64,000 nucleotides of DNA from Arcobacter arenosus (GTDB lineage: Bacteria > Campylobacterota > Campylobacteria > Campylobacterales > Arcobacteraceae): NCBI RefSeq assembly GCF_005771535.1, contig NZ_VANU01000006.1, forward strand, positions 1 to 64,000. The letters are read 5' to 3'. This document shows positions 1 to 64,000 of this stretch, one piece after another. The translations under genes and the position numbers were made by a program. A model generated the notes under the pieces. The model was given only the letters and a program-made list of their open reading frames with translations, was not told the DNA's origin and ran no database searches. The stretch's first letter is position 1. Each line of letters starts with the position of its first letter.

Positions 1-40
1 GTTTATTCTTTATGATTTTTTCTTGTGTATGTAGATTCAT
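1..40 (-). CDS. 5' end of an unidentified gene, cut by the window edge
   Basis: A minus-strand ATG at 38-40 is preceded by a strong Shine-Dalgarno (AGGAG, seven bases before the ATG on the minus strand) and opens a frame that stays open to the window edge, reading MNLHTQEKIIKNK. Only 13 codons are visible, so no function can be given. It lies downstream of, and in the same direction as, the response-regulator gene at 133-879, but it has its own candidate promoter in the 92-base gap, so it may be transcribed separately. Confidence 0.45.
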   Translation of the reverse strand, partial: MNLHTQEKIIKNK

Positions 41-43
41 TTT

Positions 44-103
44 AATTTCTCCTAAATCTATTATCTAGGAGAAATTGTACTTTATTTTTTAGTAAATTGT
101 CAG
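44..103 (-). promoter_or_regulatory. Promoter with an 11-bp inverted repeat covering the ribosome binding site
   Basis: On the minus strand a CTGACA (-35, 98-103) and TACAAT (-10, 74-79) are 18 bp apart. An inverted repeat with 11-bp arms (TAGGAGAAATT, 66-76 and its complement at 44-54; loop 55-65) overlaps the -10 on one side and contains the AGGAG ribosome binding site on the other. If transcription starts upstream of the first arm, the hairpin would hide the ribosome binding site. If it starts about 7 bp after the -10, the repeat is better read as a DNA operator. The repeat is directly visible; its role is inferred. Confidence 0.45.
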
Positions 104-132
104 ATTAAGTCTTAACTAGTACAAATTACCTA

Positions 133-879
133 TTAAAGCCATTCAAAGGATAAAAAAATCTCATCTGTGTTTGGTAAAACAAAACCTTCAACTAATGCAT
201 CTTTTCTTTCTTTTTTTGAGTTATATAAAGTTACTTTTCTTTTTTTTATTGATCTTTTTTCAATGATTTCATCAAAAATATCATTTCCACTTTGAAACTC
301 TTTTAAACTTAGAATATCAAAACACTTTTGACCAATAATTTCCTTTTTATTTAAATTTAAAGTTTCACATAAAGAGTCATTTATTTTTAATATTTTTGAG
401 CTATAGTTTATTATTATTCTTCCATAATCAATAAAATCGAAAATTGCTTGAAGATTATCATGATTTTTATCAAGTTTCTTTTTTAATTTTACTTGCTCTT
501 TTTCTAAATTTAATTGATAAATTATTTTGATTAACAACTCTTCAAATTGTTCTAAATCAATGGGTTTTAAAATATAACCATCAACTTGTAATTTTATTGA
601 ATCGTGTAAATAGTTTGTATCATTAAAAGCTGTAGTAAAGATTACAGGAGTTTTTGAATTTAATTCTTTAATCTTTTTTATCATTTCAATACCATCCATA
701 TTTGGCATTTTTATATCACTTACAATTAGTTCAGGATTAAACTGTTTATATAGTTTTAATCCTTCTTCCCCATCTTTTGCAAGGTATAAAGTTGTGCAAA
801 ACATCTCCAAAAATTCTGAACACTCATTTTGTACATTTAATTCATCTTCAACATATAATATAGAATCAATTTTTTTCAA
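133..879 (-). CDS. Response regulator with a C-terminal PAS-like domain
   Basis: The cytoplasmic protein has 248 residues. Residues 1-120 form a receiver domain: acidic pocket at 11-13 (EDE), phosphoacceptor Asp55 in VSDIKMPN, switch Thr82/83 and Lys105 in LKPID. A charged coiled-coil stretch follows (about 120-142), then a PAS-like fold (about 143-248). There is no DNA-binding or enzymatic output domain, so it probably passes phosphoryl signals through protein contacts. Its ATG overlaps the stop of the upstream kinase gene by four bases (ATGA), the usual sign of translational coupling, so that kinase is its likely partner. The signal sensed is unknown. Confidence 0.85.
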   Translation of the reverse strand: MKKIDSILYVEDELNVQNECSEFLEMFCTTLYLAKDGEEGLKLYKQFNPELIVSDIKMPNMDGIEMIKKIKELNSKTPVIFTTAFNDTNYLHDSIKLQVDGYILKPIDLEQFEELLIKIIYQLNLEKEQVKLKKKLDKNHDNLQAIFDFIDYGRIIINYSSKILKINDSLCETLNLNKKEIIGQKCFDILSLKEFQSGNDIFDEIIEKRSIKKRKVTLYNSKKERKDALVEGFVLPNTDEIFLSFEWL

Positions 880-3041
880 TACTTTTCCCCCTCTTTATTA
901 AATCTTATAATAAATTTTGCCCCTTTTTGAGTATTTTCAACCTCTATAGAGCCTTTCATATTATCTTCAATAATCATTTTTGACATATATAAACCCATTC
1001 CTGTACCTTTACCTTGGTCTTTACTTGTAAAATATGGTTCAAAAATTCTAGTAATTAAATCTTTTGGAATGCCTCCTGCATTATCCTCAAATTCAAGCTC
1101 ATATTCTTTTATATTTATAATGATTTCTGGATTTTCTATCTTTTTTTCTTCTAACTCATATTTTGAATTTGAAATAAAATTCATAATCACATGCTCAAAT
1201 TCAGATTTATATCCATTTATCTCAAAATCTTGATATTCATTCAAACTTATTTTTATATTTTGTTTTTTTAGTTGAGCTTCTGTAAGATTTAATACGTTTT
1301 TAATAGACTCATTAATTGAAAACCTAATAGGCTTTTTATCAATAGTAAAAAAGTTTCTAAAGTCATCAATTGTATTACTCATGAAATTGATAGTTATTTT
1401 ATTTTTATTTATAAAATCTTGGATAAATTCTTCATCAATTTCATTTTTTTTGTATGCATATTTTAATTTTTGAATTCTAATAGAAATTTCATTTAAAGGT
1501 TGTCTCCATTGGTGAGCAATTGCACCAATCATCTCACCCATAGCTGCTAATTTACTTTGTTGTTGGATAAGTTGAAACTGTTTAAAGTTTTCATCTGTTT
1601 TTCTTTTTACTTCATCTTTTAAAAATTGTTCATTTTTAATATCAGTGGTAATATCTTTATGGGTACCAACAATTCTTAATGGGTTTCCTTCTTTATCTTT
1701 TCTAAGAATATATCCTTGGGCAAAAATCCATTTATAGCTACCATCTTTTGTCTCCATTCTAAATTTTACTTTATATTTGTAATCTTTTTGTTTTACGAAT
1801 TTATCTACTTCTTTTAAAACTCTTTTAATATCATCTTTATGAACTCTTTTTTCCCATTCAAAAAAGTTGTTTGATATCTCATCTTCTTCATAACCTAACA
1901 TTGTTTTCCAATTATTTGAAAAATGTATTTCGTTTGTCGACGTATTCCACTCCCAATGTCCATCTCCAGAATTTTCAATAGCACTTCTCCAATTTTCTTC
2001 ACTTATCTCTAGATTTTCTGAAAGCTCTTCATTTATCTCATCTGCTTTTTTTAATTTATTTAATATTTCAGTTAATCTAACTTTTGTAAAAGTAAAGATA
2101 ATTAAAAATATTAAAAGGATTGAGATAATAATTAAAACACCCCTTTGAATATGCTCTTTTTCTAAATTTTTAAGATATTCATCTTTTATTGAACCAACTA
2201 ATATTAGAGAGTCTTTGATTTGATTACAAATATAGATTGAAGAAAAATTTGGATTTGAAAATTCAAAATTTGTAATTATCTCATTTTTGTCTTTTGTGAT
2301 AAACTTATCTAGTTTTACACCATTATTACTATATTCACTCCAATCATATTCATCATTATAATGGATTAAAATTTCACTTTTTTTATTTGTAAGGATGTAG
2401 TTAAATTTTTCTGAAAAGGTTATCTGTTTAAGTAGACTTGATATATTAAAGTTTATAATCAAAATACCTTTAAAGTCATTATTTTTTTCTAAAGGAAGAA
2501 TTGCCCTAATAGTAGGAACATAAGGAAATTCAATTTCACCATTTTCAACATTTAAATCAAGCTTAGAAAACCAAACTTTATTCATTGGTTTATACAAAGA
2601 TTCCTCAAAATAGTATCTATTCGCTTTATTTTGAAGTTGTTCGGATCTTACAACAGTTGTAGTATTGATTTTTCTATCTTGGTCTATTCTTATATTCTCA
2701 TAACCATTTTCATCTATGTATCTTACTTGGTCAATATATTTATGGGATTTTGCAAGGGCTAAAAAAATATTCTCATTTTCTTTTAAATAGGTATTATCAC
2801 CTTGTAAGAATTTTTGGAAAGCCTGACTATCTTGGATAGAAAAAAGAAAGTTACTACTATTTGTAATAAAGTGTTCAATAAAAATTTTTCTTTTTATTTT
2901 CAGTTCACTTTTTAATGAATTATTTATCAGGTTTTTTTTGCTTTGTTTGAAATAAAAATAAGATATACCAATTTGAATAAAAACAAAGATAATAAATAAT
3001 GAAAAAAATATTTTTACTAGACTTTTAACTGAAGTATTCAA
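876..3041 (-). CDS. Membrane sensor histidine kinase, Cache-like and PAS domains
   Basis: This 721-residue kinase begins with a membrane helix (about 10-30), followed by a large periplasmic region (about 35-295) of the double-Cache/PDC kind, judged from layout and the stretch VRYIDENGYENIRID. A second membrane helix lies near 298-318, then a PAS/PAC module (about 350-470; WEWN, GYEEDE, GTHKDIT). The dimerisation box GEMIGAIAHQWRQPL carries phosphoacceptor His510. The ATPase domain shows the N box (NFISNSKYELEE), G1 (DNAGGIP) and G2 (GKGTGMGLYMSK). It should autophosphorylate and pass the phosphate to the receiver encoded just downstream with a 4-base overlap. The ligand cannot be told from sequence. 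Confidence 0.88.
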   Translation of the reverse strand: MNTSVKSLVKIFFSLFIIFVFIQIGISYFYFKQSKKNLINNSLKSELKIKRKIFIEHFITNSSNFLFSIQDSQAFQKFLQGDNTYLKENENIFLALAKSHKYIDQVRYIDENGYENIRIDQDRKINTTTVVRSEQLQNKANRYYFEESLYKPMNKVWFSKLDLNVENGEIEFPYVPTIRAILPLEKNNDFKGILIINFNISSLLKQITFSEKFNYILTNKKSEILIHYNDEYDWSEYSNNGVKLDKFITKDKNEIITNFEFSNPNFSSIYICNQIKDSLILVGSIKDEYLKNLEKEHIQRGVLIIISILLIFLIIFTFTKVRLTEILNKLKKADEINEELSENLEISEENWRSAIENSGDGHWEWNTSTNEIHFSNNWKTMLGYEEDEISNNFFEWEKRVHKDDIKRVLKEVDKFVKQKDYKYKVKFRMETKDGSYKWIFAQGYILRKDKEGNPLRIVGTHKDITTDIKNEQFLKDEVKRKTDENFKQFQLIQQQSKLAAMGEMIGAIAHQWRQPLNEISIRIQKLKYAYKKNEIDEEFIQDFINKNKITINFMSNTIDDFRNFFTIDKKPIRFSINESIKNVLNLTEAQLKKQNIKISLNEYQDFEINGYKSEFEHVIMNFISNSKYELEEKKIENPEIIINIKEYELEFEDNAGGIPKDLITRIFEPYFTSKDQGKGTGMGLYMSKMIIEDNMKGSIEVENTQKGAKFIIRFNKEGEKY

Positions 3042-3254
3042 TTTTCCCCTTGATATTTATGTTAATTATATTTTATCAAGAAATAGTATTAGTAGAGTAT
3101 CATTTTTTTGATTTTAGAGAGATATGTCACCTTTAGGCCATTTTGGATTTGTATAATTACTTGTCCCAAACATAAAAGAAGAGAAGATTTTCCCTAGAGA
3201 ATCTCACATCACCCCCCCACTTATTATTTTGAAATTATCTTTTCTTCTCTTCTT

Positions 3255-4916
3255 TTACTTTATTGAAATTTTATCATCTATTGGCAAGATAATTTTGAAC
3301 TCTGCCCCTTTTGAGTGCTTATTGTCCGAAAAAATTTTATTGTATACAGAGATTGAACCCCTCATTCCAGTAGTTATTAGATTGTATGTCATACTTAATC
3401 CTAGTCCTGTACCTTGAGATTTATATTTTGTAGTAAAATAGGGTTCAAAAATCTTTGGAAGTATCTCTTCAGGTATTCCTCCTGCATTGTCATTAAAAAT
3501 TATTATTAAATTGTTGTTTTCTATTTTTGCATTTATATTTATTATTCTATCATCATCTTTATTTTTCAAAGCATCTTTTGAGTTATTAAAAATATTTATA
3601 AAACACTGTATTAATTCATTGGGATATCCATTTAATGATATATCTTTAGGAACATTAATATTTACTTTTATGAAGTTTTGTTTAATTGTTCCTTTCATAA
3701 GCTCCATAAAGGTTTCAAAAGTTTCAAAAAGATTGAATTCTTTAATTACTCTTTCACCTTTTATAAAGTTTCTAAAATCATCTATAGTTTTTGAAAGATA
3801 TTGGGCATTATTATTTATTGTATCGCACATTGAATCTAACTGCTCTTTAGTTAATATATCAATATTATTTTGAAGTTTTATTCCCGTTGCAGCCGTTGAA
3901 ATTACTGAAAGTGGTTGTCTCCATTGGTGGGCAATATTTCCAATCATTTCACCCATTGCAGCCATTTTTGATTGTTCTTCTAATATTTTTAATGATGATA
4001 CATCTTTTGTAATTACAAGAACTGTTTTTTTATCTGGTTGTAGTGAAGCAGAGATATTTACGTTTATAAGTGTTCCATCTTTTGTACAACACTGTTTTTC
4101 AAAGTTAGTTATGAAACCTTTATTAACAACTTCTTCCATAGCTTTAATTGATTTTTTTATATCTTTAGGTGCAGTTATCTCAATACAAGATTTAGTAAGT
4201 AGTTCTTTTCTTGAAAAGCCTAACATATTAAGGTATGAATTATTAAAATCAAGAAAATTATAATTTAAATCTAATATAGCAATTCCATCTTTACTATATT
4301 TAAATATATCTTCAAACTTATTTTTTTCTTCTTCTAATACTTTTTGAACTTTTTCTTGTCTCGCCTTTTCTCTCATAAGCTTTAATGTATTGTTTGATAG
4401 TACCTTATAAATAGACATTATAAGTGTAGTTAGTTTTTTTGTTTCGCCACTCATTTTTTGTATAGCAATTTTATGTGCTTTTTCAATTGAATCGCCATCA
4501 ATCAGACTTAAAACTTTATAAGCCATAAATCTATCTGTTTCAAGGATATGAGAGACTAACCATTGTACAAGAAAATCAAGGGTGATTTCAGCAATCTCTT
4601 CAATTGGTTTTTTCTTTTGTAGTTTTATTAAGTTGTGAAGTTCATTAATGAAATTATTGTGAGCTTTTTTGTGTTTTTCACTATCTTCTTGATTTTTGAA
4701 GTATTTGTCCCAAATAATCTCTTCAGATGTAAAATGATATTTTGTATAATCAATTAATTCATCAAATATAGTATTAATATCTAATTTAAAGGTATTGTAT
4801 GCAAATTCTGTAGCAAGGTTATTTATTATTTCAACTAGTTTTTTATGTTCTTTATCTATTTGATTAATACCTGTACAAAAATTCTCATTCCAAGGTATAA
4901 TATCAATCTTCTCCAT
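3255..4916 (-). CDS. Soluble histidine kinase with N-terminal hemerythrin domain and PAS
   Basis: The 553-residue protein has no membrane segment. Residues 1-135 are a bacteriohemerythrin domain starting with PWNENFCTGINQIDKEH and keeping candidate di-iron ligands His24, His61, Glu65, His82 or His86, His123 and Asp128. A PAS domain follows (about 205-310), then the dimerisation box GEMIGNIAHQWRQPL with His330, and an ATPase domain with N box (NIFNNSKDALKNK), DNAGGIP and GTGLGLSM. Hemerythrin domains bind O2 at a di-iron site, so an oxygen or redox-sensing kinase is likely. It is separated by 213 bp from the kinase gene downstream. No receiver gene is attached, so its target is unknown. Confidence 0.87.
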   Translation of the reverse strand: MEKIDIIPWNENFCTGINQIDKEHKKLVEIINNLATEFAYNTFKLDINTIFDELIDYTKYHFTSEEIIWDKYFKNQEDSEKHKKAHNNFINELHNLIKLQKKKPIEEIAEITLDFLVQWLVSHILETDRFMAYKVLSLIDGDSIEKAHKIAIQKMSGETKKLTTLIMSIYKVLSNNTLKLMREKARQEKVQKVLEEEKNKFEDIFKYSKDGIAILDLNYNFLDFNNSYLNMLGFSRKELLTKSCIEITAPKDIKKSIKAMEEVVNKGFITNFEKQCCTKDGTLINVNISASLQPDKKTVLVITKDVSSLKILEEQSKMAAMGEMIGNIAHQWRQPLSVISTAATGIKLQNNIDILTKEQLDSMCDTINNNAQYLSKTIDDFRNFIKGERVIKEFNLFETFETFMELMKGTIKQNFIKVNINVPKDISLNGYPNELIQCFINIFNNSKDALKNKDDDRIININAKIENNNLIIIFNDNAGGIPEEILPKIFEPYFTTKYKSQGTGLGLSMTYNLITTGMRGSISVYNKIFSDNKHSKGAEFKIILPIDDKISIK

Positions 4917-5037
4917 TTTTTCCCTTGTATAACATTATTGATAGCTTTAGCTAGGTTTTTAACAATAAATATATCCTATCATTCTTAAACTTTTGGTTAT
5001 TTGGAAGTAATTTAAGTTAACTATAGGTGGATATAAA

Positions 5038-5865
5038 TTATTTTATGTCTTGAATTATTTCTTTAAAAAAGTCTTCATAACAACAGTTATGTGTTGCATT
5101 AACACTTTTTAATTTTATGTTCTCTTTATTACTAAATTTTTTTATATATGATTGAGTAACTTTATATGGAATTATACTATCCTTTGTTCCAATTAAATGA
5201 TATTGTTTTATTGATTTAAGATTATTAGTATAATTAACTGGATTTAATGAGCCTGTTAATGGCTGAAATTTTTTTATTTTGGTCCAAAGCTCTGTATCTA
5301 AATTCCCTGCAATACTAATAAAATATGTTACATCATTTCTTTGATTTGCTATTAATGATGCAATTGCTGCACCGCCACTATAACCAATAAAAATAAAGTT
5401 ATCATTTTGAAAATTATTTTTGATTTTGTCTATTATTTTATTAGTTGCAAATATAATTTGTTTACTGAATCTATGACTTGTCCAATCTTTTTTACTGCAA
5501 TGATTATCATTTGTATATTGACAAGCTCTTGCAATATAAACTTTACATTGATATTTGTCTTTTAAAAGTAAATTGAAAGTTGTTGGAGTAAGTGGTGTTG
5601 GATCATCTGAAATTAGATGTCTGGTTATCCAAGCTAAACCATCGCCTTCGAAATAAACATGTACATTTTTGCAAGTATTGTTTTGCTGTTGAATTGTATA
5701 AAAGCTATATGTATCTGTATGAATTGTTTTAGTAATATAATTAGAATTAGGAATTAAAGCTTGTAATTTTTGAATTCTTTGTTGTTTTGATGGTATATTT
5801 CTACTGCAAGAAGTAAAAATAAGAATGATTATAAAAGTTAGTAAAACTATTTTCTTATTTAGCAA
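5038..5865 (-). CDS. Lipoprotein of the alpha/beta-hydrolase fold
   Basis: This 275-residue protein has a type II signal peptide with lipobox FTSC (lipidated Cys20), so it should be anchored in the envelope. The hydrolase nucleophile elbow GYSGG places Ser163 as nucleophile; Asp229 (GTKDS) and His259 (NATHNC) complete a plausible triad in the correct order. The substrate could be an ester or peptide and is not evident. Extra cysteines (65, 107, 115, 123, 261, 262) may form periplasmic disulfides. The start is TTG at 5865; no nearby in-frame ATG was found. It lies alone between a kinase gene and the autotransporter gene. Confidence 0.72.
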   Translation of the reverse strand: MLNKKIVLLTFIIILIFTSCSRNIPSKQQRIQKLQALIPNSNYITKTIHTDTYSFYTIQQQNNTCKNVHVYFEGDGLAWITRHLISDDPTPLTPTTFNLLLKDKYQCKVYIARACQYTNDNHCSKKDWTSHRFSKQIIFATNKIIDKIKNNFQNDNFIFIGYSGGAAIASLIANQRNDVTYFISIAGNLDTELWTKIKKFQPLTGSLNPVNYTNNLKSIKQYHLIGTKDSIIPYKVTQSYIKKFSNKENIKLKSVNATHNCCYEDFFKEIIQDIK

Positions 5866-5891
5866 GTTTATATATCTCTTTTTGATTATTT

Positions 5892-5925
5892 AAAGGGGAA
5901 AAGGTATTTCCTCCTTTTTCCCTTT
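5892..5925 (-). terminator. Hairpin after the autotransporter gene
   Basis: The 13-base arms 5892-5904 and 5913-5925 pair as AAAGGGGAAAAGG with CCTTTTTCCCTTT (one G-T pair), leaving an 8-base loop. It lies 25 bp past the stop codon of the autotransporter gene and before the TTG of the hydrolase gene. The T-run after the stem on the minus strand is short, so termination may be partial. Confidence 0.5.
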
Positions 5926-5950
5926 ATAATAGATATTATTGAAATATCTA

Positions 5951-7738
5951 TTAGAAATTAATTACATATTTTACAGAGATTGTGTTATTTGAATAGTCAC
6001 TTCCCTCACCAGAATATTCATATGTGAAGTTTATATTACTGTTATTATTTAATTGTTTTTCATATCCTAATCCAATGGCATATGAAATTCTTCCATTATC
6101 TATTGATTCAGAATCTGCCAACTGCAATCCACCTTGAGTTGTTGATGTTACCGTATCATCATTATTTTCTAAATCATATCCTAAATCTAATGTTGTAATA
6201 AAAATAGAACTATCATCTATTTTATAGTTTGATACAGCACCTATATTTAATAGTGTTTCACTAGTTGAGAATTTATTAACATCTAAACTAGCAACTCCTG
6301 CTCCACTTTCAGAATATGAAGGTGCTTTAAAGTAAGTATAGCTTAAACCTACAGTTGGTTGTACTAACCATTTACCATTTACTTGATAATCTCTCATCAC
6401 CTTTAAATCAATACTTGCTACATTACTTGTATAGTCAGCTACTGCATCTCCTGTTAAAGTTTCTCTAAATGTATCAGTCATTTGCCAAGAGTATCCTACT
6501 TGATAAAGAAATTTTGTTTTATTATCAATAATTGGAGTACTTCCATATCCTAAGATTGTAAAGGCATCTACATCAGAGTTTTGGTTAACTCCATTTACAT
6601 CAACATCTGCATTTGTATAGAATAATCCAAAACCTAATTGTTGGTCATCTTTATTTATAGCATCAGCTCCTATACCAAATCCATATGATTTGATATCATA
6701 TCCTGCTAAACCATCTTTGTCATTTTGTTCACCCCAAGTGCCAAATGGTTTAAACCAGAAGTTTTTTTCAGTAAACATCTCTTCACCAGAGTTTCCTCCT
6801 GCTAATCCAAATGTTCCTTGTCTTTGTCTTACTATTTTAGCTATTGATTGGGCTGTTTGTTTTGCAGCACTAACTCCAGCTCCAGCTAGTTTTACTTCTA
6901 GTTCATCTACTGCATTTGCAACACATTCGTCTGTTGTACAAGTATCTAAAATTGTTTTGAAATCATCCATCCCTGTTCCAACAAAATCATCAAGTTTTTG
7001 AGCATTTCTTTGAGATGGAGTATTTCCATTTCCAGCTACTGTTTGGTCAAAATAACTAGAAAGTAATTGTGTAAGACCAACATTGATATTATCTAATGCT
7101 AAATTGAAGACGCCTTGATTATCTTCTTGCCAAAAACGTAAAATCACATCTTGTCCAACATAAGATGCTAAATCAGCAGTTAAGTCAATCTCTTTTGTTG
7201 TCCAATCAATAATTGCTGGATCACCACTTTCTGTTTTAAATCCAGTTACAATTATATCTCCTGCATTGTATACAGTTGGATCAGAACCTGGCTTTAAAAC
7301 ATCAAAACGAGCCTGCTGTGTTTGTGCACCATTATAATTAAAAGAATCAGGAGTAAAATAAGAACCAGCATTATTCCTAATAGCATAATCAAAGAATAGT
7401 TTATTGGTCCCTGATGTAACATTAAAAGCTTGTGATAAAATACTTAATCCTGGGCTACTTTGTGAAGTATATACATATTGATCTGCAGTTAATGAAGGAT
7501 TAATTGTCCCAGCACTTGCATTTGTTGTTCCTGTTGCAAGAGTAACTGGATTTGCACTACCAAATACATTTGTAGTCCATCCATTTAATCCATCTTCAAA
7601 ATTACCATTTACAATATCAGCATTAACATTAATTGTACCAATAGAAGCACTTAATAATAAAGTACTTACAAATATTGAAACTTTACCATTTTTAAATATT
7701 TGGAAAAGAGTTTTATTATCTATTCTTTGTTTAGACAT
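5951..7738 (-). CDS. Autotransporter (type Va secretion) with C-terminal beta-barrel
   Basis: The 595-residue protein starts with a long signal peptide (about 1-41, hydrophobic core FVSTLLLSA, cleavage near NVNA). The passenger region (about 42-320) opens with NGNFEDGLNGWTT, which resembles a secreted beta-sandwich or carbohydrate-binding-like fold, and includes a Cys pair (TCTTDEC). Residues from about 325 to 595 have alternating hydrophobic strands with many Gly/Tyr/Asn and end in a terminal Phe (VKYVINF), as in autotransporter barrels assembled by the BAM complex. Function is probably surface adhesion or an exported passenger; no protease motif is seen. It is monocistronic, with its 5' side facing the displaced fliP fragment. 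Confidence 0.82.
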   Translation of the reverse strand: MSKQRIDNKTLFQIFKNGKVSIFVSTLLLSASIGTINVNADIVNGNFEDGLNGWTTNVFGSANPVTLATGTTNASAGTINPSLTADQYVYTSQSSPGLSILSQAFNVTSGTNKLFFDYAIRNNAGSYFTPDSFNYNGAQTQQARFDVLKPGSDPTVYNAGDIIVTGFKTESGDPAIIDWTTKEIDLTADLASYVGQDVILRFWQEDNQGVFNLALDNINVGLTQLLSSYFDQTVAGNGNTPSQRNAQKLDDFVGTGMDDFKTILDTCTTDECVANAVDELEVKLAGAGVSAAKQTAQSIAKIVRQRQGTFGLAGGNSGEEMFTEKNFWFKPFGTWGEQNDKDGLAGYDIKSYGFGIGADAINKDDQQLGFGLFYTNADVDVNGVNQNSDVDAFTILGYGSTPIIDNKTKFLYQVGYSWQMTDTFRETLTGDAVADYTSNVASIDLKVMRDYQVNGKWLVQPTVGLSYTYFKAPSYSESGAGVASLDVNKFSTSETLLNIGAVSNYKIDDSSIFITTLDLGYDLENNDDTVTSTTQGGLQLADSESIDNGRISYAIGLGYEKQLNNNSNINFTYEYSGEGSDYSNNTISVKYVINF

Positions 7739-7834
7739 TATTTTCCTTTTGAAAATTATTATAATTTAATTTTTGATATATTATCCAAATTATTATTATA
7801 ATCTACTAAGGAATTATTTTATAAATAGCTAATG

Positions 7835-8094
7835 TTATTTAAAGGACTGTGCGAGGTTTCCTATAATCAATGCCCAACCATCAATTACAATAAAAAAGAT
7901 GATTTTTATGGGTAAAGATATCATTACAGGAGGTAGCATCATCATCCCTAAGGACATAAGTATGGAAGCAACAATAATATCAATTACTAAAAAGGGTAAG
8001 AAGATTAAAAAGCCTATTTCAAAGGCTGTTTTTAATTCACTTACAATAAATGCAGGCATTAATAAGGTTAAAGGTACATCATCAATATTTTTAG
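7835..8094 (-). pseudogene. fliP: Displaced 3' end of fliP (left end of the integrated element)
   Basis: These 260 bases encode the last 85 or so residues of FliP in frame, ending QSFK and stop, but have no upstream part. Reading back past 8094 the frame diverges from FliP and soon meets a stop. It matches the 3' end of the complete fliP at 14543-15274 base for base from 7839 to 8094. The last Lys codon and stop are AAA TAA here and AAG TGA in the complete gene. It is best explained as the original chromosomal 3' end, cut off when the element inserted. An internal ATG opens a 74-codon frame, but nothing suggests that it is used. Confidence 0.93.
7839..8094. repeat. 256-bp direct repeat, left copy (attL region)
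   Basis: This copy is identical at every base I compared to 14547-14802, with a constant offset of 6,708 bp. Both copies lie in the same orientation and flank the integrase-bearing element. The repeat runs from the wobble base of the last fliP codon to a point about 85 codons upstream, so it contains the crossover site, which cannot be placed more exactly because the copies are identical. Confidence 0.95.
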
Positions 8095-8098
8095 TGAT

Positions 8099-8117
8099 GT
8101 TGCTTAAATGTTGCTAA
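8099..8117. promoter_or_regulatory. Candidate integrase arm-binding sites, left end
   Basis: Two abutting motifs, GTTGCTTAAA (8099-8108) and ATGTTGCTAA (8108-8117), begin 5 bp inside the left repeat boundary and end 4 bp before the integrase stop codon. Both 10-mers recur at the right end of the element (14410-14419 and 14434-14443). Short repeats shared by the two ends next to the att region are what arm-type sites of tyrosine integrases look like. No binding evidence exists. Confidence 0.5.
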
Positions 8118-8121
8118 CTTC

Positions 8122-9165
8122 TTAGTAGATTGATTTATCTAATGGTATTCTATCCTTCTCTGATTCAATGAATTTAGAGTAAACGTTAAACAGATATTCT
8201 GTCGTTGTATGTCCCATTAGATGTGCAATCTCTGTTACTTTGAAGTAGCCTGAATTTAGCATATTTGTTGCAAATGTATGTCTCAATTCATAGATTCTTC
8301 TTCTTTTTAGTCCTAATCTATCTAATAATGGATACCAATGAAACTCACATATACTACCTGTGTGACACCAAGGTTCATCAAGCTTTGAATTAAAGACATA
8401 CTCTAGATGACCTGTAAGTTCTCTTTGCTTTTGGATAAAACCTCTTACAGTATCAAAAATTGGAATATCTCTAACTGAACTTACTGTTTTTGGTTCGGTG
8501 TCTATTCCTCTATCTCGTGTAGCTCTGATATAGATATACTTATCATCTATGTTAGACCATTTTAAGGCTAACATTTCACCACTTCTTAATCCTGTATGAC
8601 TAGCAAGACCAATGTAATTATGAAGCCATCCTGTTGTATTTTCTAGAAGTAGTCTAACTTCATCAGCAGAAAAGGGAACTATTATTGGTTTTTTCTTTTT
8701 TCTTTTCTTTATGCTCTTGAATGGATTATTTGTAATTACACCATCAAAAACTGCTTCCTGTAAGATACCACTAAAAATAGTAATGTATAACTCAACAGAT
8801 TTGGCTGTCTTATTGAGGTTATACTGTGTATGGATATAGTTTTTTGCTATAGTATAGTTGATATCTGTAACTTTCTTTTTACCATATTGGTTAAGAATCC
8901 ACTTGTCTATAGTATTCTTGTATCTTTTATATGTAACTTCTTTAGCCAGATGTTTTTTACCTTCAAGAAACTTTTTGATATAAAACTCTAGCTTAATGTC
9001 TGAAGTAGGGTATTTTAAGCTATTAACAAAATTTGGCATAATCTCTAATTGAACCTTTAGTCTGTTTTCTTTTGTATCAGTTAACCCTGTTGATTTTCTG
9101 TGTTGTTTTCCATCTACTCTCACATTCATGTGGAGTATATTTCTATATGTATAAATTGAAGCCAA
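8122..9165 (-). CDS. int: Tyrosine-recombinase integrase of the fliP element
   Basis: The 347-residue protein has an N-terminal arm-binding-like region (1-50, basic, IYTYRNILHMNVRVDG), a SAM-like core-binding domain (about 55-150) and a catalytic domain (about 165-347). Catalytic residues visible are Arg194 (HTGLRSGE), hairpin Lys226, Arg295 (ELRHTF), His319 (LMGHT) and the nucleophile Tyr329 (NVYSKF). The first His of the HxxR box is Tyr292 here. It would catalyse integration and, with help, excision between attP and the fliP 3' end. Its stop lies 27 bp from the left repeat, typical for an integrase beside its attachment site. No excisionase gene is recognised. Confidence 0.93.
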   Translation of the reverse strand: MASIYTYRNILHMNVRVDGKQHRKSTGLTDTKENRLKVQLEIMPNFVNSLKYPTSDIKLEFYIKKFLEGKKHLAKEVTYKRYKNTIDKWILNQYGKKKVTDINYTIAKNYIHTQYNLNKTAKSVELYITIFSGILQEAVFDGVITNNPFKSIKKRKKKKPIIVPFSADEVRLLLENTTGWLHNYIGLASHTGLRSGEMLALKWSNIDDKYIYIRATRDRGIDTEPKTVSSVRDIPIFDTVRGFIQKQRELTGHLEYVFNSKLDEPWCHTGSICEFHWYPLLDRLGLKRRRIYELRHTFATNMLNSGYFKVTEIAHLMGHTTTEYLFNVYSKFIESEKDRIPLDKSIY

Positions 9166-9288
9166 GTTAAACTCCCTTTCAATAAAAAGAGTTTGGAAAT
9201 GTAAAAGAACTCATGTATAAAAATCACATTATAACTTTACTTTATGTAGAGTTAAAACTAGTTTAGTAATCTAATCTCTAGATATGGA

Positions 9289-9326
9289 CTAAAGTAATAT
9301 GTGCCTTTTTATGCATATTACTTTAG
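9289..9326. terminator. Long perfect hairpin between the element's lipoprotein and integrase genes
   Basis: A 13-bp perfect stem (9289-9301 with 9314-9326, arm CTAAAGTAATATG) has a 12-base loop. On the plus strand it is followed by a T-rich run. It begins 4 bp after the stop codon of the minus-strand lipoprotein gene at 9330. It probably ends the lipoprotein transcript and insulates the integrase gene from it. Confidence 0.6.
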
Positions 9327-9329
9327 TTT

Positions 9330-10082
9330 TTATATTAAATTATCTTCAAGAACAGAAAAAACAATTTTTTCATTATCTAAAGAATGGATTTTAATTAATA
9401 AATTTCTAAATCTAATTTGATTTTTATTCTTACTGTATGTTAAATTTTGAAAAAATGATGGTCTAGCTAAATCATCTTTTGTGTATTCTCTGTAAGTTAA
9501 CATGAAAGAATCTTTATTTAAACCTGTATAAATCAACTCATAATTAATTTGACCTTTAGACATTTCATTACTTGTGCTAGTAACAGTTTTAAACCTAACA
9601 GATTTAGGTTTGTGTTCATAAGTATAAAGTACTGTAACAGCACTTCCTGCATTCATACCATACTTAATAACATTGGCAATTTTATTGTGTATAGAACCAT
9701 TTTCTTTAATTAATAGATGTTTTGAGTCAAGTTTTCTATTAGTTATTGCTGTATATGTAATATTATCAATTTTCCAAGACCCCGAAATAGTAAATAAGTC
9801 ATCTTTAAAAAATCTTATTTGATTGTTTGAACTGTTAGTATTGAAAGTAAAATCTTCAGTTGGTTTCATTAGGTTAGAACTTTTGGTAATTTTATTATAG
9901 TTGTTGACTCTTATCATTGTTGCACCAACATAAGAGCTTTGTTTCTTGTTTAACTCATAATTTTTGTAAACAATTGATTCTTCTTCTATTACATGGTAAG
10001 TATTAACATAACCAAATCTTTTGGCACAACCAGAAAAAACTATTAATATAAATATTGGAACTAATATATATTTTTTAATCAC
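9330..10082 (-). CDS. Lipoprotein of unknown function, cargo of the fliP element
   Basis: The 250-residue protein has a type II signal peptide with lipobox FSGC (Cys19), so it is exported and lipidated. The mature part is rich in polar beta-strand-like stretches with many Lys, Asn, Ser and Thr. I recognise no family. It is the only exported product of the element, has its own terminator hairpin, and lies between the two recombinase genes. Mobile elements often carry lipoproteins that block superinfection or change the surface. That role is only a possibility here; no sequence feature proves it. Confidence 0.65.
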   Translation of the reverse strand: MIKKYILVPIFILIVFSGCAKRFGYVNTYHVIEEESIVYKNYELNKKQSSYVGATMIRVNNYNKITKSSNLMKPTEDFTFNTNSSNNQIRFFKDDLFTISGSWKIDNITYTAITNRKLDSKHLLIKENGSIHNKIANVIKYGMNAGSAVTVLYTYEHKPKSVRFKTVTSTSNEMSKGQINYELIYTGLNKDSFMLTYREYTKDDLARPSFFQNLTYSKNKNQIRFRNLLIKIHSLDNEKIVFSVLEDNLI

Positions 10083-10142
10083 TTTAAATCCTTTTTTTAT
10101 AATGCTACAGATTATATTTGTTTCTTACTTAATTTACAATAA

Positions 10143-10775
10143 TTAAAGACCTCTCTTCTTTAAGTAAGTAGAGAGGCTTTGAACGCTACAGTTACTCTTA
10201 CCCATTACAGGTTCTAAATGATTCTTAACAATTTTGTTTAAAGATAAACCTAACTCTTTTAATTCAATGATTCTATTCTTGTGTTCATCATACTTTGAAG
10301 CTTGTATGGTTCCTTTTGGTTTACCTAACTCAATACCTAATGCTTTACGTGCTTTTAATGCCTCTTTAGTTCGTTGAGAGATTAAATCACGCTCAAGCTC
10401 AGCAAAAAGACTCATAAGTGTAATCATAGCCTTTGATATGAAGTCGTTTTTATTGTTTGGATTTACTACTAGTTTCTGTTTTACTATGTGTAACTCGACT
10501 TTGTGGCTCATTAGTTTGTCAATCGTTTGTAATACCTCTTGTGTACTCCTACCAAGCCTTGACATCTCACTAACGATAACAGTATCTCCACTTTTGATTT
10601 TGTCAAATAGTTCATCAAGTTTTCTATCTCTTTCTGACTTGCGAGTACTCATTTTAACCTCAAGCCATTCAACTTTACCATTAAGAGAGTTATTATTACA
10701 GTAGTTAAGAATCTCATTTCTTTGGTTTTCAACTGTTTGCTTATCAGTTGAAACTCTTAGATATCCTAGTGTCAT
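10143..10775 (-). CDS. Serine recombinase (resolvase/invertase family)
   Basis: The 210-residue protein starts with the catalytic strand MTLGYLRVSTDKQ (nucleophile Ser9, Arg7). It continues with the SEMSRLGRST box and the E-helix region (AELERDLISQRTKEAL), and ends with a helix-turn-helix (about 165-210, LGLSLNKIVKNHL). Length and order fit small resolvases/invertases of the Tn3/Pin type. In an integrating replicon such an enzyme would most simply resolve multimers of the circular form. No invertible segment is visible. A set of inverted repeats lies directly upstream of the gene (10788-10888) and could be its recombination site. Confidence 0.92.
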   Translation of the reverse strand: MTLGYLRVSTDKQTVENQRNEILNYCNNNSLNGKVEWLEVKMSTRKSERDRKLDELFDKIKSGDTVIVSEMSRLGRSTQEVLQTIDKLMSHKVELHIVKQKLVVNPNNKNDFISKAMITLMSLFAELERDLISQRTKEALKARKALGIELGKPKGTIQASKYDEHKNRIIELKELGLSLNKIVKNHLEPVMGKSNCSVQSLSTYLKKRGL

Positions 10776-11420
10776 GTTAGTCCTTTCAAGTCTTAACCTT
10801 TTTATACTTACAATTCTATCATTTTATAAACTTTTAGTCAAGTATAAAAATTTATAAAATACTAGATATTTAATGATGATTAAGACTTAAAAGTTGTGAC
10901 GTGCTTTAATTTTTTGTTTAGTAGGACACAAAAAGATATAAAATGTATTGTTTAATAGAGGGGTGGGTTTAAGTAAGTATGAAGCTTTTTTATTGATTTG
11001 GGCTTAGTAATACTTAAAGAGTGTAAAAGAAGAATTGTACGGACATTTGATAACAAATTCATAATTTTACTTAGTAAGTGCTTAGTTGACTTGACAAGTG
11101 TACAATTTATTATTATAATTGTACTCAATATATGCATAGCCCTCTATCTATGTATCTTTTAAAGTTCTTACGAACTTAACATCAGCATTAATGTTTACTC
11201 GCTCGAGTGCAAGATATTAAATGTTGATTATATTTTCAGATTTCAGAACACAGTCGTCCATACCCTTTTAATGCCTAAAATAATGTGATTACTTCATAAA
11301 AATAATTCTGCATTTTAAACTACCATGTATAGACAATAAATAATACTCCATTTTTTTAACAGCACTAATAAATAGTATTACACATTAAATTTACGGAGTA
11401 ACTCATTAGAAAGGATTTAT
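10776..11420. other. 645-bp noncoding region between the recombinase and replication genes
   Basis: This is the longest gene-free stretch in the window. Besides the repeats at 10788-10888 it holds several palindromes: ACTTAGTAAGT (11069-11079), GTACAATT with its complement (11100-11107 and 11117-11124), and a hairpin AAGTTC/GAACTT (11162-11177). AATAAATA occurs twice close to the replication gene (11334-11380). It must contain the promoters of both divergent genes. The dense AT-rich dyads beside a replication gene also make it the best place for the element's replication origin. No convincing protein-coding frame was found. Confidence 0.4.
10788..10888. other. Interleaved inverted repeats, candidate res site for the serine recombinase
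   Basis: Three pairs of inverted repeats lie within 101 bp just upstream of the recombinase ATG: AAGTCTTAA (10788-10796) with 10880-10888; TTTTTATACTT (10799-10809) with 10840-10850; ATTTTATAAA (10821-10830) with 10851-10860. Small serine recombinases often bind several dyad subsites next to their own gene, which also lets them repress it. The repeats are visible; the function is inferred. Confidence 0.45.
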
Positions 11421-13592
11421 ATGAGTAAAAACAATTTAAAAACTGTATTTTCTAATACGAAATACAAAAACAGATTAACATCAACATTAGATAGTAAGTA
11501 TACATACAAGTTTACAGTATTACCTACTGTTGAAGGTTTAACAAAAAAACAGTGTATTAACTTATTAGTTAAAACTTCTATGCATAGCAAAACCGTTGCA
11601 CTTAATTCTATAGTAGATATTAAAGCAGTGTGTAAGTCTACTATTATTTGTCCAGCAGTATTTAAAAAAGAAGCTCCAAAATGGGTTGATGATAATGTCA
11701 AGTCTATAGACTTTATTTCTTTAGACATAGATAGTGGAATGACCATGGAGGAGGCTCAATCAATTCTTGATAAAAATGAACTTAGTTATATATTATACAC
11801 ATCTAAATCTCATACATCAAAGAAACACAAATTTCATATTATTGTAGCTTTATTAAAACCTATCAAGGATAAAGATATTAAACAAAAATATAAAGCTACT
11901 TGGCAATATCTTCATGAGTTACTTGAGTGTAAAACAGACCCTGCATGTAAAAACCCTTCAAGGGCATTATTACCATCAGCTATAGATGGAATTGTAATTG
12001 ATAAACTATATAGAAATGATTTATATCTAGGAACAGAATTACTAAATAAATATAAATATGTAGTAAAAACATATGATGAAGCAACGGGTACAGGTAAAGT
12101 TCATCCTGATTTTATAAAGCAGATAGAGAATATCAATCCAAATTTAATAAAAGATGATGAAACTGATTTTATTTTAAGATATAAACGAGATATTAATGAC
12201 CCCGTTGGTAATTTATTCTGCTATTACCCACAAAATGTTAAATGTATATTTGATTTAACAAAAAGTGCAACGACAGATTTACTTTTTTCAAATTATGATT
12301 ATGAATATTCATTTAAACCTGAAGCAATTAGAACTGATATACAACAAAAGATTAAAAATGCAATTGAGAAACATCATGATGATTTTGATATTATAGGATT
12401 TGATTTTGTAAAAACAGTTATTGTTGCAAATGAAGGTGTAGGTAAAACTAGAGCTATACTTGAAAATTGTAAAAAATTTCATGTTATCTATGCATGCGAC
12501 ACAACAAAAAGAATTATTGAGATGAAAGAAAGTTTTCAAGAAGAAGGAATTGATACTTTAGTATGTTATTCAAACAAAGAAATTATGGAACAGCTAAATA
12601 TCAGTCCTAGTATCATTGAATCCTATAGTAAAAAAATGCAAGAAGGTAATGATACAAAAGAATTTATAAATGAAGTTATCAATGATTCTCAACAAGCTCA
12701 AAATTTGTTGGATGCAATACAAGAGAACAACAAAAAAATTCTCAGGAGAGATGTTACAGTATTGCTTACAACTGAGAAATTAAAAGTTCTTCTAAAAAGA
12801 TACATAAAAGAAGAGTCATTATCCCTTATAGTTTTAGATGAATTTGAAGTTAAAGATTTTTATCCAGTGGTGGAACTAAAAGAAAAATCAAAGAAAGTTA
12901 CACTTTCTGAAATAAATTTTTATAATGATTTAATTAGATTAGAAAAGAATAATAGTTTGATTGATTTGTTATGTAACCGTTCAGCAATTATTCTTACAAC
13001 TGAAAAGGAAAAAGTAAAAAGAGTATTTTATAACAAGTCTGACTATCCAATTAGAGATTTTACGAAAAAACTAAAAACAGATAACATTAAATATCTTTTA
13101 ACTTCATCAACTAGTAATGTAAAAATAGAAAAAGAAACAAATCGAGACAATGTAATTAAAAAAGTACTAGGATTATACCCTGAGATTGATGAGGTGATTT
13201 GTGATGCTTCAGATAAAAAAGATTCTACGCATTTAAGTGTTAGAGGAAGTGATAACTATAAACAGCTTAACACATTAGTAGTAGGGCATTATCCTAGTCC
13301 AGTAGAACATTATTTATTTTTTAAAGCCTCAGAAGAATATTACAAAGATAAATTTGGAGATGATAAAGAAGCAATCGCAATGGATATAAACTGTATTATA
13401 ATGAGTACAAAAGTTAGTCAATCTATTGGACGAAATAGTGGTTTCAGAGACTGTGGAAAGTTTTGTTATGTAATTCTACCGATGTTAAGAAGTAGTAATT
13501 GTTATACATTTAAAAGTTCTAGTGGAGTTAAGTTAGACTTTGACTTAAATTATGTTAGTTCTAATGTTGAAAGATTAGATATAGAAGGTTAA
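11421..13592 (+). CDS. Primase-helicase-like replication protein of the element
   Basis: The 723-residue protein reads as two modules. The N-terminal part (about 1-200) resembles archaeo-eukaryotic-type primases (PrimPol): an acidic pair in FISLDIDSG (Asp102, Asp104), then YTSKSHTSKKHKFHIIV with the Ser/His and basic residues expected after it, and a later DPACKNPSRALLPSA stretch. The C-terminal part has a P-loop (ANEGVGKT, Lys342), a Walker B LDEF (Asp473) and a helicase motif VI-like QSIGRNSGFR (Arg671). It probably starts replication of the excised circle. Start at ATG 11421 with AGAAAGGA upstream. Family assignment is by motif only; the C-terminal fold could also be a non-helicase P-loop ATPase. 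Confidence 0.7.
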   Translation: MSKNNLKTVFSNTKYKNRLTSTLDSKYTYKFTVLPTVEGLTKKQCINLLVKTSMHSKTVALNSIVDIKAVCKSTIICPAVFKKEAPKWVDDNVKSIDFISLDIDSGMTMEEAQSILDKNELSYILYTSKSHTSKKHKFHIIVALLKPIKDKDIKQKYKATWQYLHELLECKTDPACKNPSRALLPSAIDGIVIDKLYRNDLYLGTELLNKYKYVVKTYDEATGTGKVHPDFIKQIENINPNLIKDDETDFILRYKRDINDPVGNLFCYYPQNVKCIFDLTKSATTDLLFSNYDYEYSFKPEAIRTDIQQKIKNAIEKHHDDFDIIGFDFVKTVIVANEGVGKTRAILENCKKFHVIYACDTTKRIIEMKESFQEEGIDTLVCYSNKEIMEQLNISPSIIESYSKKMQEGNDTKEFINEVINDSQQAQNLLDAIQENNKKILRRDVTVLLTTEKLKVLLKRYIKEESLSLIVLDEFEVKDFYPVVELKEKSKKVTLSEINFYNDLIRLEKNNSLIDLLCNRSAIILTTEKEKVKRVFYNKSDYPIRDFTKKLKTDNIKYLLTSSTSNVKIEKETNRDNVIKKVLGLYPEIDEVICDASDKKDSTHLSVRGSDNYKQLNTLVVGHYPSPVEHYLFFKASEEYYKDKFGDDKEAIAMDINCIIMSTKVSQSIGRNSGFRDCGKFCYVILPMLRSSNCYTFKSSSGVKLDFDLNYVSSNVERLDIEG

Positions 13593-13610
13593 GAGAGCGT
13601 AATGCTCTCT
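13592..13610. terminator. Bidirectional hairpin between converging genes
   Basis: AGAGAGC (13592-13598) pairs with GCTCTCT (13604-13610) around a 5-base loop. It starts at the last base of the replication gene's stop codon and lies 13 bp before the end of the converging gene at 13623, so it probably serves both. Confidence 0.6.
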
Positions 13611-13622
13611 ACTTTTAATATT

Positions 13623-14255
13623 TTATTTATCAATCACTTCAATACCATCTTTATTTATTAAATATTTAAGAATGTCTTTTCCAAGAAAACTAGTATCGTA
13701 AATTTTAACTTCATTTTTTACTAAATCTAGTTCCAATTGTACTCTATTTCCATTCAATAAACATATGTAGTCATTGTTTTTTTCTTTAATTAATAGATGT
13801 TCCTTCTTTTTAATAATTTTAGTTTCATTTGATAACATAAATGCAATGACTATAGCAACTATAATGCTTAGTGGACCAAAAATTAGAAAAAGAACTATAC
13901 TTATCCATAATGTATGAATTAAAAACATGAAAATACTAAACTCTTTTTTTGTCTTTTCCTCTTGTAGTAATTCAATTTTTTTATTTGTAGATTGTATAAT
14001 TTTAAAATCAATTTTTGAAAAATTGGTTTCAATTAAATTAAGTAACTTTTCTATTTTTTCTTCTTTACTCTGTTCAGGTATTTTTTCCATGATTATATCA
14101 ATTTTATTATCTTCAGATATTCTTACATTAATACCCACTTCAGGTATTGTTGAACTGTACCAATCATCTAAATCAAATTTTCGTTTATCATTGTTTGATA
14201 AAATTATAATTCCACTTCCTGTATTACTATTATATGCTGCAATTTTACCTATCAT
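13623..14255 (-). CDS. Membrane protein with cold-shock-like N-terminal barrel, element cargo
   Basis: The 210-residue protein begins with MIGKIAAYNSNTGSGII, followed by KFDLDDW and a VGINVRI strand (1-55). This pattern resembles the five-strand cold-shock/OB barrel seen at the N-terminus of some small membrane proteins. A charged helix (about 65-100) precedes two close membrane helices (about 103-142, with a GPLS turn). The C-terminal 65 residues are polar and probably cytoplasmic. No known function follows from this. It is transcribed away from the right end of the element and toward the replication gene. Nucleic-acid binding at the membrane is one possibility, unproven. Confidence 0.6.
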   Translation of the reverse strand: MIGKIAAYNSNTGSGIIILSNNDKRKFDLDDWYSSTIPEVGINVRISEDNKIDIIMEKIPEQSKEEKIEKLLNLIETNFSKIDFKIIQSTNKKIELLQEEKTKKEFSIFMFLIHTLWISIVLFLIFGPLSIIVAIVIAFMLSNETKIIKKKEHLLIKEKNNDYICLLNGNRVQLELDLVKNEVKIYDTSFLGKDILKYLINKDGIEVIDK

Positions 14256-14409
14256 TAAAAATCCTTAAAATAATAAATTAGTATATACTTTGCTAGCTTA
14301 AAATTGAAATAATATTTATTTAGAGGATAATATTGTTTTTGTTGTAAGTAAGTTTATAGTTTCTTATTAATTAATAAATGCAAAATCTCATAACTTAAAA
14401 CAAGTAGTA

Positions 14410-14443
14410 ATGTTGCTAATTTGTTGATTTTTTGTTGCTTAAA
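14410..14443. promoter_or_regulatory. Candidate integrase arm-binding sites, right end
   Basis: ATGTTGCTAA (14410-14419) and GTTGCTTAAA (14434-14443) repeat the two 10-mers found at 8099-8117. They lie about 100 bp inside the right copy of the fliP repeat. Together with the left pair they bracket the element, as arm-type sites of an attP would. Confidence 0.5.
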
Positions 14444-14494
14444 GTTGTGATTTTTACACTAGAGGTTAGTTTACATTCCAATACTCTTAAGTTA

Positions 14495-14514
14495 GACAAT
14501 ACAAGTGTATTGTC
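14495..14514. terminator. Perfect short hairpin just after restored fliP
   Basis: GACAATACA (14495-14503) pairs with TGTATTGTC (14506-14514) across a 2-base loop, 28 bp past the fliP stop on the minus strand. There is no T-run. It may stop fliP transcripts before they enter the element, or be a protein-binding dyad in the attP region. It is element DNA, so the element changes what lies downstream of fliP. Confidence 0.4.
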
Positions 14515-14542
14515 ACCTAATCTAAAATCTCTACAAACCCCG

Positions 14543-15274
14543 TCACTTAAAGGACTGTGCGAGGTTTCCTATAATCAATGCCCAACCATCAATTACAATA
14601 AAAAAGATGATTTTTATGGGTAAAGATATCATTACAGGAGGTAGCATCATCATCCCTAAGGACATAAGTATGGAAGCAACAATAATATCAATTACTAAAA
14701 AGGGTAAGAAGATTAAAAAGCCTATTTCAAAGGCTGTTTTTAATTCACTTACAATAAATGCAGGCATTAATAAGGTTAAAGGTACATCATCAATATTTTT
14801 AGGGTTTTCTTCTTTTTTGATTCTATAAAATAGGGCTAAGTCTTTTTCTCTAGTATTTTTTATCATAAACTCTTTAAAGGGTTTTACTCCCTCTTCAAAG
14901 GCTTGTTCATAACCAATAACTTCATCCATATAAGGCTTTACACCAACATCCCATGACCTTTTTGCATATGGTTCCATAATAAATATTGTCATAATTAGTG
15001 CAAGTGATACAATAATTTGGTTTGGGGGAGTTTGTTGTAAACCCATTGCTTGTCTAAGTAGTGAAAATACGATTAATAGTCTTGTAAAACTTGTAATCAT
15101 TAGCAATAAAGATGGCGCTAAAACAAGTAGTGCAAGTATTATTGCTATATTGATTGTTCTTACAAATTGTGCTGGTTGTTCAAGTGCTGCAACAGATAAG
15201 TTTACAACAGGAAGTTGCTCTTCCGCTGCAAAAAGTGTTATTGAAAATATTAATAAACTTAGAAGTAATCTCAA
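14543..15274 (-). CDS. fliP: Flagellar type III export gate protein FliP (restored copy)
   Basis: FliP is part of the inner-membrane export gate (FliPQR with FlhA/FlhB) through which rod, hook and filament subunits pass. The 243-residue protein has a cleavable-type N-terminal signal (MRLLLSLLIFSITLFAAE) and the family stretches SFTRLLIVFSLLRQAMG, QTPPNQIIVSLALIMT and [21 protein letters not shown], with a normal C-terminus. Its last 256 bases belong to the direct repeat and are supplied, at least in part, by the inserted element. The protein is therefore intact. It is not in a flagellar operon here; mrdA lies upstream with a 59-bp gap. Confidence 0.95.
   Translation of the reverse strand: MRLLLSLLIFSITLFAAEEQLPVVNLSVAALEQPAQFVRTINIAIILALLVLAPSLLLMITSFTRLLIVFSLLRQAMGLQQTPPNQIIVSLALIMTIFIMEPYAKRSWDVGVKPYMDEVIGYEQAFEEGVKPFKEFMIKNTREKDLALFYRIKKEENPKNIDDVPLTLLMPAFIVSELKTAFEIGFLIFLPFLVIDIIVASILMSLGMMMLPPVMISLPIKIIFFIVIDGWALIIGNLAQSFK
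14547..14802. repeat. 256-bp direct repeat, right copy (attR region)
   Basis: This copy is identical to 7839-8094. It forms the 3' third of the complete fliP. The repeat ends within the last codon: the base before it (14546, C) differs from the left copy (7838, T) but gives the same amino acid, Lys. Confidence 0.95.
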
Positions 15275-15333
15275 TCAAAATCCCTAAAAAAATCTTAAAT
15301 TTGGTGTATGTTAGCCAAAATATGATTAATATG

Positions 15334-17109
15334 TTATTTATTCTTTATATATCCCATTTCAAGCAATTTATCATAAATCTGACTTACAACTTTACCTGCC
15401 GCACTTCCACCATGCCCACCATGCTCAACTAAAACTGTTACTACATATTGTGGATTTTTATAAGGTCCATAGGTTGTAAGCCAAGCATGAGATCTGTGGT
15501 AATACTCCAATTCACTCTCTTTCATTCTTACTTTTTCTTCTTGTGGTATAGTAACAACTTGAGCAGTACCTGTTTTACCTGCAATTGTTACTTTAGAATT
15601 TATATAATTTGTTGCTGTACCTTTTTTATGGTTAATTACTTCATACATACCTTTTCTAATAATTTTCATATGAGCTGGATTAAATTTAATCTCTTTTGGT
15701 TCTTCAAAATTATCTTTTGCAAAATGGGGTTTTGGAAGTTTACCAGATGCTAAAAAAGCAGTATATCTTGCAATTTGCATTGGTGTTACAGACATATAAC
15801 CTTGCCCAATAGAGGCATTAATAGTATCTCCAATATACCAAGGTTGCTTAAACTTATGTTGTTTCCAATCTTTATTTGGATTTGTTGCATAAAATTCGTT
15901 TGTAAGTTCAATTCCTGTTTCTTCGCCAATTCCATATTTAGCTAAAGTTTTTGATATTTTATTTATACCAATTTCTAAACTACCTTTATAAAAAAAGTCA
16001 TCACAACTTTCTCTAATAGCTTTTGTAAAACCAACTCTTCCATGTCCAGTTGTTTTCCAACATCTAAAGTTTCTTCGACCAATTTTTATAAAACCATTAT
16101 CATAAACTTCAAAATCAGGTTTTAGTCCATTTTCCAAAAATGAAAGTGCGATTCCCATTTTGATAACAGAACCAGGGGGATATTTACCATTTACAAGTTT
16201 ATTTGTGAAAGGGTGGTTGAAATCATTTCTCATAGCTTCCCAATCTTTTACTGAGATACCATCTACAAATATATTATTATCAAACTCTGGATAAGAACCT
16301 GCAGCTAAAACCTCTCCATTATTTGAGTCCATTACTATAACTGCACCACTTTTACCTTCAAAAATTTTTTGAATATATTTTTGTAATTCAATATCAATTG
16401 AAGTATGTAGGTCATTATTTGATGTGGGTTCAATTTCATCTAAAACTTCAATCTCTTTATTTAGAGCATTTACTTTAATACTTTTTTCACCAAGTTTTCC
16501 TTGAAGTTTATTATTGTAGTATTTTTCTAAACCATTTTTACCAATAATCCCACTATATTTTGAAAATTCATTATTTTCAATATCTCTTTTTGTAGCTTTT
16601 CCAACATAACCAATTATATGAGAACCATTTTTACCATATGGATATACTCTTTTTACTTCAGGTTTAATTTTTATATCATCGTTTGAATTAAAGATTGTAT
16701 ATTTATCAAAAAAGTCATCATAAGGAATAAATTCGATTACCTTCACAAAATCATGTTTATAGTTTGAGTCTAGTTTTTTATATTCTTTATATAACTTTTC
16801 TTTTTCATATTGAGGTAAGTGTTTATTAATTAATGTAACAAGTTGATCTAGTTTATACATATTTTTATAAGATCTTAAATGGGGTTTTATATTTATTGAA
16901 AAACCAATTTTATTCATGGCAAGTGGTACGCCATTTCTATCTTTGATAATACCTCTATTGGGTACTTCAAAAACTTTTTTAATATAGTTTCTTTTTGAAA
17001 GCTCTTCATAATATGTATTTGATTTAATACTTAGAAAATAAACTCTAGATAATAAAGTTAACAATACAATAAAGATTAAAATCAGGGCTATATTAACTCT
17101 ATTTTTCAA
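15334..17109 (-). CDS. mrdA: Penicillin-binding protein 2, peptidoglycan transpeptidase
   Basis: PBP2 crosslinks side-wall peptidoglycan as part of the elongasome (with RodA and the Mre proteins). The 591-residue protein has one N-terminal membrane anchor (about 5-25), a pedestal domain (PNRGIIKDRNG, IIGYVGK, GKNGLEKYY) and a transpeptidase domain with the active-site serine in PPGSVIKM (Ser314, Lys317), SCD (SxN motif position) and AGKTGTAQ near 517. Length fits the family. It overlaps the upstream MreD-like gene by 4 bp, so the two are translated together. Confidence 0.95.
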   Translation of the reverse strand: MKNRVNIALILIFIVLLTLLSRVYFLSIKSNTYYEELSKRNYIKKVFEVPNRGIIKDRNGVPLAMNKIGFSINIKPHLRSYKNMYKLDQLVTLINKHLPQYEKEKLYKEYKKLDSNYKHDFVKVIEFIPYDDFFDKYTIFNSNDDIKIKPEVKRVYPYGKNGSHIIGYVGKATKRDIENNEFSKYSGIIGKNGLEKYYNNKLQGKLGEKSIKVNALNKEIEVLDEIEPTSNNDLHTSIDIELQKYIQKIFEGKSGAVIVMDSNNGEVLAAGSYPEFDNNIFVDGISVKDWEAMRNDFNHPFTNKLVNGKYPPGSVIKMGIALSFLENGLKPDFEVYDNGFIKIGRRNFRCWKTTGHGRVGFTKAIRESCDDFFYKGSLEIGINKISKTLAKYGIGEETGIELTNEFYATNPNKDWKQHKFKQPWYIGDTINASIGQGYMSVTPMQIARYTAFLASGKLPKPHFAKDNFEEPKEIKFNPAHMKIIRKGMYEVINHKKGTATNYINSKVTIAGKTGTAQVVTIPQEEKVRMKESELEYYHRSHAWLTTYGPYKNPQYVVTVLVEHGGHGGSAAGKVVSQIYDKLLEMGYIKNK

Positions 17110-17546
17110 ATTAGAACTCCAAATAAGATAAAATCAATTATAAGATTAATTACTAAAATTGCTACAAAATAAAAGCTTATTTGATGGTCAATTGACCAAA
17201 CAATTGTAACACCTAAATAAAATACTGTCATATAAATATAACTATTTAAACTACTAAAAGTGAAAATTCTATTAATATTTGGTACTAAAAAAACATATAC
17301 AAAAGTTGCAAGTAGAAATAAGGATAATGGCTTAAATCCATTATTTAATTCAATAAAAGTTAATGCAAGAATTACAACAGTAAAAGAATAATAATATCTT
17401 TTTTTAAGGCACACAAAAAATGCCATAAATAAAATTCCTAAGGTTAAAATAGGGAAAAATATTATTGATGATATTGTATTAACTATAACAATTGCAATAG
17501 CAAGTAATACTATAAAAAAAGGATTATCAAGATTGTTGAGTCTCAT
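17106..17546 (-). CDS. Small polytopic membrane protein, MreD-like
   Basis: The protein has 146 residues with four to five hydrophobic helices and few charges. Its position directly upstream of and overlapping mrdA by 4 bp, its size and its topology fit the rod-shape protein MreD, which sits in the elongasome. Sequence motifs in this family are weak, so the call rests mainly on context. It might instead be a lineage-specific elongasome membrane protein. Confidence 0.55.
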   Translation of the reverse strand: MRLNNLDNPFFIVLLAIAIVIVNTISSIIFFPILTLGILFMAFFVCLKKRYYYSFTVVILALTFIELNNGFKPLSLFLLATFVYVFLVPNINRIFTFSSLNSYIYMTVFYLGVTIVWSIDHQISFYFVAILVINLIIDFILFGVLI

Positions 17547-17607
17547 TATCAGTTATGTCTTTGTTTTTGTGGATTATATTATAAATGAACTTATATATAA
17601 ATCAATA

Positions 17608-17901
17608 TTACTTTTGTTCTAGTTCTCTTTTTTTTCGTTCAAGGCTTGTTAAGTCATAAATAAATGAGAAGATTTCTGAAACAGCTTTATACATAGAGTC
17701 GGGTATCTCCTTATCTATATCTAATGCAGACAAAAGTTCAACTAAATCTTCATCTTTTTTTATTGGTATTTCATTGTTTTCGGCTACTTTTATAATGTTT
17801 TTTGCTAATTCTCCTGTTCCTTTAGCTATTACTTTTGGTGCATTGTCAACATCAATATCATAACCTAGTGCAACAGCTTTTTTAAGCTTGTTTTTTTCCA
17901 T
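17608..17901 (-). CDS. flhX: Stand-alone FlhB C-terminal domain (FlhX)
   Basis: At 97 residues it matches only the cytoplasmic domain of FlhB/YscU switch proteins: KKAVALGYDIDVDNAPKVIA, KGTGELAKNIIKVAENN and PIKKDEDLVELLSALDI. It lacks the four membrane helices and the NPTH autocleavage site; the family's cleaved C-terminal fragment starts about where this protein does. Campylobacterota carry such a protein, known as FlhX, which can stand in for the FlhB C-terminal fragment in export specificity switching. It is one base from the FliK-like gene upstream, which fits a joint role in hook-length control. Confidence 0.88.
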   Translation of the reverse strand: MEKNKLKKAVALGYDIDVDNAPKVIAKGTGELAKNIIKVAENNEIPIKKDEDLVELLSALDIDKEIPDSMYKAVSEIFSFIYDLTSLERKKRELEQK

Positions 17902-17902
17902 T

Positions 17903-19564
17903 TTATACCCTTATATCAAGATCAAAACTAGGATTTATAAAATCATTGTTTTGGTTAAACTGGTTCATTTGTTTTTGTTCTTTTGTATCTTCTTTTTTTA
18001 TATTCACAATTTTAATATTTACAGGTATTAAGTCAACAGAATTTAATGAACTTCTTAATTTTGGAAGAGATTCTTGTAAAGTTTTCTTGAAACTATCTTT
18101 AGAAGCATAAATTGTTAAATCTAATTTATTTTTATCATACAAAGCTAAAAGCAGGTTTGTTTCTCCAAACTCCTTTAATGATAAATTGATTTCACAATAA
18201 AATTTATCTTCATTGATTTTTTTCATTGAGATTGAACCCTCATCTAACATATCCCATAAAAAAGGTATATATACATTGTTTGAATTAGAAACTAATGATT
18301 GCAATTGATGATATTCAATTTGAGTAATAAGTCTATCAATTTGTTTTATAGTCTCTTGGGAATTGGAATCCCCCTTTGAAATTAATTCAGCTTGTACCTG
18401 TAAAAGCAAAGCTTTCATATCGTTTTGTATAGGGTTTGATTCTTTTGGTAAAAAATTATTTGGGTTTTGAATTAAATTATTTATAATAGTTTCAAGTTTA
18501 TGTATAGTCTTATTTATATTTTGATGAAGATTTAAATTTTCACTACTTGAAGAGAGATTTTGTATTGATGTTTTTAAGTTTGTCAAAAGAGAATCTAAAT
18601 TTGTAGCAAAATTGCTTTGAAAACCACTTTGATTTAAATTAGGTAAATCGATTTTTGTAAAAAGATTTTGTAAATTTAACAATTTATCAATTAGTTGGTT
18701 TAATGGTTTTGTATCTATACCTTTTATATTTACTAGTTCTTGTTTTAAAGTTAATAAAGTCTCTAGTGTTTTGGTGTTTATTATCTCTTTATTATTTAAC
18801 AAATTATTTTCAACTTGTGTATTTGTATTTGCAATTTTTGATTCTACAAGTTGAGCTTGAGAAGATAAGTTTTCAAGCTTTTGAGTTAGATTACTTAAAT
18901 TTGTAACTTCTTTTGAAGAAATATTTGACAATAGATTTTGTAAATTAGAAACTAAAGTTTTAAGTTCTCCTTGCAAGTTATTAGGAGTAATTGTTTGATT
19001 TGAATTTGTTTGTAATATCTTATCAATTAGATTAGTGATATTTTTTGCTTCTAAATTTGGAATATCTTTTATAAGGGTTTTTATTTGTGTTAATAACTCA
19101 GCTATGTTTTTAGGTAGATTCCCTTGATTGCCTATTTCTAAATTGATTTGATTTGCAATTTTTGACTCTAAAAAAATACCTGATTTATCAATCATTTGTT
19201 TTAATGAATTTTCATCTAAATTTGTAATATTTTTTAATAGTGTATCTATTTGATTAGTAAATTTATCTAAAGAAGGGTTCGTTTTTAATTGGGATAATAC
19301 TTGTTCAATTGATTTTGAAAAGTTTTGTTCCATTTTAAAAATATTTGTGTCTTTTAAAAAGTTTTGAATACTTACTTGACTTTTATCTGAAGTTTTTAAA
19401 TTTTCAAAGAGATTTTTTAAAATATCCCCAACTGTAGCAGTTCCATTTTGAAATTTTTGTAAAGTTTGTGCATCAGCATTTTTTAATGTTTCTTTTAAGA
19501 CTTTATTGTCATTTGGTAGTAAAATATTCAAAAGGTTGTTGTTATTTGAAACTATCATACACAA
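17903..19564 (-). CDS. fliK: FliK-like flagellar hook-length control protein
   Basis: The 553-residue protein is mostly a long Asn/Gln/Leu/Lys-rich, helix-forming region with repeated LxxLLxxLKxx patterns (about 20-400). A compact C-terminal domain follows (about 420-520; FYCEINLSLKEFGETNLLLA, LPKLRSSLNSVDLIPV), similar in pattern to the FliK/Flg_hook domain that contacts FlhB. FliK acts as a secreted ruler that tells the export gate to switch from hook to filament substrates. The neighbouring flhX supports this. The N-terminal MCMIV could start at Met1 or Met3. The assignment is by pattern and context, not by strong residue motifs. Confidence 0.65.
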   Translation of the reverse strand: MCMIVSNNNNLLNILLPNDNKVLKETLKNADAQTLQKFQNGTATVGDILKNLFENLKTSDKSQVSIQNFLKDTNIFKMEQNFSKSIEQVLSQLKTNPSLDKFTNQIDTLLKNITNLDENSLKQMIDKSGIFLESKIANQINLEIGNQGNLPKNIAELLTQIKTLIKDIPNLEAKNITNLIDKILQTNSNQTITPNNLQGELKTLVSNLQNLLSNISSKEVTNLSNLTQKLENLSSQAQLVESKIANTNTQVENNLLNNKEIINTKTLETLLTLKQELVNIKGIDTKPLNQLIDKLLNLQNLFTKIDLPNLNQSGFQSNFATNLDSLLTNLKTSIQNLSSSSENLNLHQNINKTIHKLETIINNLIQNPNNFLPKESNPIQNDMKALLLQVQAELISKGDSNSQETIKQIDRLITQIEYHQLQSLVSNSNNVYIPFLWDMLDEGSISMKKINEDKFYCEINLSLKEFGETNLLLALYDKNKLDLTIYASKDSFKKTLQESLPKLRSSLNSVDLIPVNIKIVNIKKEDTKEQKQMNQFNQNNDFINPSFDLDIRV

Positions 19565-19612
19565 AGTATACCATAATCAGTTAAATGATTATTATAATAA
19601 ACTAGTTATTAA

Positions 19613-19641
19613 TTGACTTCAAATTATATTTTTTGTAGAAT
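19613..19641 (+). promoter_or_regulatory. Sigma-70 promoter of fliW
   Basis: TTGACT (19613-19618) and TAGAAT (19636-19641) are separated by exactly 17 bp. Transcription would start near 19649, about 16 bases before the fliW ATG at 19665, with AAGGAAG as ribosome binding site. Confidence 0.65.
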
Positions 19642-19664
19642 CACATCACACAAAAAGGAAGTAA

Positions 19665-20039
19665 ATGAGTTATAAAGTTGTAATTCCAATTGATGGTTGT
19701 AAAGATGAAACAGAGTTTGAATTAACTAAACTTGATGATTTTTTTTCAGTAATCAAAGGTAATGATACTGGTATAACTCTTAGGTTAATGAGTTTTGGAG
19801 CTTTGAAATCTTTAGCTTTTGAACTTCCTGAAGATTTTAAAAATAAACTTGAAATTAAATCTATAGAAGATATTTCTATTTTTTATATTTTTGTTTTACA
19901 AACTCAAGTTTCAGAATCTTCTATGAATATCTTCTCACCTGTAATTATAAATGAAAAATCAAAAAAAATGGGTCAAATCCATTTAAATCTAGAAGAGTTA
20001 GGACTTGAAAGTCTTAATGATATATTACCAAGTTTATAG
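19665..20039 (+). CDS. fliW: Flagellar assembly factor FliW
   Basis: FliW binds flagellin and the translational repressor CsrA, linking flagellin supply to its translation. The 124-residue protein shows the family core: LMSFGALKSLAFELPEDF, IFYIFVLQTQ, MNIFSPVIINEKSKKMGQ. Length is typical. Its own promoter sits just upstream. No csrA is adjacent; the next genes are a hypothetical protein and recD2 in the same direction. Confidence 0.9.
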   Translation: MSYKVVIPIDGCKDETEFELTKLDDFFSVIKGNDTGITLRLMSFGALKSLAFELPEDFKNKLEIKSIEDISIFYIFVLQTQVSESSMNIFSPVIINEKSKKMGQIHLNLEELGLESLNDILPSL

Positions 20040-20047
20040 TTTTGAAT

Positions 20048-20401
20048 ATGCACGAAAAACAATTAAGAATACGATATATTAGAGTTTTAGAAAAGTTTTT
20101 TACTAGAACAATCTCTTTATTAAAATTAGAAAATTTTGACAAAGAGCTTTTTAAAGAAAGAACACTGAAAAACTATGAGGATATGAAAAGAGTTAAATCT
20201 GTACCTTTGGATTCAAACTATTTAAGGTCTTTAATAGCTTTTATAAATAAAACCCTAAGCTATATAGAAAACTCAAGTGATAGTTTTGAAGATGAAAGGG
20301 ATACATTATTAAAAGATGCAAACCTTCTACAAAAAGAGAAAAACAAAAGTTCCTACAAAAAAGATAAACACAAAAAAAGTAAATTTGATGATGGATATTG
20401 A
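20048..20401 (+). CDS. Hypothetical basic protein between fliW and recD2
   Basis: About 117 residues, soluble, helical and highly charged, ending in a Lys-rich tail (KKDKHKKSKFDDGY). No family is recognised. ATG at 20048 is taken as start; a TTG two codons earlier (20042) is also possible, and neither has a good ribosome binding site. It follows fliW by 8 bp, and its stop codon overlaps the ATG of recD2 (TGATG), so it is probably translated as part of that operon. Confidence 0.6.
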   Translation: MHEKQLRIRYIRVLEKFFTRTISLLKLENFDKELFKERTLKNYEDMKRVKSVPLDSNYLRSLIAFINKTLSYIENSSDSFEDERDTLLKDANLLQKEKNKSSYKKDKHKKSKFDDGY

Positions 20402-22695
20402 TGTCTGAAGATATTCAAGAAAATGAGAAACTTTTTAATCTATCTGGCGTAATAAAAAAAGTACTATATCAAAATGCAGAAACCAAATATGTTATTGCAG
20501 TACTAGAAAATAATCAAAAAATATGTGGAACTTATTTTGATACAGATTTAGAAAAATTAGTAGGGGAAGAGATTTTACTTAAAGGGGATTGGACAACCCA
20601 TAAAAAATATGGGGTTCAATTTGAATTTCAAACTCTAGAATTAAAAGAAGCAGAGATGTTTTTCTTTTTAACTAAGATTGTTAAAGGGGTTGGTAAAAAA
20701 TTTGCCCATGAATTATTAGAAAAATATTCTGAAGATAAGCTTGTTGAGATTTTAAATGAAAATCCAAGTGAACTTTTAAAGTTCAAAGGTATTAAAGAAA
20801 AAAAGCTAGATAAAATAGTAAGTTCATGGCAAAAATTTAAACACCTAAGGGAACTTGGAAAGTTTTTATCAAAGTTTGGAGTTACTTCAAATCTAATTAA
20901 TAAAATTTATTCTCATTTTAGTGAAGTTGATAATTTAATTGAAAAAATAGAAAAAAATCCATATCTATTAATACAAATAAAAGGGATTGGATTTAAAAGA
21001 GCCGATGAGATAGCAAAATCTTTGGGAATAGATCCTAAAAGTGATTTTAGAATAAATGCATGTATAAACTATACATTAAGAGAATTTTGTGACAATAATG
21101 GAAACTCTTCAATAGATAAATCACATCTTTATAAAATTTTAGATGAATCTTTACATTTTAATAATGAAGATATTTTATATGAAAATGTTATTACAAAGAT
21201 GCTTGTTGAAGAACAAATATTTCAAACAACTCCTAATAGATTATCTCCATCAATGCTTTATAATGCAGAACGAAGAATTTTAGATTTCTTTGAGAGAAGA
21301 AAAAATGACTTAAATAGGAAGATAATATCAAGTTTTGATGAATACCTTGAAAAAAAACAAATATCATTAGGTTTTGAATTAAGTACTGAACAAAAAAAAG
21401 CAGTTGAATTAATCAATAATGGGAATAAAACACTTTTTTTAATTGGTTATGCAGGAACAGGTAAATCAACATCAAGTAGGGCAGTTTTAGAACTACTTGA
21501 AGAGATAGTATCATATGATGATATTATAACTATTGCTTTAAGTGGAATTGCCTCTCAGCGAATCTCTGATACCACGGGATATAATAGTAGTACTATTCAA
21601 TCACTTTTTGTAAAACATGAGGATAAAGAATTTTTCCCCCATAAGGTTATCTTACTTGATGAAGCATCAATGGTAAACTCTGTTATGTTTTATAATCTTA
21701 TAAAAAAAATATCAGATGATACAATTTTCATAGTTGTAGGTGATGATGGACAGCTTCCTGCAATTGGGGCAGGAAATATTTTAGCTGATGCTATAAAACA
21801 TGAATTAGCTCCAATATGCAAACTTACAAAAATATATAGACAAAGCCAAGACCAAGCAATAGCTGTAATTGCAAATGATATTAGAGAAGGGAATATCCCT
21901 GAATATGAAAAAGATTATCAAGATTTTAAATTTGTTAACGTATCAATAAATAATTATTATGGAGTAAAAAATTCAAGTACGCAAAATGAATTTTCAAATG
22001 TAAGGGCGAATATAAGTGAAAATATTTTAAATACAATTTTAAATATTTCAAGTCATTATATTGAGGGTTTTTATGATTTTATTAAGAAAAAAGATATATC
22101 AAAAGCATTGACTTTATTTCAAGTGATTACCCCTATGAAAGCTGGACCTTTGGGGGTTGAAAATTTAAATATGCAATTGCAAACATTATTTAATCATACT
22201 AAAGCAAAAGGTTATAAAACTAAGCTTTATGAGTTTAGAATGACTGATAAAGTTATACATATTAAAAATGAAAACATGAAAGCTCAGACTATGAAAATGT
22301 ATAAATCTGGTTCTAGTGAGTTTTTAGAAAAAAGAGTTTTTAATGGTCAGTTAGGGCTAATAATAAAACTTGATTTTGAAGAAAATAATGTGATTGTTTT
22401 ATACCCAAATGATGATATGGTAGTTTTCTATGATTTTGATGAATTAACTAATCTTTTATCTTTAGCATATTGCTTAACAATACATAAAACACAAGGAATG
22501 GAGTATGAAAATGCTTTGATTCCAATGAGTTTTTCCCACTATATTATGCATAATACAAAGCTCCTTTATACCGCAATTACAAGGGCGAAAAAGATGTGTT
22601 TTATCGTTGGTGAAGAGGATGCTTTTAAAAGTGCTTGCAAAAGAATTGAAACAACAAAAAGAGAATCTGTAATCAACGATTTACTTTCAAAATAA
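20401..22695 (+). CDS. recD2: RecD2-type SF1B DNA helicase
   Basis: The protein has 764 residues when started at ATG 20401; a TTG one codon earlier is less likely. The N-terminal OB-like domain and helix-hairpin-helix repeats (KIVKGVGKKFAHELLEKY, GIKEKKLDKI, KGIGFKRADEIAKSLG) are typical of RecD2. Helicase motifs follow: Walker A GYAGTGKST (Lys355), motif II LLDEASMV, motif III VVGDDGQLPAIGAG, and the C-terminal UvrD-like TIHKTQGMEY and YTAITRAKKM. RecD2 is a 5'-3' helicase that works outside RecBCD in DNA repair. A central insert rich in Asn and Ser (about 520-560) looks lineage-specific. Confidence 0.93.
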   Translation: MSEDIQENEKLFNLSGVIKKVLYQNAETKYVIAVLENNQKICGTYFDTDLEKLVGEEILLKGDWTTHKKYGVQFEFQTLELKEAEMFFFLTKIVKGVGKKFAHELLEKYSEDKLVEILNENPSELLKFKGIKEKKLDKIVSSWQKFKHLRELGKFLSKFGVTSNLINKIYSHFSEVDNLIEKIEKNPYLLIQIKGIGFKRADEIAKSLGIDPKSDFRINACINYTLREFCDNNGNSSIDKSHLYKILDESLHFNNEDILYENVITKMLVEEQIFQTTPNRLSPSMLYNAERRILDFFERRKNDLNRKIISSFDEYLEKKQISLGFELSTEQKKAVELINNGNKTLFLIGYAGTGKSTSSRAVLELLEEIVSYDDIITIALSGIASQRISDTTGYNSSTIQSLFVKHEDKEFFPHKVILLDEASMVNSVMFYNLIKKISDDTIFIVVGDDGQLPAIGAGNILADAIKHELAPICKLTKIYRQSQDQAIAVIANDIREGNIPEYEKDYQDFKFVNVSINNYYGVKNSSTQNEFSNVRANISENILNTILNISSHYIEGFYDFIKKKDISKALTLFQVITPMKAGPLGVENLNMQLQTLFNHTKAKGYKTKLYEFRMTDKVIHIKNENMKAQTMKMYKSGSSEFLEKRVFNGQLGLIIKLDFEENNVIVLYPNDDMVVFYDFDELTNLLSLAYCLTIHKTQGMEYENALIPMSFSHYIMHNTKLLYTAITRAKKMCFIVGEEDAFKSACKRIETTKRESVINDLLSK

Positions 22696-22779
22696 AATTA
22701 AGCATAAGAATAATTAATTTACCTATTTAAAAGCATTCTTTGAGTATCATATCCAAAATTTTTAAGAGGATAATATTTT

Positions 22780-24243
22780 ATGATTTCTTGGATGCAGAGA
22801 CACAAAAAATGGCTTGTTATAACAATTTGGATAAGTACTATTGCTTTTGTTGGAGCTGGTTTTGTAGGATGGGGGTCTTATGACTATGGTTCAAAGAGTG
22901 GAGCAGTTGCAGTTGTAGGTGATAGAGAAGTAACAGTTAGTGAATACCAAAGGGAATATTCATCACTATACGATCAATATGCAAGAATTTTTGGACAACA
23001 GTTTAACCAAGAGATGGCTGATCAATTAAAATTAAAAGAAGCAGCTTACAATATGGTAATTCAAAAAAATCTTATTCTTTCATTTGCAGACGAGATAGGA
23101 TTAGATGTTACAGATGAAGAAGTTGCAAAAGAGTTAGTTAAAATACCAGCGTTTATAAAAGATGGTAAATTTAATAAAGATACTTACATTACTGTTTTAA
23201 ATCAAAACAGAACAAATCCAACTGAATTTGAAGCAAATGTAAAAAGAGATTTGTTATTACAAAAAGTTGAAAAAATCTTCAGTGTTAAGGCTAATAAAAC
23301 TGAATTAGAAAATTTAAACAAATTACTTTTTTCTCAAGATGATATCTCAATTAAAATCTTAAGTTCAAATGATATAAATGTAACAATAAATGAAGATGAA
23401 TTAAAAAAATATTGGGAAGAGAATAAAGATAATTATAAATCACAAAGTGCAATCTCTTACGAGTATGATGAAGTTTCTTTAATTTCTGGTTCTTATTCTG
23501 AGCAAGAGATTACAGAGTATTACAATATGAACAAAACTGATTTGAAAAAAGAAGATGGAAAGATTAAATCATTAGATGAAGCAAAAGATGACATTGTAAA
23601 AGCTTTAGATTTAAAAGAAACAAAAAAAGAAGCCTTAAAAAAATATTTAGCAATTAAAAAAGGTGAAGCTTCTTTAACAGCTAAAAATAGAGTTAATGAG
23701 ATTGCATTAAATTTTGGGGAAGAAAATAATAAAGAGATTCTAGATGCAGTGCCAGGAGATTTATTAAAACCTTTCTTGGTTGATGAGAAATATATCATTG
23801 TAAAAATTACAAATAGAATCCCACCTAAAACTTTATCTTTTGAAGATGCAAGAGCTAAAGTTGTTGTTGATTTTGAGGCAATTCAAAAAGCTAAAGGGCT
23901 TGATGAACTTGCGAAAAAATCTTTAGAAAATTTTGATGGTAAAAATATTGGTTTAGTTTCAAGGGATTCAGTTGATAAAATTGATGGTCTTGCAAGAGAT
24001 GAAGCATTAACTTTTTTAAACCAATTATTTTCAACTACACAGAAACAAGGTACAATTTCACTTGGTGAGAAAGTTGTAGTTTATAAAATTAACAGTTCTA
24101 AACTAGCTTCTTATGATGCTTCAAAGGATGAAGCTGTTAAAACTACAATGAATAATCTTTATAACCAAGAATTAATGAATAGTTTAGTTAAAAATTTAGA
24201 AAATAGATATGAAGTACAATCTTCTGTAACATTCGAGGAGTAA
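22780..24243 (+). CDS. ppiD: Periplasmic folding factor PpiD/SurA-like
   Basis: The 487-residue protein begins with MISWMQRHKKWLVITIWIST, an uncleaved membrane anchor, followed by a SurA-type N-terminal chaperone region (VVGDREVTVSEYQREY, DEIGLDVTDEEV, about 40-190). A region corresponding to the parvulin domain lies at about 225-380, but its sequence looks degenerate. Most likely it is an inner-membrane-anchored chaperone that helps outer-membrane and secreted proteins fold. It precedes ftsA by 2 bp, forming an operon with ftsAZ. Confidence 0.85.
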   Translation: MISWMQRHKKWLVITIWISTIAFVGAGFVGWGSYDYGSKSGAVAVVGDREVTVSEYQREYSSLYDQYARIFGQQFNQEMADQLKLKEAAYNMVIQKNLILSFADEIGLDVTDEEVAKELVKIPAFIKDGKFNKDTYITVLNQNRTNPTEFEANVKRDLLLQKVEKIFSVKANKTELENLNKLLFSQDDISIKILSSNDINVTINEDELKKYWEENKDNYKSQSAISYEYDEVSLISGSYSEQEITEYYNMNKTDLKKEDGKIKSLDEAKDDIVKALDLKETKKEALKKYLAIKKGEASLTAKNRVNEIALNFGEENNKEILDAVPGDLLKPFLVDEKYIIVKITNRIPPKTLSFEDARAKVVVDFEAIQKAKGLDELAKKSLENFDGKNIGLVSRDSVDKIDGLARDEALTFLNQLFSTTQKQGTISLGEKVVVYKINSSKLASYDASKDEAVKTTMNNLYNQELMNSLVKNLENRYEVQSSVTFEE

Positions 24244-24245
24244 TT

Positions 24246-25643
24246 TTGAATAAAACTCTCTTAGCAATAGATATAGGGTCTTCTTATATAACTGCTGTTA
24301 TTGCAAAGAATAATTTAGATTATAAAATAAATATTTTAGGAACAGGGTCTTCTAAGAGTGATGGAATTAATAAAGGGGTGATCTCAAATATTGAGGATGC
24401 CTCTAACTCTATAAGAGAAGCTGTTTCAATAGCACAAAAAAATACTACAGAACCAATTGAATCTACTGTTGTCTCAATAACAGGTGCATACACAAAATGC
24501 ATTAGAAGTTCAGGAAGTGTAAATATCCCAAATGGACTTATTACCGAAAATGAGATAAATCAAGTTTTACAAATGGCATTATACAATGCAACAATAATCC
24601 CAGAATATGATGTTGTTCATGTTATACCAATCTTCTTTAAAATAGATGATTCAGCTGATGTTGAAAACCCTTTAAATATGAATGGTTCAAGACTTGAAGT
24701 TTCAGTATTTGTTGTAACTGCTAAAAAAACAGCTTTAACAAATATCAAATCGGCTATGAAAATGGCAAATCTTTCAGTTACTAACTTTGTTTTAGATCCA
24801 TATGCTTCTGCTATTGCTGTTCTTGATGAACAGCAAAGAAACTTTGGGGCTACGGTTATTAATATTGGAGCAACAACAACTCAATATGTTTGTTATAAAG
24901 GCTCTTCTTTAATTTATAATGGATTTTTACCAGTTGGATCAAATCATATTACAAATGACCTTTCTGTTATGCTACATACCCCACCAGTTGCTGCAGAAAA
25001 AATAAAAACTGAATATGGAAATCTATTAAGAAGTCTTGAAGAGATTCAAAATAAAAAGATTAGAACACCAAGAATTGGTGATGAAAAAATCTCTTCTGAA
25101 GTTTCTTTAGAGCATGTTCAAACAATTATTCATGCAAGGGTTGAAGAGATTTTAACATTAATAAAAAGTGATCTTAAAAAAAGTGGTATTTATGAAACTT
25201 TAGGAACAGGGCTTGTTCTTACTGGTGGAATGAGTAAGCTTGAAGGTATTCAAGAATTAGCAACATTAATTTTTGATAATTTACCGGTAAAAGTTTCTAA
25301 TCCAGTAAATATTAAAAATGGATATATGAGTTTTGAAGATCAAAAAATGTCAACAATTGTTGGATTACTTTTATATTCTCTTGACCCAAATAGAAATTTT
25401 GAATTAGATTCAAATAAAGCATTAATTAAAAAAAGAAAAATTGATGATTTATCAACAGTAAAAATAGAAAGTCAAGATTTAAGTGGTTTAGATTTAAGTA
25501 CGCCTAAGCCTCAAGTTGCAAAAAAGAATATTAAAAAAGAGGACCCAAAATTAGATGATTCTGGAAAACTACCTACTCTTAACAAAAAAGATAAAAGTAA
25601 GGGTGTTAACAAAATTTGGAATGCTATTACGGAGTGGTTCTAA
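24246..25643 (+). CDS. ftsA: Cell division protein FtsA
   Basis: FtsA is an actin-like ATPase that ties FtsZ filaments to the membrane. The 465-residue protein shows the phosphate-1 loop (LAIDIGSSYITAVIAK), the 1C-domain region (VVSITGAYTKCI), phosphate-2 (ATVINIGATTTQYVCY) and the adenosine box (VLTGGMSKLEGI). It ends in a linker and a C-terminal amphipathic helix (KGVNKIWNAITEWF) that would insert in the membrane. The start is TTG at 24246, two bases after the ppiD stop, giving the usual N-terminus. Its stop shares a base with the ftsZ ATG. Confidence 0.96.
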   Translation: MNKTLLAIDIGSSYITAVIAKNNLDYKINILGTGSSKSDGINKGVISNIEDASNSIREAVSIAQKNTTEPIESTVVSITGAYTKCIRSSGSVNIPNGLITENEINQVLQMALYNATIIPEYDVVHVIPIFFKIDDSADVENPLNMNGSRLEVSVFVVTAKKTALTNIKSAMKMANLSVTNFVLDPYASAIAVLDEQQRNFGATVINIGATTTQYVCYKGSSLIYNGFLPVGSNHITNDLSVMLHTPPVAAEKIKTEYGNLLRSLEEIQNKKIRTPRIGDEKISSEVSLEHVQTIIHARVEEILTLIKSDLKKSGIYETLGTGLVLTGGMSKLEGIQELATLIFDNLPVKVSNPVNIKNGYMSFEDQKMSTIVGLLLYSLDPNRNFELDSNKALIKKRKIDDLSTVKIESQDLSGLDLSTPKPQVAKKNIKKEDPKLDDSGKLPTLNKKDKSKGVNKIWNAITEWF

Positions 25644-26788
25644 TGGATAATAAAAATTTATTTGGAGTGGATGATATCAAAGTGGAAATGCCTAACAAAA
25701 CCTTATCTGAAAATATAGCAAAAATCTCTGTAATTGGAGTTGGTGGAGGTGGTTGTAATATGATCAACCACATGATTAACGAAGGAACGCATAAAATTGA
25801 TTTAATTGCAGCAAATACTGACTTGCAAGTTCTTAGAATATCAAAAGCTCCTAAAAAAATTCAATTGGGATTGAAGCTTACTAAAGGTCTTGGTGCTGGA
25901 ATGAAACCAGAAGTTGGGCGAGATTCAGCAGTTGAAAGTTATGAAGATATCAAAGAATCTTTAAGTGGTGCTGATATTGTATTTATTGCTGCTGGTCTTG
26001 GTGGTGGAACTGGTACAGGTGCAGCTGCTATTATTGCTAAAGCGGCAAAAGATATTGGGGCATTAACAGTTTCTGTTGTAACTAAACCATTTACTTGGGA
26101 AGGTAAAAAAAGAGCAGGACTTGCAAATCTTGGATTAGAAGAGATTAAAAAAGTATCTGATTCTATTATAGTTGTTCCTAATGATAGACTTTTAGAGATT
26201 ATTGATGAAAATGTTGGTATGAAAGATGCCTTTAAAATTATTGATAATATTCTTTACCAAGCAGTAAATGGTATGACTGAGGTTATTTTAAATCCAGGAA
26301 ATTCTGATATTAATACTGACTTTGCCGATGTTCAAACAATTATGCAACATAAAGGTATGGCTTTAATGGGTATAGGAAAAGCCAAAGGTGATCAAGCTGC
26401 ACAAAGAGCTTTAGAAGATGCAATTGATTCACCACTTTTAGATAAAGTTTCACTTGGTGGTGCAAAGGGTATTTTAATTCACTTTAATACACATCCACAA
26501 GTATCTTTATTTGCAATTAATGATGTAATGTCAAGAATTCATGAAACAATTGATTCAAATGCTGAGATTATTTTTGGTACGACTTCTGATAATACTTTAG
26601 AACCAGATGAAGTTAAAATCACTATTGTTGCAACTGGATTTGAATCTAAAAATGATGAACCTTATGAAACAAATGTAAATGATGGGGAAAATTCTACAAA
26701 ACAGACAAATACTAATGATGAGAACTATTTAGATATTCCACCATTAATGAGAGATTACAAAGTACAATTTCAAATCAATAAAGAGTAA
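25643..26788 (+). CDS. ftsZ: Cell division GTPase FtsZ
   Basis: FtsZ is the tubulin homologue that forms the division ring. The chosen ATG at 25643 overlaps the ftsA stop (TAATG) with GGAG at 25631-25634, giving 381 residues; a start at 25616 would lie inside ftsA and is unlikely. Motifs seen: VIGVGGGGCNMINHMI, the tubulin GTP-binding signature GGGTGTGAA, the N-D synergy region (NTDFADVQTIM) and KITIVATGFE. The C-terminal peptide LDIPPLMRDYKV fits the FtsA-binding tail after a short acidic linker. Confidence 0.97.
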   Translation: MDNKNLFGVDDIKVEMPNKTLSENIAKISVIGVGGGGCNMINHMINEGTHKIDLIAANTDLQVLRISKAPKKIQLGLKLTKGLGAGMKPEVGRDSAVESYEDIKESLSGADIVFIAAGLGGGTGTGAAAIIAKAAKDIGALTVSVVTKPFTWEGKKRAGLANLGLEEIKKVSDSIIVVPNDRLLEIIDENVGMKDAFKIIDNILYQAVNGMTEVILNPGNSDINTDFADVQTIMQHKGMALMGIGKAKGDQAAQRALEDAIDSPLLDKVSLGGAKGILIHFNTHPQVSLFAINDVMSRIHETIDSNAEIIFGTTSDNTLEPDEVKITIVATGFESKNDEPYETNVNDGENSTKQTNTNDENYLDIPPLMRDYKVQFQINKE

Positions 26789-26804
26789 ATTTAATTTACT
26801 CTTT
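26780..26804. terminator. Bidirectional terminator between ftsZ and hspR
   Basis: The perfect 12-bp stem AAAGAGTAAATT (26780-26791) and its complement (26793-26804) enclose a single base. It overlaps the stop codons of both converging genes and ends in T-rich tails on either strand. Confidence 0.8.
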
Positions 26805-27183
26805 ATTCTTCAAAAATCACAATATCATAAGAACTTTTTTTAATAACCAAAGCTTTCGAATTTGGTACAAGACCGAATTTATTTACATCTTTTAATTTAG
26901 TTTTATAACTTTCAACTTCTACTTCTAAAGATTCTATTTTTTGATTTAGTTGAAGTATTAAATCAACTCCTGCAAGATTAATTCCCAATTCCCTTGTTAA
27001 TGTTAATACATATTTAATATGGTCAATATCTTTTTGAGAATATAGTCTAATCTTTCCATTTGTACGAGAGGGTTTAATTAAACCCTCTCTTTCGTATTGT
27101 CTTAAAGTTTGTGGATGAATACTTAAAATTTCAGCCACAGCAGAGATTAAATATACAGGTTCATTATAAGCTTTGTTATCCAT
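26803..27183 (-). CDS. hspR: Heat-shock repressor HspR (MerR family)
   Basis: The 126-residue protein has a MerR-type winged helix at the N-terminus (YLISAVAEILSIHPQTLRQYEREGL, about 11-80), then a coiled-coil dimerisation helix (LQLNQKIESLEVEVESYK). HspR represses chaperone genes by binding HAIR sites and is released on heat shock. It follows cbpA by 12 bp in the same transcript, the arrangement known from other Campylobacterota. A HAIR box overlaps the promoter upstream of cbpA, so it should repress its own operon. Confidence 0.94.
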   Translation of the reverse strand: MDNKAYNEPVYLISAVAEILSIHPQTLRQYEREGLIKPSRTNGKIRLYSQKDIDHIKYVLTLTRELGINLAGVDLILQLNQKIESLEVEVESYKTKLKDVNKFGLVPNSKALVIKKSSYDIVIFEE

Positions 27184-27195
27184 GATATCTATTCC

Positions 27196-28083
27196 TTATA
27201 CTGTTTCTGGTAATTTCTCTTCTAGTGATTTTACCAAATCTTCATCTAAGTCTTCAAGTTTAGGTAAAACAATGTTTGCTTTTAAATATAAGTCACCTTT
27301 TGAACCAGCAGCTCTATCTAATACCCCAAGTTCTTTTACTCTAAATTTTTGGTTTTGCTTAGTATTTTGTGGAACTTTTAGTGTAATATCTTTATGGATA
27401 GTTTTAATTTGTACTTTTCCACCAAATAAAGCTGTTTTAAGTGGTAAATCAAAAGATTTTGTCAATGTACTACCATCTCTTTCATAATCAGGGCTTGAAG
27501 CAACATTAATCTTTATAATTAAATCACCCCTTTGTCCATTATAAGATTTTCCTTTACCCTTTGCTCTTATTTTTTGTCCATTTTTAATACCCTCAGGTAT
27601 TTTTATATCAAAGGAGTCATTATTTAATGAAATATGTTGTTTCCCACCTAATACTGATACATCAAAGGGGATTGTAATTTGTGCTTGTGTATCTAAATCT
27701 GGTTCATTAAAACCTTGATTCCCAAATCCTCCAAATCCACTAAAACCACTTTGTGAAAAACCAGAAGAACCAAATCCAGCTCCCCCTCCAAACATTTGTC
27801 TTAAAATCTCATCTAAATCAACATTTTGTCCTTGACCTCTTGCAAAATCATGGAAGTTTTGACCACCAAACATTGAATCACCAAACTGGTCATATTGTTG
27901 TTTTTTTTCTGGGTCACTTAAAACCTCATATGCAGCATTTATCTCTTTAAATTTTTCCTCTGCATCTTTATCTTTATTTACATCTGGATGGTATTTTCTT
28001 GCTAATTTTCTATATGCTTTTTTTATTTCATCAGCAGATGCTGTATCATTTATTTCTAATGTTTCGTATAAACTTTTTGCCAT
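27196..28083 (-). CDS. cbpA: DnaJ-family co-chaperone CbpA
   Basis: The 295-residue protein has an N-terminal J domain (1-68, HPD at 32-34 in KYHPDVNKD), a Gly/Phe/Gln-rich linker (about 75-128) and two DnaJ C-terminal peptide-binding domains (about 130-290). The zinc-finger cysteines of DnaJ are absent, which makes it CbpA-type (class II). It stimulates DnaK ATPase and delivers clients. It is the first gene of the cbpA-hspR operon, with a leader of about 118 bases after a sigma-70 promoter. Confidence 0.94.
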
Positions 28084-28090
28084 TTCCTCG

Positions 28091-28117
28091 TCCTTAAAAT
28101 AGTCCTTTACTAAAGGA
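28091..28117 (-). promoter_or_regulatory. Leader hairpin upstream of the cbpA ribosome binding site
   Basis: In the cbpA mRNA, UCCUUUA (28117-28111) can pair with UAAAGGA (28109-28103) directly beside it. It could pair about as well with UUAAGGA at 28097-28091, which contains the Shine-Dalgarno. Two exclusive pairings of this kind near the start of a heat-shock gene could tune translation, possibly by temperature. This is structural inference from sequence only. Confidence 0.3.
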
Positions 28118-28207
28118 TTAAATTATATTTATCTACTTTCTTTTTATCATTGGAGTTAACCAAATTAAAAAGATTATATTTTTAAAATTGTTTTAATTAT
28201 AATAAAT

Positions 28208-28241
28208 ATTATACCATAAACTTGAGTCATTGTCAATCAAG
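28208..28241 (-). promoter_or_regulatory. cbpA-hspR promoter with overlapping HAIR operator
   Basis: On the minus strand a consensus promoter is visible: TTGACA (28231-28236), 17-bp spacer, TATAAT (28208-28213). An HspR-associated inverted repeat, CTTGAGT-N7-AATCAAG (28221-28241), covers the spacer and the -35. It differs from the known HAIR consensus (CTTGAGT-N7-ACTCAAG) at a single position. HspR bound here would block RNA polymerase, giving negative feedback and heat induction of cbpA-hspR. Confidence 0.9.
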
Positions 28242-28334
28242 TTGTAAATATTAATTAGCATAGTTGAGTGGTAATAGCTAAACTAAAATTGATACTTTAA
28301 CACTTTTTAAACCCTTTTTTGCAATCATATAGTT

Positions 28335-28661
28335 ATGTTTACAAAAGATGAATGGACTCAAGAAGAGTTACTTAAAAATACTATTGAATTAGAAAAAGAT
28401 GGTTATAAAATAGTACTGGTTGATACTATATTAAAGCCATTACCGAATATTGAAACAATCACATATAATCCTTATGAAATGGCTTTAATGGATGAAAAAA
28501 CTATTTTTGTTTTTTATTGTGATACTGGAAAAACTACAAAAGAAAGATTGAACTTTTACAGAAAAAAACTTCCAAATCATAAATGTTTTAGTTTAAGGGG
28601 TGGAAGAGGCTATTGGCGACCAAATTTTCAAATTTTAGAAGAGATACATAAAAATGTCTAA
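28335..28661 (+). CDS. Small rhodanese-like protein
   Basis: The 108-residue protein lacks a signal peptide. FVFYCDTGKTTKERLNFY followed by FSLRGGRGYW matches the pattern of a rhodanese active-site loop (Cys62 plus a six-residue cradle) and the following GG turn. The N-terminal half is shorter than in a full rhodanese domain. A persulfide-carrying sulfurtransferase role is therefore plausible but uncertain. It overlaps the downstream oxidoreductase by 8 bp and should be co-translated with it. Confidence 0.55.
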   Translation: MFTKDEWTQEELLKNTIELEKDGYKIVLVDTILKPLPNIETITYNPYEMALMDEKTIFVFYCDTGKTTKERLNFYRKKLPNHKCFSLRGGRGYWRPNFQILEEIHKNV

Positions 28662-29820
28662 AGAGTATGATTTTATTATTATAGGAGCTGGTATTGCAGG
28701 ATGTAGTGTTGCTCATTTTTTATCCAAATATTCAGATTCTATTTTACTAATAGATAAAAACCCAGAAGTTGGTTTTGGTGCAAGTGGTGCAGCAGGAGCT
28801 TTTTTATCTCCACTACTTGGAAAACCTAATAAGTTTAAAGATTTAGTGACTAATGCTCTGAAATTTTCTGTTTCTTTTTATAAAGAAAACTTTCCTAATG
28901 AGATTAATAATTGCGGAGTTGTTAGAATCCCTAAAAATGAAGAAGATAGAGAAAAATTTGAAAGTTATATCCCTTATATGGATTTCCCTTTTAAAGAAGA
29001 GGGAGATGGATATTTTTTTGAAATAGGTTCCCATGTAAATTCGCAAAAAATCTGCGAACAACTAGCAAAAGATGTTGAAAAACTTTTGGACTTTGAAGTT
29101 TATAGACTAAAAAAAGATGAAGATTTTTGGCTTCTTAATGGAAATATAAAAGGGAAAAATATCATTTTAACTATAGGTGCTGATATTGAATTAATTGAAG
29201 AAGAATATTTTAATATAAGAGCAGTTTGGGGACAAAAAATTGATGTATTTACCTCTACAAAAGTTTTAAAAAACTATCACAAGGCTTGTTCTATATCTTT
29301 TTCTAAATATGATGAAGAAAAAAAGAAAAATATTGTTTCAATTGGAGCAACACACCATAGACTTGAGTGTAGTGTAAAAGATTGTAATCTTTGTATAAAA
29401 GGTGTTAATATCAATAAGTTAACATCACACAACTATAGTCTTGAAAGATGTGAAAATGATACAAAAGAGTTATTAGATAAAGCAAATGATATATTAAAAC
29501 TTGAAGATGTAGAAGTTCGAAGTTTAAAAGTTGGTGCTAGGGCATCTAGTGTAGATTATTTTCCAATGGTTGGTAAAATAATTGATTCAGAAAAAACTAT
29601 AGAAAAATATCCCCACTTAAAAAATGGTTCTCATATTAAAAACAATATGCTAATAACAAAAGATAATTTATATGTAATAAATGGCGTTGGGGGCAGGGGA
29701 TTTGTCTTATCTCCATACTTAGCAAATCTTTTAGTAGAGAATATTTTAAACCAAAAAGATATTCAAGAAGAGATTTTAACTCATAGATTGTTTAAACGTT
29801 GGGTTAAAAGAAATCATTAA
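28654..29820 (+). CDS. FAD-dependent oxidoreductase, MnmC C-domain-like
   Basis: The 388-residue protein has a Rossmann FAD-binding start (FIIIGAGIAGCSVAHFL, about 6-22), then GFGASGAAGAFLSPLLGKPNK, a pattern close to the GASG-x-PLL stretch of the MnmC oxidoreductase domain. A C-terminal FAD-contact stretch (NGVGGRGFVLSPYLA) follows. MnmC's oxidase half removes the carboxymethyl group from a wobble-uridine intermediate in tRNA. The methyltransferase half is missing here. The overlapping rhodanese-like gene would fit tRNA sulfur or wobble modification. A D-amino-acid-type oxidase is the alternative. Confidence 0.7.
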   Translation: MSKEYDFIIIGAGIAGCSVAHFLSKYSDSILLIDKNPEVGFGASGAAGAFLSPLLGKPNKFKDLVTNALKFSVSFYKENFPNEINNCGVVRIPKNEEDREKFESYIPYMDFPFKEEGDGYFFEIGSHVNSQKICEQLAKDVEKLLDFEVYRLKKDEDFWLLNGNIKGKNIILTIGADIELIEEEYFNIRAVWGQKIDVFTSTKVLKNYHKACSISFSKYDEEKKKNIVSIGATHHRLECSVKDCNLCIKGVNINKLTSHNYSLERCENDTKELLDKANDILKLEDVEVRSLKVGARASSVDYFPMVGKIIDSEKTIEKYPHLKNGSHIKNNMLITKDNLYVINGVGGRGFVLSPYLANLLVENILNQKDIQEEILTHRLFKRWVKRNH

Positions 29821-29878
29821 TAAATAATTAATATATTGTTGATACAATCTTAATTCAAATTAAAAAAGAAGGACAAAG

Positions 29879-30469
29879 ATGGGAAATCTATTAAAAGTTG
29901 TTTTTTTAGGTGTAGCAGGTTTTGCTTTATTAGTTTTTTTAACAGCAGAAAAACCAAAACAAATCTTAGCAAATGATAATGTTGTTAAAATTGCAAAATA
30001 TGATTCTATTCCGAGTGAATATGAGCTTGTAGGAAAAGATGGTAAAATTAAAAGAGAAACACTTTTCAAAAAAGGACAAGAGACTTTGATTGTTGTTGGG
30101 AATCATGATTCTTTAGCTGTAGTTAAAGAGTTGCCAACTATGTTTAATATTGATTTACCATATGTAATGGTTGCAAATATCTCGAGTGCTCCTTGGTTTG
30201 TTAAAAAAATGTTTATTCCAGGAAAACTTGAAGATCTAAATGAAGGAACAAATATTCCTATGATTTATGATTTTGATGGAGATATGGTAAATGCACTTTA
30301 TGTAACTGATAATGCTAAAACAAAATATGCCGCGTTTCTTTTAAGTAAAGAAGGAACTATTACAAAAATTTATGAAGGAAGTGTTAAAGAAGGGGCTTTA
30401 GATGGTTCTATGACAAAAGAAGAGATGAAATCAGCTCTTAAACCACTTTCTGAATTAATCAAAAAGTAA
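29879..30469 (+). CDS. Membrane-anchored periplasmic protein, thioredoxin-like fold possible
   Basis: The 196-residue protein has an N-terminal signal anchor (about 5-23). The periplasmic part shows alternating strand and helix stretches (ETLIVVGNHDSLAVVKEL, VMVANISSAPWFVKKMF, AAFLLSKEGTITKIYEG) that resemble a thioredoxin-like fold without the CxxC redox motif; it contains no cysteine. Function is unknown. It stands alone, with AGAAGGA as ribosome binding site and a strong terminator directly behind it. Confidence 0.6.
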   Translation: MGNLLKVVFLGVAGFALLVFLTAEKPKQILANDNVVKIAKYDSIPSEYELVGKDGKIKRETLFKKGQETLIVVGNHDSLAVVKELPTMFNIDLPYVMVANISSAPWFVKKMFIPGKLEDLNEGTNIPMIYDFDGDMVNALYVTDNAKTKYAAFLLSKEGTITKIYEGSVKEGALDGSMTKEEMKSALKPLSELIKK

Positions 30470-30488
30470 AGAGAATCTTCTCTTTACT
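30465..30488 (+). terminator. Intrinsic terminator
   Basis: AGTAAAGAGA (30465-30474) pairs with TCTCTTTACT (30479-30488) over a 4-base loop, starting in the last codons of the preceding gene. The downstream tail is A-rich with few Ts, so it may act mainly as an mRNA 3' end. Confidence 0.65.
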
Positions 30489-30582
30489 TAAAAACCCTAA
30501 CTAACTAATACTCTAAATCCCCTTTAAATATAAATTTATATACTTTTCTTGATATATATTATCATTTATAAAAGGATTAATA

Positions 30583-31164
30583 ATGAGTAATAATCATTTA
30601 ATTGAAAAAAATGAACTTTCTGATTTGCTCTTAACAAATATAGAAGATGAAAAAACTTTTAAACAATTAATTTTTAATGGTGCAGATATAAATTACCAAA
30701 ATAGTTATGGATGGTCTGCTTTTTTTGAATCAATTGTTAAGAAAAATAACAAGAGATTTGAAGATATTATTAGTTTAGGTGTAGATATAAACCAAAGAGA
30801 CAATGGTGGAAGAAATGGACTCTTTTGGGCAATCCAAACTAATAATAAAGTGGCTTTTGAAGTTTTATTAAAAAAAGAAATTAGCTTAATTGTACATTTA
30901 AATAAAAAACTCCATGCACTATTTTATTTAGTTTATAAAGGTAATTTGACACTGATAAAAAAGTTATTAGCTTTTGGTGTTGATATTAATTTAAAAGATC
31001 AAGTAGGAGCAAATGCAATTTTTTATGCAATTTTTTACAAGCAAATAAAATTAATAAATTATTTAATTGAAAACAATGCGAATATAAACCAAAAAGATAA
31101 TTTTGGTAATAGTGCCTTGAGTTTTGCTAAAGAAAATAAGTTAGAAAGCCTATTAATTAGGTAG
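30583..31164 (+). CDS. Ankyrin-repeat protein
   Basis: The 193-residue soluble protein has about five ankyrin units, seen from the recurring pattern GADINYQNSYGWSAFFESI, GVDINQRDNGGRNGLFWAI, LLAFGVDINLKDQVGANAIF and NANINQKDNFGNSALSF. Ankyrin repeats bind other proteins; the partner is unknown. It has no signal peptide, so it is cytoplasmic. It lies between two monocistronic genes, 117 bp before sodB. Confidence 0.82.
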   Translation: MSNNHLIEKNELSDLLLTNIEDEKTFKQLIFNGADINYQNSYGWSAFFESIVKKNNKRFEDIISLGVDINQRDNGGRNGLFWAIQTNNKVAFEVLLKKEISLIVHLNKKLHALFYLVYKGNLTLIKKLLAFGVDINLKDQVGANAIFYAIFYKQIKLINYLIENNANINQKDNFGNSALSFAKENKLESLLIR

Positions 31165-31281
31165 ATAATTGTAAATAGGACAAAACTTGTCTTAATTAAA
31201 AAATTTACTATAAATTTATTAATTTTAATTTAAGTTATAGTAGTAAAATAACAGTAATAATATTTTATAAAAGGATTTTAA

Positions 31282-31857
31282 ATGAAACACGAATTAATGA
31301 AACTACCATACGAATTAGACGCTTTAGAACCACAAATGTCAAAAGAGACTTTAGAATTTCACTACGGTAAACATCACCAAACATATGTAACAAAATTAAA
31401 TGGTTTAATTGAAGGTACTGAGTTTGCTGACAAGTCATTAGAAGAGATTATTAAAAGTAGTGAAGGTGGGGTTTTTAATAATGCTGCTCAAGTATTTAAC
31501 CATGACTTTTTCTGGAATGGTTTAACTCCTGGTGGTTCTTCAATTAGTGATGAAGTTGCAAGTGCTTTAACAGAAGCTTTTGGTTCAGTTGATAAATTTA
31601 AAGAAGATTTTACAAATGCTGCTGTTAATAACTTTGGTTCAGGATGGACTTGGTTAGTTAAAGATTCAAGTGGAGCTTTAAAAATTGTTTCAACATCAAA
31701 TGCAGGAACTCCAATTACTGATGGTTTAACTCCAGTTTTAACTGTTGATGTTTGGGAACATGCATATTATATTGATACAAGAAATGCAAGACCAGTATAT
31801 TTAGAGAACTTTTGGGCTTTAGTTAACTGGGATTTTGTAGCTGAAAATCTAAAATAA
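31282..31857 (+). CDS. sodB: Iron superoxide dismutase
   Basis: SodB converts superoxide to hydrogen peroxide and oxygen in the cytoplasm. The 191-residue protein keeps the four metal ligands His27, His74, Asp156 (DVWEH) and His160, and the N-terminal-half second-sphere Gln70 ([11 protein letters not shown]) characteristic of the Fe form. Length is standard. It has its own ribosome binding site (AAAGGA) and a strong terminator. Confidence 0.96.
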
Positions 31858-31862
31858 AACTA

Positions 31863-31890
31863 TAATAAAAGAGGGAAACCTCTTTTATTA
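31863..31890. terminator. Terminator of sodB, shared with the converging gene
   Basis: A perfect 12-bp stem, TAATAAAAGAGG (31863-31874) with its complement (31879-31890), has a GAAA tetraloop. It overlaps the stop of the minus-strand gene at 31888. Its A- and T-rich flanks suit both directions. Confidence 0.85.
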
Positions 31891-32253
31891 GAATTTCATA
31901 GAAACTAAAAGTTTATTACTTTTTTTCTTTGAGTTATGCTCCATCGTAACAAAAACATTATTGTTTAAATAATTACTTAATAAACTTCCTGTTAATGCAC
32001 CTAATACATTAAATGCCATATCTTCATTATCAAATTTTTTATCTGTTAATTCTTTTGCAAGACCTGGAATTGAACCAATTGCTGTTCCATATAAAACTTT
32101 TTCTGTTTGACTTATTGATTCATAATCATGAATTATAGTTTCTCCAGCATATCCAAAAATTCCAGAAAAACCAAAGTGTTTAATAGAGTTACTATCTGCA
32201 GAGAATAACGAAGTTGCAGATATTAGTAATAGAAGAAAAGAGAGTTTTTTCAT
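31888..32253 (-). CDS. Exported protein of unknown function
   Basis: The 121-residue protein has a Sec signal peptide (1-19, cleavage after LFSA). The mature part has a glycine-containing hydrophobic stretch (VLYGTAIGSIPGLAKEL, then MAFNVLGALTGSLLSNYL) that could form a membrane hairpin, and ends MEHNSKKKSNKLLVSMKF. No family is recognised. It follows the HMA-protein gene by 65 bp in the same direction. Confidence 0.6.
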   Translation of the reverse strand: MKKLSFLLLLISATSLFSADSNSIKHFGFSGIFGYAGETIIHDYESISQTEKVLYGTAIGSIPGLAKELTDKKFDNEDMAFNVLGALTGSLLSNYLNNNVFVTMEHNSKKKSNKLLVSMKF

Positions 32254-32318
32254 TTTAAAATCCTTTTATAATTTAGTATGTTATAACACACTAAATTATA
32301 AAAAAAGCTTAATTTTAG

Positions 32319-32609
32319 TTATTTTTTTGTTGCCTCATTAAATTTTCCAACTGCACATGATACAAAACTTTTTGCTGTTGTTGCAGCTTTATCAAATCCA
32401 CTTAATTCATCAGTTGTTAATGGATATCCTAAACTTCTTAGTTTAGTTTTTAAACTCTCTTCTTGAGTATCTTCAATATCTAATGTAATTTTTCGAGGGT
32501 TTACATCTAAGTCAACTTTAACTTCACCAAATTCATTTTTTAATCCATTAATTAAAGTGTTTGCACAACCTCCACATTTTACATTTAACACTTCATATGT
32601 TTTTGTCAT
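32319..32609 (-). CDS. Heavy-metal-associated (HMA) domain protein
   Basis: The 96-residue protein has the ferredoxin-like HMA fold (1-68) with the metal-binding loop KCGGC (Cys12, Cys15). CxxC loops of this type bind Cu(I) or similar metals, so a copper-chaperone role is likely. A C-terminal extension (69-96) contains one more Cys (FVSCAV). No copper ATPase is nearby, so partner and metal are not settled. Confidence 0.8.
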   Translation of the reverse strand: MTKTYEVLNVKCGGCANTLINGLKNEFGEVKVDLDVNPRKITLDIEDTQEESLKTKLRSLGYPLTTDELSGFDKAATTAKSFVSCAVGKFNEATKK

Positions 32610-32667
32610 TTTTTAATCCTTCATTAGAAATATTTTTTTATGATATCATTTTAATATGTAATTAATA

Positions 32668-33612
32668 TTAATTAAAAAATTTCTCTTCAAGTGTATTTGC
32701 AAGCTCTTTAACAGAGTTTATAGATTTTTCAAATAGTTCTTTTTGTTCATTATTTAAATTTAATTCAATAATTTTTTCTATACCATTACTTCCTAGCATA
32801 ACAGGAACTCCACCAACTATATTTTCATAGCCATATTCACCATCTAACATTACTGCACAAGGATATATCTTTCTTTTATTATCTAAAATTGCCTCAACCA
32901 TCAACGAAGTTGCATGGGCAGGAGCATAATATGCAGAACCTGTCTCCAGAAGCTTTACAATTTGAAGCCCACCATTTTTAGTTTTTTCTACAATATCATT
33001 TATATCATTTTTACTTAATATCTCAGGTAAGGCAACACCTGCAACTGTAGAGTAGTTTGGAAGTGGAACCATGTCATCTCCATGTCCACCCATAACTGAA
33101 GATTCTATTTGTCCAGCACCATATCCAACTTTTTCAAGAATAAAGTGAGACATTCTTGCACTATCTAAAATTCCAGCCATTCCAATTACCTGATTTCTTG
33201 AGAAACCAGATGATTTAATTGCTGTATAAACCATTGCATCAAGGGGATTAGAAACAATTATTAATTTACTTTTTGGAGCATAAATTTTAATATCTTCAAT
33301 AACACTTGAAACAATTTTTGCATTTGTTAATAGTAAATCGTCTCTACTCATACCTGGTTTTCTTGGAAGTCCAGCAGTTATAACAATAATATCACACCCT
33401 TTTAAGTCGACACCTGATTTAGCAGGGGTTACAATAGTATGTGATTTTGCAGCATTTGCACTTTGAGAAATATCTAAAGCCATTGCTTGAACAATATTTT
33501 CTCTAATATCTTTTAGAACTATTTTAGAACAAATACCTTTATGAGCAAGAGTGTATGCAAGAGTTGAACCAACATTTCCAACTCCAATAATACCAACTTT
33601 TTTATTATCCAT
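32668..33612 (-). CDS. mdh: Malate dehydrogenase
   Basis: The enzyme interconverts malate and oxaloacetate with NAD in the TCA cycle. The 314-residue protein has the NAD-binding GxGxxG (GVGNVGS, about 10-16), the substrate-loop arginines in AGLPRKPGMSRDDLL (the Arg favours malate over lactate) and the catalytic His region VMGGHGDDMVPL. Length and motifs fit the LDH-like MDH group. It lies downstream of icd, separated by that gene's terminator. Confidence 0.92.
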   Translation of the reverse strand: MDNKKVGIIGVGNVGSTLAYTLAHKGICSKIVLKDIRENIVQAMALDISQSANAAKSHTIVTPAKSGVDLKGCDIIVITAGLPRKPGMSRDDLLLTNAKIVSSVIEDIKIYAPKSKLIIVSNPLDAMVYTAIKSSGFSRNQVIGMAGILDSARMSHFILEKVGYGAGQIESSVMGGHGDDMVPLPNYSTVAGVALPEILSKNDINDIVEKTKNGGLQIVKLLETGSAYYAPAHATSLMVEAILDNKRKIYPCAVMLDGEYGYENIVGGVPVMLGSNGIEKIIELNLNNEQKELFEKSINSVKELANTLEEKFFN

Positions 33613-33719
33613 AATTATCCTTATTAAAATTAAATAGATTTATATTTATCAAATTAATTTAATTATATCAAATTAATATTTAATATAATTAAATTAATTG
33701 TATATTTTATATAAAAAAA

Positions 33720-33739
33720 GGCAAGACCGAAGTCTTGCC
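33720..33739 (-). terminator. Intrinsic terminator of icd
   Basis: GGCAAGAC (33720-33727) pairs with GTCTTGCC (33732-33739) around a CGAA loop. On the minus strand the stem ends in seven Ts (33713-33719), a textbook rho-independent terminator 38 bp after the icd stop. Confidence 0.92.
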
Positions 33740-33776
33740 TTTATTCTAACAAATTTAGATAAATTTTTTGGTTACT

Positions 33777-36026
<2,250 letters not shown>

Positions 36027-36089
36027 CTAATTGAATTTTATCATTTGATTAGTTACAAAAAAATGACTGTTTCAATTATTCACAAATGA

Positions 36090-37211
36090 CTACTTAACAT
36101 TGCTCCATAAATCTTTTATTGTTGAGGGTTTTTGCTTAGAAACATCAGTTTCCATGATTTTTTTAGCTTCTTTATCAATTTTTGTCTCTATCTCTTTTAC
36201 TTTAGTGTAACTTTTTTTAACACCTCTATTTGCATTAATATTATTAACATGTTCATTATATGTTGAAGCAAATTTATGTAATCCAGTTTTATTATCTTTT
36301 ACAAAATATAGATAATTACTTTTTACAGGAAAAAGAGCAGCTTTAATTGCATCTAAGCTAACTGCACAAATTGGATTTGCAGGAAGTCCTTTATTTTTAT
36401 ATGTATTATATGAACTATTATCTTCTTTAATTCTTTGAGCTGTTACTTTTACATGGGAATATTCTCCATAATTTAAAGTTCCATCCATTTGTAAAGCCAT
36501 ACCTTTTTTTAATCTATTATATATTACCGATGAAACTAATGGCATTTCATCAACTGTAGCAGCTTCTTTTTGGATAATTGATGCCATTGTAATATAGTAG
36601 TACCATTTTTTCTTATCATAATAACCAAATACTTTTCGTGAGAATTCTTCATATTGTTTATTGGTATTAGAAAATAGATAAAATAATAGATGATCCTCTT
36701 TCATTCCATATGGTAAAGAGTAGGTCTCCGCTAAGATATTCCCATCTTTTTTATAGGCAAATTTATCATATATAGTTTTTAATTTTTCTTCAGAAAGATT
36801 GAACTTTTCAGCTATTTCCTTTAAAAATATAGAATAGGTTTCCCCTGGAATTAAAGTTATATTTTTTAAAGCAGCTTTTGATTTTGTTAATTTATATAAA
36901 AAATCTGCTTTTTTCATATATTGAGATTTTAAGTCTATCCAACCACTTTGAGGGTAACCAAATTGTCTTATTACTATGTTATCAATCTGATTCATTTCAT
37001 AACCATTTTTGTTCAAATAAGATATAATAGAACTAGTACTACCTTTAGGAATATACAATACTTTAGTTGAGCTTATTGGTATGTTAAGATAAAAAAGTAC
37101 AGCAATTGATGCTATAAGGAACATCTCAATAATGTTAAAGCTTATTAAACTAATTATAATAGTTTTACTTGTTCTTTTTTTAGGTCTTGGCGTTTCGTTA
37201 TTTTCAGGCAT
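36090..37211 (-). CDS. mltG: Endolytic murein transglycosylase MltG
   Basis: MltG cuts nascent glycan strands and limits their length. The 373-residue protein has a cytoplasmic basic tail (PKKRTSK), a membrane helix (about 18-45), a LysM-like region (VLYIPKGSTSS) and a YceG catalytic domain with the probable catalytic Glu in ASIIQKEAATVDEMP, then YNRLKKGMALQMDGTLNYG and GLPANPICAVS. The start at 37211 gives the positive-inside tail but overlaps the divergent gene by 80 bp. A start at 37124 would avoid the overlap but lose the tail. Confidence 0.9.
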   Translation of the reverse strand: MPENNETPRPKKRTSKTIIISLISFNIIEMFLIASIAVLFYLNIPISSTKVLYIPKGSTSSIISYLNKNGYEMNQIDNIVIRQFGYPQSGWIDLKSQYMKKADFLYKLTKSKAALKNITLIPGETYSIFLKEIAEKFNLSEEKLKTIYDKFAYKKDGNILAETYSLPYGMKEDHLLFYLFSNTNKQYEEFSRKVFGYYDKKKWYYYITMASIIQKEAATVDEMPLVSSVIYNRLKKGMALQMDGTLNYGEYSHVKVTAQRIKEDNSSYNTYKNKGLPANPICAVSLDAIKAALFPVKSNYLYFVKDNKTGLHKFASTYNEHVNNINANRGVKKSYTKVKEIETKIDKEAKKIMETDVSKQKPSTIKDLWSNVK

Positions 37212-40080
37212 AAAAATTGATTCATTCTCTTTTAATAATTTTTCAGTGTCGCAATTCTATTTAAAATATGATAAAAAACTCATTTTAGAAATTGATGAAT
37301 TGAAAATCAACAGTAAACTATTAGCTTCAAAAGAAGATAAAACTTCACAAACAGATATTTTAAACATTTTATCAAATGTAAAAAAAGTATTAAGTTTTTT
37401 TAAAAAAATAGATGTAGAAAGAATAAAAATCGCTGATAATGAGTTTACAGTTACTTTAAATAATAAACTTCTTTATTTAGATAATAAAGATATAAATCTT
37501 TCTGCTGATTTAGATTTGAGTGCTTCTCAAATATTTTTAAATTTTTATTCAGTTTATCATAAACAAAGTGGTTTGACATTAATTGGAAAGTCAAAACTAG
37601 ATTTATCAAAAAATATATTTAATTTTTTTGGTACATATTATTATGAAGATATTTCTGGAGAGATAAACGCCCAAGTAGCTAATAATATATTTGATTTTTA
37701 TGTAAATTCAAAAAACTCATTTAAGTCAATGAAATTTTTAAAACAGTTATTTAGACTTGATAGTGTTGCAGAAGCTTGGATGTATGATAATGTTGAAGGA
37801 GATATTAATCTTGAGTATCTATATGGAAAGATTGATATTGAAAAAAAGCAAGCTATTATGGATTCTATAAAAGGTAGAGCCTATATAAAAGATGCAAAAA
37901 TTAGATTTAATGAAAAAGCAAAAACTGTTGATACTAAATTTTTAACAATTAATTATAAAAATGATACTTTATATTTTGATTTAGAAAATCCAACATATAA
38001 TGAAAGTAAACTTTATGGTAGTAAGGTTTATATAACAGATTTAACAAGTTTACAAAAGGGTGTCGTTCATGTTGATTTAAAATCAGAATCGATGCTAAAT
38101 GATGATATTTTAGGTATTTTAAAAGCTTATGAAATAAATCTTCCATTAAAACAGTCAAGTGGAGAATTAAAATCAAGGGTTTATTTAAAAGTTCCATATC
38201 TTGCTTCAAGAAAAATGGAGGTATTGGGTGAGTTTAAATTAAAAGATGCATTATTAAGACTTAATAATTTTGAATTTAAAGCCTTTGAAGCTGATGTTGA
38301 ATTAAAAGATAATATTGTAGATATTAAAAATTCACGTATTAAACATAAAGAGATGTTAGAAAGCAACTTATCTTTAGTTATTGATACAAATACTTCAACT
38401 GCTACAGGTGAAGCAAAAATAAATAGTTTTAAAATTCAAAGTGATAAAGAATCTATTATCGATGCAAAAGATATAAGCACTAAGCTTGATGTAGATTTTA
38501 AAGAATCAGCAAAAATTGATATAAAAGATTTAGAAACAAAAATTGATATAAAAGAAAAATCAGTAGATATCGATATTAAAGATTTAAAAAAGATTTATCC
38601 TTACTCTAAATTACTTGATAATACAGGGATAAAAGAGGGTGACTTAGAAGTAAAAGTTTTCGATGAAAACAACATCGAGTTTACAATAAATGCAAAAAAC
38701 TTAGATTATCCATTTAGTAAAGATGGTGAAAAAATAGATAAATTAAGTGCTAATGGTACTATTAATAATGATTTAATTCTTATTAAAACAAACAATAATG
38801 ATATACAAATAGTTTTAGAAAAAGAAAAAAATCCACTAATAAAATTAAATAATGTAGATTTAGATTTATCAAATAACACTAAAAAAGATTCAAAAGATAA
38901 AGCTTTACCAAATATAGATTTACAACTTAAAAACTCTTTTTTAATTTTAGATGATAAACATAAATATAAAACCTCATGGGCAAATATTTATATTAAAAAT
39001 AAAAATGTAAAATTTGAAGGTGAAGCTCTTTATTTAGATTTACCAATATCAAAAAATGGTAAAAAAGTTAGAAGTTTAGAGTTAAATGGTGATTATAAAA
39101 ATAGAATTGTTGATTTGATTACAAAAGATAAAAAATTAAAATTAAAATATGAAATTGACAAAGAAAAAATCACTATGGATTTAGAAGATTTTGATGTTAT
39201 TTACAATACTAATCAAGAATCAGATGATTCTTCTAAAACTTCATATTATATAAATGGAAAAAATTCAAATATTATAATAAATGAAAAATATATAGCAAAA
39301 GCGGATAATTATAATTTTATATTTGAAAATTATAAGACTGATATTGACTTAAAATATAAAGATACAACATTTGTTTACCATAAGGATTTTGAAGGTGTTT
39401 TAAGTGTTGATGCAAAAAATATGAATGATGAGTTTTTAAATTCAATTTTAGGAAAAAACTTAGTACAAGGTGGAACTGTAAATATTAGTGCATCTGGTAA
39501 AGATGGGAAAATATATGGAACGGCATTTTTAGAAAAGAATAAAATCCTTGATTTAGCAATCTTAAATAATCTATTAATATTAATTAATACTTCACCTGGA
39601 ATCATAAATCCATTTTTAGTAATACCTTCGGTTGTTGGGATGGCTACAAATGAAGGGTTTAATTTAAATGGTTATAGAGTTATTGAAGGAAGAGTAGATT
39701 TCTCTTATGATTTTAACTCTAAGTTTTTAAATATGCAAAAGATTACTACAAAAGGTAATGGTATCGATTTCGATGGAAATGCAACAATAGATTTTGATAG
39801 TTCAAAAATTGATTCAAAACTTCATTTAGTATTTTTAAAAGATTATTCTAAAATTGTTGGTGCTATACCTGTTATTAATTATGTACTTTTAGGGGATGAA
39901 AAAAGAGTAGATACTGAAGTTGAAATATTTGGAACCCTAGATGACCCAAAATATAAAACCAATTTAGTGAAAGATGGAGTTTCTGCACCAGTTAATTTTT
40001 TAAAAAGGGTTATTACTTCTCCTGTTAAATTGATTGAAACAATTGGTGAAGGACTTAGTGGAGATAAAAAGAAAGAGTAG
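37132..40080 (+). CDS. AsmA/YhdP-like envelope protein
   Basis: The 982-residue protein has one N-terminal membrane helix (LIKLIIIVLLVLFLGLGVSL) followed by a very long periplasmic beta-strand-rich region. The C-terminal stretch (GGTVNISASGKDGKIYGTAF, INPFLVIPSVVGMATNEGF, VINYVLLGDEKRVDTEVEIF) matches the AsmA_2-type end. Proteins of this family are thought to form hydrophobic grooves bridging inner and outer membranes for phospholipid transport. Its 5' end overlaps mltG on the opposite strand. Confidence 0.8.
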   Translation: MLKLIKLIIIVLLVLFLGLGVSLFSGIKIDSFSFNNFSVSQFYLKYDKKLILEIDELKINSKLLASKEDKTSQTDILNILSNVKKVLSFFKKIDVERIKIADNEFTVTLNNKLLYLDNKDINLSADLDLSASQIFLNFYSVYHKQSGLTLIGKSKLDLSKNIFNFFGTYYYEDISGEINAQVANNIFDFYVNSKNSFKSMKFLKQLFRLDSVAEAWMYDNVEGDINLEYLYGKIDIEKKQAIMDSIKGRAYIKDAKIRFNEKAKTVDTKFLTINYKNDTLYFDLENPTYNESKLYGSKVYITDLTSLQKGVVHVDLKSESMLNDDILGILKAYEINLPLKQSSGELKSRVYLKVPYLASRKMEVLGEFKLKDALLRLNNFEFKAFEADVELKDNIVDIKNSRIKHKEMLESNLSLVIDTNTSTATGEAKINSFKIQSDKESIIDAKDISTKLDVDFKESAKIDIKDLETKIDIKEKSVDIDIKDLKKIYPYSKLLDNTGIKEGDLEVKVFDENNIEFTINAKNLDYPFSKDGEKIDKLSANGTINNDLILIKTNNNDIQIVLEKEKNPLIKLNNVDLDLSNNTKKDSKDKALPNIDLQLKNSFLILDDKHKYKTSWANIYIKNKNVKFEGEALYLDLPISKNGKKVRSLELNGDYKNRIVDLITKDKKLKLKYEIDKEKITMDLEDFDVIYNTNQESDDSSKTSYYINGKNSNIIINEKYIAKADNYNFIFENYKTDIDLKYKDTTFVYHKDFEGVLSVDAKNMNDEFLNSILGKNLVQGGTVNISASGKDGKIYGTAFLEKNKILDLAILNNLLILINTSPGIINPFLVIPSVVGMATNEGFNLNGYRVIEGRVDFSYDFNSKFLNMQKITTKGNGIDFDGNATIDFDSSKIDSKLHLVFLKDYSKIVGAIPVINYVLLGDEKRVDTEVEIFGTLDDPKYKTNLVKDGVSAPVNFLKRVITSPVKLIETIGEGLSGDKKKE

Positions 40081-40085
40081 TTAAT

Positions 40086-41291
40086 CTACTCGTTTCTTAA
40101 TACATCAATTACATCAATATTTGTAGCTTTTTTTGCTGGATAATATGAAGATAAAAGAACAATTATTGAAGCGCCAATAATAATTGAGATAAAATCCATA
40201 CTTGAAAGATCTAGTGGTAGTTTTGAGGTTCCATAAACATCTGCTGGTAGGGAGATTATTTCAAAGGTATCAAGTATCCACATTCCACTAAATCCTAGTA
40301 AAACTCCAACAACAATCCCTGAAAATCCAATTATTGTACCAAGTTTTAAAAATATTTGTTTAATCTCTTTATATGAAGCACCCATAGATAAAAGTAGGGC
40401 AATCTCTTTTCTTCTACTCATAACTGTCATAAGAAGTGAAGATATAATATTTAGTGATGCCACAAGAATAATTAACATTAAGACAATAAATAAAGCCTTT
40501 TTCTCCATCTGCATTGCTGCAAAAAAGTTACCATTTTGTTGCCACCAACCAATAACTCCCGCTCCATAGTCTCTTAAAAACTCTTTTAGAGGAACAATAT
40601 CTTTCATTGCATTATCACTATAAACATGAATACCATCAAAATTACCTTTACCTTTTTTTGTTAAGGTTTGTAAGGCTTCAATAGTAGTATACATATAAGC
40701 TTTATCATAGGCGTGAAGACCAGATTTAAATGAGTTCTCATATGTAAATCTTTTTAATTTTGGCATCATAGAAAGACCAGTTGGATTCAGCGAAGTAAAA
40801 TATAAAGTTACTTTTTCACCAGGAGATAAAAATAGGTTTTCTCTTATTCCGTCACCAACAATTATGTCATATTTTGATAGATTTAAGCCTTTTACTGCTT
40901 TTTCATAAATAGAGTTAATTTGTGATTCTTTTTTTGAATCAACGCCAAAAATCATACCTCCATTCATATTATCACCATTTTGAATAATAACTTGAGAACT
41001 TAAATATGGAGAAAACTTTAGCTTTGGATACTCTTTTTCTAAATCTTTTAATAACTCTTCATTAACACTATTAGAAAATTTAGGATAGATAGATAAAGGA
41101 TAATTCATTGTAAAAAGTTTACTTTCAAACTCTTTTGCAGTACCATTCATAATAGCCATAGAAATCATTAAGACCATTACACCAATGGCAACTCCAATAA
41201 ATGCCAAAATGGCACTTATTGAAATAAATGGATTTTTTTTGTCAAACTTTAAATATTTTTTGACAATAAAGTTTACTAATTTTTTATTCAA
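40086..41291 (-). CDS. lolC: LolC/LolE-type lipoprotein-release ABC permease
   Basis: The 401-residue protein has an N-terminal membrane helix (about 22-50), a large periplasmic domain (about 50-265), and three C-terminal helices around KEIALLLSMGASYKEIKQIF, typical of FtsX/LolCE permeases. With a LolD ATPase it would hand lipoproteins to LolA. Campylobacterota usually have a single LolC/E-type gene; lolD is not in this window. The start is 1 bp from the secA stop, and lolA lies just beyond secA, so lipoprotein and secretion functions cluster here. Confidence 0.87.
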   Translation of the reverse strand: MNKKLVNFIVKKYLKFDKKNPFISISAILAFIGVAIGVMVLMISMAIMNGTAKEFESKLFTMNYPLSIYPKFSNSVNEELLKDLEKEYPKLKFSPYLSSQVIIQNGDNMNGGMIFGVDSKKESQINSIYEKAVKGLNLSKYDIIVGDGIRENLFLSPGEKVTLYFTSLNPTGLSMMPKLKRFTYENSFKSGLHAYDKAYMYTTIEALQTLTKKGKGNFDGIHVYSDNAMKDIVPLKEFLRDYGAGVIGWWQQNGNFFAAMQMEKKALFIVLMLIILVASLNIISSLLMTVMSRRKEIALLLSMGASYKEIKQIFLKLGTIIGFSGIVVGVLLGFSGMWILDTFEIISLPADVYGTSKLPLDLSSMDFISIIIGASIIVLLSSYYPAKKATNIDVIDVLRNE

Positions 41292-41292
41292 A

Positions 41293-43911
41293 TTAGTTTC
41301 CTGCTACTAAACCTCTTTTAGGTCCACTTTTACCGCAACATTGTTTATATTTTTTACCAGAACCACAAGGACAAGGTTCATTTCTAGCAATTTTCTTTTC
41401 ACTTGAAATTACTGCTTCTTGATCAATATTTGTTACAATATCCTCAATAGATTCTTCCATTTGCTCTTTCATTTTTTCTAATGCTTCTTGCTCTTTTTGT
41501 GCATCTTCATTACTTTGTAATTGAACCGTAAATAATACTTTAATTACTTCATGTTTGATACTTCCAATTAACTCAACAAACATATTGTATGATTCTTTTT
41601 TATATTCAACAAGTGGATCTTTTTGGTTATATCCTCTAAGACCAATACCTGTTTTTAATGTATCCATTGAATATAAATGCTCTCTCCATGCTTTATCAAG
41701 GATTTGTAAGTATAAAATTCTTTCAATCTCATGTCTTTGTTCAGGTGCAGCAATACTCATTTTTTGATTATAAACTTCTGTGATAATATTTACAAGTTTT
41801 TGCTCTAATTCTAAATAATCTTTTGACTCAACATGCTCTAGTTCAACTACTAGGTTTAATTCCTCTTTTAGTTTAGTGATTACAAAGTCATAATTAAAGT
41901 CTTCTGATGGCATACCCTCTATAATCTCAGCATTTGCTAATAAATTTTGAACATATTCCAGTCTATTTTCATCAAGCTTAGAAGTGATATCGTAATCTGG
42001 GTTTAAAAGATCGTTTCTAAATGCATATATAACTTTTCTTTGTTTATTTGCAACATCATCATACTCTAAGATATGTTTTCTTGCTTCAAAGTGCATTGTT
42101 TCAACTTTTTTCTGAGCATTTTCTACAGCTCTTGTTACCATCTTAGATTCAATATGTTCACCCTCTTCAATACCAATTCTTTCCATGATACCTTTGATTT
42201 TATCACTTCCAAAAATTCTTAATAGGTTATCTTCTAATGATAGATAAAATTGAGATTCACCAACGTCACCTTGTCGTCCTGCTCTACCTCTTAACTGGTT
42301 ATCAATTCTTCTTGATTCATGTCTTTCAGTTCCTATAATTGCTAAACCTCCAAGGTCTAGACACTCTTTTGGTAACTTAATATCAACACCTCTACCGGCC
42401 ATATTTGTAGCAATTGTAACAGCACCTTTTTGACCTGCATCTTCAATGATTTTTCCCTCTTTTTCATGTTGCTTAGCATTTAATACTGTATGGGGAATCT
42501 TTTGTTTTGTTAAAAGATTATGTAGATGTTCTGATTTTTCAATTGATGCTGTACCAACAAGAACAGGTTGTCCTTTTTCATGGTATTCTTTAATCTTTTT
42601 ACTTACAGCTTCAAATTTTTCTCTTTCACTTTTGTAGATTAAATCATTTTTATCAATTCTTTGAACAGGAACATTTGTTGGTATTGATACAACATCAAGA
42701 TTATAAATTTCAGCAAACTCTGTTGCTTCTGTTTGTGCTGTACCTGTCATACCAGCTAGTTTGTCATACATCCTAAAGTAATTTTGGAAAGTGATATCAG
42801 CTAATGTTTGTGATTCATCTTGAATTACAACACCTTCTTTTGCTTCAAGTGCTTGGTGTAATCCCTCAGAGAATCTTCTTCCTTCACTAAGTCTTCCTGT
42901 AAATTCATCAACAATGATAACTTCATTATCTTTTACAACATAATCAACATCTTTTACAAATACATAGTTTGCTTTAAGTGCTTGGTCTAAGTGGTGAGAT
43001 AAAATAGCATTTTCAAGAGAATATAAATTGTCAACTCCATAAAGTTGTTCAGCTTTTTCAATACCTTTTTCTGTGATTAAAATAGCTTTGTTTTTTTCAT
43101 CAACTGTAAAATCTCCAGTAGAATATGGTTTTTCATCAGCTGATTTAGGTTCAATTAATTCACCTTTTTCAAGTTTAAGTGCAATCTCGTTTGATTTTGC
43201 ATAATCTGCACTTTTGTGGTTTGTTGGTCCACTAATAATTAATGGAGTTCTTGCTTCATCGATTAAAATTGAGTCAACTTCATCTACGATTACAAAGCTA
43301 TGTTCTCTTTGAACTTTTTCTTCTAAGTCATAGTTCATATTATCTCTTAGGTAATCAAATCCAAACTCATTGTTTGTACCATAAGTAATATCTGCACTAT
43401 ATTGCTCTTTTCTTTGACCATCATCTCTAATGCTTCCAACAATAGCACCAACAGAATACCCTAAAAAGTTATAAAGAGGTTCTAATTCTACAGCATCCCT
43501 TGAAGCTAAGTAATCATTTACTGTAACAACATGCACACCTTTTCCAGTCATGGCATTTAATGTAACAGGAAGAGTAGCAACTAAAGTTTTACCTTCACCT
43601 GTTTTCATCTCTGCAATTCTACCCTCATGTAAAACCATACCACCAATTAACTGCACGTCATAGTGTCTCATTCCTAAAACTCTTTTAGAAGCTTCTCTTG
43701 TAATAGCAAATGAATCGTTTAATACATCATCTAAACTTTTTTGTTCACTTTTAATTAACTCTTTTAATTCGTTAAATGCATTTTGAAGCTCTTCATCACT
43801 CATCGATTCATATTTGCTTTCAAGTGCTGTAATTGCATTTGCTCTTTTTTTGTATTTTTTTACTTCTCTATCATTTGATGTTCCAAATATACTCGAAAAA
43901 ATATTAATCAT
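41293..43911 (-). CDS. secA: Preprotein translocase ATPase SecA
   Basis: SecA drives proteins through SecYEG. The 872-residue protein has Walker A ([11 protein letters not shown]), the DEVD motif ([17 protein letters not shown]), the preprotein-binding region, motif VI ([14 protein letters not shown]), the helical scaffold ([21 protein letters not shown]) and the C-terminal zinc-binding tail ([14 protein letters not shown]) that contacts SecB and lipids. Length and order are standard. The gene is divergent from lolA with a 96-bp gap. Confidence 0.98.
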
Positions 43912-44007
43912 AAAAAATGTTCCTTTTTACCAAACTCTTCACAATCTATCTACTTTAATTTGGTATTAGTTATAATCGCAAGATTATATAGAAAATAAGG
44001 TTAAAGA

Positions 44008-44535
44008 ATGGTTTATAGAGTCTTTTTAGTTACCGTGATGTTATTATCTTTTTCATTTGCTGCATTTGATAAAGGAAATATTAAAAGTTTTGAGGCAGAT
44101 TTTTTACAAATAGTTACAAATGAATCTGGTAAAAAAATTGAATATAAAGGTCAAGTTTTTATTAAAAACAATGGAAAAGTTTTATGGAAATATTTTGAGC
44201 CAGTTAAAAAAAATGTATATTTGATAAATGATTTGGTAATCGTTGATGAACCAGAATTAGAACAAGCAATTTATACAAAACTAGAAAAAAATATTGATAT
44301 TATTAAACTTTTAAAAGATGCAAAACAGATTGAAACAAATCTTTATGAATCCTTTTTGTATGATGTAAAATATCTTATCAAAATACAAGAAGATAATATC
44401 TCTTCATTGTCTTATAAAGATGAATTGGCAAACTCTATTGAAATTAAGTTTTTAAATATTAAACAAAATATTGACATAGATGAGAAGACTTTTCAGTTTT
44501 TAGCCCCTGATTATTACGATATTATAGAAAAATAA
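44008..44535 (+). CDS. lolA: Outer-membrane lipoprotein carrier LolA
   Basis: LolA carries lipoproteins across the periplasm. The 175-residue protein has a signal peptide (1-18, cleaved after SFAA) and a short half-barrel with SFEADFLQIVTNESGKKIEYKGQVF, KVLWKYFEPVKKNVYLIND and a C-terminal DEKTFQFLAPDYYDI, as in LolA. It is divergent from secA, next to the lolC-like gene, and followed closely by rnpB. Confidence 0.85.
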   Translation: MVYRVFLVTVMLLSFSFAAFDKGNIKSFEADFLQIVTNESGKKIEYKGQVFIKNNGKVLWKYFEPVKKNVYLINDLVIVDEPELEQAIYTKLEKNIDIIKLLKDAKQIETNLYESFLYDVKYLIKIQEDNISSLSYKDELANSIEIKFLNIKQNIDIDEKTFQFLAPDYYDIIEK

Positions 44536-44563
44536 AGAGTTTTTTAGATAGGATTTCATCCTT

Positions 44564-44903
44564 AATTTAGGTACATTGGGTAATAGCTTGAAAAATAATA
44601 GAAATTTTTCAAGAGGAAAGTCTGGGCTGCAGTGAAGCATGGTTCCATCTAACGGATGGCTAGGGTAACCTAAGGGACAGTGCAACAGAAAGTATACCGC
44701 CCATTTGGGTAAGGGTGAAACGGTGGGGTAAGAGCCCACCAGTCTTTAAAGCAATTTAAAGAGCTATGTAAACCCAACCAGCAGCAAGAGAAGCGTGGTA
44801 ATAAGCTTCACATATATTGTTTCTCGCATGATTGTTAAAGTGATTTAACAACTAGATAAATTATTATCAACTACATAACTCAGCTTATAGATGTACCTAA
44901 ATT
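44564..44903 (+). ncRNA. rnpB: RNase P RNA (M1 RNA)
   Basis: This is the catalytic RNA that matures tRNA 5' ends. The ends pair over 13 bases (P1: 44564-44576 with 44891-44903, arm AATTTAGGTACAT). Conserved core segments are present in order: GAGGAAAGTCTGGGC near 44612, ACAGAAAGTATACCGCC near 44686, GGTAAGGGTGAAACGGTG and GGTAAGAGCCCACCAGT. It ends with the region before P1. The size (about 340 nt) is normal for type A. It lies 28 bp after lolA; TAGGAT at 44549-44554 could be a -10. Confidence 0.96.
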
Positions 44904-44994
44904 CTGTAAGTACCTATTATTGGGCTTTTGTGAGAGTAGAATTGTCTTCTGTTCCCAACATCAATACTTGTTTTGTTTTAAAACCTAATTATAT

Positions 44995-46239
44995 TTACCC
45001 TTCAACTCTATTTCTACCATTTACTTTTGCTTTATATAAAGCACTATCTGCACGTGCAATGATTTTATCTATATTCTCATCATCTTTATTATATGCTGAT
45101 ACACCAAAGCTTGCATTAATTTTATTAACAGTTAGAAACTCATATTCACTAATTATTTCACGAAGAGACTGGGCTACTTTTATAGTACCTTGAAAATTAG
45201 TTTCTGGACATATTATCATAAACTCTTCTCCTCCCCAACGTCCTAAGACATCAATTTTACGAATATTTGTCTCAAGTATTTTAGCAAATTCAATAAGTAC
45301 TTGATCCCCAACTAAATGACCAAAAGTATCATTGATTTTTTTGAAGTAATCAATATCTATAATAATTACTCCAAAGTTACTTTTGAAACGACTACTACGA
45401 TTAAATTCGTCATTTAGTGCTTCATCAAGTTTTAGTCTATTAAAAACTCCTGTTAACTTATCTGTAATACTAAGGACTTTGTGCTTATTTAAACGTGTTA
45501 TCATCTGATTATAACTATCTTTTAATACAAATAATTCATTTGTATCTGTCCAAGGAATATTTAAATCAATAGTTTGCGGAGAATGTATATCTTGTTTACG
45601 TATTTTAGTAGTAAACTCCTCTAAAGGTTGTCCTAAATATTTTCTTATAAAGTAATATATAATAAACCATAGTGCAATTGTTTTGATAATCGAATTGATT
45701 AAAATAAGAATAAAACCGTATTTAACTCTATCAAATACTAGTTGATTATTTGAGTATAGTGTAACTTGACCTAAGGGCACTTTTTGTTCAAAAGCCACTC
45801 CTGTATATTCCATAGGAAATTCATGTTTAAACAGTGTATTCGTACCTAACCCAAACTCTTTTTGCTCTGTTATTTTTCCTGAAGAATCATAATAGCTTAT
45901 CTCATTTTTTTCATTTAAAACTGCTCCTATTTTGAAATCCATTTTATGATCAATTGATTCAACTTTAATACCCACTACAATAGGTAAATTATGCATACCT
46001 AATAAAATAGATTGTAATAACTCTTTATTATATGTCCAAACTGAGTCAACAATACCTCTATTAAAAGTAGCTGGTAAGGTTTGGATTTCCTTGTAGAATT
46101 TAGCTTTAGTGTCTTCATACTCTTTATAAAGTTGAACTACAGTTACAAGAACTGCAACTAAAAAATAAAAACTAAAAATAGTAGTCAGTAAATGTAATGC
46201 AATATTTTGACGGAAACGTTTTAATAAAGAGCTAAACAT
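44995..46239 (-). CDS. Membrane diguanylate cyclase (GGDEF)
   Basis: The enzyme makes c-di-GMP from two GTP. The 414-residue protein starts with a membrane helix (about 17-40), has a periplasmic sensor region (about 41-175), a second helix (about 180-205), a HAMP-like linker and a C-terminal GGDEF domain. Its signature is GRWGGEEF, residues 336-340 being GGEEF, with YFKKINDTFGH before it; it looks active. ATG at 46239 is chosen because the earlier ATG (46272) lies inside the preceding gene. Only 4 bp separate it from the binding-protein gene upstream, which suggests joint sensing. Confidence 0.9.
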   Translation of the reverse strand: MFSSLLKRFRQNIALHLLTTIFSFYFLVAVLVTVVQLYKEYEDTKAKFYKEIQTLPATFNRGIVDSVWTYNKELLQSILLGMHNLPIVVGIKVESIDHKMDFKIGAVLNEKNEISYYDSSGKITEQKEFGLGTNTLFKHEFPMEYTGVAFEQKVPLGQVTLYSNNQLVFDRVKYGFILILINSIIKTIALWFIIYYFIRKYLGQPLEEFTTKIRKQDIHSPQTIDLNIPWTDTNELFVLKDSYNQMITRLNKHKVLSITDKLTGVFNRLKLDEALNDEFNRSSRFKSNFGVIIIDIDYFKKINDTFGHLVGDQVLIEFAKILETNIRKIDVLGRWGGEEFMIICPETNFQGTIKVAQSLREIISEYEFLTVNKINASFGVSAYNKDDENIDKIIARADSALYKAKVNGRNRVEG

Positions 46240-46243
46240 AATT

Positions 46244-47032
46244 TTACTTAGATTGCCAATCTTTAATTCCATATTTATCTAATAAAACTTTTAATCTTCC
46301 ATCTTCTCTCATTTTTATAGTTTCTTCAGATAAAATTTTGGCATACTCTTTTGAGTTTTCTTTTTTAGGTGAGAAACTAGCAAATACGTCAATTACTACA
46401 TCTGTCACACCAGCTACTTTTATCAAATCAGCTTTCCCCATTTGATTGATTTTATATTCTAAAACACTTTTGTCTTCAATGATTGTTGTTATACGACCAT
46501 TAATCAACATTTCTAATAATCTTTCTAATGGTTTTTCACCTTTTATTGCTAAAACATTTTTTGGATTTTTATTTATATATTCCATTACAGTTGGGTCAAC
46601 ATAGTCATAGCCATCAATTATTCCAATCATTTTGGCTTCTTTTAGAGATTTTGTTCCTGTGTATTCCCAAGTAGAGTTTTTAAGACTAAAAAAAGTACTG
46701 TTACTTTTCCCAAGAGCAAAATCTGGAAAAATAAAATCAGGTGCCTCTTCTCTAAAACAAGCCATAGTGCCATCTAGTTTTCCTTCTCGTACTAATTCTA
46801 AACCACGAGTATAACTAACTTCTACAAACTCTACTTTATGACCTCTTGATTTCATAGTCTCAACTAATAAATCACCTAAATAACCAACTTTTCCATCATT
46901 TTGTCCTGCTAAACAATCATAAGGGCACCATTCATCTGTAGCTATTCTTAGTGTGTCTGAAAATAGATATAGTGGGAATAGTATGCTTAAGCTAAATACT
47001 CCAATAGTTAATTTCTTTTTTAAACTTTTCAT
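46244..47032 (-). CDS. Periplasmic solute-binding protein (SBP family 3)
   Basis: The 262-residue protein has a signal peptide (about 1-25) and the bilobed SBP_bac_3 pattern: LRIATDEWCPYDC, YLGDLLVETMKSRGHKVEFV, and a late lobe with NGRITTIIEDKSVLEY. The family binds amino acids or similar small ligands. No permease or ATPase genes lie nearby. It is instead the first gene of a two-gene operon with a membrane diguanylate cyclase, so it may deliver a ligand signal to that cyclase. Confidence 0.82.
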   Translation of the reverse strand: MKSLKKKLTIGVFSLSILFPLYLFSDTLRIATDEWCPYDCLAGQNDGKVGYLGDLLVETMKSRGHKVEFVEVSYTRGLELVREGKLDGTMACFREEAPDFIFPDFALGKSNSTFFSLKNSTWEYTGTKSLKEAKMIGIIDGYDYVDPTVMEYINKNPKNVLAIKGEKPLERLLEMLINGRITTIIEDKSVLEYKINQMGKADLIKVAGVTDVVIDVFASFSPKKENSKEYAKILSEETIKMREDGRLKVLLDKYGIKDWQSK

Positions 47033-47262
47033 TTATTTAACCTCTGTAAATTATTTAAATAATTTTTTAACATTATCTCTTTTATTTCTTTTATCTATGC
47101 TTTAAAAGTAAATTATAATATATCTTATTTAGAACCATTATCCTTTGAATTTAATCTAATTTCAAATGATATTTTTTGAGTCTCATTTTTTTGATATCGT
47201 ATTTTGAATATTAAACTAAATTTAAGAAATGAAAAGTTATATTTCCATAAATAAAAATAGGA

Positions 47263-47382
47263 ATGCCTTTGGAATACTTAGTATTAATAGTTTTAACATT
47301 TACTGCTTATTTATATATATTGGAAAAAGCTCAACAAAAAAACAAAATTCCCTTCACTGACTTATTAAGTAAAATTAATTAA
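47263..47382 (+). CDS. Possible 39-residue single-pass membrane peptide
   Basis: The frame ATG to TAA encodes MPLEYLVLIVLTFTAYLYIL, one clean membrane helix, and then a polar tail (EKAQQKNKIPFTDLLSKIN). This amphipathic layout is typical of real small membrane proteins. Against it, AGGA sits directly against the ATG, leaving almost no spacer. No family is recognised. Confidence 0.3.
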   Translation: MPLEYLVLIVLTFTAYLYILEKAQQKNKIPFTDLLSKIN

Positions 47383-47423
47383 TAAATCTCTAATTTAAAA
47401 GTTTATAATTATATGATGTAAGA

Positions 47424-47543
47424 ATGAAACTTATATCTAAAATTTTGGCAAAAATTTTCCTTGTATTTAAAACAATTAAATATTTCTTTTTTAACTACTC
47501 TAAGTGTAAAGTTAGCAAATTGGGTAGGTCAAATATTATATAG
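47424..47543 (+). CDS. Possible 39-residue basic peptide
   Basis: The frame encodes MKLISKILAKIFLVFKTIKY and then a basic tail. It lies 41 bp after the other small frame, and a terminator hairpin begins 4 bp after its stop. The ribosome binding site is weak (TAAGA). It could be chance coding in AT-rich DNA. Confidence 0.2.
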   Translation: MKLISKILAKIFLVFKTIKYFFFNYSKCKVSKLGRSNII

Positions 47544-47547
47544 GATT

Positions 47548-47573
47548 AAATAAGCATCTTTAGATGCTTATTT
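47548..47573. terminator. Hairpin terminator after the winged-helix gene
   Basis: AAATAAGCATCT (47548-47559) pairs with AGATGCTTATTT (47562-47573) over a 2-base loop. It lies 10 bp past the end of the minus-strand gene at 47584 and has A/T-rich flanks on both sides. Confidence 0.75.
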
Positions 47574-47583
47574 AAAGGTCTTT

Positions 47584-47994
47584 TTAGAAACCTGCTGAAT
47601 AACCTCTACTTGAGTGGCTTTTGATAAGTCCATAGAAAGTTTTATCTCTAATTTGCTTAATCATGTTTCTAAGTGTAAAGATTGATGTATTTTTATCTTT
47701 CCATGCATTCTTTTTAATTGTTTCAACATCAACAATAGTGTTTCTGTTTTTTAATAGTGTATGGAAAATTGACATTTGAGTTTTTGTTAACCCTACATCA
47801 TTATTCTTTTTATCAAAAACTTTTTTTACTACCTTATCATAGTAAAAACCTTTTCCTAAATCAAGTCTACTATCAATTTGTTGACTTAAAATCTCTTTTA
47901 AAGTATCTTCAATACTTAAATTAAACTCTTTTGATTTACTTTTTAAAAACCTTTCCATGTCTTTAGTTAAATCTATTGAAATATTACTGCTCAT
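47584..47994 (-). CDS. DNA-binding protein: ribbon-helix-helix-like N-terminus plus OmpR-type winged helix
   Basis: Started at ATG 47994 the protein has 136 residues. A longer frame from 48069 adds 25 residues of low-quality sequence and is less likely. Residues 1-45 (SNISIDLTKDMERFLKSKSK, then SIEDTLKEIL) resemble a ribbon-helix-helix/CopG module. Residues 55-136 match the winged-helix output domain of OmpR/PhoB regulators (LTKTQMSIFHTLLKNRNTIV, SIFTLRNMIKQIRDK, IKSHSSRGYSAGF). There is no receiver domain, so it is not a classical response regulator. It may be a repressor or orphan regulator; its targets are unknown. Confidence 0.7.
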   Translation of the reverse strand: MSSNISIDLTKDMERFLKSKSKEFNLSIEDTLKEILSQQIDSRLDLGKGFYYDKVVKKVFDKKNNDVGLTKTQMSIFHTLLKNRNTIVDVETIKKNAWKDKNTSIFTLRNMIKQIRDKTFYGLIKSHSSRGYSAGF

Positions 47995-48127
47995 GATTTT
48001 TTTCTCGCTTTTTTTTAATTTATTTGAATTATAACACACTATGTTATGATAAACCTTAAATTGAGTCAATTATGAGACAATTCTTATCAAATTTTAATAA
48101 ATAACAAAAAAATGACTCAAAGATTAT

Positions 48128-48823
48128 TTAAATATTTTCATACCAAAGCTTTAAAAAATCAGCGCGATTATATATTTTTGCACCTAAATCTAATTTGTAT
48201 TGGAGTTGAGGATGTCCTAAATTCCAGAGTTTCAAACCATTATCTTTTAAATAATAGTTTAATAATACAAGTTGAAGTTTTCCACAATTGTTATATTTTT
48301 TATCTCTATTTGTAAAGCCTGTTAGTGAAGTATATATAGTACCTATTTGGTAACCAATTTCTCCAGAAATAAGCAAGTTTGTTTCTTTTTCTATTAATTC
48401 GACACTATAAAACTTAAAGTTTGAAACTTGATTATATTTATCATTAATTGAGTTTAGTATATTTATATATTCATCATTTAACCAAGAATCCTTATGATAA
48501 TTGATGATTTTTTTATAAACCTCTTTTGTTCTTTGATTTATTTTTAATTCATATTTGTTTTCATTTATAAGTTTTCTTATTTTTTTGGAAATTTTTATCT
48601 CATCAAATTTCATTAAGGCATATTCAAATTGTATTTCTGGAAGTAATATTAGCTTTTCTTCTTTATACATTGAAGTTGTGATAAAACCACATTGTGCAGC
48701 AGTTATATAAAACTCAGCAGAATAATCATCACTCCAATAATAGTTTTCTTGCATATTTGGATAAATATAATTAAATAAGGTTTCTTTATTAGTTAAATCA
48801 TCAAGTGTAATATAATAAATCAT
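48128..48823 (-). CDS. Leucyl/phenylalanyl-tRNA-protein transferase-like (Aat family)
   Basis: The 231-residue protein follows the Aat layout: an early CGFITTSMY (family GFI/AxG region), LLPEIQFEYALMKFDE, SKKIRKLINENKYELKIN, a central acceptor-site segment, and then FKFYSVELIEKETNLLISGE, GYQIGTIYTSLTGF and a closing LGAKIYNRADFLKLW. The usual SMFSR stretch is replaced by SLTGF, and length and spacing differ from E. coli Aat. It may therefore be a divergent relative that transfers an amino acid from tRNA to something other than N-degron proteins. The start is 9 bp after the ABC exporter gene. Confidence 0.7.
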   Translation of the reverse strand: MIYYITLDDLTNKETLFNYIYPNMQENYYWSDDYSAEFYITAAQCGFITTSMYKEEKLILLPEIQFEYALMKFDEIKISKKIRKLINENKYELKINQRTKEVYKKIINYHKDSWLNDEYINILNSINDKYNQVSNFKFYSVELIEKETNLLISGEIGYQIGTIYTSLTGFTNRDKKYNNCGKLQLVLLNYYLKDNGLKLWNLGHPQLQYKLDLGAKIYNRADFLKLWYENI

Positions 48824-48832
48824 TAAAATCCT

Positions 48833-50599
48833 TTACACTAATTGATTTTTTACAAATTCTAAATAGTGTCCTTCTTCCTCTTCTAACTCTTCATGGGTTC
48901 CACTTTGAACAATTTTCCCATTATCTAAAACATAGATTTTATTTGCATTTTTAACTGTACTTAGTCTATGGGCAATTGTTATTACAGTTTTATCTTCAAG
49001 TATTGGTATAAGAGCACTGAAAAGCTTCGCTTCTGTATGAACATCAAGTGCAGAGGTAGATTCATCAAAGATTACAACAGAAGGGTTAGATATAATCATT
49101 CTAGCTATTGATAACCTTTGTCTTTGTCCTCCGCTTAATCTAATACCATGTTTACCAACTAAAGTATCAAGCTTATTACTCATTTGCAATACAGTATCTT
49201 TTAATTGAGCTATTTCTAAGGCTTTAAAAATTTCTTCATCACTTATAGATTCATCCCCCATAGTGATATTAAACCTAAGTGTGTTATTAAATAAAATAGG
49301 CATTTGAAGCACTAAAAATATCTCATCTCTTAAAGAGTTTCTATCTAAATTATCTATACTTATATTATTATATTTAATATCGCCTTTAGTTTTTGAATAA
49401 AATCCTGCAAGAACCTGTGCAAGTGTAGTCTTTCCACTTCCACTTGCACCAATTAGTGCAACATTCTCCTTAGGTTTTATATCTATTGATATATCTTCTA
49501 ATAATGGTTTTTCAATATTATAGGAAAAAAACATATTTTTTAATTGTATATGAACACCTTTTTCTTTTAATAATCTTTCCTTACCATTATCTTCACATTG
49601 AAGATTTAGAATTTTATTTATTCTATTTAAAGCTGCAGTTGCAGTTGTATAAGAGTATTGCATTGAAAGTATATCTTGAACAGGTGTCATAATAAACCAG
49701 ATATAACCAAACATAGCAAACATCATACCAATACTTAAATCACTATAAACAACCATTAGTAAACCACTAGCTCTTAATATCTCAAAGGCTATTAAAAATA
49801 TAGTAAATGAAAATCTTTCATAGGCTACACTTTTATAATTGTATTCGTTTGATGTTTGTTGGATTTTATTTGCTTTTTTTATTGATTCATTAATAAAGTA
49901 GTTTTCTTTATTACTCGCTTTTATTTGTCCAAATAACTCTAATGATTCACCAATATTATCTTGAAACTCTTCAATTGATTGATTCTCTTCCTTTTTTAAA
50001 ACACCAACTTGTTTAGAAATCTTTTTTGACATTAGTATTATTATTGGTTGTATTAGAAGAATCATTAATCCTAAAATTGGATGAATGGCAATCATTACTA
50101 TTGAAACTGCTATTAAACTTAATACAGATGAGATAAATTTACTTGCACTTTTTATAATAAAATCATCTAAAGTATTTACATCAGTAATTAAATTTGCAGA
50201 AATTGCACCATTTCCTAAACTTTCATATTCATTCATTGATACTTTTTTTAAGTAATTAAGTAATTTCTCTCTTATTTTAAAAGTTACATATTTAGCAATT
50301 GAAGTAAAAATTTTTGTAATGATGACAGTAAACACAAAATGTATAAATCTTAAAAAAATTACTACTATAGTAATTATTGCAATATAATAAAAAGCATCTC
50401 CACCACCAAATACAAAATCTATACTATTTACAAAAAAATCTGGTTTTTTTAAAAGTACTTCATCTACTAGGGCAGGAAGCATTAATGGAATTGGAACACT
50501 TATTAAAATTGCAATAATAGTTACAATTTGACCTAAAATAAGTGTTTTTTTCTTATCTAGTAAAAGGTTCCATAAGTATTTTAAATCTATTTTTTCCAT
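48833..50599 (-). CDS. ABC exporter, fused membrane and ATPase domains
   Basis: The 588-residue half-transporter has six membrane helices (about 15-310) and a nucleotide-binding domain (about 335-580) with Walker A (IGASGSGKTTL), Q loop (LVLQMPILFN), signature LSGGQRQRLSIARM, Walker B (VVIFDEST) and H loop (TIAHRLST). It works as a dimer. The substrate (lipid, peptide or drug) cannot be inferred. The Aat-like gene follows by 9 bp and a small lipoprotein gene precedes it by 14 bp, suggesting one operon. Confidence 0.93.
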   Translation of the reverse strand: MEKIDLKYLWNLLLDKKKTLILGQIVTIIAILISVPIPLMLPALVDEVLLKKPDFFVNSIDFVFGGGDAFYYIAIITIVVIFLRFIHFVFTVIITKIFTSIAKYVTFKIREKLLNYLKKVSMNEYESLGNGAISANLITDVNTLDDFIIKSASKFISSVLSLIAVSIVMIAIHPILGLMILLIQPIIILMSKKISKQVGVLKKEENQSIEEFQDNIGESLELFGQIKASNKENYFINESIKKANKIQQTSNEYNYKSVAYERFSFTIFLIAFEILRASGLLMVVYSDLSIGMMFAMFGYIWFIMTPVQDILSMQYSYTTATAALNRINKILNLQCEDNGKERLLKEKGVHIQLKNMFFSYNIEKPLLEDISIDIKPKENVALIGASGSGKTTLAQVLAGFYSKTKGDIKYNNISIDNLDRNSLRDEIFLVLQMPILFNNTLRFNITMGDESISDEEIFKALEIAQLKDTVLQMSNKLDTLVGKHGIRLSGGQRQRLSIARMIISNPSVVIFDESTSALDVHTEAKLFSALIPILEDKTVITIAHRLSTVKNANKIYVLDNGKIVQSGTHEELEEEEGHYLEFVKNQLV

Positions 50600-50613
50600 A
50601 AACTAAAGAGAAA

Positions 50614-50901
50614 CTATTGAACTAATTTCTCACAAATATCAACTTTCATTCCATCATGATATTCACAATTTAATCCACATTTGTAGTCACCTCTGTCAGA
50701 TAACCCAAGTTTTGAAAGCTCATTTTTAGAACCTTCTCTACACTCTTCTAATGTTTTATAGACAGCAAGTTTTTTACTTCTTTTACTATTTTGTTTATCT
50801 GGGAAGATTAATGCAGTCCATTCCTCTTTTCCATCTCCTCCACCTAAACATCCTGTAAATAAAAATAATGCTGTAGTTGCCAATATAATTGTTTTTTTCA
50901 T
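50614..50901 (-). CDS. Small lipoprotein with Cys-rich C-terminus
   Basis: The 95-residue protein has lipobox FTGC (Cys18), then a Gly/Asp linker. The mature domain has four further cysteines (EECREG, YKCGLNCEYH, DICEKL), likely two disulfides in the periplasm. No family is recognised. It is the first gene of a probable operon with the ABC exporter. Confidence 0.7.
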   Translation of the reverse strand: MKKTIILATTALFLFTGCLGGGDGKEEWTALIFPDKQNSKRSKKLAVYKTLEECREGSKNELSKLGLSDRGDYKCGLNCEYHDGMKVDICEKLVQ

Positions 50902-51014
50902 AATCCCACTTTAAATTTTTCAAAGATTGTATTATAACTTTCATTTAAAAAAACATAAAAAAAAAGAATATATTTATATACCATAAAATAAAACTAACAG
51001 GTTCATGCAAATTG

Positions 51015-51020
51015 TATAAT
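51015..51020 (+). promoter_or_regulatory. Possible -10 element upstream of the ectoine operon
   Basis: A perfect TATAAT (51015-51020) lies 148 bp before ectA. No good TTGACA is found 16-18 bp upstream, and other AT-rich -10 candidates exist (TATAAA at 51072-51077), so the start point is not settled. Confidence 0.3.
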
Positions 51021-51098
51021 TTTTACACTATTTTTGTATAGATTTATTTTAATTTAAGTTTTGCTTGTTATTATAAAAATCTTTAAAAAACATTAGTT

Positions 51099-51137
51099 AT
51101 GTAAAAATATTACATTTAAGATGTAAAAATATTACAT
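51099..51137. promoter_or_regulatory. Two tandem palindromic operators before the ectoine operon
   Basis: The same 17-mer palindrome, ATGTAAAAATATTACAT (arms ATGTAA/TTACAT), occurs at 51099-51115 and 51121-51137. The centres are 22 bp apart, two DNA turns, so two dimers would bind on one face. The second copy ends 30 bp before the ectA start codon. This is a strong candidate for the site of a repressor or activator of ectoine synthesis; no regulator gene is adjacent. Confidence 0.75.
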
Positions 51138-51167
51138 ATTTTATGTCAAAAAGGAAAAGGGTTTTTA

Positions 51168-51680
51168 TTGGAAAAATTAGAAATATATTTGAAAAAACCA
51201 AAGAAAAGTTTTTCAAAGATGATTTTCAATCTTGTTAAAAGTACTAAGGTTTTAGATGTAAATTCTGAATATTTATATCTACTTCAAACTACACATTTTG
51301 CAAAAACTTGTTCAGTTGCAATATTGGATAAAAAAGTTGTTGGTTTTGTATCTGGTTATAGATTACCTGATAAACCAAATACTCTTTTTATTTGGCAAGT
51401 TGCAGTTGATAGTAAATTAAGAGGACAAAATTTAGCAAAAAAAATGATGTTAAATATTTTAAAAAGAAAAGAAAATCTTGATTTGAACTACATACACACT
51501 ACGGTTTCACCAAGTAACAAAGCTTCAGTTAGAGCTTTTGAAAAACTTTCAGGTGATTTAAAAACAAAAATGATTTCTAAAAGCTTTTTTGAAAAAGAAG
51601 ATTTTATAAATCAGCATGAAGAAGAGGTTCTATATGAAATAGGACCATTTAAAATAAAGGAAAAAAATGAGAATATTTGA
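51168..51680 (+). CDS. ectA: L-2,4-diaminobutyrate acetyltransferase EctA
   Basis: EctA acetylates diaminobutyrate with acetyl-CoA, the second ectoine-specific step. The 170-residue GNAT-fold protein shows FIWQVAVDSKLRGQNLAKKM (acetyl-CoA loop) and HTTVSPSNKASVRAFEKL, both typical of EctA. The start is TTG at 51168 with AAAAGGG 6 bp upstream. It overlaps ectB by 14 bp. The order ectA-ectB-ectC-ask is the classic ectoine operon, pointing to growth in salty water. Confidence 0.94.
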   Translation: MEKLEIYLKKPKKSFSKMIFNLVKSTKVLDVNSEYLYLLQTTHFAKTCSVAILDKKVVGFVSGYRLPDKPNTLFIWQVAVDSKLRGQNLAKKMMLNILKRKENLDLNYIHTTVSPSNKASVRAFEKLSGDLKTKMISKSFFEKEDFINQHEEEVLYEIGPFKIKEKNENI

Positions 51681-52947
51681 AAATCTTGAGTCTGAAGTAA
51701 GAGGTTATATTAGAAGTTTCCCAACAATATTTGAAACTTCAAAAGGAGCAATTTTAACTAATGAACAAGGTGAGGATTTTATTGACTTTTTTGCTGGAGC
51801 AGGTACTTTAAATTATGGACATAATAATGAACATATTACAAAAGCTTTAATAGAATATTTACAAGGAAATGGAGTTGTTCATGGCCTTGATATGGCTACA
51901 AGTGCAAAAAAAGAGTTTTTACAAACTTTTCAAGATACAATCTTAACACCTAGAAATCTTGATTATAAAGTTCAATTTACTGGACCAACAGGGACAAATG
52001 CAGTTGAAACAGCTTTAAAACTTGCAAGACTTGTGAAGGGTAGATCAAATGTAGTTTCATTTACAAATGGTTTCCATGGTTTAACTCAAGGTTCATCGTC
52101 TGTTACTGGAAATAATGATTATAGAGATGAAAGTTATATTAGTAGATCAAATGTAACATTTATGCCATTTGATGGATATTTTGGGGATATAAATACTATA
52201 TCTATTTTTAGAAAATTCTTAGAGGATAGTAGTAGTGGTTTAGATATTCCAGCAGCTGTTATTGTTGAAACAATTCAAGGTGAAGGTGGTATTAATGTTG
52301 CTTCAAAAGAGTGGCTACAAGAGCTAGAAGCACTTTGTAGAGAGTATGATATTTTATTAATTATTGATGATATTCAAGTTGGAAATGGTAGAACGGGTGA
52401 ATTTTTTTCATTTGAGTTTGCTGGAATAAATCCTGACATTGTAACTATATCAAAATCTATTGGTGGTGGTTTACCAATGGCACTTGTATTATTGAAGCCA
52501 GATTTAGACCAATGGAAACCAGGAGAGCATACAGGTACATTTAGAGGTAATAACTTAGCTTTTGTAGCAGCAAAAGTAGCTATTGAGCAATATTGGCAAA
52601 ATGATGATTTATCAAATGCAGTTAAATATAAAGAGAAACTATTAAAAGATAATTTACAAAGAATTGCAGATAAATATAAAGATACTTTTGACGTTGAAGT
52701 TCGAGGTAGAGGAATGGCATATGGATTTGAAATCAAAGGTGACAATTCTGTCGCTGGTGAGATATCAAGTTATGCTTTTGAAGAAAAACTAATTGTTGAA
52801 ACTTGCGGTAGTGAAAATCAAATTGTTAAATTTTTACCACCATTGATTATTGATGAAGATACATTATTAGAAGGTTTAGAAAGATTAGATTCTGCAATTG
52901 CAAAACTAATAGCAGATAAAAAAGAAAAATTAACAGGAGAGTTTTAA
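51667..52947 (+). CDS. ectB: Diaminobutyrate-2-oxoglutarate aminotransferase EctB
   Basis: EctB makes diaminobutyrate from aspartate semialdehyde and glutamate using PLP. The 426-residue class III aminotransferase shows FTGPTGTNAVETALKLAR, IIDDIQVGNGRTG and the PLP lysine Lys263 in ISKSIGGGLPMA, then HTGTFRGNNLAF. It overlaps ectA and is followed after 2 bp by ectC. Confidence 0.97.
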   Translation: MRIFENLESEVRGYIRSFPTIFETSKGAILTNEQGEDFIDFFAGAGTLNYGHNNEHITKALIEYLQGNGVVHGLDMATSAKKEFLQTFQDTILTPRNLDYKVQFTGPTGTNAVETALKLARLVKGRSNVVSFTNGFHGLTQGSSSVTGNNDYRDESYISRSNVTFMPFDGYFGDINTISIFRKFLEDSSSGLDIPAAVIVETIQGEGGINVASKEWLQELEALCREYDILLIIDDIQVGNGRTGEFFSFEFAGINPDIVTISKSIGGGLPMALVLLKPDLDQWKPGEHTGTFRGNNLAFVAAKVAIEQYWQNDDLSNAVKYKEKLLKDNLQRIADKYKDTFDVEVRGRGMAYGFEIKGDNSVAGEISSYAFEEKLIVETCGSENQIVKFLPPLIIDEDTLLEGLERLDSAIAKLIADKKEKLTGEF

Positions 52948-52949
52948 TA

Positions 52950-53345
52950 ATGATTGTAAAAGATATTAATAAAGATGTAATAGGAACAGACAAAGAAGTT
53001 TTTGCCGAAGGTGGACAATGGATTAGTAGACGAATGCTTTTAAAAGATGAAGGTATGGGATTTTCATTTCATGAAACTATCATAAAAGCAAATACAAAAA
53101 CTCATATTCACTACCAAAATCACTTAGAAGCAGTTTATTGTGTTGCTGGAAATGGGAAAATTGAAGATTTAGCAACAGGTGAAACCCATGAGATTTATGA
53201 TGGAGTTATGTATGCACTTAATAATCATGATGACCATAATCTTTATGGTGGAACTGAAGATATGAGACTTATTTGTGTTTTTAATCCTCCAATTAAAGGG
53301 ACTGAACACCATGATGAAAATGGAGTTTATCCTTTAGAAGACTAG
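52950..53345 (+). CDS. ectC: Ectoine synthase EctC
   Basis: EctC closes the ring of N-acetyl-diaminobutyrate to give ectoine. The 131-residue cupin has the metal/substrate region FSFHETIIKANTKTHIHYQN and HLEAVYCVAGNGKIED, and ends with DMRLICVFNPPIKGTEHHDE. Length and motifs are standard. No ectD hydroxylase follows, so hydroxyectoine is probably not made from this operon. Confidence 0.97.
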   Translation: MIVKDINKDVIGTDKEVFAEGGQWISRRMLLKDEGMGFSFHETIIKANTKTHIHYQNHLEAVYCVAGNGKIEDLATGETHEIYDGVMYALNNHDDHNLYGGTEDMRLICVFNPPIKGTEHHDENGVYPLED

Positions 53346-53386
53346 TTGAACAAAATTAAGCTATAAAAATAAATAATAGGATACCA

Positions 53387-54763
53387 ATGAATATTAATAT
53401 AAAAGTTTGTAAATTTGGTGGAAGTTCTGTAAAAGATTCAATACAGATAAAAAAAGTACTAAATATTATAAACTCTGATGAAAGAAGAAAAGTAATAGTT
53501 GTCTCTGCCCCTGGCAGAGATGAAAAATATGATGAAAAAATCACTGATCATTTATTAAATATTGCAACTAATGGTGAGCATTTCTTTTCAAGTAAAATTG
53601 CTATTACAGTAAAACAAAGTCATCAAGTTGTTATTGAAAAATTTGAAAAATTATGTACTGATTTAAGTATAGATAAAAAACTAATAATTGATGATTTAAA
53701 AAAAGATTTAGAAAATAAAACCTTAGAAGGGCAAAAAAAAGAAGCCTTTTTCTTATCTCGTGGGGAACATTATAATGCAAAAATAATCTCTACTTTTATG
53801 AAAAATAGTGGACTAAATATTAAACTAATGTTACCTGAAGATTTTGGTTTTATTTTAGATGATAATTATTGTGATGGAAAGGTTCTTCCCCAAACACATA
53901 AAAATATAGAAGAGAAATTTGCTCTTAACAATAGCGAAATTTTTATAGTCCCAGGTTTTTATGGGATAACTGAAGAAAACGAAATCGCAGTTATGAGTAG
54001 GGGAGGTTCTGATTTAACAGGTGGAGAATTAGCTTATGCTTTAGATGCTGATATTTATGAAAATTGGACAGATACTGATGGTGTATATGAAGTTGACCCT
54101 AGAATAATTAAAGGGGCAAATGTAATACCTAGACTTACATTTAAAGAGTTAAGGCTTTTAAGTTCAAAGGGATTTAATGTTTTTCATTTTAACGCTATGT
54201 TAAATTGCAAAAAAAGTAAGATTCCAATCAACATTAGAAATACAAACAATCCAAACAATGATGGTACTTTGATTTTAAATGAAAGAGTTCCTATGGAGGA
54301 TTTAGTTGGTATTGCAAAACTTGATAATATGGCTGCAATTCATATTCAAAAGGATATGTTAGGTGATGAGATTGGCTTTACTGCTGAACTTTTAAAAATC
54401 TTTGGTGAGTTTAATATAAATACACATCACTATCCAACTGACAAAGATGATATCTCTATACTAGTTGAACAAAAAGATTTAGAAGGAAATATAAATAATT
54501 TAAGAAGACATATAGAAAAAAGATTAAAAACAACTTGTATTTATGTAAAATATAATATCTCTATAATTACATTAGTTGGGATTAAATTGAAAGAAAATGC
54601 CTTTTCTATTGTTGATGCTATAACTGCACTTAAAGAAAACAATATATATTTTGATATGTTTGATATGAGTCCATCTAAAATCTCATTTCATATAGGCGTT
54701 GCACAAAATGTTGCAGATGCAGCCTTAGAATGTCTATATAAAAAACTTCTTAAAATAGGGTAG
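53387..54763 (+). CDS. ask: Ectoine-linked aspartate kinase (Ask_Ect)
   Basis: The enzyme phosphorylates aspartate, the entry to the aspartate-semialdehyde pool used by EctB. The 458-residue protein has the kinase start VCKFGGSSVKDS, the AVMSRGGSDLTGG and YENWTDTDGVYEVDPR boxes, and a C-terminal ACT region (about 315-458). Dedicated aspartate kinases at the end of ect operons supply precursor under salt stress and often escape feedback control. The gap to ectC is 41 bp and no terminator is seen between them. Confidence 0.94.
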   Translation: MNINIKVCKFGGSSVKDSIQIKKVLNIINSDERRKVIVVSAPGRDEKYDEKITDHLLNIATNGEHFFSSKIAITVKQSHQVVIEKFEKLCTDLSIDKKLIIDDLKKDLENKTLEGQKKEAFFLSRGEHYNAKIISTFMKNSGLNIKLMLPEDFGFILDDNYCDGKVLPQTHKNIEEKFALNNSEIFIVPGFYGITEENEIAVMSRGGSDLTGGELAYALDADIYENWTDTDGVYEVDPRIIKGANVIPRLTFKELRLLSSKGFNVFHFNAMLNCKKSKIPINIRNTNNPNNDGTLILNERVPMEDLVGIAKLDNMAAIHIQKDMLGDEIGFTAELLKIFGEFNINTHHYPTDKDDISILVEQKDLEGNINNLRRHIEKRLKTTCIYVKYNISIITLVGIKLKENAFSIVDAITALKENNIYFDMFDMSPSKISFHIGVAQNVADAALECLYKKLLKIG

Positions 54764-54827
54764 AAACTACCTTGAACTAATAAGAATACAAATATTATTT
54801 AAATTGTTTTAAAAAAGAAGGAAAAAG

Positions 54828-55688
54828 ATGAAAAGATTATTACTTTTAATTCTTATTAGTTCACTTTATTTGTTTGCTAATATAAAAAATGTTGAAAATG
54901 AAAAAAATCTAAAAGAAAAAATAAATACCTTAGAAAAACCTCTATATACTCCTTTTGTAGAAAATTATATTTTGAATGAGATTAAGCAATTAAGGGAAGA
55001 AAATAGGGATTTAAAGGTTGAACTACATAAAACCTTAGCTAAAAAAGAGATTGAGATGTCTTCAAATGTAATTAATTATGCAACATCAACAATAAATAAT
55101 ATGTTTTATATTATTGCTGCAGCCAGTTCTATTTTGGTAATTATTGGATGGAGTTCAATTAAAGATATTAATGACAAAATTAAAAATATGGTTGATGAAA
55201 AAACTTCAAAAACAATCCAAAAATATGAAGAAAAAATGGCAGGTTTTGAGCAAGATTTAGCAAAAAGAGCAAGACAAGTTAAACATAATGAAAATGAAAT
55301 CAAGATTATGAATACCATTCACTCTTTATGGCTTAGAGCTTCTCAAGAAACTACTCCTACAGGAAAAATTGAAGCCTATGATGAGATTTTAGATATTAGA
55401 CCAAATGAAGTTGAGGCTTTAATTTATAAAGCTGATGCTGTATTAGATATAGGTGAAGCAAATTGGTCATTAAATCTCGTAAACCAAGCTTTACTTATAG
55501 ATAAAAACTATCCAAGCGCTTATTTTCAAAGAGCAAAAGCTTATGCAGTTTTAGAGTATGAAGATAGTGCAATAGATGACTTACAAAAAGCAATTCAGTT
55601 AAATGAAGAATATGCAACTAAAATAGAAACTGAAGAGGAATTTGAAGGTATCTTAAAAAATGAAAGAGTAAAACAAATAGTGGTATAA
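54828..55688 (+). CDS. Membrane protein with coiled coil and TPR domain
   Basis: The 286-residue protein has a signal peptide (1-17), a helical periplasmic stretch (about 20-85), a membrane helix (about 90-112, MFYIIAAASSILVIIGW), a coiled coil and a cytoplasmic TPR region (about 165-260; NEVEALIYKADAVLDIGEAN, YPSAYFQRAKAYAVLEYED). It may scaffold protein complexes at the inner membrane; partners are unknown. It is monocistronic with AGAAGGA as ribosome binding site. Confidence 0.7.
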   Translation: MKRLLLLILISSLYLFANIKNVENEKNLKEKINTLEKPLYTPFVENYILNEIKQLREENRDLKVELHKTLAKKEIEMSSNVINYATSTINNMFYIIAAASSILVIIGWSSIKDINDKIKNMVDEKTSKTIQKYEEKMAGFEQDLAKRARQVKHNENEIKIMNTIHSLWLRASQETTPTGKIEAYDEILDIRPNEVEALIYKADAVLDIGEANWSLNLVNQALLIDKNYPSAYFQRAKAYAVLEYEDSAIDDLQKAIQLNEEYATKIETEEEFEGILKNERVKQIVV

Positions 55689-55758
55689 ATCTCTATACTT
55701 TACGATTCTTCTACAATTAATATGGTATCATTACAAAAATAATATTTTAGAGTAGACT

Positions 55759-55986
55759 ATGAAAAAAATTTTAGTAACAATTTTAATAACAGTTTTTTTA
55801 TCTCCACTTTATGCAGTTGATTATTCAGAAATGAGTACTCAAGAGTTAATAGTAATTATGGGGTATGTTAAAAAACAAAATGAAGAAAAATTTAAAAAAG
55901 AATTGAAAGAAAGAGTTCCAACTATGAATGCCAAAGAAAAGGCAAAATATCAAGAAAATCTCAAAAAGATGAAAAACAAAAAATGA
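55759..55986 (+). CDS. Small periplasmic protein, DUF1104-like
   Basis: The 75-residue protein has a signal peptide (1-19, cleaved after LYA) and a mature 56-residue charged helical part (DYSEMSTQELIVIMGYVKK, KERVPTMNAKEKAKYQENL). The pattern fits DUF1104, small periplasmic proteins found in Campylobacterota. It overlaps the response-regulator gene by 4 bp. A small periplasmic protein at the head of a two-component operon recalls CpxP-type accessory sensors, but this is inference. Confidence 0.7.
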   Translation: MKKILVTILITVFLSPLYAVDYSEMSTQELIVIMGYVKKQNEEKFKKELKERVPTMNAKEKAKYQENLKKMKNKK

Positions 55987-56654
55987 AAACTAGACTATTA
56001 CTCCTTGAGGATGATTTAACATTAAGTGAAACTGTAGTTGATTATTTTGAAGAGCAGGGCTTTGAAGTAAGAGCTGTATATGACGGAGATGAAGCAAACG
56101 ATGTTATATATGAGGAGAAGTTTGATATATTTTTACTTGATGTAAATGTTCCATCTTTAAATGGTTTTGAACTATTAAAGTCTGTAAGAGAACAAGGAAA
56201 CACAACTCCAGCTATATTTATAACTTCATTAAACTCTATGAACTCTTTAGAAGAGGGCTTTGAAAGTGGTTGTGATGATTACATAAGAAAACCTTTTGAG
56301 TTAAAAGAGCTTTTACTTAGGGTTCAAACTATTATAAAAAGAGAGTTTTCTAATAAAAAAGAAACAATTATAAATCTTGGTGAATCAGTTACTTTTGATA
56401 CAAATACAAATGAAGTAAAAAAAGATGGGGAAGTTGTGGCTTTAAATTTTAAAGAATTAAAGCTTTTAAAGTTTTTTCTTCAAAATCAAGATGAGTTATT
56501 AGTTCATGAAAGAATATTTGACTTTGTTTGGGATTATGATGAGGAACCAAGTGATAACTCCCTAAGAACCTATATTAAAAACTTGAGAAAAGTGTTAGGA
56601 AAAGATAGAATTGTTAGTCTTAAAAAGCTTGGATATAGATTTAACTCAAAGTGA
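55983..56654 (+). CDS. OmpR-family response regulator
   Basis: The 223-residue protein has a receiver domain (1-120; Glu9/Asp10/Asp11, phosphoacceptor Asp53 in LLDVNVPS, Lys in IRKPFEL) and an OmpR/PhoB winged helix (about 130-223; LNFKELKLLKFFLQNQDELL, SDNSLRTYIKNLRKVLG, KKLGYRF). It regulates transcription when phosphorylated by the kinase encoded next, with which it overlaps. Direct repeats 11 bp apart in front of the nearby cytochrome gene (58142-58161) are a likely target. Confidence 0.92.
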   Translation: MKTRLLLLEDDLTLSETVVDYFEEQGFEVRAVYDGDEANDVIYEEKFDIFLLDVNVPSLNGFELLKSVREQGNTTPAIFITSLNSMNSLEEGFESGCDDYIRKPFELKELLLRVQTIIKREFSNKKETIINLGESVTFDTNTNEVKKDGEVVALNFKELKLLKFFLQNQDELLVHERIFDFVWDYDEEPSDNSLRTYIKNLRKVLGKDRIVSLKKLGYRFNSK

Positions 56655-57804
56655 GAAGAAAACCCTTCTTAGCTTTTTATCTTTATATTCATTTTTCACA
56701 ATTGTAATTTTATTTTTTATATCATTTTTATATTTTTCATTTCAAAAAAATTTAATGCTTCAAGAAAAAAGAGTATTGATGCAAGAGTATTCAAATGATT
56801 TTATCTTTAGATTAAAAGATTTACATATTAATTTTGATAAATATAAATTTTATCCTAGAGATGAAAGATATAATTCTGCTATTTATGATAGTGATAGAAC
56901 TTTGATATTTTCAACCTTAGAATCAAAAAAAGTTAATCTTGATGAAATAAGTTATACAAGCAATAAAAAAATACATTTTATAGAAGAACCAGAATCTTAT
57001 TATTTAGGAGCAAAATATGTTGTTTTGGAAATTCAAGATGATGGTATTTGGCTTGAAAAACTAAAAAAAGAGATATTTATTTTTGTTGTGATTGCATTTG
57101 CTTTTATGACTTTACTTGGATATTTTTTATTAAGAATTTTTTTAAAACCAATGAGGGATGCCTTACATCTTTTAGATAGATTTATTAAAGACACAACCCA
57201 TGAGTTAAATACTCCAATTTCTGCAATTATTACAAATGTGGAGATGATTGATACAAATAGTTTAGATGAAAAATTATCTAAAAAAATAAAACGAATTGAT
57301 ATTGGTGCAAAAACAATATCAAATATATATGAAGATTTAACCTATTTAACTTTAGATAATAAGATTATTTCTCAAAATGAGAATTTAGATTTAAGTAAAA
57401 TTGTTCACCAAAGGTTAGAATATTTTAAAACTCTTGCCGATGTTAAAAAAATAGAACTTATTGAAAATATTGAGGAAGATGTTACTATTTTTTGTGATGT
57501 TAAAAAAATCTCTAAACTTATAGATAACCTTTTATCAAATGCAATTAAATATAATAAAGTAAAAGGTTTTATAAAAGTAACCCTTACAAAAAAATCTTTG
57601 ATTGTGGAAGATAGTGGGAAAGGTATGACTGATAGCCAAGTTGAACAACTTTTTGAAAGGTATATAAGGTTTGATAAGAGTGTAGGTGGCTTTGGAATAG
57701 GTTTAAATATTGTTTCTATGATTGCAAAAGAGTATAACTTTAAAACCAATGTAGAGTCAGAAATTAAAATTGGTACCAAAATGGAGCTAATATGGGAAAA
57801 TTAA
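56611..57804 (+). CDS. Sensor histidine kinase of the OmpR-type system
   Basis: The 397-residue protein has two membrane helices (about 26-48 and 150-172) around a small periplasmic domain (about 50-150), a dimerisation box with His197 (DTTHELNTPISAI), and an ATPase domain with NLLSNAIKYNK, VEDSGKGM and GFGIGLNIV. The start is TTG at 56611 with AGGA 10 bp upstream; a TTG at 56629 is a possible alternative. It overlaps the regulator gene by 44 bp and the next gene by 13 bp, a tightly coupled operon. Confidence 0.88.
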   Translation: MLVLKSLDIDLTQSEKKTLLSFLSLYSFFTIVILFFISFLYFSFQKNLMLQEKRVLMQEYSNDFIFRLKDLHINFDKYKFYPRDERYNSAIYDSDRTLIFSTLESKKVNLDEISYTSNKKIHFIEEPESYYLGAKYVVLEIQDDGIWLEKLKKEIFIFVVIAFAFMTLLGYFLLRIFLKPMRDALHLLDRFIKDTTHELNTPISAIITNVEMIDTNSLDEKLSKKIKRIDIGAKTISNIYEDLTYLTLDNKIISQNENLDLSKIVHQRLEYFKTLADVKKIELIENIEEDVTIFCDVKKISKLIDNLLSNAIKYNKVKGFIKVTLTKKSLIVEDSGKGMTDSQVEQLFERYIRFDKSVGGFGIGLNIVSMIAKEYNFKTNVESEIKIGTKMELIWEN

Positions 57805-58121
57805 TTTTAGTATTAACTTTTTTTATAAACATTTGTTTTGCTAATGTCTATGAAAATAATTGTGTATCATGCCATGAAAAACAACCTGTTTCAATTGATA
57901 AATACTTTTATCGATATCTTTTAAAATATAGTAGCCAAAGAAGTGTAAAAGAGGCTATGACAAATTTTTTAAAGAATCCAAGTAAAGACACAACTATCAT
58001 GCCTGAGGCTTTTATTGATAGATTTGGTATAAAGGATAAAACACAATTATCAGACAAAGAACTAAAAGAAGCTTTAGATATCTACTGGGAAAAATACAAA
58101 GTATTTGGAAAACTACAATAA
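57792..58121 (+). CDS. Small periplasmic c-type cytochrome
   Basis: The 109-residue protein has a signal peptide (1-17) and one heme-binding motif CVSCH (Cys24, Cys27, His28). Met70 in TTIMPEAF is the probable distal ligand. Its 13-bp overlap with the kinase gene makes it part of the two-component operon, so it may be both an electron carrier and a sensed or regulated component. Confidence 0.82.
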   Translation: MGKLILVLTFFINICFANVYENNCVSCHEKQPVSIDKYFYRYLLKYSSQRSVKEAMTNFLKNPSKDTTIMPEAFIDRFGIKDKTQLSDKELKEALDIYWEKYKVFGKLQ

Positions 58122-58141
58122 ATTTTTTACTTTTTTAAATC

Positions 58142-58185
58142 ATTCACAATCGATTCACAATTAATTTTTATACTTCTTCTATAAA
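58142..58185 (+). promoter_or_regulatory. 11-bp direct repeats at the cytochrome promoter
   Basis: ATTCACAAT occurs at 58142-58150 and 58153-58161, exactly 11 bp apart. A -10-like TATAAA (58180-58185) follows 18 bp later, so the repeats cover the -35 position. Two half-sites spaced one helical turn are the usual binding target of OmpR/PhoB-type regulators, and such a regulator is encoded 1.5 kb upstream. Activation from the -35 region is the simple reading. Confidence 0.6.
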
Positions 58186-58204
58186 TAAAACATAGGAGTA
58201 CAAA

Positions 58205-58504
58205 ATGAAAACTACAAGAATTTTAACAGGAGTTGCACTTTTAGGTTTAACTTCACTTTTTGCAAATGATGGAGCAGGATTATATCAATCATGTGCAGCA
58301 TGTCATGGTATAAATGCTGAAAAAGCAGCATTAGGTAAATCTCAAATTATTAAAGGTTGGGATACAGCAAAAATTGAAACAGCTTTAAAAGGTTATAAAA
58401 ATGGATCTTATGGTGGAGCAATGAAAGGTGTTATGAAAGGTCAAGTAGCAAGACTTTCAGATGCAGATATAAAAGCATTGGCTGAATATATCTCAAAAAT
58501 GTAA
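58205..58504 (+). CDS. Cytochrome c553-type electron carrier
   Basis: The 99-residue protein has a signal peptide (1-20) and a mature class I cytochrome with CAACH (Cys30, Cys33, His34) and a Met-containing loop (GGAMKGVMKGQVARLSD) supplying the distal ligand. It closes with the usual C-terminal helix (ADIKALAEYISKM). It shuttles electrons in the periplasm, probably to terminal oxidases or peroxidases. The promoter carries the 11-bp direct repeats described separately. Confidence 0.92.
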   Translation: MKTTRILTGVALLGLTSLFANDGAGLYQSCAACHGINAEKAALGKSQIIKGWDTAKIETALKGYKNGSYGGAMKGVMKGQVARLSDADIKALAEYISKM

Positions 58505-58546
58505 ATAAAGGTTCCTTTAAATAGGAACCTCTGAAAAGGATTTATT

Positions 58547-59080
58547 ATGTTGAAAAAAATAGCTTTAACAGGATTACTTTTTATCTCATCTTTATATGCA
58601 GGTAGTGATAGATTTCATGATTTTGCAAAAGTTTCATATTCTGAGCCTATTTATGATTATGTTTATGATAGAGAATCTCAAAGAGAATGTAAAGAGGTAA
58701 GATATAAAGTAAGAGATGATAGATATTATTCAGATTATGATGATAATTTAGGTGTTGATACACTAATAGGAACAGCAGCAGGTGCTGTTATAGGAAGCCA
58801 AATTGGTAAAGGTAATGGTAGAGTTGCTGCACAAATTGTAGGTGGATTATTAGGTGCTAAAGTTGCCCATGAAATTAGAAACAATTACAGACCAAATGAT
58901 AGATATGATGATAATTACAGATATGAAACAAAAACTGAATGTTATGATAAACCAATAACTTCAAAAAGAAAGACTATTACAGGATATAAAAACTATTTTG
59001 TTTATAATGGAGTAGAACATTATAAAATTTCAGATAGGCCAATGAGAAGAGTTAAAATTACTCATACAATCAATTTTTAA
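58547..59080 (+). CDS. Exported glycine-zipper protein
   Basis: The 177-residue protein has a signal peptide (1-18). The centre holds a glycine-zipper stretch (GTAAGAVIGSQIGKGNGR, IVGGLLGAKVAHEI, about 70-105), as in the 17-kDa surface-antigen/2TM family. It is flanked by Tyr/Asp/Arg-rich segments and two Cys residues (RECKEV, TECYDK). Family members sit in the outer membrane or periplasm and may oligomerise; the function is unknown. It lacks a lipobox. Confidence 0.8.
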   Translation: MLKKIALTGLLFISSLYAGSDRFHDFAKVSYSEPIYDYVYDRESQRECKEVRYKVRDDRYYSDYDDNLGVDTLIGTAAGAVIGSQIGKGNGRVAAQIVGGLLGAKVAHEIRNNYRPNDRYDDNYRYETKTECYDKPITSKRKTITGYKNYFVYNGVEHYKISDRPMRRVKITHTINF

Positions 59081-59104
59081 ACCTAAGTTTAAAAACTTAG
59101 GTTT
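59079..59104. terminator. Terminator between the glycine-zipper gene and flagellin
   Basis: AAACCTAAGTT (59079-59089) pairs with AACTTAGGTTT (59094-59104) over a 4-base loop, followed by AGTTTTA. It lies between converging genes and probably serves both. Confidence 0.8.
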
Positions 59105-59108
59105 AGTT

Positions 59109-59939
59109 TTATGATAATAATCTTGTTACCATAGCTTGATTGATATTCTTTGATTGAGCTGCTCCATAAGCTCCAATTTGAGCTAAAATATTTTGCTTAC
59201 TAAAATTAGAGACCTCTTGTGCATAATCAATATCTTGAATTATTGATGAAGAAGCACTTGTTTGTGTAAATTCAGAAATTAAGTTTCTTGAAGTACTTTG
59301 AAGTTGATTTTGTACTGAACCTATATCACTTCTAAATGAACTTACATTATCAATTGCATTATCTAAATTTTCTAAAAAATCCCTAGCTGTTTGAGATGTA
59401 AATGTAGCTGGGTCTTGATTTAACAAGCCATCTAATCCCACTCCTGTAGTATTAGATTGAATTGCTGGCGTATCTATTAAACTATCTGAATTTTGACCTG
59501 CTTGAATTTGAAAACTTGATGATTCACTGTTATCTGTTGAACTATTTTGTAAAAGGCTTTCTCCATTATAGTTTGTATTACTAGCAATATTATTGAAGTT
59601 TTCTAGAAGTCCTTGAATATCATTTAGTAGTGATTCTCTTCCCTCTTGGGATGTTGTATCTGTAGATGCTTGAAGAAGCTTTTGTTTTACTTCATCCAAG
59701 ATTTCAGACTGACTTGTTAATGCTCCATCGGAAATTTGTAATGCCGCTAAACCACTATTAACATTATCAATTGATTGTGAAATTCCACTTGATTGTATTT
59801 GAAGATTTTGTACAATTGATAAAGCTGAAGCATCATCTGAAGCACTATTTAATTTTATACCAGTTGCAATTCTGTTTAAAGCTTGATTTGCATTTAAATA
59901 ATGGATTTGATTATTCTGAATATTGTTGTTTATTTCCAA
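59109..59939 (-). CDS. fla: Flagellin
   Basis: This is the filament subunit. The 276-residue protein has the conserved N-terminal D0/D1 (ALNRIATGIKLNSASDDASA, SIDNVNSGLAALQISDGAL) and C-terminal D1/D0 (NFSKQNILAQIGAYGAAQSK, then NINQAMVTRLLS). The central variable part is short (about 140-185), so the outer domains D2/D3 are almost absent. Whether it is FlaA or FlaB cannot be told. The ribosome binding site AAGGAGG is perfect. I see no clear sigma-28 or sigma-54 promoter in the 145-bp gap upstream. Confidence 0.95.
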   Translation of the reverse strand: MEINNNIQNNQIHYLNANQALNRIATGIKLNSASDDASALSIVQNLQIQSSGISQSIDNVNSGLAALQISDGALTSQSEILDEVKQKLLQASTDTTSQEGRESLLNDIQGLLENFNNIASNTNYNGESLLQNSSTDNSESSSFQIQAGQNSDSLIDTPAIQSNTTGVGLDGLLNQDPATFTSQTARDFLENLDNAIDNVSSFRSDIGSVQNQLQSTSRNLISEFTQTSASSSIIQDIDYAQEVSNFSKQNILAQIGAYGAAQSKNINQAMVTRLLS

Positions 59940-60084
59940 AATATCCTCCTTACCAATCTTTAATTAATCTTAATACTAATTCAATTAAAAAATTATTAAC
60001 AATATAAATTACATTGATTGAATTTATAATCAAATTATATATTATATATTTGACTTTAAATGCATTTTCATATAAAATTAAATT

Positions 60085-62355
60085 ATGTACAATTATTCAT
60101 ACAAAAGTAAGATTTTAATTAGTTATTTTTTAATTATATCAATTGTTGTTTTTCTTTTAATAAATTTGTTTATAGTAACAAATTCATCTGATGTAGGACA
60201 AATAACTCAGAAAAATATGTACAATAAAGCATTGGAAAGAGAAAAGTTTTTCCACATTTTTTTTAAACCATACTTTAGTTCTATTAATGCAGTTACAAGA
60301 AATAAAAATTTTAAAAATTCACTTACTAATGGTATTGATTATAAATATATTCAAAATTATTTTATTAGTTTACATGCTTCCTTACCTAACCTTAGGCAAA
60401 TAAGATATTTAGATTTTGATGGAAATGAGATTATCAGAGTAAATTCATCTTTTTTAAATTCTAATGATAGTTTAAAAAAGACAATTGAAGTAGTTCCTCA
60501 AAATAAATTACAAAATAAGAAAGAAATTCAATATTTTAAGAAGTTTAAAGAATTAAATATAGGTGAAGTTGGTATTTCAAAAATTGAATTAAACAAAGAG
60601 TTTGGCAAAATAACTTTACCAAAACAACCAGTAGTTAGATTAGGAATGATTTTAACTGATAATGATAAAAATAAAAAAGGTATTATTATTTACAATATCT
60701 CTTTGCGTGAATTATTTAAAAACTTAGATGATACAGTTTTATATCATACACATTTAATAGATAAAAATGGTTCTTTTCTAAGTCATCATAATCCTAATTA
60801 TGGGCTTATTGGAAAAGATATGAGTTATAATTTATATGATGAATTTCCAGAATATGCTTATACTGTATTATCAGAGGATAGCTATTATTTGAAGAATTTT
60901 TATTCTTTTAGAATACGTGATTTTAATAATGGACAAAATATAAAGATGGTTTTAGAACCAAAATTTTTAGAAGAGGTAGAACAAACACAAAAGACACAAA
61001 ATAATTTTGTTTGGCTGAGTATCTTATTTTCTGTTGTTCTTTTACCTGTAATAATTTATTTTTCAAAATTACCTGATTTTTTAAGGGATAAAGCAAATAA
61101 AGAACAACAACATGACAAATTAACTGGTTTACCAAATAGAGTTACATTGGTAAATGATTTAATCAACAAAAAATTTCCTAGTTCTACAATTGTTATATTA
61201 ATATCAATCAATAATTTACTAAAAATACAAAGTACCTATGGATTTAAAATTTCTGATGAAGTGGTGAAGACATTTCATAAAATGTTAAATTCATTAGATG
61301 AAGAAAATATTTTAAAAATTTATTCTAATAATTACAGTACCTTTACCATAAATTTTGAATATACGGATTATGGTTCTTTTAAAAATTTCATCGATTTTTT
61401 AGTAAATAATCTAGAAAGTTGCTCTTTTACCTTAAACGATGAAGAGTTTGATTTTCTTTTAGATATCACTTTAGGAATTAGTAATCCTCACAAATTAAAT
61501 TATGGTATAGAGGAGTTAAGTGAAGCAGAAAATGCTTTAGAAATAGCATTAAGTAAAAATAAACCATACGATATCTTTGATGCAAAACACAATGAAAATA
61601 TAAAAACAAACAAAGAGAATATTCAATTAGCAAGAAAAATCAAAAATGCAATCGAACAAAATGGATTAATTCTTCATTATCAACCAATTTTTAATAATCA
61701 AAGTAAAAAAATTGAAAAATACGAGTGTTTAGCAAGAATTAAAGATGGAGATGAATTGATTTATCCAAATATATTTTTGCCAATTTCTAAACAAATAAAC
61801 AAATACAATAATTTATCTTTTTTAATAATTGATAGGGCCTTTGAATATTTTAAAGACAAAAGTGTTGAGTTTTCAATAAATCTTAGTATTTTAGATATTA
61901 CAAATATAGACTTACAGAAATATTTATTTGAAAAAATTGAAGAATTTGATGTAAAAGATAGATTAGTTATTGAAATAGTTGAGCAAGAGGGTATTGCCAA
62001 TTATGCGGAGTTTATTAGTTTTTTAGAAAAAATCAGAGAATATGGTTGTAAAGTAGCAATTGATGATTTTGGTAGTGGATATTCAAATTTTGATTACATT
62101 GTTAAAATGAGTGATTATATTGATTACCTTAAAATTGATGGCTCTTTAATAAAAGGTATAAGTACGAATCCAAAAACCCAATTACTTGTTGGAACACTAA
62201 AGTTTTTATGTGATAACTTAAGGATAAAAGTAATTGCTGAATTTATTGAAGACAAAGAAACCTTTGAAATTATTGTAAATATGGGGGTTGTATATTGTCA
62301 AGGATATTATATCGGTGAACCTCAAGATAAAATAAAAGAAGAAAACAATGAATGA
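60085..62355 (+). CDS. Membrane c-di-GMP phosphodiesterase (degenerate GGDEF, intact EAL)
   Basis: The 756-residue protein has a membrane helix (about 10-32), a Cache-like periplasmic domain (about 35-305; LRQIRYLDFDGNEIIRVN), a second helix (about 310-332), then a GGDEF-type domain whose signature is replaced (YSNNYSTFTI), so it should not make c-di-GMP. The EAL domain (about 510-756) keeps the catalytic set: ECLAR, NLSILD, IEIVEQEG, AIDDFGSGYSNF, LKIDGSLI, AEFIED and CQGYYIG. It should hydrolyse c-di-GMP, opposing the cyclase at 44995-46239. Divergent from flagellin. Confidence 0.92.
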   Translation: MYNYSYKSKILISYFLIISIVVFLLINLFIVTNSSDVGQITQKNMYNKALEREKFFHIFFKPYFSSINAVTRNKNFKNSLTNGIDYKYIQNYFISLHASLPNLRQIRYLDFDGNEIIRVNSSFLNSNDSLKKTIEVVPQNKLQNKKEIQYFKKFKELNIGEVGISKIELNKEFGKITLPKQPVVRLGMILTDNDKNKKGIIIYNISLRELFKNLDDTVLYHTHLIDKNGSFLSHHNPNYGLIGKDMSYNLYDEFPEYAYTVLSEDSYYLKNFYSFRIRDFNNGQNIKMVLEPKFLEEVEQTQKTQNNFVWLSILFSVVLLPVIIYFSKLPDFLRDKANKEQQHDKLTGLPNRVTLVNDLINKKFPSSTIVILISINNLLKIQSTYGFKISDEVVKTFHKMLNSLDEENILKIYSNNYSTFTINFEYTDYGSFKNFIDFLVNNLESCSFTLNDEEFDFLLDITLGISNPHKLNYGIEELSEAENALEIALSKNKPYDIFDAKHNENIKTNKENIQLARKIKNAIEQNGLILHYQPIFNNQSKKIEKYECLARIKDGDELIYPNIFLPISKQINKYNNLSFLIIDRAFEYFKDKSVEFSINLSILDITNIDLQKYLFEKIEEFDVKDRLVIEIVEQEGIANYAEFISFLEKIREYGCKVAIDDFGSGYSNFDYIVKMSDYIDYLKIDGSLIKGISTNPKTQLLVGTLKFLCDNLRIKVIAEFIEDKETFEIIVNMGVVYCQGYYIGEPQDKIKEENNE

Positions 62356-62449
62356 TTTTAATAAATGGTTTGATGCGAATATGAGTAGAATCATATGGAT
62401 TCTACTAGCAATTCAAGCAATTGCAGTTTCTATTTCAAGTTTTAATTAA
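62348..62449 (+). CDS. 33-residue single-pass membrane peptide coupled to the EAL gene
   Basis: ATG at 62348 overlaps the end of the phosphodiesterase gene by 8 bp and opens a frame encoding MNDFNKWFDANMSRIIWILL and then a hydrophobic stretch (AIQAIAVSISSFN). One membrane helix with a polar, amphipathic N-terminus is clear. Overlap at the stop of a membrane enzyme gene fits translational coupling. No family is known to me. Confidence 0.5.
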   Translation: MNDFNKWFDANMSRIIWILLAIQAIAVSISSFN

Positions 62450-62643
62450 TTTCCAGTAATTGCTCTATAAGCTTTACTACTCTTATCTTCAATAAACTCT
62501 CCTGCATCACCATTGTAATCATTTTCAATCTCATCAGCAACATATACACCACCAACAACAGTACCTGTAACTAATAGTGCTGTAACACATCCAGAAAGAG
62601 TAAAACTAAGTAAAATAATAAAAAATATATTAATGATTTTCAT
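62446..62643 (-). CDS. Small lipoprotein with a glycine-zipper-like segment
   Basis: The 65-residue protein has lipobox LSGC (Cys19). The mature part (VTALLVTGTVVGGVYVADEI) is a short hydrophobic Gly-containing helix followed by an acidic tail. Function is unknown; such proteins often sit in the outer membrane. Its stop overlaps that of the converging small membrane-peptide gene. Confidence 0.65.
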   Translation of the reverse strand: MKIINIFFIILLSFTLSGCVTALLVTGTVVGGVYVADEIENDYNGDAGEFIEDKSSKAYRAITGN

Positions 62644-62795
62644 CTAATTAACCTCAAAAAAAAGTAAGTGATTATAACAAGTTTTTACTTTTAACATTTA
62701 GAGTTGTATTTATTTTTATCTTCTATATATTACTAATAAATTTATAAATAGAGATATTATATTATTATAATTACATTATATATTAAAGGAAATAG

Positions 62796-63563
62796 ATGAA
62801 TTTTAATTATTTAAAAGTAGGTACACTTGCTTTAAGTGTTATCTTATTTACTGGTTGTGCAAGTAGTTTAACAACAAAAATTGATACTCCAATTTCTCAA
62901 ATAACTGCAGATAAATCAAAAAGTTATATTACTTTTGCTAGACCTCAAACACTAGGTGCAGCATTAAGTAATACTGTAATTGAATTTGACCCTTCAACAA
63001 AAGAAACAAAACTTGTAGGAACATTAGGATCTTATGATAGAATAATTTATGAGACAACCCCAGGAACGCACTTTTTTTATATGAGTGGGGGAGAAAATGA
63101 TGATATGATAAAAGTTTCAACTGATAATTCTAAAATGTATTATGTTGCAACACAAGTACAATTTGGACTTGTAGCTGGAAGGTTTTATTTTAAACCAATA
63201 AAAAGTTCTACTTTTAAAAGTTTAACTTTATTAAAAGATTCTGAATGCACAGATGAAATTATTGAAAAATATGGATTTGAAAAACATGAAGGCCAAGTAG
63301 ACACTTTTGAACAATATAAAAGTAATTCTTTAAATGTAATAATAACTTGTAATGGTGGAAAAGTTAGCAACATAAATAATTTAAATGCTAGTTTAGATGA
63401 AATTGAAGAAAGTGATATTATAAAACCAAATGAAAAGGCTTATATTCAATATAAAAAGAATCTAAAAGATTATACTTCTGAAATAAATGAAGATTTTGAT
63501 GAATGGTTAAAAGAAGACTCTAAAGAAACAGAAATCAAAAAAGAAGATGGATTTTTTCTTTAA
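62796..63563 (+). CDS. Lipoprotein of unknown function, DUF2846-like pattern
   Basis: The 255-residue protein has lipobox FTGC (Cys21). The mature N-terminal half (about 35-150; SYITFARPQTLGAALSNTVI, YETTPGTHFFYMSGGEND, YYVATQVQFGLVAGRFYFKP) follows the pattern of DUF2846-like lipoproteins: a small beta-sandwich with a surface-exposed nucleotide or sugar-like turn. The C-terminal half is charged and helical (YIQYKKNLKDYTSEINEDFD). It lies just before the tRNA fragment, so it is the last chromosomal gene before the next island. Confidence 0.65.
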   Translation: MNFNYLKVGTLALSVILFTGCASSLTTKIDTPISQITADKSKSYITFARPQTLGAALSNTVIEFDPSTKETKLVGTLGSYDRIIYETTPGTHFFYMSGGENDDMIKVSTDNSKMYYVATQVQFGLVAGRFYFKPIKSSTFKSLTLLKDSECTDEIIEKYGFEKHEGQVDTFEQYKSNSLNVIITCNGGKVSNINNLNASLDEIEESDIIKPNEKAYIQYKKNLKDYTSEINEDFDEWLKEDSKETEIKKEDGFFL

Positions 63564-63572
63564 AGTATAAAG

Positions 63573-63636
63573 TGGTACCGCTAGTCGGACTTGAACCGAC
63601 AAGACCGAAGTCACCGGATTTTGAATCCGGTGTGTT
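63573..63636 (-). pseudogene. 3' fragment of tRNA-Leu(CAA), left end of a second island
   Basis: On the minus strand the sequence has the anticodon arm (CCGGA-TTCAAAA-TCCGG, anticodon CAA at 63621-63623), a long variable arm (GAC-TTCG-GTC), the T arm (GTCGG-TTCAAGT-CCGAC) and the 3' acceptor strand ending in TACCA. The D arm and 5' acceptor strand are absent: past about 63636 the sequence is unrelated AT-rich DNA. It is therefore not a working tRNA. An integrase-like gene starts 140 bp further, so this is the usual displaced tRNA 3' end at an island boundary, with the complete gene expected at the far end outside the window. Confidence 0.85.
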
Positions 63637-64000
63637 AATTATCAAAAATTTATAATTTACTATTAAAAGTCCTATAAAATCAACACTTTTAGTGATACTT
63701 AATAAACTTAATATTTTTAAAATAGTATAATATTAAGAATAAATTGTGTCCTGTTTTGTGTCTTAAAGGGTTTTGAATGTACTTAAAATTTGATTTAAAA
63801 AAATATAATACGAGTGGACTTTCATATAAAGATGATGGTCAAATTCCAAAAAATAAGATAAAAAATGGAAAGATTATAAATACTTCATCAATAAAGTTTT
63901 TATATCCTTATAAGATTCAAGTTCGTGCTAATAAAATGATTAATGGTAAAAGAACTAATATAAAAAGAACATATGAATTTCCTCCTGATAAAACATTACT
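63637..64000. mobile_element. Left end of a tRNA-Leu-integrated island
   Basis: It starts at the breakpoint in the tRNA-Leu fragment and continues past the window. The 140-bp gap before the integrase start holds two direct TTGTGTC repeats (63744-63750 and 63756-63762), possible integrase arm sites or promoter elements. Nothing else of the island can be seen. Confidence 0.65.
63777..64000 (+). CDS. N-terminus of a probable tyrosine integrase, cut by the window edge
   Basis: ATG at 63777 opens a frame still open at 64000 (74 codons). The visible part is basic, with YPYKIQVRANKMINGKRTNI followed by RTYEFPPDK, similar in pattern to the three-strand arm-binding domain at the N-terminus of phage and island integrases. 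It stands next to a tRNA-Leu fragment, where such integrases lie. Catalytic residues would be outside the window, so the call rests on N-terminal pattern and context. Confidence 0.6.
   Translation, partial: MYLKFDLKKYNTSGLSYKDDGQIPKNKIKNGKIINTSSIKFLYPYKIQVRANKMINGKRTNIKRTYEFPPDKTL

Follow-up and report, generated by a model that had tools for sequence, protein, structure and literature searches.

A probable 6.7-kb integrative element with the flagellar gene fliP as its integration site in Arcobacter arenosus

The window analysed here, a stretch of 64,000 nucleotides from Arcobacter arenosus (contig NZ_VANU01000006.1, positions 1 to 64,000), carries the 3' end of the flagellar export gene fliP twice, as a direct repeat of 256 bp (Table 1). 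The two copies are identical at 256/256 bp, which is far beyond chance expectation for a repeat of this length, lie at a spacing of 6708 bp and bracket five open reading frames (ORFs), as the original prediction had described. A search at E 0.001 revealed no third copy in the entire 3.13-Mb genome. Past the repeat the tails diverge, with the displaced copy running into AAA TAA and the copy in the intact gene into AAG TGA. The final 86 residues of the rebuilt FliP are 100% identical to those of G061, G065 and G058 (our handles for the genomes compared); judging by its translation the encoded FliP appears unaltered, and this is the basis of the supposed neutrality for motility.

The tyrosine integrase gene adjoins one att site, reading toward the displaced tail and in the same direction as that tail. 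Since its ORF ends at 8122, 27 bp (8095-8121) lie between the integrase and the left repeat copy, the very distance that had been predicted. No full-length relative of the 723-residue protein was found in our searches, in which the sole match covered 57 residues in G023; its single-sequence fold prediction has a mean pLDDT of 31, and the 694/731-residue protein of the G061/G164 elements does not align with it. The serine recombinase belongs to a family that is common on plasmids (at <60% identity). Occurrence of the five genes at loci free of fliP sequence, named beforehand as evidence against a fliP-specific element, was not seen for the gene of the 723-residue protein. PHROG matches of the element comprised integrase, invertase and a weak primase match plus families of unknown function only; no structural, packaging or lysis genes were recognised with PHROGs, which argues against a prophage. 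ICE markers (relaxase, coupling protein, mating-pair genes) were not recognised among the five ORFs, which argues against an ICE, and the Pfam and PHROG comparisons of the window brought up no excisionase and no gene for transfer. As to PICI-like features, an integrase is present and the primase match is weak, with no AlpA or packaging gene recognised. PADLOC returned no convincing defence genes in the element, and no Rfam families were found at 5000-17500.

Table 1. Coordinates of the features at the fliP locus of the window.
Feature	Position	Strand	Remarks
Displaced fliP 3' end, probably native	7839..8094	-	stop TAA 7836-7838 just outside; identical to 14547-14802
Same probable core, displaced copy	7917..7943	-	displaced copy of G061 matches window only from 7839 to 7943
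Putative left arm-type sites	8098..8117	-	TTAGCAACAT 8108-8117, TTAAGCAACA 8098-8107; directly after integrase stop
Tyrosine integrase, 347 aa	8122..9165	-	PF00589 E 3.3e-14; PHROG integrase E 2.4e-54
Putative lipoprotein, 250 aa	9330..10082	-	PHROG 1353, weak match, E 2.3e-5; lipobox by eye
Serine recombinase (resolvase/invertase type), 210 aa	10143..10775	-	PF00239 E 5.4e-35
723-aa protein, possible primase/replication protein	11421..13592	+	PHROG 9765 'DNA primase' E 2.5e-9, residues 69-181 only
210-aa protein	13623..14255	-	by eye, OB-fold-like beginning and hydrophobic central part; no Pfam model above cut-off
Putative right arm-type sites	14410..14442	-	TTAGCAACAT 14410-14419, TTAAGCAACA 14433-14442
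Element end beside rebuilt fliP stop	14526..14542	-	CGGGGTTTGTAGAGATT, similar to CGGGTTTGTAGAGGTT of G061
Second repeat copy, within intact fliP	14547..14802	-	3' part probably supplied by element; ends AAG TGA
Probable att core, rebuilt gene	14625..14651	-	methionine-loop codons (MMLPPxMIS)
Intact (rebuilt) fliP, 243 aa	14543..15274	-	PF00813 E 6.8e-80; TIGR01103 above cut-off

Relatives of the integrase were sought in 104 genomes of the family and in 398 genomes of the order, the latter at E 1e-40 or better only, so that weaker fragments are possible elsewhere in the order. Among the matches listed, all five integrase genes or fragments of at least 55% identity adjoin fliP, namely those of the window, G061, G020 (partial), G092 (decayed) and G164, a member of another family; the next-scoring integrase listed in the order search (41% identity) is located at a tRNA-Leu gene. 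The fliP-linked integrases of the other genomes accompany different cargo, and the fliP elements span 6.7-8.6 kb. Empty sites were identified for the G061 element (in G062, G063 and G055), for the G164 element (four of the five aligned relatives) and for G092 (three of the four relatives fetched), whereas none of the relatives compared had an empty site whose left flank matched that of the window. In G061 and G164 the integrase-side tail joins native fliP-downstream sequence, and the empty-site relatives establish the displaced tail as the native one in G061, G164 and G092. By analogy with G061 and G164, the displaced tail of the window is probably the native copy too, consistent with the predicted layout of a displaced end on the left and a rebuilt gene on the right. 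The element-borne and native tails of G164 differ in 12 sense codons and the stop, and all 12 sense changes are synonymous, showing that selection kept this piece of a host gene in coding shape on a mobile element.

The three full-length fliP integrases (window, G061, G164) form one clade with support of 100/100 in a tree of 40 integrases, which did not include lower-ranked loci or the partial integrases of G020, G092 and L058. This clade sits among relatives that are frequently located at tRNA genes, and a tRNA gene lies within ~120 bp of the integrase end at 15 of the 26 integrase loci compared. On the basis that the integrase relatives adjoin fliP, that three of them have empty sites and that the integrases form one clade, the original prediction of an integrative element of ~6.7 kb with fliP as its integration site and a restored FliP is well supported, and we assign it a probability of roughly 0.93; target, direction and restored reading frame are established by comparison with the relatives.

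We searched the same genomes for duplications of the fliP end in relatives without the integrase, an observation that would speak against the element. None of the 104 family genomes contained a FliP-tail fragment without a related integrase at E 0.01, a threshold that short or diverged tails could escape in this set and in the order set alike. At the order level, 18 genomes gave at least two FliP-tail matches; three of these are the window genome, G061 and G164, and after rechecking of the 15 others no such fragment remained among the 398 genomes. G114 and G126 each have two whole FliP genes, the second match of G394 reflects two overlapping contig ends (146 bp at 97%), that of G398 lies in a scaffold with N gaps, and the other 11 are weak (E over 5e-4), with stops in 10 of 11. 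The second match of G073 in the family set is likewise a second whole FliP.

An assembly artefact or a simple tandem duplication of fliP sequence can appeal to nothing but the repeat itself and to the artefacts of such sort in G394 and G398; as both copies are located inside one 201.7-kb contig and the arrangement recurs in G061 and G164, both with empty sites, we reject this explanation as scarcely credible. We also considered that homologous recombination through a fliP fragment brought in a plasmid-like circle, in which case the integrase would be a bystander. Perfect identity over 256 bp would suffice for such an event, and the element has a possible replication gene. However, the related integrases that adjoin fliP in other genomes accompany different cargo, and in G061, G020 and G164 the fliP tails begin at or slightly upstream of the same codons; this route is very improbable and was rejected as well.

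From the window alone the attachment core can be placed no more narrowly than within the 256-bp repeat. An overlap of 27 bp is common to the identity blocks of G061 (42 bp) and G164 (44 bp), and the site of these two elements, if they share one, would fall within these 27 bp, which code for the methionine loop of FliP. We propose that the tyrosine integrase acts on two sites, one on the circular form of the element and one within fliP, the crossover most likely occurring within the 27 bp that encode MMLPPxMIS. Behind its site the element would carry a fliP 3' end of its own, and integration would therefore join the chromosomal 5' part to the element tail such that the complete FliP is still encoded; the native tail would persist next to the integrase as a non-functional remnant. 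Recombination by the window integrase itself is presumed here, as are excision and transfer of the element.

The position of the crossover in the window is complicated by the repeat, which extends 151 bp farther upstream than the fliP tails (~110 bp) of the G061 and G020 elements, these extra 151 bp being 100% identical between the copies. The putative arm-type sites provide a second measure. On the right, their distances to the MMLPP core (230 and 207 bp in the window) resemble those in G061 (217 and 228 bp) and G164 (236 and 247 bp), whereas on the left they lie 166-176 bp from the core in the window versus 61 and 76 bp in the compared elements. The ends of the window element share sequence beyond chance (p 0.0004 for 8-mers, 0.015 for the longest match, with regions chosen after the sites had first been seen); for the arm repeats of G061 the signal is weak (p 0.06 and 0.12), and for those of G164 it is moderate (p 0.05 and 0.02). 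At the end beside the rebuilt fliP stop, only G066 of 14 same-genus element-free loci shares as much as CGGG in its post-fliP sequence (by eye).

We give somewhat better than an even chance to a remodelled left end in the window, by which the integrase-side arm of the same kind of element was joined illegitimately to codons of fliP that precede the core, through an imprecise circle or through a tandem duplication of which one copy was later lost site-specifically. This scenario refines the main reading rather than opposing it: the usual spacer would be replaced by 151 bp of host fliP, as indicated by the long repeat, its perfect extra identity, the left arm sites that abut it and the right arm, which retains the spacing found in the other elements (207-247 bp). 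No intermediate was seen, however, and a different but valid attP of the window integrase would account for these data too. Alternatively, the window integrase might use another fliP site, which would precede the methionine loop by ~150 bp and lie close to the codons for NIDDVP, where the repeat ends and the left arm sites adjoin. We regard this as less likely: the G020 integrase fragment, 86% identical to the window integrase over the C-terminal 99 residues, accompanies a tail starting at MMLPP, the right arm spacing also fits MMLPP, and the NIDDVP stretch ranks only 170 of 710 in DNA conservation.

Conservation was scored on 56 genes (the window plus 55 chosen loci, 14 of them same-genus) for which a methionine-loop-like motif was required (55/55 passed), and again on 38 of 40 loci outside the genus without requiring this motif, the two dropped loci lacking the substitute motif ISLP. 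The 27-bp core is among the most conserved fliP stretches. We tentatively suggest, at odds clearly below even, that the fliP integrase clade left tRNA-type targets for the methionine-loop codons, where constraint on Met-Met-Met and the lack of synonymous Met codons would yield invariant DNA; our caution reflects that the core ranks 7th-8th and not 1st. An integrase could then live in a protein gene where the codons of its site are fixed by protein function and are partly synonym-free, integrase targets in protein genes might generally coincide with regions where codon degeneracy is low, and a ready site would be present in every flagellated relative. The predicted broad host range is borne out in so far as carriers occur in two families, but these carriers are few.

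These loci add a flagellar export-gate gene to the known integration targets; five sites in two families are occupied, three of them have empty counterparts in relatives, and the probable core is narrow. Elements of this kind are known, and fliP appears to be new among their targets. The assumption that tRNA genes are the target of most elements with a tyrosine integrase does not agree with the TIGER/Islander survey, in which 43.4% of genomic islands lie in coding sequences (all integrase types pooled, 68% tyrosine). Accessible parts of PMC10111431 describe icd elements that likewise use an internal protein-gene site and an attP with a replacement end, with identity blocks of up to ~250 bp, similar to that seen here; the fliP elements differ in target and in having an integrase clade of their own among the relatives compared, in a tree without icd integrases. 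The dusA islands also combine one integrase family with one conserved gene region and supply the replaced end, yet they replace the 5' end and typically measure 30-60 kb, whereas fliP elements replace the 3' end (PMC4482086, in part); target gene sets the two apart, the tree holding no dusA integrases. The Campylobacterota islands ABGI1 and CJIE2/3 share a terminal integrase and flanking direct repeats but target tRNA genes, while ABGI2 and ABGI3 are located outside tRNA genes (PMC2147049, in part). The fliP integrase has the displaced tail as its neighbour and is oriented like fliP, whereas the 19 tRNA-associated relatives in the tree lie near an intact tRNA and face its 3' end. As with the doubled attP motifs of HE-PICIs, co-oriented short motifs that may be arm sites flank the crossover; unlike in HE-PICIs, the motif differs in each fliP element, and the spacing differs as well (PMC10111431, same parts).

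Viral contigs scanned with short peptide patterns held no relative of the integrases, the FliP tail or the 723-residue protein, and the same kind of scan of genome contigs yielded three distant matches only (21-26%); the patterns used in this genome scan were poor, since it missed even G061-like integrases. Plasmids carried integrases of <60% identity only (best listed, 28%), and the best listed phage integrase was that of Nitratiruptor phage NrS-1 (33%). No report of a fliP attachment site appeared among the titles and abstract openings listed, where the term also matches 'flip', or in the available portions of PMC12884075, PMC8088628, PMC10269605 and PMC8682789; the TIGER data may list fliP. 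In Burkholderia mallei, a 65-kb insertion within fliP is cited as a cause of lost motility (PMC2743711, in part), a disruption, unlike the gene-restoring element described here.

The window element is bracketed by a perfect 256-bp direct repeat of the fliP 3' end, whose copies are spaced 6708 bp apart and enclose five ORFs, and the integrase reads towards the left copy (see table); the original prediction of a perfect repeat around five genes, and of an integrase stop 27 bp from one junction, was thus borne out in both respects. A search of the entire genome found no third copy. The two fliP tails part at the last codon (left AAA TAA, right AAG TGA).

Coordinates of features in the window and in two related loci
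Feature	Location	Strand	Remark
Left repeat copy	window 7839-8094		displaced fliP tail
Right repeat copy	window 14547-14802		3' part of intact fliP
Intact fliP	window 14543-15274	-	contains right repeat copy
Tyrosine integrase	window 8122-9165	-	ends 27 bp from left repeat copy; runs towards the displaced fliP tail, in the same orientation
694/731-aa protein	L052 10126-12210; L100 3980-6175		GxGKS motif by eye

Searches of relatives for fliP 3' duplications and for this integrase, as had been proposed, revealed that a related integrase adjoins the displaced tail in every tail-carrying genome. A query of FliP's last 86 residues matched 92 of 104 family genomes, and a tail away from the intact gene was present in three of them: the window's genome, G061 and G020, the last a 76% complete assembly in which intact fliP was not found. 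The FliP-tail query matched 323 of 398 order genomes, a set that partly overlaps the family set, and added G164, from another family. The integrases of G061 and G164 are 58-59% and 55% identical to the window's, and that of G020 is a C-terminal fragment with 86% identity. In addition, a 573-aa ORF and an N-terminal integrase fragment (68%) come after an intact fliP in G092. Among the matches listed (in the order search, those with E 1e-40 or better), all five integrase genes or fragments of at least 55% identity lie beside fliP, and the integrase that scored next in the order search has 41% identity and is located at a tRNA-Leu gene. L122 1150-2150 (G398), a fliP-bearing scaffold that is interrupted by N gaps and whose internal repeat is diverged, was set aside as a probable assembly artefact.

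Empty sites in relatives bear on which tail is native. In G062, G063 and G055 the kinase and cupin genes that lie behind G061's displaced tail directly continue from fliP, and the sequence of G062 and G063 is near-identical to the G061 flank from the fliP stop onward. For G164, flank matches exist in 33 other genomes, five of which were aligned: no more than 13 bp separate the end of the FliP match from the flank behind the displaced tail in G419, G290, G434 and G349, and the distance is larger in G251. These empty sites show that G061 and G164 keep the native tail on the integrase side, and that the working gene's tail was brought by the element. In G092, compared with G099, native sequence is back at the very end of fliP ~5.1 kb downstream (position 12147 of locus L055); the inserted stretch is also absent from G093 and G090, and G094 was uninformative. 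No empty site was found for the window element itself: its left-flank genes (autotransporter, lipase-like) were not seen near fliP in the 14 other element-free loci of the same genus, covering 0.8 to 9 kb beyond fliP.

The two tails of G164, displaced and working, specify identical protein with 12 sense codons and the stop codon changed; of random single changes in this tail, ~23% would be silent. The tails of G061 differ by one silent change, and those of the window by one silent change and the stop. The element-borne piece has been preserved as FliP-coding sequence.

The two copies are identical over 44 bp in G164, with silent changes beyond, and over 42 bp, from GATGATG, in G061. If both elements use one site, it would lie within the 27-bp overlap GATGATGCTTCCNCCTGNNATGATTTC, which encodes MMLPPxMIS of FliP, with boundaries that post-integration mutations or gene conversion could blur; the G020 tail begins at the same GGATGATG. 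This methionine loop gates the export channel, and its first and last Met are 99% conserved in ~2500 homologues (PMC8239009). Across 56 fliP genes from the order, conservation places the 20 bp from the first Met codon at rank 1/710, level to three decimals with two other stretches, and the 27-bp core, whose start is two bases downstream, at 7/703; in 38 genes from outside the genus the ranks are 2/710, behind a neighbouring start, and 8/703. The site therefore falls in a stretch of fliP that is among the best conserved, and is not uniquely the most conserved.

All three intact elements carry their own short, co-oriented motif after the integrase stop and again past the fliP stop: the window has TTAGCAACAT/TTAAGCAACA, G164 has AATAATCTAC and G061 has ATCCACA. 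The chance of such sharing (8-mers / longest match) is 0.0004 / 0.015 for the window, 0.05 / 0.02 for G164 and 0.06 / 0.12 for G061, and because the regions were picked after the motifs were seen, only the window's sharing is persuasive by itself. Doubled motifs that flank the crossover in one orientation have been described for HE-PICIs (PMC10111431). In all three elements the candidate arm sites on the right are 207-247 bp away from the MMLPP core. On the left the distance is 61 and 76 bp in G061 and G164 versus 166-176 bp in the window, whose left spacer is replaced by 151 bp of fliP. We read the window's left end as probably remodelled, with the core retained at MMLPP. A window core near NIDDVP instead, the codons ~150 bp upstream at which the window repeat ends and whose stretch ranks 170/710 for conservation in the 56 genes, seems to us less likely.

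A tree was built from 40 integrases: the three full-length ones at fliP, 19 whose stop has a tRNA gene within 400 bp, and 18 others that have none. The fliP integrases form a single clade (100/100). The ancestor of this clade may have used a tRNA gene. Integrases of the tRNA-associated relatives point towards an intact tRNA, on its 3' side, so a switch from tRNA to fliP would also mean a changed orientation. Of ~1.75 million mapped islands (all integrase types), 43.4% lie in coding sequences and 33.8% in tRNA or tmRNA genes (PMC12424338), and replacement gene ends are usual, with blocks of up to ~250 bp at icd (PMC10111431). The mode of integration is therefore already known; fliP as a target and its integrase clade appear new, as far as our literature search reaches.

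Besides the integrase, the window element encodes a serine recombinase, a possible lipoprotein, a small protein and a 723-aa protein that weakly matches a primase. No conjugation or virion genes were recognised in it. No full relative of the 723-aa protein was found in the 104 and 398 genomes, phages, plasmids or an IMG/VR scan; there is one match of 57 residues, in G023. ArdA and a 694/731-aa protein (42% identity) are common to the elements of G061 and G164; the G061 copy of the latter matched no Pfam family, and the G164 copy gave a single weak match among plasmids and none among phages. The ArdA antirestriction genes (L052 5304-5846, L100 9214-9753) belong to fliP elements from two bacterial families. 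The G092 locus (L055 7057-12146) is a decayed island at fliP; next to the integrase remnant it has the 573-aa ORF, a DUF4214 protein and an ORF that by eye resembles a phosphohexomutase.

A 12/12 match to a sigma-70-type promoter (TTGACA, 17, TATAAT) lies at window 11091-11119 (+), ~300 nt upstream of the start of the 723-aa ORF (11421), which would leave a long untranslated leader. Finally, terminator-like hairpins are in excess in window 7700-15400 (10 found versus 1.4 expected from shuffles), for example at 13592-13610 and, with an 18-pair stem, at 9286-9329. A single hairpin within the fliP repeat accounts for four of the 10, having been counted once per strand in each copy.
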